Shown here: piece by piece, positions 1-45,680 of the stretch
Position numbering within the stretch: the first letter of the stretch is position 1
How the letters are laid out: each line of letters begins with the position of its first letter
NCBI GenBank assembly: GCA_025360745.1
Contig: JANYBP010000001.1
Location: forward strand, 1-45,680
DNA: 45,680 nucleotides
Source: a bacterium
Lineage (GTDB): Bacteria > Verrucomicrobiota > Kiritimatiellia > CAIKKV01 > CAIYGI01
Reading direction: 5' to 3'
Program-made: the position numbers and the translations under genes
The notes under the pieces: model-generated
What the model was told of the DNA's origin: nothing
Databases searched by the model: none
What the model saw: the letters and a program-made list of their open reading frames with translations, nothing else

Positions 1-1
1 C

Positions 2-112
2 GAGACGGCCAACTTCAAGCGGTTCCGGAAGCTCATGGATCGCTGGGTCGATCTCGCACTGAAACTCTCTCAACTCAAAACTTTACAGGGCAAACATTCA
101 GAGCCATCATAA
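2..112 (+). other. Tail of an unidentified plus-strand reading frame, partial
   Basis: A frame is open from the window edge and stops with TAA at 110-112. It reads like the basic, helical end of a real protein (it contains FKRFRKLMDRWVDLALK). I cannot name a family. The UbiA-like gene on the other strand loses its family-like sequence just beyond it, near base 135. This frame could therefore be the end of an inserted gene, for example a transposase, but no terminal repeat is visible because the left side is missing. Confidence 0.25.
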
Positions 113-459
113 CGGCCAGAACTCGGTACTCTCAAGTATACAAGACATCCGGCGAAAAACATCCAGCCGATCCAAGCCGCGACAATCAGCGCCGCCGCAT
201 CCAGCCCCAGGGAAAACCACAACAGGTCACTTGTCACCGGCGGGGGATTTTTGAGCGCGCCAATGCTGCCCTCATCGCGGTCATACACCGAGTTGAAGCC
301 GTTTGCCGCCGGGTAGAGCAGAAAATGCAAAACGAAAAACACGCTCCAAGCCTTCACGGGATCGAAAACGTCCGCCGTCAACAGCGCCATCAGATAGATC
401 GGCAGCAGGAAATACGAAAACGGCAGGCGGATGTGCAGGATGCTCGAAATGGTAATCAT
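70..459 (-). pseudogene. UbiA-like prenyltransferase, N-terminal part only
   Basis: The first 108 or so residues look like the start of a UbiA-superfamily membrane prenyltransferase, which transfers a polyprenyl chain to an aromatic or other acceptor. Several hydrophobic segments surround the Asp-rich site NSVYDRDEGSIG at residues 56-67, which is the NxxxDxxxD-type metal/diphosphate motif. After FFAGCLVY (residue 108, base about 136), where the family normally continues with an SRPP-like loop and six or seven more helices, the sequence turns into an unrelated 21-residue tail and stops. Full-length members are about 280-300 residues; this frame has 129. It is probably truncated by an insertion or rearrangement whose other side lies outside the window. 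The start is the ATG at 459. Confidence 0.6.
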
Positions 460-576
460 AACCGCCGTCTGGCATTACCCGTTCACTTGATTCGCGCGAT
501 CATATACCCTTTCATCGATCGCGTACAAGCGACCGAAACGAGGGACAGCAATTCTCACTATGGCCACATGAAGTGC

Positions 577-655
577 GGTCGGGACGGAGCCCGACCCTCC
601 AAAAGCTCGAAAACCCGCCGTTTCGTCGCATGGAGAGACGACCTCCGTGTCGTCC
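577..655. repeat. Inverted pair of GGAGGG/CTCCGTG palindromic repeats
   Basis: Two 24-base units face away from each other across a 31-base spacer. The left unit (577-600, minus orientation) reads GGAGGG, TCGGG, CTCCGTC, CCGACC. The right unit (632-655, plus orientation) reads GGAGAG, ACGAC, CTCCGTG, TCGTCC. The 5-base arms differ between copies but stay self-complementary (TCGGG/CCCGA and ACGAC/GTCGT). A third, intact copy lies at 38652-38675 and a shortened one at 38604-38615. The locus sits in the gene-free stretch 460-742 between divergent genes. Confidence 0.7.
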
Positions 656-706
656 GGGCCCGAGGAAGCGGCCATAATGCGAATTGCTGACGAGGGATGA
701 CCGCGC

Positions 707-735
707 TTGACGGCGCATAAGCCATTTTGTATTAA
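707..735 (+). promoter_or_regulatory. Sigma70-type promoter, probably leaderless
   Basis: TTGACG (707-712) and TATTAA (730-735) are separated by exactly 17 bases. The expected start of transcription, 6 to 8 bases after the -10 box, falls at 741-743, on or next to the ATG at 743. No Shine-Dalgarno sequence precedes that ATG. The mRNA is therefore predicted to be leaderless. Confidence 0.6.
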
Positions 736-742
736 GACGCTT

Positions 743-1486
743 ATGCGTGCGGCCATTGAAATCAGCGAACTAAGCGTGAATTTTGCGACTCGCCAGGGCA
801 GCCATGCGGCGCTCGACCGGCTTTCGCTCACCGTCATGCCAGGCACCATTTGCGGCTTCCTGGGCCCCAATGGCGCCGGCAAAACCACCACGCTGCATGT
901 GCTGCTGGGCTTTATTGCGCCCACCTCGGGGTCGGCCACCTTGCTGGGCGCCGACGTGCGTCAGTCCATCGCCCGTGAACGTATCGGCTACTTGCCGGAA
1001 AATCCGGACCTCTACGGATTTCTGTCCGCCCGGGAACTGCTGACTTTCGCGGGGCGTCTCTTCGGGCTCGACCGCGCGACCATACGCCGGCGCAGCCGGA
1101 CGCTCTTGGAGGAAACCGGACTGGCCGGCGATGCTGACCGCCGCATCGCAACTTACTCGCGGGGCATGAAGCAACGGCTTGGACTGGCGCAAGCGCTGAT
1201 CAACGACCCCGATTTGTTGATCCTCGACGAGCCGACCGGGGGCTTGGACCCGCTCGCGCGGCTGGACGTCAGGCGCATTCTGGCCGACCGCCGCGCCGTC
1301 GGCAAAACGGTATTTTTCAGCTCGCACGAACTTTCGGAAGTCGAGTCGGTTTGCGACCGCATCGCCATCATAGCCCGCGGCCGGCTGGTGGCCGAGGGTA
1401 CAATGGCCGGGCTCGTGCCGCCGGGACAAACCTTGGAGCGCTTTTTCATCGACTCCGTGACAGACCGTAAAGGAGGCGAAACATGA
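743..1486 (+). CDS. ABC transporter ATP-binding protein (ABC-2 / CcmA-NatA type)
   Basis: This 247-residue ATPase would power export or membrane remodelling together with the permease encoded next. Walker A is GPNGAGKTT (41-49), the signature is YSRGMKQR (138-145), Walker B is LLILDEP (158-164) and the switch histidine is H195. The Q-loop position carries YLPEN, the form usual in NosF/CcmA/NatA-type exporters. I start it at the ATG at 743 rather than the in-frame codon at 707, because family similarity begins there and the promoter at 707-735 would make the upstream codons part of the promoter. The stop overlaps the next start as ATGA. The substrate is unknown. A NosF-like role is possible but no nos genes are present. 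Confidence 0.9.
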   Translation: MRAAIEISELSVNFATRQGSHAALDRLSLTVMPGTICGFLGPNGAGKTTTLHVLLGFIAPTSGSATLLGADVRQSIARERIGYLPENPDLYGFLSARELLTFAGRLFGLDRATIRRRSRTLLEETGLAGDADRRIATYSRGMKQRLGLAQALINDPDLLILDEPTGGLDPLARLDVRRILADRRAVGKTVFFSSHELSEVESVCDRIAIIARGRLVAEGTMAGLVPPGQTLERFFIDSVTDRKGGET

Positions 1487-2268
1487 TCCGCGTGATGGCC
1501 ATTGCGCGCCTCGTGCTGCTGGAAATGATACGCCGCCGCGATGTATATGCCCTGATGATCGTACTGGCGGCGTTGCTGTTGGCGCTGCTCGGCCTGAACG
1601 TCTTCGGCCTGGGCGGAACGGCGGGTTACGTGAAAGAGATGGGTTTCCTCGCGGCCGGGTTGCTGGGGTGGAGTTTCGCCATTCAAACCGGGGCGCGCCA
1701 GTTGCCGCGTGAGGAACAGACCGGCACGCTTTTTCCGCTGCTCGCCAAACCGGTTTCACGCTGGGAACTCGTGCTCGGCAAGTGGCTCGGGGCCTGGCTG
1801 GCCTCGTGCATGGCGCTGGCGGCCTTCGCGCTGGTGGTTCTGGCGGCGGTGGCCTGCAAAGGCGGACGAACCGATTTGATTACGCTGCTGCAAGCCTATG
1901 CGCTGCAAATCACCGCCTTGGCCGCCGTCACGGCGCTGGCGATTTGCTTTTCCACCAGAATGCATTCCGACGCCAGCTCAACGCTGGCATACCTGGTCAC
2001 CGGCACGGCATTCCTGCTGACTCCACGCATTCCACACCTGTTGACCGTCGCCACACCCGGTGCGCGGGAGGCGCTGCTGGCCCTGTACTATCTCCTGCCC
2101 CACGCCGAGTGGTTCGACCTGCGGCGCCGTCTGGTTCACGATTGGGGGCCGGCGCCGTGGTCCGTTTTCGCGCTGGTCGTAGTTTACGGAGCGTTGTGGA
2201 CCGTGGCCGCGCTGCTGGCCGCCTGGGCCGCCCTGCGGCGTAAGCGTTTTGACCGGGGCGCCGCATGA
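1483..2268 (+). CDS. ABC-2 family membrane permease
   Basis: A 261-residue inner-membrane protein with about six hydrophobic helices. The first begins near residue 22 and the last (about 232-250) is followed by a basic tail RRKRF. It is the partner of the ATPase just upstream, with which it shares an ATGA overlap, and it overlaps the following TPR gene in the same way. The short amphipathic start (ARLVLLEMIRRRDVY) and the EEQTGTLFPLLAKPVSRWE segment between helices are typical of NosY/YhaP-like ABC-2 subunits. What it transports is not shown by the sequence. Confidence 0.85.
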   Translation: MIRVMAIARLVLLEMIRRRDVYALMIVLAALLLALLGLNVFGLGGTAGYVKEMGFLAAGLLGWSFAIQTGARQLPREEQTGTLFPLLAKPVSRWELVLGKWLGAWLASCMALAAFALVVLAAVACKGGRTDLITLLQAYALQITALAAVTALAICFSTRMHSDASSTLAYLVTGTAFLLTPRIPHLLTVATPGAREALLALYYLLPHAEWFDLRRRLVHDWGPAPWSVFALVVVYGALWTVAALLAAWAALRRKRFDRGAA

Positions 2269-3158
2269 GGCGGGGCGACCAATCCGATGCCGTGCGTTGG
2301 GCCATTATCGGCGCCGCGGCCGCGATTGTCCTGGCGTCCGCGCTGGCCTGCCGACTGGATCGAGTCTGGGCCGCGGAGGTTCCCGACGCATCGTCCGGCG
2401 CCGCCGCCCGGCTGCTGGGCGAAAGCCGCCGCGCCTTAAGCGGTGATTTGTACATGGAAGGCGATGTGTTTCTTCATCGCGGCGGACACTCCGTGGAGAG
2501 CGCGGCCTTTTCCAATCGCTTTTTCCAGCGGATCGGCGTCATCATGGCGCCCAGCCGGCATTTGCATGTGGAGGGCGCCCAGGCGGCGGAAGTGCTGCCC
2601 TGGCTGCGCCTGGCCACCTCCGCCGATCCGCACAATGTGGATGCCTGGATGGCGTCGGCATTTCTGGCCGAAACCGCGGCCGGACGGAACGATGTTGCAT
2701 CCGGGATTCTCGCCGAAGCGCGCGCCGCCAATCCCCGCGACTATCGGCTGCCGCTGGAACAGGCGCGCCTTTTGATGCGGCGCCGCGTCTGGGATCGCGC
2801 CGCCCGCGAACTGGCGACGGCCCAGCGCCTGTGGCCCAATCCGGCCGCGAGCGAGGACGAGGAGGCGCGATTGGACCGGGCCGAGCTGCTGACCTATCGC
2901 GGCTACCTGCTGGAACTGGGCGGAGCGCTGGACGAGGCCGCGCGATTCTACCGGCAGACGCTGGAGCTTTACCCCGCTCGTCTGGAACTGGCGGTCCGGG
3001 CCGACTGTCTGACGCGACGGCGGGCGCCGGCGCTCGATATTCAAACGGCGCTAAACAACGTTTTTGTTGCAAAACAAGGGGACGCCGGGCATGATGACGA
3101 AAACCATGCGGAAGAGCACGAGGGCGCGTCTCCACATTTGAGTCATGTCATCCACTAG
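2265..3158 (+). CDS. Membrane-anchored TPR protein
   Basis: This is a 297-residue protein with one N-terminal membrane anchor (about residues 12-28, followed by CRLDRVWA). The rest is helical and predicted to lie outside the cytoplasm, with at least three TPR-like pairs between residues 110 and 250 (SADPHNVDAWMASAFLAE; ANPRDYRLPLEQARLLM; LDEAARFYRQTLELYP). The C-terminus is rich in His, Asp and Glu (GDAGHDDENHAEEHEG). It overlaps the permease by four bases and so belongs to the ABC operon, where it may act as a periplasmic partner or scaffold. No enzyme motif is seen. Confidence 0.7.
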   Translation: MRRGDQSDAVRWAIIGAAAAIVLASALACRLDRVWAAEVPDASSGAAARLLGESRRALSGDLYMEGDVFLHRGGHSVESAAFSNRFFQRIGVIMAPSRHLHVEGAQAAEVLPWLRLATSADPHNVDAWMASAFLAETAAGRNDVASGILAEARAANPRDYRLPLEQARLLMRRRVWDRAARELATAQRLWPNPAASEDEEARLDRAELLTYRGYLLELGGALDEAARFYRQTLELYPARLELAVRADCLTRRRAPALDIQTALNNVFVAKQGDAGHDDENHAEEHEGASPHLSHVIH

Positions 3159-3194
3159 GCGCTTTGCCAACAGGCCCGGGCCGCTGAATACTCC

Positions 3195-3905
3195 ATGAGT
3201 CTGATCGAAGAAGCATTGCGAAAACATCGCGCGGAACAAGCTTCCCAAAAGCCGGAGGTCGCGCCCGTTGCCGGCGCCGCACCGGCCAGCCCGCCTTCCC
3301 TGCCCGAAACCAGCGGGCCTTCGCAGAGCCGCACATTGCTGTTGGTTGCGCTAAACCTGCTGCTGGTCGTCGCCGTGCTGGCTGCCATCGCATGGGGCGC
3401 ATGGATCCTGCTGATGAAGCACACGGGGCGGGCGACAACAACGTTCCAAATCGGATCGGGTGGCGTCGTTGCCACCGGTGGCACGACCGCTACAACCAAC
3501 GTCGTAACCGCGACAAAGAGCACGCAGCATATTTCAATCGCCGTAGCCGCCGCCAATCCTGCATCCACGCTGCAATCCAACGGTTCCGTCAAGGCCACCG
3601 CCGTCAGCGGCGTCACTGTCGTCGCATTCGCCTCGCAAATGGAAGCCAGAGTCACAAGCGTGACCACAACTATTCCACCCGCGCCGCCCCCACCGCCACC
3701 CGTTCATCCGGTCTGGCCGCAGCTGTCCGTTTCGGGAATCATGGAGGCGCCCGGCAACCGCTCCACCGCCATCGTCAACGGCAAGATTCTGCGGCAGGGC
3801 GAAAGAGTCAAGGGGGCGATCATCACGGCGATTTCCAGAAGCGGCGTCACCTTCGAGTTCGAAGGCGAATCGCGCCGTATACGGACCGGAAATACGGCGG
3901 ATTGA
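3195..3905 (+). CDS. GspB-like type II secretion/pilus assembly protein
   Basis: The protein has 236 residues. It starts MSLIEEALRKHRAEQ, the short cytoplasmic helix typical of GspB/ExeB-like proteins, which often begin SxILxALKKxE. A single transmembrane helix follows at about 47-74, then a Thr/Ala/Val-rich periplasmic linker with a Pro run. From residue 171 there is a compact domain containing LSVSGIMEAPGNRSTAIVNG and later RQGERVKGAIITAI. That last part matches the GspB/PilP-like C-terminal fold that contacts secretin or inner-membrane platform proteins. The next gene, convergent on the other strand, carries a GspE-N-like domain, so both probably serve one secretion or pilus machine whose core genes lie elsewhere. 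Confidence 0.7.
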   Translation: MSLIEEALRKHRAEQASQKPEVAPVAGAAPASPPSLPETSGPSQSRTLLLVALNLLLVVAVLAAIAWGAWILLMKHTGRATTTFQIGSGGVVATGGTTATTNVVTATKSTQHISIAVAAANPASTLQSNGSVKATAVSGVTVVAFASQMEARVTSVTTTIPPAPPPPPPVHPVWPQLSVSGIMEAPGNRSTAIVNGKILRQGERVKGAIITAISRSGVTFEFEGESRRIRTGNTAD

Positions 3906-3912
3906 CCCGGCG

Positions 3913-4821
3913 TCAAGCCGTCGCTGACTTCGCCGCCGCGGCGGCTTTTTCGGCGCGGCGCTGAGAAATCCGCTCCAGCGCCGCATCGAACTCCGCCGGA
4001 GGCGTCAGATAGAAGTGGGCATGCCGCGACAGCAGCCGGCTAACGTCGTCGCGCAATGCCTGGCGGTAAGGGTTCATGATGACCACCAAGGCGTCCTTGC
4101 GACCCATCAAATCGAACACCAGCACGCCATTGCGCAGCATGTATTCCATCGGCAACAGGCCCACGGCCTCTTCGCGCATATCGAAACCGGTCATCGGGAT
4201 CACCGGCGCGCCATTTTCCTTGGACATATGGGCCAGAATGCGATCCAAACCCTGTCCGCCACGATCGTGCAACACATGTAGCACGCTGACCGTCACCAGT
4301 TTATCGTTGCTGGAGAGTTCCGTGATATCGTTTGCGACCTTGGCGTAATCCTCGGCATTCAGTTCGCCGGACTGGTGAAGATTCCAGGCCAGCGAAAGTT
4401 CAGCGGCCACCGCCGCCGTTCGCCCCATGGCATCGCCTCCGGCCTTCTCAGCCGCTGGGGCAGCGTCCCCGGCATTCGCCGCGACAACGGCCTCATCCTG
4501 GCGCACGCTGTTCGCCAGGAAAGCCGTGACACGCGCCAACGCCCCCCTTCCCGCCCCGTCGCTCTCCGCCAGCCGTTTCAGGCGCGGTTCGAGCGCGGCC
4601 AGGGCCGCATCGTCGCCATCCGCCATGGTTGCCTCGGCCAGGCGCACCAGATGCTTCACGGCCAACGTCCGTTCACCCACCTGTTCGTAGGCCTGCGTCA
4701 GGGCATCGAGGGCCGCGCGGTCGTTCGGAAACGCTTCGACGATGCGCTCGAAAAGATGAATCCCCTCCCAGGCCCGCGAATCGTCGTCGCCCGCACCAAC
4801 TGTTTTAGGATTCTCGGCCAT
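3913..4821 (-). CDS. TPR protein with a GspE N-terminal (T2SSE_N/MshEN-like) domain
   Basis: Residues 18-85 form TPR-like helices (FERIVEAFPNDRAALDALTQ), followed by an Ala-rich linker. From about 190 to 290 a domain resembles the N-terminal module of type II secretion/type IV pilus ATPases: PVIPMTGFDMREEAVGLLP, then GVLVFDLMGRK, then MNPYRQALRDDV and FYLTPPAEFDAAL. There is no ATPase domain; the protein ends at residue 302 with an Ala/Lys tail. Such free-standing modules are presumed adaptors that dock on secretion ATPases or platform proteins. Its convergent neighbour is GspB-like, which supports the same pathway. I infer an adaptor role only. Confidence 0.6.
   Translation of the reverse strand: MAENPKTVGAGDDDSRAWEGIHLFERIVEAFPNDRAALDALTQAYEQVGERTLAVKHLVRLAEATMADGDDAALAALEPRLKRLAESDGAGRGALARVTAFLANSVRQDEAVVAANAGDAAPAAEKAGGDAMGRTAAVAAELSLAWNLHQSGELNAEDYAKVANDITELSSNDKLVTVSVLHVLHDRGGQGLDRILAHMSKENGAPVIPMTGFDMREEAVGLLPMEYMLRNGVLVFDLMGRKDALVVIMNPYRQALRDDVSRLLSRHAHFYLTPPAEFDAALERISQRRAEKAAAAAKSATA
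3932..3950 (+). terminator. Intrinsic terminator after the GspB-like gene
   Basis: GCCGCC and GGCGGC (3932-3937 and 3940-3945) form a strong hairpin followed directly by TTTTT (3946-3950), 27 bases after the stop at 3905. It lies inside the 3' end of the convergent gene, where it encodes an Ala/Lys-rich tail. Confidence 0.5.
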
Positions 4822-4905
4822 GCGCCTTTCCCCCCGCCATACACGCTGTTCGTTGATTGGATAATATCGCAGCCATCCCGATCTGCCAATCTAAAAGATC
4901 GGCAA

Positions 4906-5604
4906 TCATGACTGCTCGGCAGCAGAAAACGGATATTTACCTGTTTGCCCGAGGTGAGCGATGACTTCAGGCAGGTTGTAGACGATGGGTGCTCCGCAGG
5001 CTGAAAGGCGGGCGGAATCGCAGTGCCCGTCGGCGACAAGCAGGCAGCGGCAGCCGATGGCCCGGGCGACTTCGCGATCATGGCCAGTGTCGCCGATCAG
5101 CAGCACCTCGCATGGCGCCAGTCCGAGCGTGGCGAGCAGGCTGTGGCCTTGCTCGATCTTGGAATGCGCCTGGAAATCTTCGCGTCCGAGGATTTGGTCG
5201 AAAGCGTCGCGAATGCCGCGTTCGGATACCATGCGCAACAGCAACCCTTGTTCGCAGGCCGAGAGAATCGAGTGACGCCAGCCCGCGTCACGCAGTTGCC
5301 GCAGCACACGCGCGGCATGCGGGCGCAGCGGCGCTGCGGCGGCGGACTCGGCATAGGCGGCATGATACTCCAGCGTAACGGCGTCCCAGTTCTCGCCGCT
5401 CAAATCGAAGCCCACGCTGCGGTAGTAATCCCGCACCGGAAAATCGAACGCCTCCACATAGCGCGCGCGATTCACCGCGGGCAGCCCGCGCCGACGCAGC
5501 AGCACATTGAGGGCCACGACGCAGGCGTCCACGTCGTCCAGCAATGTGCCGTTCCAATCCCAGAGCAGATGTTTGATGCGGTGCGGCATTCCGGTGAAGA
5601 GCAT
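4906..5604 (-). CDS. HAD-family hydrolase, phosphoglycolate phosphatase-like
   Basis: A cytoplasmic haloacid-dehalogenase-type phosphatase. Motif I is DWNGTLLDD, with the nucleophile Asp in the less common DxNGT form. Motif II is the Ser of SILSACEQ, and motif III/IV is GDTGHDREVARAIG with a Lys before it (HSKIEQG). The helical cap between motifs I and II suits a Gph/PGMB-like small-molecule phosphatase. I prefer the ATG at 5604, which has GGAGG 11 bases upstream and gives 232 residues. The frame is also open to a TTG at 5634, and the ATG at 5589 would give the usual family start (MPHRIKHLLWDWNGT). The substrate is not predictable. Confidence 0.8.
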   Translation of the reverse strand: MLFTGMPHRIKHLLWDWNGTLLDDVDACVVALNVLLRRRGLPAVNRARYVEAFDFPVRDYYRSVGFDLSGENWDAVTLEYHAAYAESAAAAPLRPHAARVLRQLRDAGWRHSILSACEQGLLLRMVSERGIRDAFDQILGREDFQAHSKIEQGHSLLATLGLAPCEVLLIGDTGHDREVARAIGCRCLLVADGHCDSARLSACGAPIVYNLPEVIAHLGQTGKYPFSAAEQS

Positions 5605-5772
5605 GGCACAGAGAGCCTCCGGCGAAAAGACCAATACGCAAGGTGGATGTAAAGGCTCAATATTGATTCATTCCCGGCGACCGCGAAGAACTTATGCGCG
5701 ACAGCCAGGCGGGGGAAGCTTATCATGGCCGCGGTTTGCGATCGTTTTAGCCGCGGACCAGGCGGGCAAATC

Positions 5773-6858
5773 ATGACGAAACCTCGCGACCTGAAATCGT
5801 TTTTATATGTTGGCGCCTATACCTCCAAAGGTGCGAAGGGCATTTGCCTGTTCCTCTTTGACGGGTCATCCGGCGCATTGGCGCCGCTCGGGCTGGCGGC
5901 GGAGATGCCGAATCCCACTTTTTTGACCCTCCATCCCAACGGCCGCCTGCTTTATGCCGTAAGCGAGGTGCGCGAATATGGGGGGCGACGAAACGGGGCC
6001 ATCAATGCCTTTGCCGTCAACCCGGATAACGGCGTCCTGACGCCCTTGAATGCGCAAGCTTCGGGCGGCGACGGCCCCTGTCATTTGAGCGTGGATCGCA
6101 GCGGACGGTTTCTGTTGGCGGCCAACTATGCCTCCGGCAGCGTGGTTGTCCTGCCGATCGAACCCGATGGCAGTCTCGGAGAAGCCACCGAGGTCATTCA
6201 GCACCATGGTTCCAGCGTCAATCCCGATCGGCAGAGCGGCCCGCATGCGCATGCGATCATTCCCTCGCCCGACAATCGTTTTGCACTTGTGGCGGATCTC
6301 GGGCTTGACCGCGTCATGGTCTACCGCCTGGATGCACGGGCGGGCCGCTTGTACGCCAACGATCCGCCATGGGCGCCGGTTGCACCAGGGGCGGGGCCAC
6401 GCCATCTCGCATTTCACCCGCACCGCCCCCTGCTCTACGTCATCACCGAAATGGCAAACACCATGATCACGTTCGAATGGGATGCCGCGCACGGAGCGCT
6501 GCGCGAGTTGCAGACGATCTCAACGCTGCCGCCCGGGTTTGCCGGCGTCAGCCACGCGGCGGAACTGCAGCCCGATGGCGCCGGCCGTTTTCTTTACGGC
6601 TCGAATCGCGGTCATGACAGCATCGCGCTTTTCGGGATCGGCGACCCCGCGGGCACGCTCGCGCCGATCTCCCATCAGCCTGTCCTGGGCAAGGAACCGC
6701 GACACTTCGTCATACATCCCTCGGGCGACTGGCTGCTGGCCGCCAACCAGGACAGCGATTCGATTACCGTCTTCCGGCGCGATGCCGCAACCGGAGGGCT
6801 CGCCGCCACGCCGCATTCCGCAGTCGTCTCGACGCCCGTCTGCCTGCTTGCATTATGA
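5773..6858 (+). CDS. Lactonase-family beta-propeller (6-phosphogluconolactonase-like)
   Basis: This 361-residue protein is built of repeated propeller blades. Recurring segments include NPTFLTLHPNGRLLYAVSEV, GPCHLSVDRSGRFLLAANYA, GPHAHAIIPSPDNRFALVAD and GPRHLAFHPHRPLLYVITE. These match the cytoplasmic seven-bladed YbhE/Pgl family, which hydrolyses 6-phosphogluconolactone or related sugar lactones. The family length is about 330-380 residues. I start it at the ATG at 5773, preceded by AGGCGGG; the frame is open upstream to 5725 but that stretch is not family-like. Downstream sugar genes fit a role in carbohydrate oxidation. The exact lactone is uncertain. Confidence 0.85.
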   Translation: MTKPRDLKSFLYVGAYTSKGAKGICLFLFDGSSGALAPLGLAAEMPNPTFLTLHPNGRLLYAVSEVREYGGRRNGAINAFAVNPDNGVLTPLNAQASGGDGPCHLSVDRSGRFLLAANYASGSVVVLPIEPDGSLGEATEVIQHHGSSVNPDRQSGPHAHAIIPSPDNRFALVADLGLDRVMVYRLDARAGRLYANDPPWAPVAPGAGPRHLAFHPHRPLLYVITEMANTMITFEWDAAHGALRELQTISTLPPGFAGVSHAAELQPDGAGRFLYGSNRGHDSIALFGIGDPAGTLAPISHQPVLGKEPRHFVIHPSGDWLLAANQDSDSITVFRRDAATGGLAATPHSAVVSTPVCLLAL

Positions 6859-6934
6859 GCATTGCGCGAGCGACGCGGGCGCGCTACTATTATTCATGCG
6901 GCCGGAAGTCGGAACTTATTTTGAAGGAGTTCAC

Positions 6935-7429
6935 ATGTTCAAAGCGGGCACAATCTGTGTGGTATTGGCTCTGTTGGGCGCCGGATGCGCGACCGTCAGC
7001 ATCGAAAAAGTCACCGGCGGCCAGCCTCAGGCGGGGCTGCATTTCTACCGTCCCGAACCATTTCTGCTGGTCACCGCCGACAACAAGCAGTTGTCCACGC
7101 GCGTCATTTATCTGCCCAACCGCGCTGAAGAATATGTCGTTCGCACGCATGCCTATTTCGCCAAGCAGGAGTTCAACGCCAAGTTGCAGGATGGCTGGAA
7201 TCTGGTCGATTTCGGCCACACGGCCGACACCACCCCGGCCGCGACGCTGGATGCGGTCAACGGCACGATCGGAACTTTTGTGCTCCCGCGCGACCCCGCT
7301 GTTTCCAGCCTGCTGGCGCCGGGACTTTACCGCTTTGTCTACCGCGGCGGAGCGCTGACCGGGCTGGAGCCCGTACCGCTGACCATTGAACCGCAACCGT
7401 TCAAATCCCCTTCTGGAGCCGCCCCGTGA
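6935..7429 (+). CDS. Small putative lipoprotein
   Basis: A 164-residue protein with a lipoprotein signal: MFKAGTICVVLALLGAGCAT has a charged start, a hydrophobic core and a lipobox LGAGC with Cys at residue 18. The mature part looks beta-rich (STRVIYLPNRAEEYVVRTHAYF; NGTIGTFVLPRDP; PGLYRFVYR) and I do not recognise a family. A perfect AAGGAG lies at 6924-6929, five bases before the ATG. Its TGA overlaps the GTG of the oxidoreductase gene, so the two are coupled. It is probably an exported envelope protein. Confidence 0.75.
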   Translation: MFKAGTICVVLALLGAGCATVSIEKVTGGQPQAGLHFYRPEPFLLVTADNKQLSTRVIYLPNRAEEYVVRTHAYFAKQEFNAKLQDGWNLVDFGHTADTTPAATLDAVNGTIGTFVLPRDPAVSSLLAPGLYRFVYRGGALTGLEPVPLTIEPQPFKSPSGAAP

Positions 7430-8647
7430 GCCGTAATGTCAACGTCGCCCTGGTCGGGACTTCCGGTTACGGCGCGTTTTACCTTAATCCCTTCCTCGAC
7501 TCCGCCTCCAAGCTGGGCGTAACACTCGCCGGCGTGATAGATCCATTTCCCGACCGCTGCCCCCGGCGCACTGAAATGGCGAGCCGCAAGATTCCTTGCT
7601 TCCCGACCCTGGGAGAATTTTTCGAAAAACATACGGCGGAACTCGTTATCATCGCCTCGCCCATTCCCTCGCATGCGCCACAAACGCTGACCGCTCTGAA
7701 ACACGGCGCCCATGTGCTCTGCGAAAAACCCGCCGCGGCCACCATCCAGGATGCCAAACGCATGGCCCAGGCGGCCCGCACCGCCGGCCGTTTTGTGGCG
7801 GTCGGCTATCAGTGGTCGTTTTCCGAAAGCACGCAGGCGCTGAAAGCCGATATCCTGCGCGGGACTTTCGGCGCGCCGTTGCGCGCGCGCCCTCGTGCTC
7901 TGGGCGCGCAACGCAAATTACTACGCGCGCAACGCCTGGGCCGGAGCCTTGAAAACCGCCGGCGGCGACTGGGTGCTCGACAGTCCCCTGCACAACGCCA
8001 CCGCGCATTACCTTCATCACATGCTCTACCTGCTGGGGTCCAGGCGCGAAGCCGCCGCCACGCCCACACAGGTCCAGGCCGAACTCTACCGGGCCAACCG
8101 GATCGGGAACTTCGACACCGCCGCATTCCGCTGCCATACGGATGCCGGGACGGAAGTGCTCTTCTATACCTCCCATGCGGTTCCCTCGGACATCAATCCT
8201 GTATTCTGCCTGGAGTTCGAAAACGCGCTGGTCTCGAACGGCAATGGTTTCGTAGCGCATCTGGCCGGCGGAGGCACGCGGCGTTACGGCGCTCCGGAAG
8301 CGCAGGGCGACCGCAAACTCACGCAGGTGCTGGAAGCCGTCCGCACCGGAGAAACTCCGTCATGCGACATCGAAACCGCCATTCCGCAGGTGCTATGCGT
8401 CAACGCCGCGCAGGAGTCCATGCCGCTCGTGCGGGTATTCCCATCCGACATGATTAATATCGAGGGGACTCCGCCAAACCAGCTGACATGGGTCAAGGGC
8501 CTCTCGCATGCCTTTATCCAATGCTGGGGCATGGGTGTATTGCCTTCCGAACACGGCGACATGCCCTGGGCCCGCCCCAGCCGCATGGTGGATGTCACGC
8601 AGTACGCATCCTTCCCGCAAAGCCCCATGTTGCTCGGCGGCGCGTAA
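7426..8647 (+). pseudogene. Gfo/Idh/MocA family oxidoreductase, frameshifted
   Basis: One gene is split over two frames. The first (7426 to about 7890) carries the Rossmann nucleotide site VALVGTSGYGAF and the family motif CEKPAA near residue 99. It then degenerates into Arg/Ala-rich sequence after GTFGAPL. The frame one base over continues the family fold with ALVLWARNANYYARNAWAG and GGDWVLDSPLHNATAHYLHH, ending at 8647. The break sits in an alternating GC run at 7881-7891; loss of one GC unit, or gain of one base, explains it. The start is the GTG at 7426, overlapping the previous stop, with CTGGAG upstream. The intact enzyme would be an NAD(P)-dependent sugar dehydrogenase or isomerase. 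This may be a sequencing error, a recent mutation or a slippage switch. Confidence 0.75.
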
Positions 8648-8721
8648 ACGGGTCGGCATGGCATTCAGGATGATCCCATGATACAAGCAACAAACACGCA
8701 GCCAACCGAAAGGTCCGTGAT

Positions 8722-10896
8722 ATGTCTTCGTCCGCACTGCCGCCGACAGGTTTACTCTGCCAATTGCTGAACACCTCAAAAGACAGTCTGATTCATAGCG
8801 CGCAACCGCGATTCTGCTGGGTCGTAAACGACCGCGCGCAAGGCGCAAGCCAGTCGGCCTACCGGATTCTGGTGGCCTCAACGCCGCAAATACTGGCCCG
8901 CGAGTCGGGCGACCTCTGGGATTCCGGCAAGCGCTGCTCCTCACAGAGCCTCAATGTTCCATATGCCGGCGGGAAGCTGGATCCCCACACCGAATACTAC
9001 TGGATGGTTCGCACCTGGAATCAACGTAACGAGATCAGTCCATGGTCCGAGCCGCAACGCATCCGCACTGGCGAACTGTCCGGAAATTACGTGACGGACC
9101 GCTACGTTTTGGAGGTCAGCGCCGTCGCTCCGTCAAAAATCGTAAAAAAGCGGGATGGGCATTATTTCATCGACTTCGGCAAGGCGGTTTTTGGAACCGT
9201 CAGGGTCGAATTCACCTCGGATACGGACGGCCAGGTTGTCGAAATTCACCTCGCCGAAGCGCTGGCCGCCGACAACGCCGTCGAGCGCGAGCCAAAGGGC
9301 TGCATTCGCTACCGCAAAATCATGCTTCCGCTCAAACTGGGCCGTCATTCCTACGCCGTTGAAATCCCCCCCGACACACGCAACACGGGAAGTCAGGCGA
9401 TCAGGATGCCGGCGACGGTCGGCGAGGTCATGCCGTTCCGCTACTGCGAACTCGTAAACGTCCCCGACACCGGTGCGCTGCCGCCGGTCGAACAATTGAT
9501 GGTGCATTACCCCTTCGACGATGCGGCCTCGGAATTCGACTCCTCCGACCCGCTGCTCAACCAGGTCTGGGCCTTATGCAAGCACAGCCTCAAGGCCACC
9601 AGTTTCTGCGGCGTCTATGTGGACGGCGACCGGGAGCGGATTCCCTATGAGGCCGATGCCTATATCAATCAGTTGAGTCACTATGCGGTCGACCGCGAAT
9701 TCAGCATGGCGCGCTACAGTCATGAACATCTGATAATGCTGCCGACCTCGCCCACGGAATGGATCATGCATTCTGTGCTGATGGCCTGGGCGGACTATGA
9801 GCAAACCGGCAACGCCGAATCGCTGATCCATTTCTACGAAGATCTCAAAGCGAAAACTCTGCTGGCGCTGGCGCGGGAAGACGGTCTGATCAGCACGCAG
9901 ACGGGATTGGTGACCGAGGCGGTCAACCGCTCCATTCACCTGGGCGTCGACAGCCGGGCGGTCCACAAAAAGATCGCCGATCTTGTCGACTGGCCGCCGG
10001 CCCGCTTCACCCAGGGCCTGTGCGGCGAACAGGACGGCCATGAATTCGCGCCCATCAACACGGTGGTAAACGCCTTCCACTATCGCGCGCTGGTGCTGAT
10101 GGCCAGAATCGCCGAGGTCGTGGGCAAGGCGGACGATGCCAGGCAAATTCACGCATGCTCCGAACACGTAAGCCGGTCGATCAACGAAAAGCTTTTCGAC
10201 CACGACCGCAACATCTATCTGGACGGCGAAGGAACCGCCCACGCCTCCCTGCACTCCAACATGTTTCCGCTGGCCTTCGGTCTGGTTCCCGAGGCGCACC
10301 GGCAATCCGTCCTTTCCTTCGTCAAATCGCGCGGCATGGCCTGTAGCGTCTATGGCGCCCAGTATCTTCTGGAAGCCCTTTACATGAACCAGGCCGCGGA
10401 CAGCGCGCTTGCATTGATGACCGCCCGGACCGACCGGAGCTGGTGGAACATGATCCGGATCGGCTCGACCATGACATTGGAAGCCTGGGACTGGAAATAC
10501 AAAAACAATCTCGATTGGAACCACGCTTGGGGCAGCGCCCCCGGCAATATCATTCCCCGCTTTCTGATGGGAATACGACCGATCGAACCCGGATTCGGCA
10601 AGGTTCTGATCAATCCCCAGCCGGGCGGTCTGCGCCGGGCCGGGATTCTTCTGCCCACGATCCGGGGACCGGTACGGGCCAGATTCGAAATGCAACCGGA
10701 GCGTTCATTCGTGCTGCATCTTGAACTACCCGCCAACATGACCGCAAAGGTTCTTTTGCCGATACCTGGGCCCGGCAAGATCAACGTCGCGGTGGATGGC
10801 CATAAAACGGTCGCCGCGCTGCAGGGACAATTCGCTGTCGTCGATGCCCTCGGTTCAGGCAGTCACACGCTGGAATGCAGCGTTTGCAATGGCTGA
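8722..10896 (+). CDS. GH78-like alpha-L-rhamnosidase
   Basis: A 724-residue glycoside hydrolase. It begins with a fibronectin/Ig-like domain (QPRFCWVVNDRAQGASQSAY; HTEYYWMVRTWNQ, about 25-115), then a beta region with HYFIDFGKAVFGTV, and an (alpha/alpha)6 barrel from about 270. VDGDRERIPYEADAYI near residue 300 occupies the place of the GH78 acid-bearing DxxxRxE segment. TLEAWDWKYKNNLDWNHAWG near 584 is the conserved block before the C-terminal beta-sandwich. It removes terminal rhamnose, or a similar sugar, from glycans. No clear signal peptide is present, so it may act in the cytoplasm on imported oligosaccharides. At 724 residues it is shorter than most GH78 enzymes, apparently lacking one N-terminal carbohydrate-binding domain. 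The start at 8722 has AAAGGT upstream. Confidence 0.8.
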   Translation: MSSSALPPTGLLCQLLNTSKDSLIHSAQPRFCWVVNDRAQGASQSAYRILVASTPQILARESGDLWDSGKRCSSQSLNVPYAGGKLDPHTEYYWMVRTWNQRNEISPWSEPQRIRTGELSGNYVTDRYVLEVSAVAPSKIVKKRDGHYFIDFGKAVFGTVRVEFTSDTDGQVVEIHLAEALAADNAVEREPKGCIRYRKIMLPLKLGRHSYAVEIPPDTRNTGSQAIRMPATVGEVMPFRYCELVNVPDTGALPPVEQLMVHYPFDDAASEFDSSDPLLNQVWALCKHSLKATSFCGVYVDGDRERIPYEADAYINQLSHYAVDREFSMARYSHEHLIMLPTSPTEWIMHSVLMAWADYEQTGNAESLIHFYEDLKAKTLLALAREDGLISTQTGLVTEAVNRSIHLGVDSRAVHKKIADLVDWPPARFTQGLCGEQDGHEFAPINTVVNAFHYRALVLMARIAEVVGKADDARQIHACSEHVSRSINEKLFDHDRNIYLDGEGTAHASLHSNMFPLAFGLVPEAHRQSVLSFVKSRGMACSVYGAQYLLEALYMNQAADSALALMTARTDRSWWNMIRIGSTMTLEAWDWKYKNNLDWNHAWGSAPGNIIPRFLMGIRPIEPGFGKVLINPQPGGLRRAGILLPTIRGPVRARFEMQPERSFVLHLELPANMTAKVLLPIPGPGKINVAVDGHKTVAALQGQFAVVDALGSGSHTLECSVCNG

Positions 10897-10922
10897 GGAG
10901 TTTCGAAGTCCGGCGTTCCGCA

Positions 10923-13900
10923 TCATTCTTCCCGCAAGCCCTCGATCAGCGGCCGTTTCAAAGCAATCAAAACCACAGCGCCGGTGGCAATCAGTCCGCA
11001 GATAAGGATCAACACCAGCATCGCAGCGCCTTCCAGCACCGCCCCAGGCCGCGCCATATGCGCACCCATGGGCAATATGGCCGCCAGCGCTCCCGCCGTC
11101 CCGCTGAGCGCGCCGGCCGTCAGGGCCAGCCCCTGCTCCACCAGCAGCAAAGCGCCGATTTTCGAACGCCCGTAACCCAGAGCACGCAGGCAGGCGATCT
11201 CGCCACGCCGCTCCCGCGCCTGATGGGCCATCGTCAGCGCGACACCGGCAATCGCAAGCAGCAACGCCAGCCAGCCCAGGGTGGTGAAAATTTCCAGGTA
11301 AACCTGGGTCACCCGCTGAAAACTGCGCAGCCGCTCCTTCGAGGATCGCAACTCGCCGCCCACCGTTTCAAGCGACTTCCCGGCCGCTTCCATCCATCCC
11401 GCAGCCGGAAGCCCGGGCGCATTGACCAGCAGCAGGCGGTAGCCCGCAATCGAGGGATAGCGCAGACGAAAGGCGTCCTGATCGATCAATACCATGCCCT
11501 GGAAAATGGAGTCCTGCAGCGCGCCCACAAGGCGCGCCGGGAAAAGTTGTCCTGCGTCGTCGGTCAGCATCAGTATATCGCCCAGCTTCTTCTTCAGCCC
11601 CCAGATCAGCGTACTCTCGTCGACGATGGCGGGCACCGCGTTTTCGGCGGGATCGCCAAGCATCCGCCACGACCCCGGATGCGGGCATTCCGGCAGACTT
11701 TCCGCGAATCTGAAAGCGCCGCGCTCCGCCAATAGTTGCGACGGCACCCCGACCACCCGCGGCGCCATGATCAGTTGAGGATTGAGACAGCTGGCGTCGT
11801 CGCCTTCCTGCACGCGCAGAGCCAGGCATTCCGCGTTCTGAAACACCGGCGGCAGCGCGAACAAAGGCTGGGCCAGTTCCACGTACCAGGCATATCCGCC
11901 CGTCGGACCGCCTGGCCGATCGGCGTCGCCTGACAATTGCGGACGCACGGCTCCGAGCATTATCAGCAAAAAGACCGCGATGGACACCATTGCCGCGTTC
12001 GACAATCCCCGGCTGATGCGGCGCGAAGCGTTTGCCAGCCCGAGTTGCAGCAGCGTGCGCGCCGTGGCGCCCGGCTGCCGGATCAGCAGCGCGCGCAATA
12101 GCAGAAGACCCGCCACCGTCACCAGCAACCCTCCGCCCAGACATGCCGCCATCTCCGCCGCGCCGGGCTGCCGCCAGGCGCTGCCGATCGCCGTTCCGGC
12201 CAGCACCAGCGCGAACATTGCCGCCAGGCGCCATCCCCGCGCACGTCCTTGAATGTGCCGCGGCGCCGGTAATGGTTCGGACGAGCCGTCGAGTTGCGCG
12301 CGGACTTGCCGGCGCTGCGCCCAGGCCAGCACTATGCCTTGAGCCGCCAGCGCCGCCCCGCCGATCGCCAGAATGGACAGCAGCGCATGCTTCAGGGCGA
12401 GATGCTGAGGCGCACCGGCAAATCCAGTCTGGTGCGCCCAAATGCCATCCATGGCATGCAGAACCAGGCGCGCATAACCCAGGCCCAGCAAAATCCCGGC
12501 GGCGCTTCCCAAGGCCACCAGGACCAGCCCTTCGACCATGTAGATTTTCTGCACTAACTGCGTGCGATATCCCAGCGCGCGCAGCAGCCCGATCCACCTG
12601 CGACGGCGATCGGTCCGCATGCCGAAGAGCGTAGCCGCCAGAAACACCGCCGACGCAACCAGCAGCATGCTCAGCATCGCAATCAACGTCGCAAAATCCT
12701 GCGAGCCGGAGGATGCCTGCAACAGACGTTCGCGCAGCGCGACCCATTGCCAGCCACTTGTGTCGGTCGGCAATTGAGCGAGCAGGCGCACCGTCAATTC
12801 GCGGCTCGACCCGGCCTCCGGCGCAAAGCGCAGCGCCGTCAATACACCCCAGCGCGTGTTCCACATCGCGCGCGCCGCCTCGACGCTCAACAGCGCCCGC
12901 GGCGTGCCGCGGTGGGCCGACCAGTAGTCCTGATCGGCCTGACGAATCCGGCTCGTATCCACAAAAGCGCCGTTCCTCCAGTCACGGCAATCCGCAACAT
13001 CCCCAATCCCCGGCAGGTCGGGCATCAAACCAGGATCCACATGGCCTACCGGAACGATCCGCGATACGCGGAAGTTCCGCGACGCCTCGCGCAGTTCGCG
13101 TCCCGTTCCCAGCTGGTCGTACACCACCGTGACCGAGTCTCCCGTGGTCGCGCCAATATCGGCGGCCAGCCAATCGTTCAGCACGATCGAGTTCGCATCG
13201 GAAGGCCAGGGCGCGCTTGACCCCTCACCGCCCGCCACAAAGGCATAGGGGGAAAGATTTGTGCCATGTGCGATCGCCTTGACCAGGTACGCCGACACGG
13301 CGCTCGATCGGGCATCGAGCCCCAGCGCAATCTGCGCCACATCCGGGTCAATCCAATAAGAGGTTGAACGCAACTCGCAACCGCCATTGCCGGGCAAGAC
13401 GCGAAATTTCAGTCCCAGCTCGTCCAGTTGCCGGCAGCGCTGTAGCGCAACCTTCGCAAGGTTTAAAGTGCGCGCCGACTTTGCGCCGTCCCCCCCCGGT
13501 TTCCCGCCGCCGTCGGCCGATACGAGTTCCGTGGAAAGCAGGGCGAGATTGACCCGTTTGCCGACCCCCGTCAGTTCCTGCAAAACGGCAAGCGGTAAAA
13601 ATACGTTCTCCGGTGACAGGGCCTGCGCCTCCAGGGCGAAGCGTCCAAGTTGCGCATCCCCGACAATGCCGGCCACTTTCACCCGCAACCCGGCGCTGTC
13701 CGCGACGCCCGCCGCCAATGCCGCCTCGCCGGGCATGGATTCCGGTCGTGCCACACGCAACACGATTTCGTCGCCACGCCGTACCCCGAGTCTGTCCGCC
13801 GCCGCACGATTCAGCAAAGCTCCCTGCGTGAAACCCGCGCTGAACGGGGTGTCGTTGCCAAACCGGCCGAAGCGGGAGTCGACGCCTACAATCCACGCCC

Positions 13901-14210
13901 CCGGCATCCGCTTTCCGGTATCGCTCGTCACCACCCCGCGCAAACGCAAAACCGGCGCCGCCTGATGCCCGGTGTCCGCGGCCAGATCGTCGACCAGCTC
14001 CTCGCGAAAAGTTCCTCCGCTGCGCTGCAGCGCCAATTCGGAGCACCCAAGCGTCTCCAGCGCGTTACGCCGCAGCGCCGCTTTCAACGTATCGCCCGCG
14101 GCGAAGGCGCCCAGCAGAACCGCCACTCCCAAAGCGATGGCCAGCACCAGCGCGACGCTTAGTTGCGCCTCGTGGAACAGCGAGCGCCAGGCGATCCTGT
14201 ACGGTGTCAC
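10923..14210 (-). CDS. FtsX/MacB-type ABC transporter permease, two-module
   Basis: A 1095-residue membrane protein. An N-terminal anchor (about 18-40) is followed by a large external domain (about 45-515). Three helices (starting about 515) enclose the RTDRRRRWIGLLRALGYRT loop. A middle pair and a further anchor with ISRGLSNAAMVSIAVFLLIM precede a second external domain, then three C-terminal helices with RERRGEIACLRALGYGRSKIG. This is the duplicated MacB/FtsX layout used for lipoprotein release or envelope export rather than import. The start is a GTG at 14210 with GGAGGG ten bases upstream, overlapping the end of the partner ATPase gene. It is the last gene of the minus-strand run. The substrate is unknown; an envelope lipoprotein or peptide is plausible. 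Confidence 0.85.
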   Translation of the reverse strand: MTPYRIAWRSLFHEAQLSVALVLAIALGVAVLLGAFAAGDTLKAALRRNALETLGCSELALQRSGGTFREELVDDLAADTGHQAAPVLRLRGVVTSDTGKRMPGAWIVGVDSRFGRFGNDTPFSAGFTQGALLNRAAADRLGVRRGDEIVLRVARPESMPGEAALAAGVADSAGLRVKVAGIVGDAQLGRFALEAQALSPENVFLPLAVLQELTGVGKRVNLALLSTELVSADGGGKPGGDGAKSARTLNLAKVALQRCRQLDELGLKFRVLPGNGGCELRSTSYWIDPDVAQIALGLDARSSAVSAYLVKAIAHGTNLSPYAFVAGGEGSSAPWPSDANSIVLNDWLAADIGATTGDSVTVVYDQLGTGRELREASRNFRVSRIVPVGHVDPGLMPDLPGIGDVADCRDWRNGAFVDTSRIRQADQDYWSAHRGTPRALLSVEAARAMWNTRWGVLTALRFAPEAGSSRELTVRLLAQLPTDTSGWQWVALRERLLQASSGSQDFATLIAMLSMLLVASAVFLAATLFGMRTDRRRRWIGLLRALGYRTQLVQKIYMVEGLVLVALGSAAGILLGLGYARLVLHAMDGIWAHQTGFAGAPQHLALKHALLSILAIGGAALAAQGIVLAWAQRRQVRAQLDGSSEPLPAPRHIQGRARGWRLAAMFALVLAGTAIGSAWRQPGAAEMAACLGGGLLVTVAGLLLLRALLIRQPGATARTLLQLGLANASRRISRGLSNAAMVSIAVFLLIMLGAVRPQLSGDADRPGGPTGGYAWYVELAQPLFALPPVFQNAECLALRVQEGDDASCLNPQLIMAPRVVGVPSQLLAERGAFRFAESLPECPHPGSWRMLGDPAENAVPAIVDESTLIWGLKKKLGDILMLTDDAGQLFPARLVGALQDSIFQGMVLIDQDAFRLRYPSIAGYRLLLVNAPGLPAAGWMEAAGKSLETVGGELRSSKERLRSFQRVTQVYLEIFTTLGWLALLLAIAGVALTMAHQARERRGEIACLRALGYGRSKIGALLLVEQGLALTAGALSGTAGALAAILPMGAHMARPGAVLEGAAMLVLILICGLIATGAVVLIALKRPLIEGLREE

Positions 14211-14215
14211 GCGCG

Positions 14216-14923
14216 TTACCCTCCTTCACAACCCGGCTGAAGGCGCCCATCTTCCATCGTATATTTGACCGCCATCCGCCGTGCCAGCGCCACCGCATGC
14301 GTTACCATGATCACGGTCACCCCTTCGTCCGCCTGCGCCCGGCACAGGATGTCAACCAGGGCCTCCGCATTGGCATGATCCAGCGCGCCGGTGGGTTCGT
14401 CGGCCAGCAGCAGCCGCGGACGATTGATCAAGGCGCGCACGACCGCCACACGCTGGCATTCGCCCACCGACATCGAACCCGGCAGCGCGTCCAAGCGGTT
14501 TCCAAGCCCCATCGCCGACATCATTCTCGAGGCCCTTTCCTCCGCCGCATCCACCGCGGCGCGCCCCAGCGGCAGCACCGGCAGCAGCGCATTCTCGAAA
14601 GCCGTCAGCGACGGTAAGAGGTGATGCCGCTGGAAAACGAACCCGACCGCGCGGCCGCGGTAGATGTCGCGCGCCGCCTCGTCCTGTTCGAGGACATCGC
14701 GTCCGTTGACTATCACATCGCCGCTCGTGGGCTCGTCGAGCGCGCCAATGATATTCAGCAAGGTGCTCTTGCCGCTGCCCGAAGGGCCGACAATCGCCAC
14801 CGTCCCGCCGGCGGGCGCCAATAAATTGACCTCCCTCAAGGCCTCCACGGCGCTGGGTGTCCCTGGCACACCGTACGTCTTGCTCACCGACCGTAGTTCA
14901 ACCATCATCGTTTCAGTCTGCAT
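14216..14923 (-). CDS. LolD/MacB-like ABC ATPase
   Basis: This is the ATPase for the adjacent FtsX-type permease; only five bases separate them. Walker A is GPSGSGKST, the Q-loop is VFQRHHLLPSLTA and Walker B is LLLADEPTGALD, followed by the D-loop and switch HAVALARRM. The signature is unusual: MSVGECQR replaces the standard LSGGQQQR, although Gly and Gln are kept. I start at the ATG at 14923, which has AGGTGG seven bases before it, giving 235 residues; the frame is open to 14950. Proteins of this family energise release of lipoproteins or export of peptides from the outer leaflet of the inner membrane. Confidence 0.88.
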   Translation of the reverse strand: MQTETMMVELRSVSKTYGVPGTPSAVEALREVNLLAPAGGTVAIVGPSGSGKSTLLNIIGALDEPTSGDVIVNGRDVLEQDEAARDIYRGRAVGFVFQRHHLLPSLTAFENALLPVLPLGRAAVDAAEERASRMMSAMGLGNRLDALPGSMSVGECQRVAVVRALINRPRLLLADEPTGALDHANAEALVDILCRAQADEGVTVIMVTHAVALARRMAVKYTMEDGRLQPGCEGG

Positions 14924-14946
14924 ATGCGCCACCTGTCGCGAAAACA

Positions 14947-17900
14947 TCACCCGCCGGCCTTCAGTGTGCCAAAAACAAACACTGCGAACAGTACCGCAAA
15001 CAGGATCGCCGTGGCAAATTTAACCAGCGCCGCCCGCTTCTGCAGCCAGACCGTCAAACGCTCGCTTCGCAGCCCGCCGTAAGCCCCGGCAAAGACAATC
15101 AGCAACGGCACGATAAACGCCGCATTGTAGAGCCCCAGATAAGCCACGGCGTCCAGCCGTCCCTGCCCGGTCTTCAACATGTACAGCATCGTCGGAGCAT
15201 AGACCTGACCCGTGCATGCCAGTTCCAGCACCGCGATCGCCAGTCCCGCCACAAACGCCGCCGCCACAAAATGACGGTGCCGCGAACTGCGCCGCACCGC
15301 CTCGTGAATCCGCCCCTTAAACAGAGCGGGCAGTTGCAGGACCATCTCGCCCATGCGCCCCCTCAGACACTGCACCCCGTCCCAGACGCTCAGCACCGCC
15401 ACTCCGGCGACAAATGCCGCCATGCCCCAATTCAGAATCAAGCCGAAGCGCCGCAGCAGCGACAACCTGACCACAACCTCCACCAGCCCCAGGCCCAGCA
15501 GAAAATAGGCGATAAATATTCCCGCCACGAACGCGCCGCCGACGGCCAGGATCTCGCGCGGTCCGCGCCGCGTGAGTTGCATGTACGACAACAGAAAAAT
15601 GATGGTCGCAAATGCGCACGGATTGATTCCGTCCAAAAGGCCGGCGCCGAACACAATCCACAGACTCATGGCCGAATAGCGCTCGCCCAGCGCCTGATTC
15701 GCGCGGGCCGAGGCCTCGTCGCTGATCTTACGCCAGTCCGTCTCCAGCGCCTCCGACCGGCTCACCATCCGCCCCAGCCGCTCGAAGGTGATTTCGGTTT
15801 TGATCAGGTTGCCGGCGCCGCAAAATACCGCCGGCGCCGTCAGGCGATACTTGTCCGGCACTTCGAAGCGATCGCACAACGCCTCGTTCAGGCGCGCATC
15901 CTCAGGTTTGCGAATGTTCAATTCCTCAACCACCAGCTCCTTGAATTCCGACCGTAGCGCCTTCAGCAATTCCCCGACCCGCTCGCAGTCGCGGCAGCCC
16001 GGATTACGAAAAAAGACCACCAGCCGCCGCGCGTCGCCCGCCGCCGCACGTTCCATTGTCCCGGTTGACGACTGCGATGAAGTTGCGGGAAGCGCTCCCG
16101 CCCGCGCCGTCGGGTGCTCCGGCCTCGGCTCGTACTTCCTCGACACGACCTTCATCGCCTCGGCGGGAGTTCCCGCCTTGGACAACAACTGTTTGCGCAA
16201 TCCGTTGAGACGACTGTCGTCATCGTTGCCGGTCTGGGCGATCACGACATCGAGCAATGCCAGGACATCGCCGGCATTCAATTCGCGCAACCAACTGACG
16301 GGTGTTTCCTGAAGCATGGACGACAGCGTGTAGGCCACCGAGCGATCGCCGGGCGTTGACTCCAGCATCGCGGTCAGCATGCGCAGGTCGGTCTTTTCGC
16401 GATTCGAAAAGAGGCACATCGCCGCCGCGCTTCGCACCGGCAGCGCCGGATCCTTCATCAAGGTCGTCATGACCTCCACCACCGATGGCGCCAGCCGCTT
16501 GCGGGATTGCGAGGACGACGAAAAGCTGCTCAAACCGGCCTCGGCAGTTTCAGCGTCGAAGTACACGGTCCAACGGATTGTTCCCTCACGACTGTACACG
16601 GACGGAACCACCGCCCGCACCCATTCCGACGAATCCCCGGCCACGGTCCGGATTTTTTCGAGAAACTCGGCCGCTTGATGCTTGCCGATCGCATACCACG
16701 CCGCGCGCCGCACAAACGGATTCTCGTCAGCGAGGTAAGGCGCCACAATCGCCTGGTCCCCTTCCCTCCAGCAGTTCTCAAGCAACGTCAAAGCCAGGAT
16801 GCGATGGGGATCGCTGTGGCGTTTCTCCCCGCTGTTTTCCAAAACCTGCCGTGCCGAAGTCCCGATCTTGCGGCGGATCGCCGCGCGCCGCACGACCTGG
16901 TACCACTTGTACGAATCCTTGAACAGGTCTGGCGGAGCGAGAGCCGAAGCCGGTTCGAAGGCCGCATCGATCATTTCCTTGAGCAGGGCATCCCCCGCCG
17001 CGTCCGCCAGGCAAAGCGATACCCCCGCCTGGCGCACATCGGACGACGGGTCACGCAAAAACTTTTTCACCAACGGCAACGCCATTTCTCCACGGCACTG
17101 GCCCGCCCGCTTGGCGATCGTCAGCCGTTCCCCAGCGGTGCGGGAATCGAGCGATTCCACCAGGAATGTAATTCCCGTGCCATTACCCAAGACCAGCAAC
17201 ATCATGGCCGCCGATAATCTCAATTCCGCATCGTGCTTCGGGTCCAGATAGACCAGCGCTTCCTTGACAATGCCGCCGCTGTCTTTCGCCAGGTTCATAC
17301 CCGCCGCTCCAGGCGGCGGAACCACCGCGGTCGCCTCCGCCGCGGAAGCGCTCTCGACCGGCACAGCCGGTCCGAAGGCGTTAAATACATCCTGCAGACT
17401 GGTGGTTTCAGACACCGCATTGGTCGTCGCAATAATCGCAGGCGGCGCCGCGGTGGCGGGCGGCGCGGGCGGAGACGTTGAAAAGGCCGAAAAAAGCCGC
17501 GACAGGGAGTCAACCGCAACGGCCACGTTTCCGGCGTTGCGCGAGGATCCCACCAATTGCTCGAACTCCTCGCTATCGAATGAATCTATAGACGACGAAT
17601 AGGAGTGGCGCTCCTCCTCGGGTGGATATGACTCGAACACGGCCTGGACCCGTTCCTTGACGCCGTCGCGCAAGACTTGCGCAAATTCCTCCTGAAGCTC
17701 GGCCTTCCGGCCGCCACCGCGCGCCGCCACACGGATGGCGGCACAGGCCACATCGCCGTTCGCATGACGAATATACGGCATCGCCAGACGCCAGGAGTCG
17801 GCGCCACCATCGCCCAATCCCTCCAATACCGGCAACAACACCTCGGGCTCCTTGCCTTTCAAGGCCGGCCCGAAGCTCGCGGGGATAGTCGCATCCATCT

Positions 17901-19527
17901 GCCGCAAGGCCCCCACGACCGCTCCCTTTAACTGGTCATCCTTGAGAAACACTTCCGCCAGCCGGCCGGCCGATTTTTTTGCCGATAGCGACGACAGAGT
18001 CAGCACCGCCGTGCGCCGCACAAACGGATCCGCATCGTCCAAACATAACGCCACATCCTTCTCCAAGCCCGAGGCCCGCAGCGTCCCGATGGCCTCCAGC
18101 GCCGCGGCCCGCACCCTCCAACTTGGACTCTTAAGGCAGGGCTTCACGGCATCCGCCGCCGTGCCGGATTTTGTACGCGCGATGCTGGCCAAAGCCGCAA
18201 CGACCAGCTCTTCGTTGGCGTTTGTAAGGAAGGATCCCGCCACTTCCACCGCCTTGGCGCCTTTCAGACTGCCCACGCCCCGCACAACCGCGTGGATGAC
18301 CTCCTCGTCCTTCTCCGTCTTCAGCAACTCGGTCAAGTAGCGAAGCGCGCCGTTCTTGCCGGCGGTAATAAGATTGTCCACGGCGGCTTCACGGATCAGC
18401 GCATCCGCATCGGACAGAAAATCCGCCAGCACCGGCATGGCTCGTTCGCCCGACGCGGCCGCCGCCGTCAGACTGCGCAGCCGTTCATCCTGGTTTCCGA
18501 AGACCAGACGATGCGCGATCCGGGCGCGTTCCGTTCCCATGGAATCCGGCAGCAGCAGGAAGTAGCGCACTTCCTTGACACGGCGCACCGCTTCCGCGCC
18601 GGCCAGCGTGTTTGATGCCGACCACGATTCGATCGTCGGAATGACGGATTCACCGGCCTGTTCGAGCATGCGCACGGCCCGCGCGGAGCGGTCACGGTCG
18701 CCGGACGCCAGCTCGCGAATGTACCCGGCGATCTGCTCCTCTGTCAGGGGCGCAAATATCCGCATCGTTTCGTTGGAGTCCGCCGCCCAACTCCGCCAGC
18801 GTGCCAGGGCCGCCTGATTCGCCTCCGCATCGGACCAGGGATCGTACCCGTATGTATCGCCGGCCAGCTCTTCCAGAACTTCGATGGTCCCCAGCCGGAC
18901 CGAAAGTTGCGAATGCTTCAAAAGCTCAACCCAGTCGCGCCGGGGACAGGGTTCATACGCCAGCATCGCGCCATGCAGCGGGACGCGGCATTGCTTGATC
19001 CCGAGACCGGCCATCATATCGGGCCAATCCGCGGCCGCGACCTCCCGGCTCTGCAACGCCTTCAACCATTTCTCCATCGCCGGTGGCGCGCCGTCACGTT
19101 TGCCGCCGCCCGTACGGTACTCGTCGAGGAACTTCAGGAAGGCCGCCTTGTCCATGAAGCCTTCCGCCATTGCCTGCGGACGCCCGTCACCGGAAAGAAT
19201 CGCCGTCATGGGAACTCCGCGGACCTGGAATTCGCGAGCCGTCTTTTCGTCGCGTGAGGTGTCGATGGCGACGCAGATGAAACCCTCCAAAGCGGCCAGG
19301 ACTTCCTTCTCCGCCAGCGTTTCCGATTTCAAGCGTGTGCACCACGGACAATTCGGCGACGAAAACACCAATAAAACCGGCTTGAGTTCGTTGGCGGAGC
19401 GCGCCAAGGCGCCATTCAGGTTTTCGGTCCATGTGACCGCCGGAACGGACGCCGTCTCCACCCCCCAACCCGTGAGCGCCGAAAAACCGATCGCCGCGGC
19501 CGCCAGCAGCGTCCTTACAACACCCAC
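14947..19527 (-). CDS. Thioredoxin-HEAT-thioredoxin-CcdA transmembrane fusion
   Basis: An exceptional protein of about 1526 residues. A signal-type helix (about 5-22) precedes a thioredoxin-like domain with CPWC at 60-63. A very long helical region with many HEAT-like pairs follows (for example LSDADALIREAAVDNLITAG and LDDADPFVRRTAVLTLSSLS), interrupted by a Ser/Pro/Ala-rich linker. A second thioredoxin-like domain has CRDC at 1178-1181. The end is a CcdA/DsbD-type membrane domain of about six helices, with GINPCAFA (Cys about 1304) and LELACTGQ (Cys about 1438) as the paired helix cysteines. By analogy with DsbD it would pass electrons from the cytoplasm to external thiols. The frame is open to an ATG at 19773, but those extra codons translate intergenic 7-base repeats, so I prefer the GTG at 19527. 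Confidence 0.85.
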   Translation of the reverse strand: MGVVRTLLAAAAIGFSALTGWGVETASVPAVTWTENLNGALARSANELKPVLLVFSSPNCPWCTRLKSETLAEKEVLAALEGFICVAIDTSRDEKTAREFQVRGVPMTAILSGDGRPQAMAEGFMDKAAFLKFLDEYRTGGGKRDGAPPAMEKWLKALQSREVAAADWPDMMAGLGIKQCRVPLHGAMLAYEPCPRRDWVELLKHSQLSVRLGTIEVLEELAGDTYGYDPWSDAEANQAALARWRSWAADSNETMRIFAPLTEEQIAGYIRELASGDRDRSARAVRMLEQAGESVIPTIESWSASNTLAGAEAVRRVKEVRYFLLLPDSMGTERARIAHRLVFGNQDERLRSLTAAAASGERAMPVLADFLSDADALIREAAVDNLITAGKNGALRYLTELLKTEKDEEVIHAVVRGVGSLKGAKAVEVAGSFLTNANEELVVAALASIARTKSGTAADAVKPCLKSPSWRVRAAALEAIGTLRASGLEKDVALCLDDADPFVRRTAVLTLSSLSAKKSAGRLAEVFLKDDQLKGAVVGALRQMDATIPASFGPALKGKEPEVLLPVLEGLGDGGADSWRLAMPYIRHANGDVACAAIRVAARGGGRKAELQEEFAQVLRDGVKERVQAVFESYPPEEERHSYSSSIDSFDSEEFEQLVGSSRNAGNVAVAVDSLSRLFSAFSTSPPAPPATAAPPAIIATTNAVSETTSLQDVFNAFGPAVPVESASAAEATAVVPPPGAAGMNLAKDSGGIVKEALVYLDPKHDAELRLSAAMMLLVLGNGTGITFLVESLDSRTAGERLTIAKRAGQCRGEMALPLVKKFLRDPSSDVRQAGVSLCLADAAGDALLKEMIDAAFEPASALAPPDLFKDSYKWYQVVRRAAIRRKIGTSARQVLENSGEKRHSDPHRILALTLLENCWREGDQAIVAPYLADENPFVRRAAWYAIGKHQAAEFLEKIRTVAGDSSEWVRAVVPSVYSREGTIRWTVYFDAETAEAGLSSFSSSSQSRKRLAPSVVEVMTTLMKDPALPVRSAAAMCLFSNREKTDLRMLTAMLESTPGDRSVAYTLSSMLQETPVSWLRELNAGDVLALLDVVIAQTGNDDDSRLNGLRKQLLSKAGTPAEAMKVVSRKYEPRPEHPTARAGALPATSSQSSTGTMERAAAGDARRLVVFFRNPGCRDCERVGELLKALRSEFKELVVEELNIRKPEDARLNEALCDRFEVPDKYRLTAPAVFCGAGNLIKTEITFERLGRMVSRSEALETDWRKISDEASARANQALGERYSAMSLWIVFGAGLLDGINPCAFATIIFLLSYMQLTRRGPREILAVGGAFVAGIFIAYFLLGLGLVEVVVRLSLLRRFGLILNWGMAAFVAGVAVLSVWDGVQCLRGRMGEMVLQLPALFKGRIHEAVRRSSRHRHFVAAAFVAGLAIAVLELACTGQVYAPTMLYMLKTGQGRLDAVAYLGLYNAAFIVPLLIVFAGAYGGLRSERLTVWLQKRAALVKFATAILFAVLFAVFVFGTLKAGG

Positions 19528-19540
19528 GCTGCGATTGCGG

Positions 19541-19688
19541 GTGTTCGGTGTTCGGTGTTCGGTTTGAACTCTGGCGCAATAATCGCCAGCTGAAACAGGA
19601 AAAGAGTAAGGGTTCAGGGTTCGGGGTTCAGGACGGAATTTGTTGTTAATCGCTATCATCAATTTCCTGAACCCTGAATCCTGGCTCC
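19541..19688. repeat. 7-base tandem repeats upstream of the thioredoxin-HEAT gene
   Basis: GTGTTCG occurs three times in tandem at 19541-19561. GGTTCAG/GGTTCGG/GGTTCAG follow at 19611-19631. The reverse complement TGAACCC/TGAATCC lies at about 19670-19686. The same 7-base family recurs at 38223-38257 and 42168-42181. The stretch lies between the DUF4159 gene and the fusion gene. If translated, it yields the low-quality sequence PEPRTLNP and TEHRTPNTR, which argues against the longer start. Confidence 0.7.
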
Positions 19689-19780
19689 TCAAATCAGGAC
19701 AGAAAAATAACTGATGTCCGGAAGTAACGATCCTTTCCGGAACACCGAACACCTTTTCCAGACTCAGTTTCATCCGTTCC

Positions 19781-20440
19781 TCAATGCGTCAGCGCGTAGA
19801 CCAGGATATTGACGTTTACTTCCATGGAATTCCCGATCTCGTTCCCGCCGCAGCAACAACACCCGACCGTATGCGCGGTGTCGTTCAAGCCCTGCGAAGA
19901 GTAGACCGCCACCAGCTTGCCGTCGTTCTCGATCCCCTCCAGATTCGGGTTCGCGCCCCCGTGGGTCAACTTGAGTTCCTTGATGGTTTTGACGGTCTTA
20001 AAAATGGCATGGTCCATGGCGATTTTGGCCAACTTGCGATCCGGCAAAAGCTGGCGCATTTCGCGGCGGAAGGAACGATCCCAATCCTGACTGGAACAAC
20101 CGGCCGATGCCAGCAGGAACCCGCCGCTGGTCAGGTACTTCTTCAAATTCTCCCGCTCCTTGGCCGACAGGAAGAATTCCTTTTCGCCCGTCATCACCAC
20201 AAACGGAAAGGCAAACAGTTCCTCCGAATCCAGTTTCACGCTTTTGAACCGCCGTTCGGTGGCGATCGTGCTTTCGCGTTGAACCGCGCTCAGGAACTCA
20301 TCGCTGAAACAACGGGAGGTTTGTGTTCCGGCATAGATCAGATTGGCGCAACGGACCGCCGCATCCTTGGCCGACGCCGGACCCGCAAGCCCCATCGCAG
20401 CGCACAAGACGGCACACCACAGGGTGGTTTTTCGATTCAC
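19781..20440 (-). CDS. Exported DUF4159 protein
   Basis: A 219-residue protein with a cleavable signal peptide (MNRKTTLWCAVLCAAMGLAGPASA, cut after ASA). The mature part has the DUF4159 pattern: LIYAGTQTSRCFSDEFL, FPFVVMTGEKEFFLSAKERENLKKYLTSGGFLLAS, QDWDRSFRREMRQLLPD, and a C-terminal DTAHTVGCCCCGGNEIGNS block followed by NVNILVYALTH. The fold resembles a Rossmann-like amidotransferase lid without its catalytic residues. The role is unknown, but it is a regular partner of MoxR/VWA gene strings. The start is a GTG at 20440 that overlaps the DUF4175-like stop as GTGA, with GGAGGAGAAAG upstream. The run of four cysteines next to thiol-reductase genes is notable. Confidence 0.8.
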   Translation of the reverse strand: MNRKTTLWCAVLCAAMGLAGPASAKDAAVRCANLIYAGTQTSRCFSDEFLSAVQRESTIATERRFKSVKLDSEELFAFPFVVMTGEKEFFLSAKERENLKKYLTSGGFLLASAGCSSQDWDRSFRREMRQLLPDRKLAKIAMDHAIFKTVKTIKELKLTHGGANPNLEGIENDGKLVAVYSSQGLNDTAHTVGCCCCGGNEIGNSMEVNVNILVYALTH

Positions 20441-23250
20441 CTTTCTCCTCCTTCCCGGCCATTCTGGAAATAGCGTTTCACCGCCTCGCGATATTTCGCC
20501 GGCAAACGCTCGAACTGGACGGCCTCCCCCGCGGGGGTCAGCGAATCCGATCCCGGCAAGCGCTCCAGCACATCCGGACCGCGTCCCGCTCCGCCCGCCC
20601 CCTGTCCCTTGCCCTTGCCCTTGCCATTGCCGGTCTCCCCGTTGCCGCCGCTGGCATTGCCCACCCCATTCCGTCCGGGACCATACACCGGCGTGCCCAA
20701 TTCGGAATAACCCGACCCGGAACCCTCACCATCGCCCGAGCCCCATCCCTGGCCCTGACCCTGGCCCTGACCGACTCCGCGCTTGCGGCACAACGACTTG
20801 AACATCTGATCGAGGGTCTTCTTCATATCGCCCGGCCCGAATTCCGGCCTCTGTCCATTGCACATCCCCGCAAAACGATTGGTGCAGCCGCTGGGATTAA
20901 ACAGGGACTGAAGTTTTTCCAGCGCAAGTTGCGCCTCGCGGTAGGTGCGCGGGGCGTCGCTGTTCCGGCTCGCGCTCACCGCCAGCCCCATATGATTCGA
21001 AGCGCCCGTTTGTTCCAGCGCCACGAGAAACACCAGCGCGTCATTCCTCAAGTCCTCCAGCCCTTTCGGCAGAGCCGTGGCCGCCGCCGCCACATTCGTC
21101 ACAAACCCGGCCAATTCCACCGCGATTTCGCCCTGCTCATCGCCATAACCGCCCAGGAACGGCAGATCGGCTGGATTGACTTTTCCGCCGTAGCGCTGCT
21201 TCAGCCGGCGCGCCAGATTTTCCTGCCGCGCGACAACCGCCCGGAAAATCGCCGCGCCGTCCATAACCTTCGCCAGCTTGGCCGCCACTCCGGCATTGAG
21301 GCCCTGACGCGTCAGCGACTCTTCTTCCGCATCCAACCGGTTGAGCATGCCCTCGGCCTTGGCCGTGCTTTCCGCGCCCGCTTCGCGCAAGGCTTCCAAT
21401 TCCTTCCTGTTCTCGGCGAGTTTCCCGAGAATATCCCCGGCCGTTTTCTTCAAACTCTTTTCGCTGTCGTAGGCGGCAAAGTCGCGCGCCAATTGCCGAA
21501 ACAAGGTTTCCGCGGCCGCATGCGCGTCCAGGGATTTTTTGACCGTTTCGGCCAGCTTGGCCTGGTCGGGATTCATCCACCTCAGCAGCCCCTGCAACTC
21601 CTTCAGCGACTGGATGACGCCATCCATGGCCTCCGTGGCCGCGGCGTAGCGCGCCGAGAATTGCTCGATCGCCTCGCGATTGCGAAGCATCTCCCCGTAC
21701 TCATCCTCGCCGATCACCTTGACGCGGGCGACGCCCGAAGCCCCCGCGCCGGGCAGATATGGATTGTTGTCCAATGCCTCCGCGTAGAATTCCAGCACCT
21801 GACCTGCCTCCACGCCAAGCGCCCCCAGATTCAATTCCATCTCGAATTCGGAACGCTTCCCGGCGGCCCCCCGCCGCAGTGCGAGGCTCCTGTCGTTGAA
21901 GCCCACCACCGAACGAACCCAGTCGATTTGTTCGATGCCGAAATCGTCTTCCACATTACCGGCCACCTTGATCACGGCCGAGGGCGTCGCCATCGAAAAT
22001 TCCGGCGGCTCGGAAAGCACGGTCGCGGGCGGCAGATCGGGAATTAGCTTCTGCTGCAAAACCAGTGGTTCCGCCGTCGGGGTGCCGCGCACATCCCGCA
22101 GCATGGCCTCCGCGGTCGCCTCCTCCTGCAAGGTCCATTCGAAGGCCGCGGAGCGCTCCGATACCAGACGCCCTTCGACCACTCGCGCGACATCCCTGAC
22201 GGAGCGCCCGCGTCCGATCGTCAGCATTCCATCCTTGAGCGGACGGTTGCTCGTAAGCGTCAACGTCACTTTTGTCCCGCGCACTCCCGCCAGATCCTCA
22301 TGCCCCGCCGGGAACTCGCGCACCGGCAATCGCGTGTAAGGCGGCGGCGCCAGCCGGACCCGCGCGAGCACGACCTGGGGTTGCAAGCGCAGATTGACCG
22401 TGTGCCAGCGGCTGCGGGCGCGTCCCACCGCAAAACAAAACTCGACCGGCGCCGTGACATTCTCCAGCCTTTGCGCATACCGCTCGCCGCCCTCCTGGAA
22501 ACATGCGGCCTTTTGAAGCTTCTTCCCGACCCGCCGCGTCATCATCCAGACCTGCGCCTCCACGGGAGCGCCCTGGATCGTGGCCGATACTTCCGCCGAC
22601 CCTCCGTAAAGAATCTCAGGGATATCCGGCCTGACATCGAAGCGATAGTGGCTGTATGGAGGAATATCGCGCCACGTCCAGAGCATGCGCGGTGCGACGG
22701 TCAAAAACGCCTCGCTGCCGCACAACCTGACCACGGCCAGGGCAATCAGCACCCGCAAACCGAACAACCGGCCCCTTCGCGCCGTCAACTCGCGCGGCCG
22801 CACGGCGCCGGGCTCCATGGCGGCAAGCCTGGTCATGGCCTCCCCGACGCTGCGCTGCACAAGGAACGCCGGTAATGCGCCGGCCTCGGATTCCATTCCC
22901 ACCGCGCCGTCGGCCCGCTGAAGTTCCCACGCCGTCAAAACTTCATTCCGGCGGTGATTGCCGATGCGGTCAGTGCGTTCCGCCGCCTCGCCCATCCCCA
23001 GCCGGGCAATCCGGATCGCCTCCGGTGCGCTGGCAACCAACAATCCGAGCGGTAGCAGGATGTTTAGCCACGCGCGCACCGATTCATCGAGCGCCAGAAA
23101 ATAGTCCGCCACGAAATAGAGCGTGATTGCCGTGACCGCCCAGCCCGCCAGCCGCAGGATCAGGGCGAACAAAAGCCCGCGTTTCCAGGCGCGCTTGAAG
23201 CGCCCCAGCCTCGCCAGAAATGCTTCGTTATGGTTTCCCTGTTCGCTCAT
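20437..23250 (-). CDS. Large DUF4175-like membrane protein
   Basis: The protein has 937 residues. Two N-terminal helices (about 25-52 and 61-80) and a third near 160-182 anchor it. A long external region follows, with Ig-like beta domains (VRLAPPPYTRLPVREFPAGH; LVLQQKLIPDLPPATVLSEPP; GNVEDDFGIEQIDWVR), then coiled-coil-rich helices (about 520-730). The C-terminus is a Gly-rich low-complexity stretch (GQGQGQGQGWGSGDGEGSGS, then GNGKGKGKGQG). This is the layout of DUF4175-type proteins seen beside BatA/VWA genes. It likely extends into the periplasm as a structural part of the complex. It ends in a 4-base overlap with the DUF4159 gene and begins six bases after the VWA gene. Confidence 0.7.
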   Translation of the reverse strand: MSEQGNHNEAFLARLGRFKRAWKRGLLFALILRLAGWAVTAITLYFVADYFLALDESVRAWLNILLPLGLLVASAPEAIRIARLGMGEAAERTDRIGNHRRNEVLTAWELQRADGAVGMESEAGALPAFLVQRSVGEAMTRLAAMEPGAVRPRELTARRGRLFGLRVLIALAVVRLCGSEAFLTVAPRMLWTWRDIPPYSHYRFDVRPDIPEILYGGSAEVSATIQGAPVEAQVWMMTRRVGKKLQKAACFQEGGERYAQRLENVTAPVEFCFAVGRARSRWHTVNLRLQPQVVLARVRLAPPPYTRLPVREFPAGHEDLAGVRGTKVTLTLTSNRPLKDGMLTIGRGRSVRDVARVVEGRLVSERSAAFEWTLQEEATAEAMLRDVRGTPTAEPLVLQQKLIPDLPPATVLSEPPEFSMATPSAVIKVAGNVEDDFGIEQIDWVRSVVGFNDRSLALRRGAAGKRSEFEMELNLGALGVEAGQVLEFYAEALDNNPYLPGAGASGVARVKVIGEDEYGEMLRNREAIEQFSARYAAATEAMDGVIQSLKELQGLLRWMNPDQAKLAETVKKSLDAHAAAETLFRQLARDFAAYDSEKSLKKTAGDILGKLAENRKELEALREAGAESTAKAEGMLNRLDAEEESLTRQGLNAGVAAKLAKVMDGAAIFRAVVARQENLARRLKQRYGGKVNPADLPFLGGYGDEQGEIAVELAGFVTNVAAAATALPKGLEDLRNDALVFLVALEQTGASNHMGLAVSASRNSDAPRTYREAQLALEKLQSLFNPSGCTNRFAGMCNGQRPEFGPGDMKKTLDQMFKSLCRKRGVGQGQGQGQGWGSGDGEGSGSGYSELGTPVYGPGRNGVGNASGGNGETGNGKGKGKGQGAGGAGRGPDVLERLPGSDSLTPAGEAVQFERLPAKYREAVKRYFQNGREGGER

Positions 23251-23256
23251 TGCCCG

Positions 23257-25482
23257 TTATGCCAGTCCATTCCGTCGTCGAATCGTCCACTCCGCCGCCA
23301 AGGCCGCCAGGATAACCACCAGCAACCAAGCGCGGTCCCAGAGCGGTTCCCACACCACATTACCGCCCTGGTCAGTCTGCCGGCTCCGCGTCTGCTCGCG
23401 TTGCGCCATGGCGTCGGCAAGGGCGGCAACCTGCACGACCTTGCCGCCGGAGGCCGCCGTGAGTTTCGACAGGAATTCCAGATCCGGATTAACATCGTCC
23501 ATTTCGCCGGGCGGCGCCTGAATCTGCAATAGCGCGCCCAACTCATATTTTTTGCCATCCCCGGCCGGCGCCGGCAGCGTCACGCGATACAAACCGGGCT
23601 CGGCCAGCGTCAGCACAGCTTCCCAACTTTCCGCGCTTTCTCCCGCGGCAAAGTTTATTTCCTGAACCAGCTCGCCTCCACGCGTAACACGCAGCCGTGG
23701 CAGTTCCGGGGCCGTGGACGCCGCCCCGCGCCGCCGCAGTTGAACTCGTACCGGAACATTCGGCTGCGCCGTCGAGACCCCCAGGTGCAGCGCATAATCA
23801 TGTCCGGGGAGAAACTCCGCATAGGTCCCAACCCAGAGCAGCAGTTGTGTCCACAATTCTTCGTACATGGCCGGCGCTTCCCTGGCCGACGGAAAGAAGG
23901 ACCACTGCCAGAGCCCGTCAACGTTCATCGTCACCGCCATGCCTTTACCGAAGCGCCGGCTCACCAGCAGCGGAACCGCCTGTGCCGCCGCCCCCGGGCG
24001 CCGGCCCTCCGCCAGCACCTGGGCAAAGGACTTGAGTCCCACGGAGGTTTGACTGCAACGCACCAGCGGCAGGCGCGACCAGACGGCGTCGCTGAGGCCG
24101 GGCAGCAGTCCGGCGAACAGACCGGCATCCTCCCCTTCGCCGCGCGGCGTCAGGCGGCACTCCATCGAGGATGACCCGCCCCACTCCACCGGTTCCATAT
24201 CCTCCAAGCCCCCGCCCTGGTCGGCGTATGGCCGGCCGCGCGCGAAGACCACGCTGCCGCCCTGCTCGGCCACAAACGATTTCACCGCCGCGAGCCGTTC
24301 GGGGGTCATGAAATACTCCACGCCCTTTCCGAAGACCACAATATCGTAGGCCCCGAGCGCCTGCGCGGTATCGGGAAAAATCGCCTTCGATTCCGGCCGC
24401 GGAACGCCGTCCGGGTCGGTTTTGAAAAACCGCTCCGGCGCCGTGCGGTATACGGCCGTCACTTCCATGTTCGGCTGTTTCCGCAGATGCTGCCCCAGAA
24501 ACTTGCTGTCCCAGTATGGCACGCCTTCCACCAACAGCACACGAATCTTGCGGTCGAGGGCGTTGATTTCGAAGGCCGATTCGTTGTTCCGCAAATCGCT
24601 TTCACCCGCCCATGGCGCCACCTGAAGCTTGTACGAGGAGTAGCCGGGCGCCTTGGGTGTGACGGTAAACGACACCGTTTCCCGTCCGAAGGCGGGCATG
24701 CGGACTGTATTCGTCGCCACAGCTCTGCCGGCGCCGTCCACCAGCAGCACCGCCACATTCACTTCTCCCGGCCAGCGCGTCACCACCTCGCCCTGAATGC
24801 GCACGGGTTGCCCCGCAAAGCCGATCGTCAATCGCCGCAGCGCCTTGACGGCGATATCCCGGAGTTCCCTGACCTTGCCGAAAGGCGCCGCAAGCACCGG
24901 CGTATCCTGCGCTCGCGCGCGCAACCCGGCCATCGTGGGGTCGGCCTCCGGAACCGTCTGCCGTCCGTCGGTAAGCAAAATGATTCCGATCGGCTTGTCG
25001 CCTCCGACCGCCCCAGCACTCGTGACCGTTTCCAAGGCGCGCCCCGCATCCGTTGCCCGTCCGTCGGGGAGCATGGCGGCAAGGGATTTATCGGTCTGGC
25101 GTGCGCCGTCCAGGTTGTCGCTGAACGCGAGCAGATCCAGTTCGCGCCGCTCGCCGGCATCCTTTTCCAATTGCGCTGTCAGGCGACGTGCGGCATCCCA
25201 GCGGCTCTGCCCGTCCATGTCCGCCGTGGCCATGCTGGCGCTTCGATCCAGCATGACGCACCAGCGTGGTTTGAACTCCGCCCCCGGCTTGCGCCAGTGG
25301 CCAAAATTCAAGGCCAGCGCGGCGAGCGCGAGCAGCGCAAAGCACCGGGCCGCCAGGGCGGACCAGCCAACCCGCCCAGGCAACCGGCGCGAGGCGCGCC
25401 AGGCCAGGAACGCCCCCGCGGCCAGAATCGCCGCGAGCAGCACGATCAATTGCTCCATTGGCAATACGGGATTTACCGTCAT
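23257..25482 (-). CDS. Membrane VWA protein with glutamine-amidotransferase-like domain
   Basis: A 741-residue protein. N-terminal helices at about 11-28 and 43-60 lead into a von Willebrand A domain whose metal site is LDRSASM (DxSxS at 79-83), with a later LLTDGRQT. A beta domain follows, then a class-I amidotransferase-like fold starting RKIRVLLVEGVPYWDSKFLG and containing YDIVVFGKGVEYFMTPERLA. Near the C-terminus is one more helix (about 715-733) with a basic tail. The layout matches VWA proteins encoded next to BatA in Planctomycetes and Verrucomicrobia. It probably binds partners outside the cytoplasm through its metal site. The ATG overlaps the BatA-type stop by four bases. Confidence 0.82.
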   Translation of the reverse strand: MTVNPVLPMEQLIVLLAAILAAGAFLAWRASRRLPGRVGWSALAARCFALLALAALALNFGHWRKPGAEFKPRWCVMLDRSASMATADMDGQSRWDAARRLTAQLEKDAGERRELDLLAFSDNLDGARQTDKSLAAMLPDGRATDAGRALETVTSAGAVGGDKPIGIILLTDGRQTVPEADPTMAGLRARAQDTPVLAAPFGKVRELRDIAVKALRRLTIGFAGQPVRIQGEVVTRWPGEVNVAVLLVDGAGRAVATNTVRMPAFGRETVSFTVTPKAPGYSSYKLQVAPWAGESDLRNNESAFEINALDRKIRVLLVEGVPYWDSKFLGQHLRKQPNMEVTAVYRTAPERFFKTDPDGVPRPESKAIFPDTAQALGAYDIVVFGKGVEYFMTPERLAAVKSFVAEQGGSVVFARGRPYADQGGGLEDMEPVEWGGSSSMECRLTPRGEGEDAGLFAGLLPGLSDAVWSRLPLVRCSQTSVGLKSFAQVLAEGRRPGAAAQAVPLLVSRRFGKGMAVTMNVDGLWQWSFFPSAREAPAMYEELWTQLLLWVGTYAEFLPGHDYALHLGVSTAQPNVPVRVQLRRRGAASTAPELPRLRVTRGGELVQEINFAAGESAESWEAVLTLAEPGLYRVTLPAPAGDGKKYELGALLQIQAPPGEMDDVNPDLEFLSKLTAASGGKVVQVAALADAMAQREQTRSRQTDQGGNVVWEPLWDRAWLLVVILAALAAEWTIRRRNGLA

Positions 25483-27539
25483 GCGGACTTGCTTCCTTTA
25501 CCAGGCTGCTTGAACGAATCGAATGCGGCCACCGCGCCTTCGCAAAGCAGAAGCGCCAGGGCAATCCAAAGCAAGCGAGGCCAGAGCGGAATACCGGCCT
25601 GCCATTCCCGCACAGCACGACCCGAGGATGCCGATAAAGCGCCCAGGCCCTTGATTTCCGACGCCGTCAATGTGCGCAGATCAGACTCCCGCGCCGGGAA
25701 ATTGACCGCCTCGCGGCCGATAGACCGGTCACCGACCATCCACTCGTAGATGCCGGTCCGCTCGATACTGTCGGACACCAGCATCCCGCCGCCTGTCTCC
25801 ATCGTTCGCAACGGCACCGGGGCGCCATCCGGGCCTTTTAAAAGAACCGCGTCGGTACGGACATCGAGGCCCGGTCTCCAGCTTAACGACTGTCCAGGCG
25901 CGCATTCGTGCGCCAGACGGACCGCCCCGGGCGCTCTCCGCCGCAGTTCCAGCAACAACTCACCCAGGAAGGGAACGAACTCGCCCTGGTTCTGAACGGA
26001 GGAAAGCCCCTTGTCCAGCGTGATGTTCCAGAGCGCAAGCGACAGCTCGCCGCGGCAGATCCAGAGGGCCGGGGTTCCATCCGCGTAGGCCATCACCGCC
26101 TCGCCCGCCGGCAACTGCGCCGCCGTCACGGTAAAACGGCCGCGGACACGGCCACGCGCCGGGTCCCCGTATTCGCCGCCGGCAAAGGCCCGGAACAGCG
26201 CATGCTCCGGGGAAGCCACCTTGAGGCGCATACTATCGGGCCTGTTCTCCCATATCAGTTTCGCTCCCGCATCGCCGGCCGGCGCGCCATTCGTCAGGAC
26301 CGGCAGCATGCGCGACAGCGGCATGCCGGCGGACGGATACCACACTACAGGAATGCCCCGTTCCAGAAATCCGCGCACACGCCCCGGTTCCGCGCCATCC
26401 CAACCGGACAACATCAGGAAATCGCAGCGCGTTTCCGGATTCGCGAGCGACTCGACGTTCAACAGTTCCGTCCGCGCCCAGCCCAGGGCCCGGCAACCAC
26501 GCGCCCAGGCGGCGGCCGTCGCATCGTCCTTGCCGTATGCGACCACGCCAACCCGCAGCAGATCGGTTGGCTCAACCAGCGCCCAGCGCCGGTCGTCGCC
26601 GGGAAAACCGTCCTCCGCCAGCGACACGTTCGCCGTGAAAGGCGATGCCGAGGATATCCGTTGCTTGAACATCACGGTCGCCCGGCCCCACGGGGGAATC
26701 ACCGCCTCGCGAGAGGTGCGCGCCGACTCCACCGCCAGGACAACGGTCTTGCGCTGCGGCAGTCCCGAGAAGTTGCCGACTTCGCAAAGTATCGTCCCCT
26801 CTTCGTCCGGCAACGGCCGCGCCGGTTCGCTCACGACACTCAGGATCGCGGCGTTCGGCGCTTCGCCGCGCGCGACGCTTACGCAGGTCAACCCGATATC
26901 CGGCGGCAGACGCGGCTGGACGCCGCGCCAGTTCGAAGTCTGAAAATCGCTGACGACGCAGATTTCCTTGCGCCCCTGCTGTCCGTTTAGCAGGCGCACG
27001 GCCAGGCGCAGCGCCGCCTCGGGATCGAGCGCTTCGGATGTCAGACGCGCCCGCCGGATCTCGCCCTGCAGGTAGCCGATATTGCCGCCCATGGCCGGAA
27101 ATACCGCGCGCGGCGCGGCGCCCGCCAGGATCACGTCGGCGGCATCGCGCGACGACAGCCCGGCCAGGATTTCCGAAGTTTCCGCGCAGGCCACGGCGAA
27201 GCGCGTCTGGCTGCCGTCCGACCAGCCCATCGAAGCCGAGGCGTCCAGGATCACCACCACATTACGCCGCTCGAAAAATCCGCCGCCGCCATGCGAGAAG
27301 ATCACCGGACGCAGGAAGAGAAGAATCACCGCCGCCGCCGCCGCCGTGCGCAGGATCAGCAGCAGCCAGTCCTTCGGCTTGCGAATACGTTGCGTAAAGC
27401 GCAGGGCGCGGCGGATGAACTCCACCGAACTGAAATCCAGCCGCGGCGGACGGGCCCTGGCAAAAAGGTGTACGACCGGCGGCAATAAAATTAAAATCGC
27501 CAGCGGCCACAAGACCGCGTTGATAAAAACCACACTCAC
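25479..27539 (-). CDS. BatA-domain VWA membrane protein
   Basis: The 686-residue protein begins with the BatA N-terminal module: a helix at about 8-26, the loop HLFARARPPRLDFSSVEFIRR, and a second helix at about 57-79. The VWA domain follows with VVVILDASASMGW (DxSxS at 99-103) and VVSDFQTSNW. A C-terminal amidotransferase-like region has FLMLSGWDGAEPGRVRGFLE and GIPVVWYPSAGMP. A last helix lies near 648-670. BatA-type proteins cooperate with MoxR ATPases and other VWA partners at the membrane. The start is a GTG overlapping the DUF58 stop as GTGA. A stress-tolerance role is known for some Bat systems, but cannot be assumed here. Confidence 0.85.
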   Translation of the reverse strand: MSVVFINAVLWPLAILILLPPVVHLFARARPPRLDFSSVEFIRRALRFTQRIRKPKDWLLLILRTAAAAAVILLFLRPVIFSHGGGGFFERRNVVVILDASASMGWSDGSQTRFAVACAETSEILAGLSSRDAADVILAGAAPRAVFPAMGGNIGYLQGEIRRARLTSEALDPEAALRLAVRLLNGQQGRKEICVVSDFQTSNWRGVQPRLPPDIGLTCVSVARGEAPNAAILSVVSEPARPLPDEEGTILCEVGNFSGLPQRKTVVLAVESARTSREAVIPPWGRATVMFKQRISSASPFTANVSLAEDGFPGDDRRWALVEPTDLLRVGVVAYGKDDATAAAWARGCRALGWARTELLNVESLANPETRCDFLMLSGWDGAEPGRVRGFLERGIPVVWYPSAGMPLSRMLPVLTNGAPAGDAGAKLIWENRPDSMRLKVASPEHALFRAFAGGEYGDPARGRVRGRFTVTAAQLPAGEAVMAYADGTPALWICRGELSLALWNITLDKGLSSVQNQGEFVPFLGELLLELRRRAPGAVRLAHECAPGQSLSWRPGLDVRTDAVLLKGPDGAPVPLRTMETGGGMLVSDSIERTGIYEWMVGDRSIGREAVNFPARESDLRTLTASEIKGLGALSASSGRAVREWQAGIPLWPRLLWIALALLLCEGAVAAFDSFKQPGKGSKSA

Positions 27540-28420
27540 TTGGTCAACCTCTCGAACAGGCGGTGAAAATGCGTGTCGGTGCGCGCGATCGTGTAGTCCA
27601 CATTCCGGCGCGTCGCCAGGTCGCGCAGCGCATCCATATGCCGCCCCAGCGCGAAACGGTATCCTTCACGCACATCTTCGGTATGCGCGATCACCCGCTG
27701 CCCGGTCTCCAAGTCGTTAAACGCCACCAGCCCCCTGCCCTCCAACTCCAGTTCGGCGGGCGTCAGCACATGAAAAAGGAAGACCTTGAACCCGCGATGC
27801 AGGTACGGCCCGAGCGCGGCGAAAATCGCCGCCGGGTCGTCGAAGAAATCCGACACCACGATCAGGATTCCGCGCCGCTTGAGCAACGGAAAGGAGGAAC
27901 GCAACGATTCCGCCAGCGAGGTGCGTTCCCCCGGCCGGTTGCGCTCCAGCAGATTCAAGAGCCCGTTCAGATGCGTGCCCGTGCTGCCCGGCGGAATGAA
28001 GGTCCGGATCTTTCTATCGAAAAGCTGGAGCGAAACGCGGTCGCCGCCGCGAATTACCAGGTAGGCAAGGCAGGCCGTGAAGAACGAGGCATATTCCAGC
28101 TTCGACGGTTCGCGTCCGAATCCCATCGAAGCGCTGCTGTCCAGAAAGAGATGGCAATCCATGCTGGTCTCATGATCGAAGGTCCGCAGATAAAAGCGGT
28201 CCGTACGCCCGTAGACCCGCCAGTCCACCAGCGCCAGATCGTCGCCTGGCACATACTGGCGGTAATCGCGGAACTCGACCGAAGACCCGCGCGAGCGGGA
28301 GACATGCCGCCCGGCATAATAGCCCTCCACCACGGCCTTGGGCGCGAACTCGAACCCGGCCAGGCGGCGGATATCCTCCGGCCGCAAGTACTGGAAGCGT
28401 TGATGTGTCACGGGACTCAC
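27536..28420 (-). CDS. DUF58 (VWA-like) protein
   Basis: This 294-residue soluble protein has the DUF58 hallmark EFRDYRQYVPGDDLALVDWR (49-68) and then GRTDRFYLR. A VWA-like fold follows with the metal site FLDSSASM (DxSxS at 94-98) and LIVVSDFFDDPA. DUF58 proteins are encoded directly after moxR in most genomes and are thought to be adaptors or clients of the AAA+ ATPase. Here the gene follows moxR by 14 bases and overlaps the BatA-type gene by four. The start is GTG at 28420 without a strong ribosome-binding site, so translation may depend on coupling to moxR. Confidence 0.9.
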   Translation of the reverse strand: MSPVTHQRFQYLRPEDIRRLAGFEFAPKAVVEGYYAGRHVSRSRGSSVEFRDYRQYVPGDDLALVDWRVYGRTDRFYLRTFDHETSMDCHLFLDSSASMGFGREPSKLEYASFFTACLAYLVIRGGDRVSLQLFDRKIRTFIPPGSTGTHLNGLLNLLERNRPGERTSLAESLRSSFPLLKRRGILIVVSDFFDDPAAIFAALGPYLHRGFKVFLFHVLTPAELELEGRGLVAFNDLETGQRVIAHTEDVREGYRFALGRHMDALRDLATRRNVDYTIARTDTHFHRLFERLTK

Positions 28421-28434
28421 GGGTAAAGCCCGGA

Positions 28435-29421
<987 letters not shown>

Positions 29422-29445
29422 GCTTCAATCCTTTCGACATTACAT

Positions 29446-32400
29446 CTATTCGACCACATCAATAACCTCGCCACCCCCATCATCCTCGTCATCCTCACCC
29501 TTCTTCTTGTCCTTCTCCTTCGCGGGCAGCAGCCCCGTGAACGATACGGATGCCCCTTGACCGACCGGTTCATCGGGCTTGCAGAGGGACTCCAGCGCCG
29601 TCTGGAACCGTTCGGCCTGGCGCTCGAACGATCTTTTGAGGGCGTCCAACTGCTCGTCCGCATTGTCGTCGCTTTCGTCAGCGGCTGCCTCAACCGTCCC
29701 CGTCGAAGCAACCGGGGCGGGCAGATCCACCACCCACGTGCTGCTTGCGTTGACCCGACCGTTCCGCAGCATCCCCATCACCAAGCCTATCCGTTGGCCG
29801 CGCTTGCCGCTTAATCTTGACCCATAGCTGGATTCGTACATGCGCCGGAAGGCTTTGTCGGCCGGGACCACGTTGAGAGAGAAGCCCTTGCCAATCCCAT
29901 CCGAGGCGAGCGAGACCGCAAAGACCGCGCCGGTCGCAAGCTGCCGACCGCAAATCTCCCGCAATTCCGCGATCGCGTTGGTGGAAATCGTCGTCCCCGT
30001 CAGTTTTTGCAGCCTGGCAAGTTCCGCCGCGGGCAGCTCCGGCGCGGCTTTGACCGACGCGATGCTCCGTGACAAAGGCGCCAACACTTTGGCGAGCGCG
30101 GCATTTTCGCCGACGGCCTCGGCCAGATAAAGGCCTTCGGCATCGGTTAACATATCGATGACACCGCCCAGCGCCTCGGGCGCCGCCTTCAAAATGTCCG
30201 CTTCGATCGCCTTGCGTCGCTCGGCGGTCACGTCGTCCGCCGACGGCATCTTTGGCAACTGCTCTTCCGTCTTCCCGTCCAGACGGGCAGCGGCGCGTGC
30301 CCGCATACTTTTAGCCATTGACTCAGGCGGTAGATTTTCCATTCCACCGTAACGGCCGTCGTATCGCTGCGTCAGCGAGCTGTCCCCATAGAGGGTTTCA
30401 ATATCCGTGGCCGCCACGTCCGCAATCGTCCACGCATAAACGCCGCCGGAATACATTCGCCCTGCCGGTATTGCGCGGGTATCGGACAATAGAACTCTCC
30501 ACTCGGCGGCGTTGACGCCGATGTTCAATTTGTTCTTGTCGGCGAGCTTCTTCATGACGGCTTCCGTCGCTTCTTCATCCGCCTCCGGCGACTCCTCATG
30601 CGCACGCTCCAAACTCGCATATCTCAACATCGGAATCGTCTGCAGAATCCGTGAACGCACAACCACGTTGGTTGTCTTGACAACCGCCGCCAGCAGGGCG
30701 GGAATAGCCTTGCCGGGCGGTTGACGCCCCAGCAATGTATAGGCCGCCGTGGTCCCTTTCTCCTCTTCGCCGGCTTTCGTTAGTTCCGCGACAAGCTCGG
30801 AAATATCCCGCTTTTTTACCAGACCACGCAGCGTCGCGAGTTCGCTTTCAGCCTGCTTTTCCATCTGCTTGGCATAACCGGCATTGTCAGCCATGGCAGG
30901 CGGCAATTCGATTTTTTTGCGCATGGCCGCATATTTTTCGACGAAATCCGCCGCCTTCTCGCCTCGCTTCTCGACATACTGTTGCGCCAGACTGTTGCCG
31001 GACCACATCATCGTTTCAATGCCGCCCGATTCCTCAGACGGCGGAGTGAGCAAGAAGGCTTCAATTGCCGGCGCATTGGTTTCAACGTCGTGCTGGAGCA
31101 TGTAACTGACGGCCGCTTGCTTCTGGTTCTGATCCCCATTGTTCAAATAGTATCTGACCAGGGCGGAAGGGGGCAGATCCTTGAGTGTCGCATAGGTCTT
31201 TTTGGCCGTCTCGATCACCTCTTCCGGGGCGGTCTCCGATTCATCATGCCGCGCATTCTCCTCGCTTTTACAAATCGGCGCCAACAGCCCCCTGGCAATC
31301 TCGCCGCGGGTCACAGGGCGATCCATGATGCGCTCGTAAAGCAACCGTGCGCGTTCCGCCTCGGGTTTACGATCGTCGCTGTCCGACGACGATGAGCTGG
31401 TCGGCAGGCCGACGTCGTTGCGCCGCAGCGGACAAAGGGTCTCGTCGGAAACCAGCGCGATCAGCAACGGGATGGACCTTACCCCGCGCGCCTTGATGCG
31501 TCCGAGTGCGCTGTTGTCCATCCTTGCACGCGCAGCCTTGTCCTGCGGGAGAACCCACAAATCGCCCAGCCCGCCGTACATACTGACCTGATTGGTTTCC
31601 GAGGCCAGTGCGGCGGCCAGCTTCATATCCTCCGCGACCAGCCCATCGCCCTTGACAGCAGGCGGTTCCAACATGCCGGCTCGGAGTTGTAAACGCTCGG
31701 CCAACAGTCTGGCCGCGCCGGCCTTGCGCCAGCCGGCGGGATATTTTTTCACCAGCCCGGCGACCGCCGCCTGATAGGCGTTCCAGTCGCGCGTCTTCCG
31801 GAAAACATCGCCGGCCGAGGACAACTGGGCGTCCGCCATGACGTTCAAGGCGCCGACTATGACCTTGCGCGGATCTCCGATCAGTTTAAAAAGGCTGCCC
31901 GCCAGCCCGTTCGCTTCCTGAACTTTACCGTTCTGCCAGGCAAAAGCCGCCATGATGAAAAGCGCCCCAGCCGGCTCGTCCGAATGAAGAAATGAGTCAT
32001 AACTCATTTCGCGACCGCCGACGGCCTTGGCTTTAATCTTTTTGTCAACGTATGACTTCGCCTTGGCCAGGTCGCGGGAAAGGTCGGTGGGGGTCCAATT
32101 GCCGGTATCGGCAAATTCGTTGGCCTGATAAGTAACACGAGTCACGTCGGGCTTCCCGCCGCCTTCCTTGGCCGCCGCGGCCTGGGCCACGGCATTGCTG
32201 CGCGCCCTGGCCTCATGCATTTTCAAGGCTGTCTTCTGGTCGAGAAGTTCCAATCGCCCGCCCACCCCGGAAATCAGCACGCTATTGGCGGCCTTGTCCT
32301 CGGATACCAGCCAGGCATTGCCGGAAAGCTGGATTTCATAAAGGTTATAGTTCGCCGAGTATTGCAAACCAGCGCCGTAATAGTCGAGTTTGACGTAGCT

Positions 32401-32604
32401 GGCCTTGGAAACATCCGGCAAGCCCATGCCGATAAAAGCGCGAAATCCCTGACTGTAGTCCGGCAGATTGGCGGCAACCGATACAGTCGCTGTCGCGGAC
32501 GAAACGGCATCAGGCGCACTTTGCGCCCCCGCCACTGTTACACCCAGAAATTCCAACACGGCCGCAAAACAAAAAATCCATCCGAACAATGCGCCACGCC
32601 TCAT
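29446..32604 (-). CDS. Exported 1052-residue protein of unknown function
   Basis: I do not recognise this family. A signal peptide is clear (basic start, core ALFGWIFCFAAVLEFLGVTV, cut near AGA-QS). The first 100 mature residues are beta-like (SKASYVKLDYYGAGLQYS; NYNLYEIQLSGNAWLVS). The rest is helical and repetitive, rich in Ala, Glu and Lys, with HEAT- or TPR-like stretches such as IPALLAAVVKTTNVVVRSRI and SALVRYYLNNGDQNQKQAAV. The C-terminus is a charged coiled coil ending in an acidic tail (EDDEDDGGGEVIDVVE). It opens the MoxR/VWA gene run and has its own candidate promoter, with GAGGAA upstream of the ATG. It may be an external client or scaffold of the system. Confidence 0.75.
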   Translation of the reverse strand: MRRGALFGWIFCFAAVLEFLGVTVAGAQSAPDAVSSATATVSVAANLPDYSQGFRAFIGMGLPDVSKASYVKLDYYGAGLQYSANYNLYEIQLSGNAWLVSEDKAANSVLISGVGGRLELLDQKTALKMHEARARSNAVAQAAAAKEGGGKPDVTRVTYQANEFADTGNWTPTDLSRDLAKAKSYVDKKIKAKAVGGREMSYDSFLHSDEPAGALFIMAAFAWQNGKVQEANGLAGSLFKLIGDPRKVIVGALNVMADAQLSSAGDVFRKTRDWNAYQAAVAGLVKKYPAGWRKAGAARLLAERLQLRAGMLEPPAVKGDGLVAEDMKLAAALASETNQVSMYGGLGDLWVLPQDKAARARMDNSALGRIKARGVRSIPLLIALVSDETLCPLRRNDVGLPTSSSSSDSDDRKPEAERARLLYERIMDRPVTRGEIARGLLAPICKSEENARHDESETAPEEVIETAKKTYATLKDLPPSALVRYYLNNGDQNQKQAAVSYMLQHDVETNAPAIEAFLLTPPSEESGGIETMMWSGNSLAQQYVEKRGEKAADFVEKYAAMRKKIELPPAMADNAGYAKQMEKQAESELATLRGLVKKRDISELVAELTKAGEEEKGTTAAYTLLGRQPPGKAIPALLAAVVKTTNVVVRSRILQTIPMLRYASLERAHEESPEADEEATEAVMKKLADKNKLNIGVNAAEWRVLLSDTRAIPAGRMYSGGVYAWTIADVAATDIETLYGDSSLTQRYDGRYGGMENLPPESMAKSMRARAAARLDGKTEEQLPKMPSADDVTAERRKAIEADILKAAPEALGGVIDMLTDAEGLYLAEAVGENAALAKVLAPLSRSIASVKAAPELPAAELARLQKLTGTTISTNAIAELREICGRQLATGAVFAVSLASDGIGKGFSLNVVPADKAFRRMYESSYGSRLSGKRGQRIGLVMGMLRNGRVNASSTWVVDLPAPVASTGTVEAAADESDDNADEQLDALKRSFERQAERFQTALESLCKPDEPVGQGASVSFTGLLPAKEKDKKKGEDDEDDGGGEVIDVVE

Positions 32605-32682
32605 CGGCTTATTCCTCGCTTATCAGGTAATAACAACGCTGCGCGTCCGGACCACAGACTGTCAGACCGAACATGACGCGAG

Positions 32683-32710
32683 AATATATTGTCCGGGCAT
32701 AGTAATGCAA
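32683..32710 (-). promoter_or_regulatory. Candidate promoter of the MoxR/VWA run
   Basis: Read on the minus strand, TTGCAT (32710-32705) and TATATT (32688-32683) are 16 bases apart and lie about 80 bases before the ATG at 32604. The -10 box is good and the -35 box weak. The REP pair at 32754-32830 lies just upstream. Confidence 0.35.
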
Positions 32711-32753
32711 CAAAACAAGTAATGGGTCACTGACATAGGGGAGGTGGACTAAA

Positions 32754-32830
32754 GACCGGCTAAAGCCGGTACACCAAACGGCATTACTTATTATTATTCC
32801 CGCGTTTGGTGTACCGCCTTCAGGCGGTCC
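32754..32830. repeat. Divergent REP pair (BIME-like)
   Basis: Two copies of the transposase-linked REP lie back to back around a 24-base AT-rich spacer. The left copy (32754-32779) is in minus orientation and the right copy (32804-32830) in plus orientation. Each has the head GTTTGGTGT followed by a hairpin: ACCGGC-TTTA-GCCGGT on the left and ACCGCC-TTCA-GGCGGT on the right. The stem bases change in pairs between copies. The other two copies flank the Y1 transposase gene at 44 kb. Confidence 0.85.
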
Positions 32831-32925
32831 CACCGCGTAACTGAACCATTACCCGGCACAGCGATGTCCAGATGTCAGGCAATGCGGTGAAATGAGTGCG
32901 GCACTCCCGCAATCAAGTCATCGTT

Positions 32926-33117
32926 CTAACGGGGTGGCGTTGTAACGGCGCGTTCGGCCAGTTTTTTCACCATCTGTTCGACCGTTTTCGGGTCGCGGAT
33001 GCCGAGAAAGCCAAGTTCCTGTGCCTGTTGTCCACCCTCCGACCCGGCCACGAGCGTGCGGGAGAAAACCACGTCCCCGCTGCCGTCGCGTTTCTCTTTG
33101 CGGTAAATATTCCGCAA
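32926..33117 (-). CDS. Small protein or detached C-terminal extension, start unclear
   Basis: This minus-strand frame looks truly coding: GC-rich third positions and a sequence such as RKEKRDGSGDVVFSRTLVAG, then QELGFLGIRDPKTVEQMVKK. The only usual start in frame is a TTG at 33117. The same frame stays open upstream past the end of the exported TPR gene (NEFYGSDAVCSYPPERL) without an ATG or GTG. An ATG at 33164 overlaps the TPR stop as ATGA, but it is in the remaining frame. Either this is a small coupled gene hit by a frameshift, or it is an extension of the TPR protein in another frame. The function is unknown. Confidence 0.4.
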   Translation of the reverse strand: MRNIYRKEKRDGSGDVVFSRTLVAGSEGGQQAQELGFLGIRDPKTVEQMVKKLAERAVTTPPR

Positions 33118-33160
33118 CCGCTCAGGCGGATAACTGCAAACTGCGTCGCTCCCGTAGAAT

Positions 33161-34381
33161 TCATTCCTTGGCTCCGATGTTCTTTTTGAGTTGATTAAGA
33201 TAATCCTCGGCCTTATCTCGTGAGTCCGACAGATCGCATTTCAAATATGCGGTCATGACCTCTGTCGCCTTCTCCAGGCGCCCCTGTTCCTCGAACATTT
33301 TTGCCAGTCGAAAACTCGCCTCGGGCGATGCCGGATAAAGCCGGATCGCCTGCCGGAAGGCGGCTTCGGACTCCCCGTACATCTTGCGATAAGCGTAGAG
33401 CCCGGCAATCGCCGAACGCAGCTTGGAAAAGGACTTGCGCGCCTCGATGTTGGCGGCAAAGCCCGGACGGCCCTCCAGCAGTTCCACATATCCCTTCCAG
33501 AAATCCCGATCGCGGGCCACGACCGGCTCAGTGAGCTTTTCGGACGGCTGCGGGTTAAGTTTCATGATCGAACCGCAAGGTTCGAGATAGGGGTACATCC
33601 AGTCGATCACATAACTCTCTTCCACGAAAAACGGATGCTTGTCCTTGTTATGCTCGAAAATCATCCGGCAGATAATGCCGTTGATTTTCATCACACCCAT
33701 AACGCCTGTAATCTGCACCCTTCCATCCTTGATCGCAATGTCGGCGCTGGCGGCAAGTTTGCCGGACCGCACCTCGGCGACGTATTGCTGGAACGCGCCA
33801 TTGCAATCTTCCGTAGTCGGCAGCCAGATTTCATCGCCGTAAATTGCGCGCAGGTGGGCGGCATAGGTGTTGTCAGCCAGGGCATTCTGCGTAATGCAAA
33901 AAAGTGGCGGCGGATCCTTCATGGCGTTTATGGTTGTGATCACAAACCGTCCGGAGTCGGTTCCTCCGAAATAGATGCTGCCCTTCGGCATGGCTTTGAA
34001 TACCGGCTCGTAGAACAACGCCAGCAGCGAAGAATCCTCCTTCCACCCGGCCCAAACTTCCCAGATTCCCAGCGTCTCATGCACGGGCGCCCAGAGTTCA
34101 CTGCGCAGTTCCGGGATTGTCCCGCCGTTTTCGCCGCGCCGCGCGACTTTTTGGAAACGATTCGAGACGGATTCCCAATTGCCGGTGATGGCGACGCGGA
34201 AGAATGCCAGCGCCTCGTAAGGCATGGGCAGGTTCAAGCGCGACGAAAGTTCCTGATCGAGTTTGGGGCGCGCGGCGCTGAACTTACGCACGGCGTCTCC
34301 AAAATCCGGGGCGCCCTCGCCGGCCAACGAGAGCGAATGCATTCCGACAAACACGATAACCACCGCTATCCATGATCGCAT
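33161..34381 (-). CDS. Exported TPR-containing protein
   Basis: A 406-residue protein with a signal peptide (MRSWIAVVIVFVGMHSLSLA, cut after SLA). The first 300 residues form a domain I do not recognise, with IYFGGTDSGRFVITTINAM, ITQNALADNTYAAHLRAIYG and PYLEPCGSIMKLNPQPSEKL. The C-terminus has two TPR pairs (KMYGESEAAFRQAIRLYPAS; SFRLAKMFEEQGRLEKATEV). A good GAGGAGAA precedes the ATG. It begins one base after the glnE stop, so it is probably cotranscribed with glnE, though the functions look unrelated. Similar proteins in this phylum sit near membrane glycosyltransferase-like genes; that link is only from memory. Confidence 0.7.
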   Translation of the reverse strand: MRSWIAVVIVFVGMHSLSLAGEGAPDFGDAVRKFSAARPKLDQELSSRLNLPMPYEALAFFRVAITGNWESVSNRFQKVARRGENGGTIPELRSELWAPVHETLGIWEVWAGWKEDSSLLALFYEPVFKAMPKGSIYFGGTDSGRFVITTINAMKDPPPLFCITQNALADNTYAAHLRAIYGDEIWLPTTEDCNGAFQQYVAEVRSGKLAASADIAIKDGRVQITGVMGVMKINGIICRMIFEHNKDKHPFFVEESYVIDWMYPYLEPCGSIMKLNPQPSEKLTEPVVARDRDFWKGYVELLEGRPGFAANIEARKSFSKLRSAIAGLYAYRKMYGESEAAFRQAIRLYPASPEASFRLAKMFEEQGRLEKATEVMTAYLKCDLSDSRDKAEDYLNQLKKNIGAKE

Positions 34382-34382
34382 T

Positions 34383-37300
34383 TCATTCTCCTCTCGCGCT
34401 GTATTTCCCAGGCGCCTTACAAGTTACCTCGACATTCTCGACCTGCCCCTTCCCCAGTCCGGCCCGGTAGGCGGCGCGAACGCGGCGCTGGCAAGCGTCC
34501 AGCGCCGCGCGCAGAACGGCGGCGTCGGCGCTCACGCCCAGCACACGCTTGGCCAGGGCGGTCAGCGCCGCATCGTTCTGGGGCAAGGCATGAATCTGGC
34601 GGTCTTCCAGAATCTGCAGCGCATGTTCGACGCGGCGCAGGAAGGCATAGTCTTCCGCCAACTGCCGCGCGGTGGCGGTCTCCAAAAGGCCGGCGCCCGC
34701 CAGCGCCGTCAGCGCGTCCAGCGTATTGCCGTTCAGAATTTCCGGATGCTCGGGCGCATGCATGAGTTGCAGGGCCTGGGCCAGAAACTCCACGTCGCGA
34801 ATTCCGCCGACGCCGGTCTTTACATCGTTCTCCGCCGCGCCGATGCTCTGTATGCGCCGGTGGCGTAGGCTGGTGACCGTGCGCACAATTTCGTCATGCT
34901 CGCGCCGGATCAAAAAAAGCGGCCGCACGGCCTCGCAAAAAGCCACCCCCAGCGCCAGATTACCGGCCGCCGGGCGAACCTTGAGCAGGGCCTGAATTTC
35001 CCAGAGTTCGGCGTGGTTCCGGTAGTAATCCAGCAGCGCCTGAAAACCATACGCCGCATGTCCGGCCGGACCGTAGGGCCGCAGCCGCAGGTCCACGCGA
35101 TAGGCATAACCCTCGGCGGTGTGCGTGCTCAGTTCGTGAACCAGTCGCCGCATCAGCCGTTCGGCGCCGTCGGCCACGGCCGTGGCGGCGTCCGGCGGCG
35201 CCGTGCGGTCATCGTAAAGCCCCAGCAGGTCGATATCGGAACTGTAATTGAGTTCGTGCCCGCCGAGTTTGCCGAAAGCGAGCACACAAAAGCCCTGCCC
35301 GTGGCCCGGGCCTTCGCCCTCGGATTGCGCCTGGCGCAGCATCGCGTCGGTTACCACATCGGCCAGCCGCGCCAGATCGCCCGTCACCTCGGCGAGCGGG
35401 GCGTGCAGACAGAGATCGCGCGCGCCGATCCGCACCAGTTCGCGGCGGCGGAAGCGCCGGACGGGGTCCAGGACATCGCTGTGTCCGCTGAAACGCGCGC
35501 GAAAACCGTCAAGCTCGTGTTCCAGCGCTTCGCGCGTGCGGACGCCCTGGACATTGCGAGGATCGGTGGCCCACTCGAAAAACTCCGGCACGCGCACGAG
35601 CGTGTCGGCCAGGAACTGACTGCCTGAAAGCATGTCGAGCAGCAGCGTCAACCGTTTGGGCTGCGCCAGCAAACGGTCGAAATTTTCCCTTGGGTCGTCC
35701 AGCACCGCCACCAGCCGTTCCCAGTTGTTGAGCGCCATATCCGGGTCGGGCACCCGCGCCAGCAGATCGCCGGCCAGCACCACCAGTCCGGCGAAACGGT
35801 CGCGCCTTTCGTCCGCGCCCGCCAGCCGTCGCAGGTTATCGTAGGCGCGCGCCGGATCGGCAAAGCCTGTGCGGCGCAGGATTTTTTCGCGCAGGGCTTC
35901 GGATGGCGCGTCGGACAGCACCAAGTCGGCGAGACTTCCATCGGCGCCCCTGCCAGGCAGCGAGTCGCGGCCAAAGTGGCGTTCCACAAAGGCGCGCACG
36001 ACTGCGGTTTCGCGCTCGAAGTCCACGCGCAGTTGCGCCCCCGCCCCCAGCCCGCCGCCGCCTTCATAGCCCATGCGCCGGGCCAGATGCCCGAACTCGA
36101 CCGCCTCCACGGGCGGCAGGTCGAGGTCCAGCGCCGATCCGCGTAAAAGGCGCAGGCCGTTGATCAGCCGCCGCAGAAAGTCGTAGGCGCGCAAAAGCTG
36201 CGCGCTCTCGCCGGGCGCCATAATTCCGGCCGCGGCCAGCGCTTCCAAAGCGGTATGAATGCGCGGCGTGCGCAGCGTCGGACGCGCGATGCCGTGAATC
36301 ACCTGCAGCAGTTGAACGTCGTACTCAATGTCCACCAGTCCGCCGGGACTGAACTTGGCGTTGGCCACGCCGGGCCGGGTTTTATCGGCCAGTTGACGGG
36401 CGCGCGCTTCGCGCAGTTCTGCGACGGCGATCGCCTGCGCCGCATAGACAAACTCGTCGCGCAGACGTTCCACCCGCCGCCCCAGTTCGGCATCGCCCGC
36501 CACGGCGCGCAGTCGCACCAGCGCCATGCGTTCGATGGCGTGCGCCGCGCCGCCGGGACCGTAGTAACGGCAAAAGCTTTCCAGACTGCAGGCCCAAGGG
36601 CCGCTGGCGCCGTAGGGACGCAGGCGCAGGTCCACGCGAAAAATGCCCTCGCGCTTGGCCACGATGGCCAGCGCGGTTTCACGGGCCAGCGCGCCGAAGA
36701 ATTCGGCGTTGTCCAGGGGTTGCGCGCCGTCGGTGCGCCCATTGTCGTCATAGACGAAGAGCAACTCGATATCCGAGGCGTAGCCCAGCGCCACCCCGCC
36801 GAATTTGCCCAGTCCGCAGATGGCATAGCGGGCTTCAATCCCGGCCACCGTGCGAGGCCGGCCATGGCGCGCCGCGAGTCCGTCATAAATCAGAGCGGCC
36901 GCGGCCGCGACGACTTCTTCGGCCAGCCGCGTGAGCGGCTCCGCCAGTTGGCGCACGTCGTGGCGCGCGTTCAGGATGGCGTCCAGATCGATGGCGAAGA
37001 TCTCGCGATCCTTGAACTCGTTCAGCCGCCGCAGTTGCGCGGCGGTTGACGAATCGCCCTCCGCCAAGGCCGCGCGCAAACGCGGTCCGACAGCCGCCGC
37101 ATCCATCGCAAAGCTGCGGCCCTCGACGTGCGGTTCGAGGATCGGACGCAGGGCCTCGTATTGCAGGCGGATGAAATCTTCCCAGAGGTAATCGCCCGCG
37201 CCCAGCAGGCGCGCCAGATACTGCAAGGCCCGCGGACGGCTGAGCCAATCCACCCACTGTCCGCGGGCGGGCAGTTTCAAGACATCGTCCAGCAACTGAT

Positions 37301-38213
37301 CGAAACGGCAGAGCGCCGTGTAAGGATCCGGCGCCTGCCCGAGAAAATAGGTGAATTGCTTGGTCAGCAGAATCGCCAGCGCAATCTGGTCGCGCCGCGC
37401 GGGGTCTTCGATGGATTGCCCGGCATCGTCCAGAATATCGATCTCGTCCTCGACGCGCCCCTCGCGTCCCGTGCGAATACGCACCTGCTCGATCGAAAGA
37501 CGCTGCAGCGAAAGCGCCGTGCTGAGCGCGTACAGAAAGGCGGGCGTGTCCTGCGAAACGACGCGCAGGGTCGTGTAAGGGGCGTGTCCGCCGGGAAACT
37601 CGATCTGCATCGGATAAAGCAGCGGCAGTTCCGCCGCCGCGGTTTCGCCAAGCCGACGCGCCACGGCCTCGTTGACCAGGTGGCGCGCCTCGGCGTTGGA
37701 CTGGGCATCGCCGCGTTCCAGCAAGCCGATCGCCTCCGTCAGGCGCGCGCAGACCGCGGTCCGCCAGGCGGCGGCATCGCCCTCGAAAGTGGCCCGGCCG
37801 ACGACCTGGTCCACGATCCGGCGACGTCTTAAAGGATCAGGGGCGGCGGCCACCACCCTGCCGCGCGCGGTGCGCGCCGGCGGCGGCTCCGGCAGCGCCG
37901 GCTGCCAGGTGAAAACCAGTCCGCTATCGATCGAAAAACCCAGTCCGGTCAGCACTCCGGCGATCAGCGAAAACTCGGCGGGATAATCGAAAGCCAGCAC
38001 CGTGCAGACCCAGCTTCCATCCGGCCGCGCATCCAGCCGCACCTCGATCGGATGCGCCGGCGTTACCAGCGCCAGCGCGTCCAGATGTGCGGCCACAGCC
38101 TCGGGCGCAAAGGCGTCAAAATAACGCTGGTCCAGGCGCGCCCAATGCGCCGCCACCAGTGCCCGGTCGGCAACCCTGCACAACGCAAGCAACGATTCCA
38201 GCGAAGGCTTCAT
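34383..38213 (-). CDS. glnE: GlnE, glutamine synthetase adenylyltransferase/adenylyl-removing enzyme, with N-terminal ACT-like domains
   Basis: GlnE switches glutamine synthetase on and off by adenylylating and deadenylylating a tyrosine. Both nucleotidyltransferase halves are present: GLGKFGGVALGYASDIELLF at about 467-486 and FGKLGGHELNYSSDIDLLGL at about 980-999. Each is followed by an RVDLRLRPYG block and a helical domain (GGLVDIEYDVQ; GGIRDVEFLAQ). The protein has 1276 residues, about 300 more than typical GlnE. The extra N-terminus holds two ACT-like units, at about 55-100 (VLAFDYPAEFSLIAGVLTGL) and 210-270 (LRVVSQDTPAFLYALSTALS, then DEIDILDDAG), the second strongly like those of GlnD. 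I infer that nitrogen signals may be sensed directly. The ATG at 38213 lacks a clear ribosome-binding site. Confidence 0.92.
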   Translation of the reverse strand: MKPSLESLLALCRVADRALVAAHWARLDQRYFDAFAPEAVAAHLDALALVTPAHPIEVRLDARPDGSWVCTVLAFDYPAEFSLIAGVLTGLGFSIDSGLVFTWQPALPEPPPARTARGRVVAAAPDPLRRRRIVDQVVGRATFEGDAAAWRTAVCARLTEAIGLLERGDAQSNAEARHLVNEAVARRLGETAAAELPLLYPMQIEFPGGHAPYTTLRVVSQDTPAFLYALSTALSLQRLSIEQVRIRTGREGRVEDEIDILDDAGQSIEDPARRDQIALAILLTKQFTYFLGQAPDPYTALCRFDQLLDDVLKLPARGQWVDWLSRPRALQYLARLLGAGDYLWEDFIRLQYEALRPILEPHVEGRSFAMDAAAVGPRLRAALAEGDSSTAAQLRRLNEFKDREIFAIDLDAILNARHDVRQLAEPLTRLAEEVVAAAAALIYDGLAARHGRPRTVAGIEARYAICGLGKFGGVALGYASDIELLFVYDDNGRTDGAQPLDNAEFFGALARETALAIVAKREGIFRVDLRLRPYGASGPWACSLESFCRYYGPGGAAHAIERMALVRLRAVAGDAELGRRVERLRDEFVYAAQAIAVAELREARARQLADKTRPGVANAKFSPGGLVDIEYDVQLLQVIHGIARPTLRTPRIHTALEALAAAGIMAPGESAQLLRAYDFLRRLINGLRLLRGSALDLDLPPVEAVEFGHLARRMGYEGGGGLGAGAQLRVDFERETAVVRAFVERHFGRDSLPGRGADGSLADLVLSDAPSEALREKILRRTGFADPARAYDNLRRLAGADERRDRFAGLVVLAGDLLARVPDPDMALNNWERLVAVLDDPRENFDRLLAQPKRLTLLLDMLSGSQFLADTLVRVPEFFEWATDPRNVQGVRTREALEHELDGFRARFSGHSDVLDPVRRFRRRELVRIGARDLCLHAPLAEVTGDLARLADVVTDAMLRQAQSEGEGPGHGQGFCVLAFGKLGGHELNYSSDIDLLGLYDDRTAPPDAATAVADGAERLMRRLVHELSTHTAEGYAYRVDLRLRPYGPAGHAAYGFQALLDYYRNHAELWEIQALLKVRPAAGNLALGVAFCEAVRPLFLIRREHDEIVRTVTSLRHRRIQSIGAAENDVKTGVGGIRDVEFLAQALQLMHAPEHPEILNGNTLDALTALAGAGLLETATARQLAEDYAFLRRVEHALQILEDRQIHALPQNDAALTALAKRVLGVSADAAVLRAALDACQRRVRAAYRAGLGKGQVENVEVTCKAPGKYSARGE

Positions 38214-38222
38214 TTGAGGAAG

Positions 38223-38257
38223 GTGTTCAGTGTTCGGTGTCCAGGGTTCAGGGTTCA
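38223..38257. repeat. Five tandem 7-base repeats
   Basis: GTGTTCA, GTGTTCG, GTGTCCA, GGGTTCA and GGGTTCA follow in register without gaps, ten bases upstream of the glnE start. They belong to the same family as 19541-19688 and 42168-42181. Confidence 0.75.
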
Positions 38258-38603
38258 GTTCAGAGACAGAATACAGAATACAGAACTGAATGTGTCATTC
38301 AATTTCAACAAAACACGCGCCCCACTATTTACGGCATTCTTCCCGTGATTTCGCGCGTCTGATCGCGCACTTTCGCCGCTCACATTCCGGCAACAACGCC
38401 GCATCGCCACAATCGCCAACTGACAATAGTCCGCCAGCACAGGCAGAAATACCGCATGTCGAGCCCCTCAGCAAGCGCCGGCACGCGCATGCCTCGGAAC
38501 CCGAGGCGTCATAAGCGATGGCAGGCGAACGCCCTCAGCCCTTGATCCTCGCCTAACGTCGTTCCTGTCCGGCGTGCTCAGCGATTCCGCTCAGCGACCA
38601 CGC

Positions 38604-38675
38604 GGCCGGCCCTCCAGAAGCATCCTCTCGTAGTTCTCGATGATGTCCGCTGGAGGGCCGGCCTCCGTGCCGGCC
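38604..38675. repeat. Second inverted pair of GGAGGG/CTCCGTG palindromes
   Basis: The right unit (38652-38675) is complete: GGAGGG, CCGGC, CTCCGTG, CCGGCC. The left unit keeps GGCCGGCCCTCC (38604-38615), that is GGAGGGCCGGCC in minus orientation. The remainder is shortened to GACCACGC, which resembles the inverse of the GCGTC after the right unit. The 36-base spacer and the outward orientation match the pair at 577-655. Confidence 0.7.
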
Positions 38676-38895
38676 GCGTCAACGTGCCGAAATCGGTTCG
38701 ACAACAACTCGGGGAAACCTCGCTAGGCGGGGATTTGGGTTTGAATTCCCGCCTTGTACTTGTATAAGCGCCGCACGAGGGCTATAAAACTACCCGTTGG
38801 GACAATGGCTGAATGATGAAGACAAGCGGTATAATCCGGGTTGTTTGGCAGACTGCCCCGACAAACGCAACTTACGGCTCGCAAATCGGAACGCG

Positions 38896-39651
38896 ATGAA
38901 AAACATCACAGGCAGATTGCCGGGGGCTAAAACGGCGCCGGCGCCGGCAATTCAGTGCTGGATCCCGCCGGGGATTCAGAACGACGCGGGGCTGATCATT
39001 TTCCCGGGGGGCGGATACGGTCACCTGGCGGAACACGAAGGCCCGGCTTATGCTGAGCACTTTTCGCGCCGCGGGGTGGCCTGTTTCGTTGTCAACTACC
39101 GGTTGGGATCGGATGGCTTCCGGCATCCGGCCATGCTTGAGGACGCGCTGGCCGCCATCTTTACCGTCCGCGAGTCTGCCGCCAAGTTCGGACTGGATCC
39201 CCGCAAGATCGGGGTCATGGGCTCATCGGCGGGAGGACACCTGGCGGCGCATGCGCTCGTCGCGTGGCCAAAGTATAAGAGCGAAATTTCCCTGCGCCCT
39301 GATTTCGGCATCCTCTGTTACCCCGTCATTACCTCGCACGGCGAATTCAGCCACCGGGGAAGCACCGCCAATCTGGCGGGGAATAACCCCTCGCCGGCGC
39401 TGCTTGATGAAGTCTCCTGCGAGCGGCACGTTACGCAAAACACACCGCCATGCTTTATCTGGCATACGGCGGAAGACCGCGGTGTGCCCGTCGAAAACAG
39501 CCTCATGTTTGCGTCGGCCCTGCGAAAACACGGCGTTCCCTTTGAATTGCACATCTATGCCAAAGGTGGACATGGCTTGGGTCTCAAGGCGCCCTTTGCA
39601 TGGGCGCAAGATTGCCTGCGGTGGTTGAAGGAAAACGCTGGTTCAGTTTGA
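38896..39651 (+). CDS. Alpha/beta hydrolase, esterase-like
   Basis: A 251-residue hydrolase of the acetyl-esterase/acetylxylan-esterase-like group. The oxyanion region is FPGGGYGHLAEHEG (36-49), the nucleophile elbow is GSSAGGHLAAH with Ser at 111, and Asp 194 (TAEDRGVP) and His 226 (GGHGLGL) complete the triad. FVVNYRLG and DALAAIFTVRESAAKFGLDP are typical of this family. I start it at the ATG at 38896; the frame is open to 38797 but those 33 codons are not family-like. No signal peptide is seen, so it should act in the cytoplasm on acylated sugars. It is followed after 22 bases by the GH172 gene. Confidence 0.85.
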   Translation: MKNITGRLPGAKTAPAPAIQCWIPPGIQNDAGLIIFPGGGYGHLAEHEGPAYAEHFSRRGVACFVVNYRLGSDGFRHPAMLEDALAAIFTVRESAAKFGLDPRKIGVMGSSAGGHLAAHALVAWPKYKSEISLRPDFGILCYPVITSHGEFSHRGSTANLAGNNPSPALLDEVSCERHVTQNTPPCFIWHTAEDRGVPVENSLMFASALRKHGVPFELHIYAKGGHGLGLKAPFAWAQDCLRWLKENAGSV

Positions 39652-39673
39652 AGTCGCTTACATTGGAGAAATC

Positions 39674-40858
39674 ATGCCAACTCATGAGATCGCGCGGATT
39701 CTAAACAGGAAGACCGGACGCTGTTCGTCATGGGACAAAACAGGACGCAACAAGGATGCCTGGATGCTGGCCCCCGGGGAGACGCGCGTACTGGCCGACA
39801 TCAAGGGCCCCGGCCAGATCACGCATCTCTGGATGACCCAGAGGAATCATTATCGTGAATGCCTGATCCGCATCACCTGGGATAACGCCCCCTTCCCCAG
39901 CGTATTATGTCCTCTGGGCGATTTTTTCGGCCTGGGCCACGGGATCGTCGCTTCGTATCAATCGCAATTCTTCACCGCTTCGACGCGCTACCCCTATCAG
40001 TTCAACCAGGGCTGCGCGCTGAATTGCTACATGCCCATGCCGTTCCGGGAGCGTGCGCTGATCGAACTGGTCAACGAGAGCAAGGAAAGCCACCGGCAGT
40101 ACTTTTATGTGGATTACGAAACCATGGCCGACTTGCCGGAGGATACCGGCTATTTTCACGCCGAGTTCCGCAGGGTCAACCCATTCGGCGGCTGGGGCCC
40201 CGAGATTACGACGAACAGGGCGGGACATCAGCTCGCCGATATCGTCAATAAGCAACGATTAGCCTGGGATAACAACTACGTGCTGCTGGAAACCAGGGGG
40301 CGCGGACATTATATAGGCTGCAATTTGAGCGTGACCAATTTCCGGGGCGACTGGTGGGGCGAGGGGGATGACATGATCTGGGTGGACGGTTACAAGTGGC
40401 CGCCGGACCTGCACGGGACCGGTTCCGAGGACTACCTGAATCAGGCCTGGGGTATGCAGGACAACGCCTTCCTGCGCAACGGCAGTTCGGTTTTCGAGGG
40501 CAAAACAACCATTGTGCCGACGGCTACGCCCTGGTCCGAGGGGGCCTATCAAACCAGTTATGTCTTCCACGTGGAAAATCCAGTCCGCTTCAATAAAGAG
40601 ATCAAGGTGACCATCGAACATGGACACGGCAATCACCTGGCCAACGAGATGTCATCCGTGGCCTATTGGTTCGCCGACCGGCCGTGCCGCGCCATCAAGC
40701 CGCCTGCCGTGCAGAAGCGCCTGCCGGTCCTGCGCGACAATTCAGGCCGCTGGCTCTTCGATAAGAAGAACCAATGTCCCGGCAAGCCGGTCAAATTGAA
40801 TCAGGAAATGAAGCAGATGAAAGCCTTGTGGGCTAGGAAATACGGCAAGAAAAAATGA
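39674..40858 (+). CDS. DUF2961 / GH172-family glycoside hydrolase
   Basis: This 394-residue protein matches the DUF2961 family, now GH172 (arabinofuranosidases and difructose-anhydride enzymes). Marks are an early ADIKGPGQITHLWMT strand, PLGDFFGLGHG, HYIGCNLSVTNF, then WWGEGDDMIWVDG near residue 230 and GTGSEDYLNQAWG near 250. The last two blocks hold the acidic residues of the active site. It has no signal peptide. GGAG precedes the ATG by six bases. It probably forms an operon with the esterase-like gene upstream and cleaves furanosidic sugars; the exact substrate is open. Confidence 0.88.
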   Translation: MPTHEIARILNRKTGRCSSWDKTGRNKDAWMLAPGETRVLADIKGPGQITHLWMTQRNHYRECLIRITWDNAPFPSVLCPLGDFFGLGHGIVASYQSQFFTASTRYPYQFNQGCALNCYMPMPFRERALIELVNESKESHRQYFYVDYETMADLPEDTGYFHAEFRRVNPFGGWGPEITTNRAGHQLADIVNKQRLAWDNNYVLLETRGRGHYIGCNLSVTNFRGDWWGEGDDMIWVDGYKWPPDLHGTGSEDYLNQAWGMQDNAFLRNGSSVFEGKTTIVPTATPWSEGAYQTSYVFHVENPVRFNKEIKVTIEHGHGNHLANEMSSVAYWFADRPCRAIKPPAVQKRLPVLRDNSGRWLFDKKNQCPGKPVKLNQEMKQMKALWARKYGKKK

Positions 40859-40869
40859 CCGCAATCGGA

Positions 40870-40891
40870 GCCGCCCAGCCCGCGGCGTTTT
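40870..40891 (+). terminator. Intrinsic terminator after the GH172 gene
   Basis: GCCGC and GCGGC pair around a 7-base loop (40870-40886), followed by GTTTT, 12 bases after the stop at 40858. It separates this operon from the convergent PQQ-propeller gene. Confidence 0.5.
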
Positions 40892-40932
40892 ACACAGCAG
40901 CAAGCCGGGCATCACAAGGCTGAGGGCGCCTG

Positions 40933-42153
40933 TTAGTTTTTCCCGCGCAGGTCCACGCAAACCAGCGCGCCCTTTTCGTTGCGCAGGTAAAAACGCCCAT
41001 CGCTGAAGACCGGCGCGGTCCAGCAGGTGTCATCGAGAAACTTGGCCCGGAATTGCTCCTGATAGCCCTGCGTGGAAGCCGCCGCCAGGATCAATTCTCC
41101 CTTTTCTGAGAGATAAACAATGGTCTCGTTGACCATGATGAGCGAGCCGAAGCCGGTCCCGGCGGCTTGCCAGACCACAACGCCGGTTTCGGCATTCATA
41201 CAAGTCAGCGCGCCTTTGCCGGGACTTCCATCCACGCCATAAAAATGTCCCTTATACAGAACCGGGCTGCTGAAATGGCTTTTCAGATTCTTGTTTTCCC
41301 AGAGTTTCACCGGCGTGGCGCCCCGGCAATCCAACAAGGCACAGCCATGGCCATAGCCTGAAGAGATGAAGATGCGTCCATCCAAAAACACCGGGTCGGC
41401 GGCGTTGACATCGTAACTGGTCTTCCACGGATATTGCCAGGCGAGTTTGCCATCCTGCAATTCGACCCCCAGCAGCGCATCGCTGCCGAACAGCGCGATC
41501 ATCGAGCGCGTTCCGGTTTTGAATGGCACCGGAGTGGCGTAACCGCAGATCCCTGCGGGCGAGGCCCAGACCGTCTTGCCGGTAGCCTTGTCCAGAACCA
41601 ACCCATATTTGCCAAGATTCAGTATCAGGCGCTCGCCCAGCACGAGTGGTGCGCCGCTGACACCCCACTGCGGGATGCCGTAGTTATTATCGGCCTTGAA
41701 ATCGCGCCGCCAGCGCAATTCCCCATTCAAGCGATCGAACGCAAACACTTTGGCGTCGCGGCTGGCGAAAAACACCAGCTTGCCGTCCACAACCGGACAA
41801 CTGCGCGGTCCGGCATGTCCGCCCGCATCGCAGGCATAACCATTGGTCCAGACCAACGCGCCGCTTTCCGCGTCCAGGCAGGTAATCACGTCCCGTTTGT
41901 CGAGATTACCCGCCACGAACAAACGCCCGCCGGCAATCGTCGGCGCGGTGTATCCCGGACCGACCTGCGCCTTCCAGACGGTGACCGTCGCGGCGCCTTT
42001 CTGAAACCAGTTTGTGGCCTCCACCCGGCCATTACCATCCGGCCCCCGCCAGCCTGCCCAGTCGGCGCGGGCGACTCCCTCACCAGCCACAAGCAGCAGG
42101 ACGGAAGACACAATTAAAGCAGAAGGTTTCATGTAGATATTCATATTTTTCAC
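40933..42153 (-). CDS. Exported PQQ-like beta-propeller protein
   Basis: A 406-residue protein with a signal peptide (MKPSALIVSSVLLLVAGEG, cut after ARA). The mature protein starts DWAGWRGPDGNG, a very common opening of WD40-like PQQ-repeat proteins in Planctomycetes and Verrucomicrobia. Repeated blades carry DAESGALVWTNG, DRLNGELRWRRDF, DKATGKTVWASP and NAETGVVVWQAAG. Such proteins are periplasmic, often binding or assembly proteins, and the repeats alone do not prove bound PQQ. The longest frame begins with a GTG at 42153; ATGs at 42144 and 42132 are alternatives, and 42132 gives the cleanest signal peptide. Confidence 0.8.
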   Translation of the reverse strand: MKNMNIYMKPSALIVSSVLLLVAGEGVARADWAGWRGPDGNGRVEATNWFQKGAATVTVWKAQVGPGYTAPTIAGGRLFVAGNLDKRDVITCLDAESGALVWTNGYACDAGGHAGPRSCPVVDGKLVFFASRDAKVFAFDRLNGELRWRRDFKADNNYGIPQWGVSGAPLVLGERLILNLGKYGLVLDKATGKTVWASPAGICGYATPVPFKTGTRSMIALFGSDALLGVELQDGKLAWQYPWKTSYDVNAADPVFLDGRIFISSGYGHGCALLDCRGATPVKLWENKNLKSHFSSPVLYKGHFYGVDGSPGKGALTCMNAETGVVVWQAAGTGFGSLIMVNETIVYLSEKGELILAAASTQGYQEQFRAKFLDDTCWTAPVFSDGRFYLRNEKGALVCVDLRGKN

Positions 42154-42167
42154 TGCTATGAGTCTAG

Positions 42168-42234
42168 GGGTTCAGGGTTCCTAATCGTAATCATAATCAG
42201 TTATAACCCGAATTCCCGATTAAGATTACGATTA
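42168..42234. repeat. 7-base repeats followed by an AT-rich hairpin
   Basis: GGGTTCA and GGGTTCC (42168-42181) run directly into TAATCGTAATCATAATC (42182-42198). Its near-perfect inverse GATTAAGATTACGATTA lies at 42218-42234 (16 of 17 bases pair, 19-base loop). The locus lies between the acyl carrier protein stop and the PQQ-propeller start, both on the minus strand. Confidence 0.75.
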
Positions 42235-42256
42235 TGAATTGTAAACACGGTCACTT

Positions 42257-42502
42257 CTAAGCGGTGCGCGTTTCCAAAAACGCGACAAAATCGCCGACGG
42301 TCTTGAGGTGAACAAGTTCGCTCGGGTCGAATTCGATCTCGAAACCTTGTTGAATGTCGTACATCAGGTCGAGTATCGAGAGCGAATCGAATCCCAGCGC
42401 ATCCACGCGCGAGGCCTCGGAAATACTGTCCCAGTCCACGTTTTCACGCGTGGTGCTCTTCATGATGCCGTGCAGTTTTTTCAAAATTTCGTCGTGCGTC
42501 AT
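42257..42502 (-). CDS. Acyl carrier protein
   Basis: An 81-residue carrier protein. The attachment site is LGFDSLSILDL with Ser 40, which would receive 4'-phosphopantetheine. The acidic helix II/III pattern (DIQQGFEIEFDPSELVHLKT) is normal. The ATG at 42502 has AGGGGG just upstream; the frame is open further to 42658, but that part translates the CCGTTCCGTC repeats (RTKRTERTKR) and cannot be real. No fatty acid, polyketide or peptide synthase gene lies nearby, so the acyl chain and partner enzymes are unknown. Confidence 0.88.
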   Translation of the reverse strand: MTHDEILKKLHGIMKSTTRENVDWDSISEASRVDALGFDSLSILDLMYDIQQGFEIEFDPSELVHLKTVGDFVAFLETRTA

Positions 42503-42559
42503 ACCATCCCCCTTATGGGGCTTATCGTACCGGCCCGGCCAATGGGGAGTCAATGGGAA

Positions 42560-42632
42560 ACGGACAGAACGGACTAAACAGACTAAACGGATTGCCCAGT
42601 TCCGTTTAGTCCGTTCCGTCCGTTTTGTCCGT
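42560..42632. repeat. Long inverted repeat of CCGTTCCGTC type
   Basis: Two 32-base arms (42560-42591 and 42601-42632) pair at 28 of 32 positions around a 9-base loop. The arms are built from 10-base words such as TCCGTTTAGT, CCGTTCCGTC and CGTTTTGTCC. The repeat spans the end of the four-helix-bundle gene, where it encodes GQDGQNGRNGLNG, and the leader of the acyl carrier protein gene. Confidence 0.75.
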
Positions 42633-43251
42633 CTTGTCCCTTCTGTCCCTCCTCCCACCTCCGTCCCATGCGGGCCCTGTGCAGGCGCTCCGCAAAGCCG
42701 CCGCCGGTCTCGAAATCACGGGCCTGGCGGTCCATCAGGCGCTCTGCCAGCCAATGTGCCTGGGCGGCCAGGACCGCCCCAAGGTTGGCCGCGCGCTCCT
42801 CCGCGGGTTCGGCGGTGCCGGAACGGTTGATCCACACGGCCGCGGCCTCCACGCTTGCGGGCCTGAGGGCACGCGCCGCTTCAAAGGACGCCTCGCCCGC
42901 CTGCCAGTGTCTCAGATGACGGCGCATGAGGTGTTTGACATAATCCTTTTCAAGCTCACCCAGACTCGAACGGGCTACATTCGTGAGGTTCATCTCCAGC
43001 TTCTTGCTTGTGGCGCTGTCCTCGCTGCCTTCGCCAAGATTTTGATAACCGCTTCGCGCGGCCTGAACCATCTGATCGTAATGCCGGTCTTTCATGGGCA
43101 CATAACGCGCGCAGAAACGGCAGGTGTAATCATAGAGCATCACGGCAAGTTGATAGACCTTCAAGTTTCGATACCCGCTGTGTCTGCCGTAGACCCGTTG
43201 CGCCGCCCCGGAAGACAAAGCCTTCCCGTGCTCATCCCCTCCGTTCTGCAT
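42583..43251 (-). CDS. Four-helix-bundle protein (S23-like) with C-terminal suffix domain
   Basis: A 222-residue protein. The first 110 residues match the four-helix-bundle family first seen in intervening sequences of 23S rRNA: YRNLKVYQLAVMLYDYTCRF, then YDQMVQAARSGYQNLGEGSE and MNLTNVARSSLGELEKDYVK. A second helical part (ANLGAVLAAQAHWLAERLMD, then ETGGGFAERLHRAR) corresponds to the suffix domain I recall from Lentisphaerae. The tail is repeat-encoded (GQKGQDGQNGRNGLNG). The ATG at 43251 is preceded by GGAGGG, supplied by the flanking repeat. Its biochemical role is not known. The gene is bounded by 23-base direct repeats (42610-42632 and 43258-43280) and follows a truncated permease gene, which suggests it moved in as a unit. 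Confidence 0.8.
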   Translation of the reverse strand: MQNGGDEHGKALSSGAAQRVYGRHSGYRNLKVYQLAVMLYDYTCRFCARYVPMKDRHYDQMVQAARSGYQNLGEGSEDSATSKKLEMNLTNVARSSLGELEKDYVKHLMRRHLRHWQAGEASFEAARALRPASVEAAAVWINRSGTAEPAEERAANLGAVLAAQAHWLAERLMDRQARDFETGGGFAERLHRARMGRRWEEGQKGQDGQNGRNGLNGTGQSV

Positions 43252-43257
43252 ATGCCC

Positions 43258-43280
43258 TCCGTTCCGTCCGTTCTGTCCGT
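43258..43280. repeat. Upstream copy of the 23-base direct repeat
   Basis: This copy differs by one base from 42610-42632. It lies immediately before the four-helix-bundle gene and overlaps its ribosome-binding site. Both copies consist of TCCGTTCCGTCCGTT, then (C/T)TGTCCGT. Confidence 0.8.
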
Positions 43281-43327
43281 GAACACACCCCTACTCTACA
43301 GAAGGAACGACCCCGGAGTTTTTCCAC

Positions 43328-43599
43328 CCGCCCGGCCAGTCGGCTTACGGCCACCGCCGCCGCCGTGTACCCGCCGCTCAGGCGCAGTTGCGCCGAGACA
43401 ACCATCAACGCGTAGAGCAGCAGAATGGTCGGCATGCTGACCGACGCCAGCGCTTCGCCCATCGGCAGCACGCCCGTCGCTACCATGGCAATGGCCCCCA
43501 GCAAGGCTATGCCGGTCCGGTCCAGCGCCAGCCCGGCACATGCCCCAGCGCAATCCCAGCGTAGGTAACGGCGAAAAGCAGCAATGCCCAATCGGGCAT
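43328..43599 (-). pseudogene. Broken start of an SLC13/ArsB-type permease gene
   Basis: The gene begins with the ATG at 43599 (MPDWALLLFAVTYAGIALGH), the first helix of SLC13-like anion permeases. Near base 43529 the frame breaks. The neighbouring frame continues the protein (LALDRTGIALLGAIAMVATG, then MPTILLLYALMVVSAQLRLS) up to SRLAGR at 43328. Beyond that the sequence is unrelated and enters the repeat before the four-helix-bundle gene. About 90 of the usual 400 or more residues remain. One missing base explains the frameshift, and replacement or insertion explains the loss of the rest. Confidence 0.65.
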
Positions 43600-43607
43600 G
43601 AACCGTC

Positions 43608-43940
43608 CTAGCGCCGGCTGACGACAACATGATCGCACTTGCGGCACATCAGAACGTCGTACTCGCCGAACGATCCCGTGGTCTTGTCCTGCGCCAGCTC
43701 GGTCGAGCCGCAGCGGGCGCAGGCCGCCTGCTTGCGTCCCGCGGCGTGGTCAAAAATCCCCTCCAGTTCCTCGATAATCGCGGCGGCCCGGTCCTGATCC
43801 TCGTCGGCCACCGCCAACTCCACACTCTCGATCTCGTCCTCGGCGCGTGTCGCCTGTTCGAATTTTATCCCCGCCTTGCGGAGGGCCTCGGCCGCCACGG
43901 CGGCTTTGTCGGATTCGAAGTAACTGGCAACGATGTTCAT
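43608..43940 (-). CDS. DUF2007-like protein with a zinc ribbon
   Basis: A 110-residue cytoplasmic protein. The N-terminal half (MNIVASYFESDKAAVAAEAL, then VELAVADEDQDRAAAIIEEL) resembles DUF2007, a ferredoxin-like fold annotated as a putative signal-transducing domain. The C-terminal half is a zinc ribbon with Cys 74, 77, 99 and 102 (ARCGSTEL; LMCRKCDH). I start it at the ATG at 43940. A much longer frame exists upstream to 44273, but it runs through the REP (EDRLKPVHQ) and the transposase gene antisense, and is not real. Confidence 0.8.
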   Translation of the reverse strand: MNIVASYFESDKAAVAAEALRKAGIKFEQATRAEDEIESVELAVADEDQDRAAAIIEELEGIFDHAAGRKQAACARCGSTELAQDKTTGSFGEYDVLMCRKCDHVVVSRR

Positions 43941-44037
43941 GCGGGAAGTGTGCATCACGCCCATGAAGAAATGCAAGCGGCACTTGCAATCTGGCGCCCC
44001 ACAGCCTACAAAGGGGTCATTGGGCCATCCAATCTGT

Positions 44038-44063
44038 GTTTGGTGTACCGGCTTTAGCCGGTC
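44038..44063 (+). repeat. REP element, left flank of the transposase gene
   Basis: Head GTTTGGTGT followed by the hairpin ACCGGC-TTTA-GCCGGT and a final C. It points toward the transposase gene. It is the same element as at 32754-32779. Confidence 0.85.
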
Positions 44064-44069
44064 TTCTCT

Positions 44070-44137
44070 GGTTTGGCGAACAACCATGATGATAATTGCG
44101 GCTTGGAACGAGACCGCCTTAAGCGAATCGCCAAACC
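44070..44137 (+). promoter_or_regulatory. Inverted repeat in the transposase leader
   Basis: GGTTTGGCG (44070-44078) and CGCCAAACC (44129-44137) are perfect 9-base inverses, and the second ends 11 bases before the ATG at 44149. A partial REP-like GACCGCCTTAAG lies between them at 44112-44123. Pairing in the mRNA could limit translation of the transposase, or the inverse arms could be protein-binding sites. No experimental support is visible. Confidence 0.4.
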
Positions 44138-44148
44138 GCGGGTGCAAT

Positions 44149-44754
44149 ATGTACGACTGGCGTAAACTGAGCCAAAAGCAACGGTGCGACTTGCTTGCCT
44201 GGCGGCGGCGTATGCGATATCCATGGCACAGTCCGCAGCACCGCACCTGTGAACATGGCGTGTACCATATCACCGCGTCTTGCTATGAGCATAATCCGAT
44301 CATCGGGAATTCTCCAGCGCGAATGGCCGATTTTGCCACTACTCTTGCGGACTGCATTAATGCATATGCCAGTAATATTCACGCTTGGTGCGTCTTGCCG
44401 AATCATTATCATGTGTTGATCTCCACGGCTGAGGTCATTGCTTTGATCGGCGCTCTCGGTAAAATGCACGGACGCACGTCATTTGCATGGAACGGCGTAG
44501 ACGTGCTGCGCGGCCAGCAGGTTTGGTGCAAGGCGGTAGAACGCGGCATACGTTCCGATAGACATCACTGGGCCACAATGAATTATGTGCACAACAATCC
44601 GGTCCATCATGGGTATACAAGATATTGGCAGGAATGGCCATATTCCAGCGCCTCCGATTACCTTGCTTCAGTGGGAATTGCAGAGGCGCAACGCATATGG
44701 AATGAGTATCCGGTGTTGGACTACGGCAAGGGGTGGGACGATACTGAAATGTAG
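44149..44754 (+). CDS. REP-associated tyrosine transposase (RAYT, Y1/HUH family)
   Basis: A 201-residue Y1_Tnp-family protein. The metal-binding HUH motif is CVLPNHYHVLI (His 86 and His 88). The nucleophile is Tyr 146 in NYVHNNPVHHGY, followed by the conserved EWPYSSASDY. RAYTs cut and rejoin single-stranded REP hairpins and are considered the source of REP spread; they are usually single-copy and not themselves part of an insertion sequence. The gene lies between two REP copies in inverted orientation, which fits this role. The N-terminus WRKLSQKQRCDLLAWRRRMR and PWHSPQH are typical of the family in this phylum. I start at 44149; the frame is open upstream but would translate the REP (VWCTGFSRS). 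Confidence 0.92.
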   Translation: MYDWRKLSQKQRCDLLAWRRRMRYPWHSPQHRTCEHGVYHITASCYEHNPIIGNSPARMADFATTLADCINAYASNIHAWCVLPNHYHVLISTAEVIALIGALGKMHGRTSFAWNGVDVLRGQQVWCKAVERGIRSDRHHWATMNYVHNNPVHHGYTRYWQEWPYSSASDYLASVGIAEAQRIWNEYPVLDYGKGWDDTEM

Positions 44755-44775
44755 ACCTGGAGTATAGGGACGAAA

Positions 44776-44800
44776 ACCGCCTAAAGGCGGTACACCAAAC
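44776..44800 (-). repeat. REP element, right flank of the transposase gene
   Basis: Read on the minus strand: head GTTTGGTGT, hairpin ACCGCC-TTTA-GGCGGT. It starts 22 bases after the transposase stop and also points toward the gene. Relative to the left copy, both stem positions have swapped G for C together. Confidence 0.85.
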
Positions 44801-44831
44801 AACAATGCACGGCGGGTGATCGTTGAGAAAA

Positions 44832-45680
44832 ATGCGTGGTTCTAATATCGCACTCCCCATCCGCGCGCTAGAGGATGAGCTGGTGGCGGCGCTTGCCGGA
44901 CACAGACGACTTGTCCTGCACGCGCCCACGGGCTCGGGAAAATCCACCCAGATTCCGCAGATGCTGGTGGACCGCGATTGCGCCGGCAACGGGCGCGTGG
45001 TCATTCTCCAGCCCCGCCGGCTGGCCGCCCGCCTGCTGGCCGCACGGGTCGCCGCGGAACGCGGTGTCCGCCTGGGCGGCGAGGTCGGTTACCAGATTCG
45101 TTTCGAGGACCAATCCTCAGCCGCCACGCGCATCATGTTCGTCACCGAAGGCATATTGCTGCGCCAGATCCTGGGCAACCCCGGGCTCGACGGCGTGGGA
45201 ACGGTGATCTTCGACGAATTTCACGAGCGCCGGCTCGCGGTGGACATCGCGCTCGGCAGATGCCTCGACTTGCAGGACGGCCCGCGCCCGGACCTTAAAG
45301 TGGTGGTGATGTCGGCGACGCTTGAAACCGCCGGTCTGGCGGATTTTCTAACACCCGCGACCACGCTGGAAACCGGCGGCCGGCTGTTTCCCGTGGAGAT
45401 TCTCTATCGGCCTGATCGACCGCCCGTCAACGACCGCCGCGGCGGCCCGCCCCGCGAGATCCCGCTATGGGAAAAAATGGTGACCGTCTGCCGCGAGGCG
45501 ATGGCCATGCCGGACGCCGGCAACATCCTGATGTTCCTGCCCGGCACCCATGAAATCCGTAAAACCTGCGAGATGTTGGAAAGCGGTTCTGTTAGCCGCG
45601 GGTGGGACGTGTTTCCGTTATACAGTTCTTTGCCACCCGCCGCGCAGGAGGCGGCGATCACCCCCGGCCCGCGGCCGAAA
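44832..45680 (+). CDS. hrpB: HrpB-type ATP-dependent helicase, partial
   Basis: The first 283 residues of a DEAH/RHA-family helicase run off the window end in frame. Motif I is APTGSGKST (31-39), motif Ia PRRLAA (61-66), TEGILLRQIL follows at 105-114, motif II is the HrpB-specific DEFHER (128-133), and motif III is SAT (161-163). GYQIRFE and the FPVEILYRPDRP linker also fit HrpB. Full-length HrpB has about 820 residues. Its cellular role is poorly defined; related enzymes remodel RNA or ribonucleoprotein. The ATG at 44832 gives the expected start, 31 bases after the right REP. The upstream signal is weak (GAGAAAA). Confidence 0.9.
   Translation, partial: MRGSNIALPIRALEDELVAALAGHRRLVLHAPTGSGKSTQIPQMLVDRDCAGNGRVVILQPRRLAARLLAARVAAERGVRLGGEVGYQIRFEDQSSAATRIMFVTEGILLRQILGNPGLDGVGTVIFDEFHERRLAVDIALGRCLDLQDGPRPDLKVVVMSATLETAGLADFLTPATTLETGGRLFPVEILYRPDRPPVNDRRGGPPREIPLWEKMVTVCREAMAMPDAGNILMFLPGTHEIRKTCEMLESGSVSRGWDVFPLYSSLPPAAQEAAITPGPRPK

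Follow-up and report, generated by a model that had tools for sequence, protein, structure and literature searches.

A REPtron locus in a Kiritimatiellia genome whose detached REP pairs very probably multiplied as cargo of an IS66-type MITE

The copy number of REPINs is commonly taken as a record of RAYT activity. The stretch of DNA analyzed here (45,680 nucleotides, hereafter the window) belongs to a Kiritimatiellia-class MAG of 2.99 Mb that is 93.6% complete, and it carries a RAYT gene between two REPs as well as a detached REP pair at 32.8 kb. This arrangement raises the question of which enzyme spread the detached pairs. As set out below, we consider it very probable that the locus is a REPtron whose detached pairs were multiplied as cargo of an IS66-type MITE and not by the RAYT.

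The RAYT and its REPs

The RAYT product matches NF047646 (REP-associated tyrosine transposase) with an E value of 3.7e-21 and a score of 75.6 bits, slightly below the curated NCBIfam cut-off of 80, and gives a weak match to Pfam Y1_Tnp (E 2.8e-4). A profile built from this protein and seven relatives retrieved TnpA_REP of E. coli (4ER8) as its sole PDB match (E 2.5e-10). H86, H88 and Y146 showed no variation across the alignment of these eight sequences, in agreement with an earlier interpretation of the window (the sequence-only reading), which described the HUH histidines and Tyr 146 as intact. The gene is present in one copy in the genome. Judged from sequence, the assignment of the locus to the RAYT/REP systems (REPtrons), with an apparently intact enzyme, is supported.

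Table 1. Coordinates of the RAYT, the REPs and the MITE in the window
Feature	Position	Strand	Remarks
IS66-type MITE with REP pair, 134 bp	32719..32852	+	one of 16 copies
Left terminal inverted repeat	32719..32734	+	GTAATGGGTCACTGAC
Embedded REP 1	32755..32779	-	GGC-type stem; identical across the 13 copies compared
Spacer separating the two heads, 24 bp	32780..32803		from comparison of MITE copies
Embedded REP 2	32804..32828	+	GCC-type stem
Right terminal inverted repeat	32837..32852	-	GTAATGGTTCAGTTAC
REP upstream of RAYT	44038..44062	+	GTTT + guide GGTG + T + A + CCGGC-TTTA-GCCGG-T; head outward
RAYT / TnpA_REP-like HUH Y1 protein, 201 aa	44149..44754	+	HYH 86-88, Tyr146, W126-C127
REP downstream of RAYT	44776..44800	-	CCGCC-TTTA-GGCGG; head outward

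Exactly four copies of the head GTTTGGTGT are present in the window, at 32804-32812 and 44038-44046 on the plus strand and at 32771-32779 and 44792-44800 on the minus strand; 0.14 occurrences are expected in shuffled windows, and four copies were reached in 0 of 100 shuffles. Around the RAYT, the order is GTTTGGTGT-hairpin-RAYT-hairpin-ACACCAAAC, with the hairpins pointing inward and the heads outward, and the two REPs together constitute an inverted repeat of ~30 bp bracketing the gene. Each of them folds into a 6-bp hairpin (z about -5). In the 32.8-kb pair (32755-32828), unlike the RAYT-flanking REPs, the heads face one another. The stems are ACCGGC-TTTA-GCCGGT and ACCGCC-TTYA-GGCGGT, and their differences are paired (GGC/GCC versus GCC/GGC). 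Thus, the inward-pointing hairpins, the two further divergent copies, the head common to all four REPs and the stems varying only by paired changes, all described in the sequence-only reading, were recovered in our analysis, with the clarification that the RAYT-flanking heads point outward. The GT[AG]G tetranucleotide preceding the hairpin, which is canonical but not universal among RAYT systems, is absent at the window REPs, which have GGTG instead. The interval separating the left REP from the start of the RAYT contains, at 44070-44137, sequence resembling a decayed REP, consisting of an inverted repeat of 10 bp (GGTTTGGCGA/TCGCCAAACC) and ACCGCCTTAAG.

Allowing up to two mismatches, we counted 34 REPs in the own genome and 0 with a reversed-pattern control. 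The RAYT is thus flanked by genome-recurrent REPs: two lie beside it and the remaining 32 form 16 head-to-head pairs, every one of which combines a GGC-type with a GCC-type stem. A copy number near four, or a hairpin equally common in relatives lacking this RAYT, had been named as grounds for doubting a RAYT/REP system; the count is far from four, and the same-genus relative G001 has three REPs at the same threshold.

The genes of the window have ~81-91% DNA identity to those of G001, which lacks a RAYT at the corresponding locus and has ~80 bp of intergenic DNA there. This absence at the syntenic spot, together with the close bounding of the gene by the ~30-bp inverted repeat, would fit a recent insertion of the RAYT and its two flanking REPs (44037-44801) as a single-strand transposon. 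We regard such an insertion as unlikely, given that the gene has a single genomic copy, that the flanking REPs are part of REP arrays in relatives, and that the intergenic DNA is so diverged that the junction is unreadable and G001 may equally well have lost the gene. The divergence also led us to reject the G001 spot as a clean empty site of this unit.

Two other Y1 proteins of the own genome, on contigs C10 and C97, were rejected as partners of the REPs, since they are of a different kind (354-358 aa) and without a flanking window-type REP. The C10 protein (C10:1-1760, L034; 358 aa, Y1_Tnp) is flanked by several repeats of 33-36 nt (AAGTGCTATTTCGAGGGCTGACCCCCACCGCC); these include GGGGTCAG, which fits the TIRYT motif GGGGWSAS given in PMC3733652.

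REP pairs within an IS66-type element

The sequence-only reading overlooked the longer, TIR-bounded element that has the 32.8-kb pair at its core (Table 1). On extending the pairs outward, we found that the unit ends at GTAATGGGTCAGTGAC and GTAACTGACCCATTAC and that each of the 16 pairs lies within a MITE of ~134 bp or a truncated remnant of it; 13 keep most of both arms and three are truncated or rearranged, one end usually being kept in the truncated copies. A whole-element BLAST search of the own genome returned no MITE copies outside this set, and neither this search nor the REP pattern count revealed a free-standing REP pair in that genome. The RAYT was rejected as a part of the MITE, its 44.0-44.8 kb region being without a TIR. 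One truncated copy (L049) has its breakpoint precisely at the base of the REP, and this break could have been caused by the RAYT.

IS66 elements are characterized by ends starting with GTAA and by 8-bp target duplications. The ends of the MITE are of this type (GTAATGGGTCAGTKAC), and a target duplication was detected at length 8 only, with a mean match of 0.83 versus 0.26 for the null and 0.24-0.42 for other lengths. Across 12 copies, the 8-bp duplication is perfect in seven and matches at seven or more of the eight positions in nine; the window's own copy is without a clear one (2/8). In G001, the left flank of the 32.7-kb locus matches exactly up to position 32718, and the MITE is absent. 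The same ends bound full IS66 elements with a PF03050 transposase in G010 (1939 bp) and G029 (1886 bp), and the 16-nt MITE ends are up to 16/16 identical to those of the G029 element. The G010 element (C221:3578-5516, L142) consists of a 460-aa transposase and a DUF6788 ORF, with no tnpA/tnpB partners noticed among its listed ORFs.

In the own genome, at the completeness of its assembly, our search for an intact cognate IS66 yielded only a decayed fragment with stops (C95); multi-copy IS are frequently lost from MAG assemblies. No intact cognate IS66 was detected in G001 either, nor were the MITE ends found beside the two IS66 genes of that genome. Our searches thus did not recover the transposase responsible for moving the MITE. 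Among 346 genomes of the class, the IS66-end chimera occurs in the own genome and G001 only. G001 has one intact REP/MITE chimera, with guide GTAG (C31:7553-7676), and others partly decayed.

The arms of the MITE could also be regarded as long REPIN flanks resembling TIRs, in which case the RAYT would have mobilized the pairs as single-strand hairpins. The inverted pair does fold as a single long hairpin (with a z of -6.9, or -5.8 for the whole 134 nt), its heads match those of the REPs beside the RAYT, and the REPs are the most conserved part of the element. Nevertheless, a REPIN would end at its REPs and leave no target duplication; the unit found here ends at TIRs, where 8-bp duplications are unexpected for Y1 single-strand transposition. 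Additionally, the same TIRs bound IS66 genes and elements without window-type REPs, and the own genome has no pair outside the MITE. The TIRs and 8-bp duplications led us to reject amplification of the detached pairs by the RAYT, and we consider the classical REPIN model highly improbable. The earlier RAYT/REP interpretation holds for the identity of the REPtron and its apparently intact enzyme and is not supported for the dispersal of the detached pairs. Since these pairs are the interior of a MITE, their copy number is no evidence for RAYT activity.

In the mechanism that we propose for multiplication as MITE cargo, a chromosomal RAYT (an HUH/Y1 single-strand nuclease) would have two cognate REPs in which the guide GGTG replaces GT[AG]G. 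The outer ends would be recognized by an IS66-family DDE transposase, which would have inserted the whole 134-bp unit and made the 8-bp target duplication. This transposase presumably acted in trans and was later lost or is missing from the assembly. The RAYT may still nick the REPs at or near the guide, and either RAYT-REP recognition or another REP function may keep the embedded REPs uniform.

The MITE ends also surround other contents in the own genome, and they occur in relatives of several families. Other inverted palindromes (GGTAGGGCGCTCTCGCCGAGAGCGCC and kin) lie between IS66-type ends in four own-genome elements (L081, L088, L085 and L093, at C7:855-1014, C120:40670-40825, C41:1926-2079 and C78:43597-43690, respectively); several elements of this kind have perfect 8-bp duplications, and the same kind is present in G001 (L157). 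Shorter elements of 90-112 bp have these ends around hairpins such as CGCAAGCGTCCCGCTTGCG (C83:26727-26816 and C104:26074-26185 in the own genome, C110:18023-18112 in G001). At C33:5174-5348 (L084, own genome) the MITEs are nested, with IS66-type ends directly around a second TIR family (CAGCAATTCGCATTATGGCC) that in turn holds yet another palindrome pair.

Conservation of the embedded REPs and recurrence in a second MITE family

In the own genome, substitutions from the consensus amount to 5/650 in the embedded REPs versus 75/1076 in arms and spacer (p=6e-11), and to 1/550 versus 25/914 when the two oldest copies are left out (p=1e-4). The copies compared are, apart from one, those of the whole-element BLAST set, so selection by the REP pattern is unlikely to explain this conservation, which extends to the heads as well as the stems. 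The difference suggests an independent function for the embedded REPs, possibly as sites that the RAYT recognizes.

A different function is conceivable, in which the REP pair of the MITE is a terminator or mRNA stabilizer with no present link to the RAYT and the head is shared through common descent. G001, which has no close RAYT, does retain relics of this chimera, and other MITEs with the same TIRs contain unrelated inverted palindromes. However, a purely structural palindrome does not readily account for conservation that covers the heads and not the stems alone, nor for the guides, the intact G001 element having GTAG and the own-genome copies GGTG, as beside their own RAYT. We therefore hold a purely structural role to be somewhat unlikely.

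The association of REP pairs with MITEs recurs in G024, whose RAYT is 50% identical to that of the window and whose guide is GTAG. A pattern joining a second TIR (TIR2, TTCTCAKTATGGCC) to a REP gave 55 matches (at least 50 junctions) in this genome and 0 in the control. The TIR2 family has the sequence CAGCAATTCTCAKTATGGCC and a duplication of 9 bp. The G024 elements are mostly of 133 bp, and their duplication appears at 9 bp and at no other length (mean match 0.65 versus 0.27; 8/25 perfect); one stem differs between copies, mostly by paired changes. The G024 pairs were thus rejected as free-standing REP pairs, since they sit inside this second MITE. TIR2 elements with REPs are present in G015, G030 and G001 as well. 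REP pairs have been carried in DDE-type MITEs at least twice, in at least two TIR families. In G015, contigs C25, C139, C203 and C184 (L181-L183) contain REPs with guide GGTG (GTTGGTGTACCG...); the sole RAYT found in this assembly, which is 78% complete, is 33% identical to that of the window and has other palindromes flanking it.

We tentatively propose a two-enzyme partnership, which we consider possible but rather doubtful, in which DDE transposases would spread REP pairs via the TIRs, and the RAYT would select or homogenize the inner REPs through its guide-specific nuclease, an arrangement that would have arisen with at least two MITE families. If so, two unrelated classes of transposase would together maintain the REPIN populations of these bacteria. 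DDE-type elements with target duplications appear to have done, in at least two genomes, the spreading that REPIN copy number is taken to record for the RAYT; which enzyme moves REPINs can thus be tested in each genome separately.

Relation to known systems and the guide tetranucleotide

Based on published motifs, TnpA_Y1 subclass 2.8 (Quentin et al. 2018, PMC6006769) is closest to the window RAYT. Both have HYH, a proline-rich N-terminus, Y-x-x-NP near YIHxNP, a length of ~200 aa, a single gene copy and flanking REPs. Of the subclass motifs, HYH and PWHSPQH are present in the window RAYT, whereas W126-C127 deviates from W[YH], YVHNNP from YIHYNP, and the guide GGTG from GT[AG]G. Our scan of genome contigs gave at least 409 relatives of the RAYT, the best 80 of which include Verrucomicrobia, Lentisphaerae, Kiritimatiellae, Acidobacteria, KSB1, Calditrichota and Planctomycetota records, among others; for subclass 2.8, relatives outside Cyanobacteria are mentioned in PMC6006769. 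The RAYT is an ordinary member of this multi-phylum subfamily, which among the matches listed is common in Verrucomicrobia, Lentisphaerae, Kiritimatiellae, Acidobacteria and KSB1 records. The sequence-only reading, which assumed little was known of RAYT/REP systems in the Verrucomicrobiota/Lentisphaerota group, is corrected both by this distribution and by the REPs of PVC bacteria with GTAG, abundant in O. terrae, that are described in PMC3733652.

The REPtron Mb of Marinomonas (PMC8266576) has the same geometry, with a 5-bp stem, a TTTA loop and a tetranucleotide 2 nt from the stem foot. It differs in its guide (GTAG) and its group 3 enzyme, for which cleavage at CT or CA has been shown, whereas the window system is known from its sequence. 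The REPINs of P. fluorescens (Bertels and Rainey 2011, PMC3116915) are likewise inverted REP doublets able to form one long hairpin; they are bare doublets for which RAYT movement was inferred, whereas all doublets of the own genome lie in a TIR-bounded MITE or remnant with 8-bp duplications. IS66-family MITEs have the same GTAA... ends, 8-bp duplication and noncoding character; unlike them, the element described here encloses a RAYT-type REP pair whose conservation exceeds that of the rest of the element. The composite TIRs of P. putida and P. fluorescens RAYTs (Di Nocera et al. 2013, PMC3733652) join REP units to unrelated stem-loops in hundreds of copies; the passages concerned do not present them as DDE MITEs that make target duplications. 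No title or abstract on REP pairs inside DDE-type MITEs was found in our search, which covered a minority of the subscription literature; this is a slight indication that REP pairs as MITE cargo are new.

To follow the guide among relatives, we scored REPs of the design guide4-T-N-stem5-loop4-stem5, with a loop that is mostly TTYA, and required at least one within 400 bp of the RAYT. Such REPs were present at 72/81 loci, versus 0/81 shuffled flanks and 3/66 distal stretches. The guides are GGAG, GTAG, AGAG, GGTG, GTTG or TGAG, depending on the lineage. On a tree of 90 RAYTs, 68 of them with a clear guide, the guide changes 13 times, versus a mean of 36.9 and a minimum of 30 when shuffled. RAYT-REP coevolution was already known (PMC6006769); the subfamily provides a natural series of guides that follow the protein tree, useful for a REP recognition code. 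GGTG is common to L272 and to L195-L197, the nearest RAYTs among the matches listed (59, 59 and 56% identity), so the head is not peculiar to this system, as the sequence-only reading had supposed.

Among RAYTs with T as the third guide base, 7/7 have C or S at residue 127, versus 5/61 of those with A. If the cross-complementarity model of PMC8266576 is extended to such guides, cleavage would be predicted at CA instead of CT. By motif, C127 presumably occupies the position of Q95 in the E. coli protein, and we take it to be a candidate specificity residue. A code relating residue 127 to the third guide base is a suggestive lead that rests on two to three independent contrasts. In two relatives (L136 and L138, from G034 and G046), the heads of the RAYT-adjacent REPs are directed at the gene, the reverse of the arrangement in the window.
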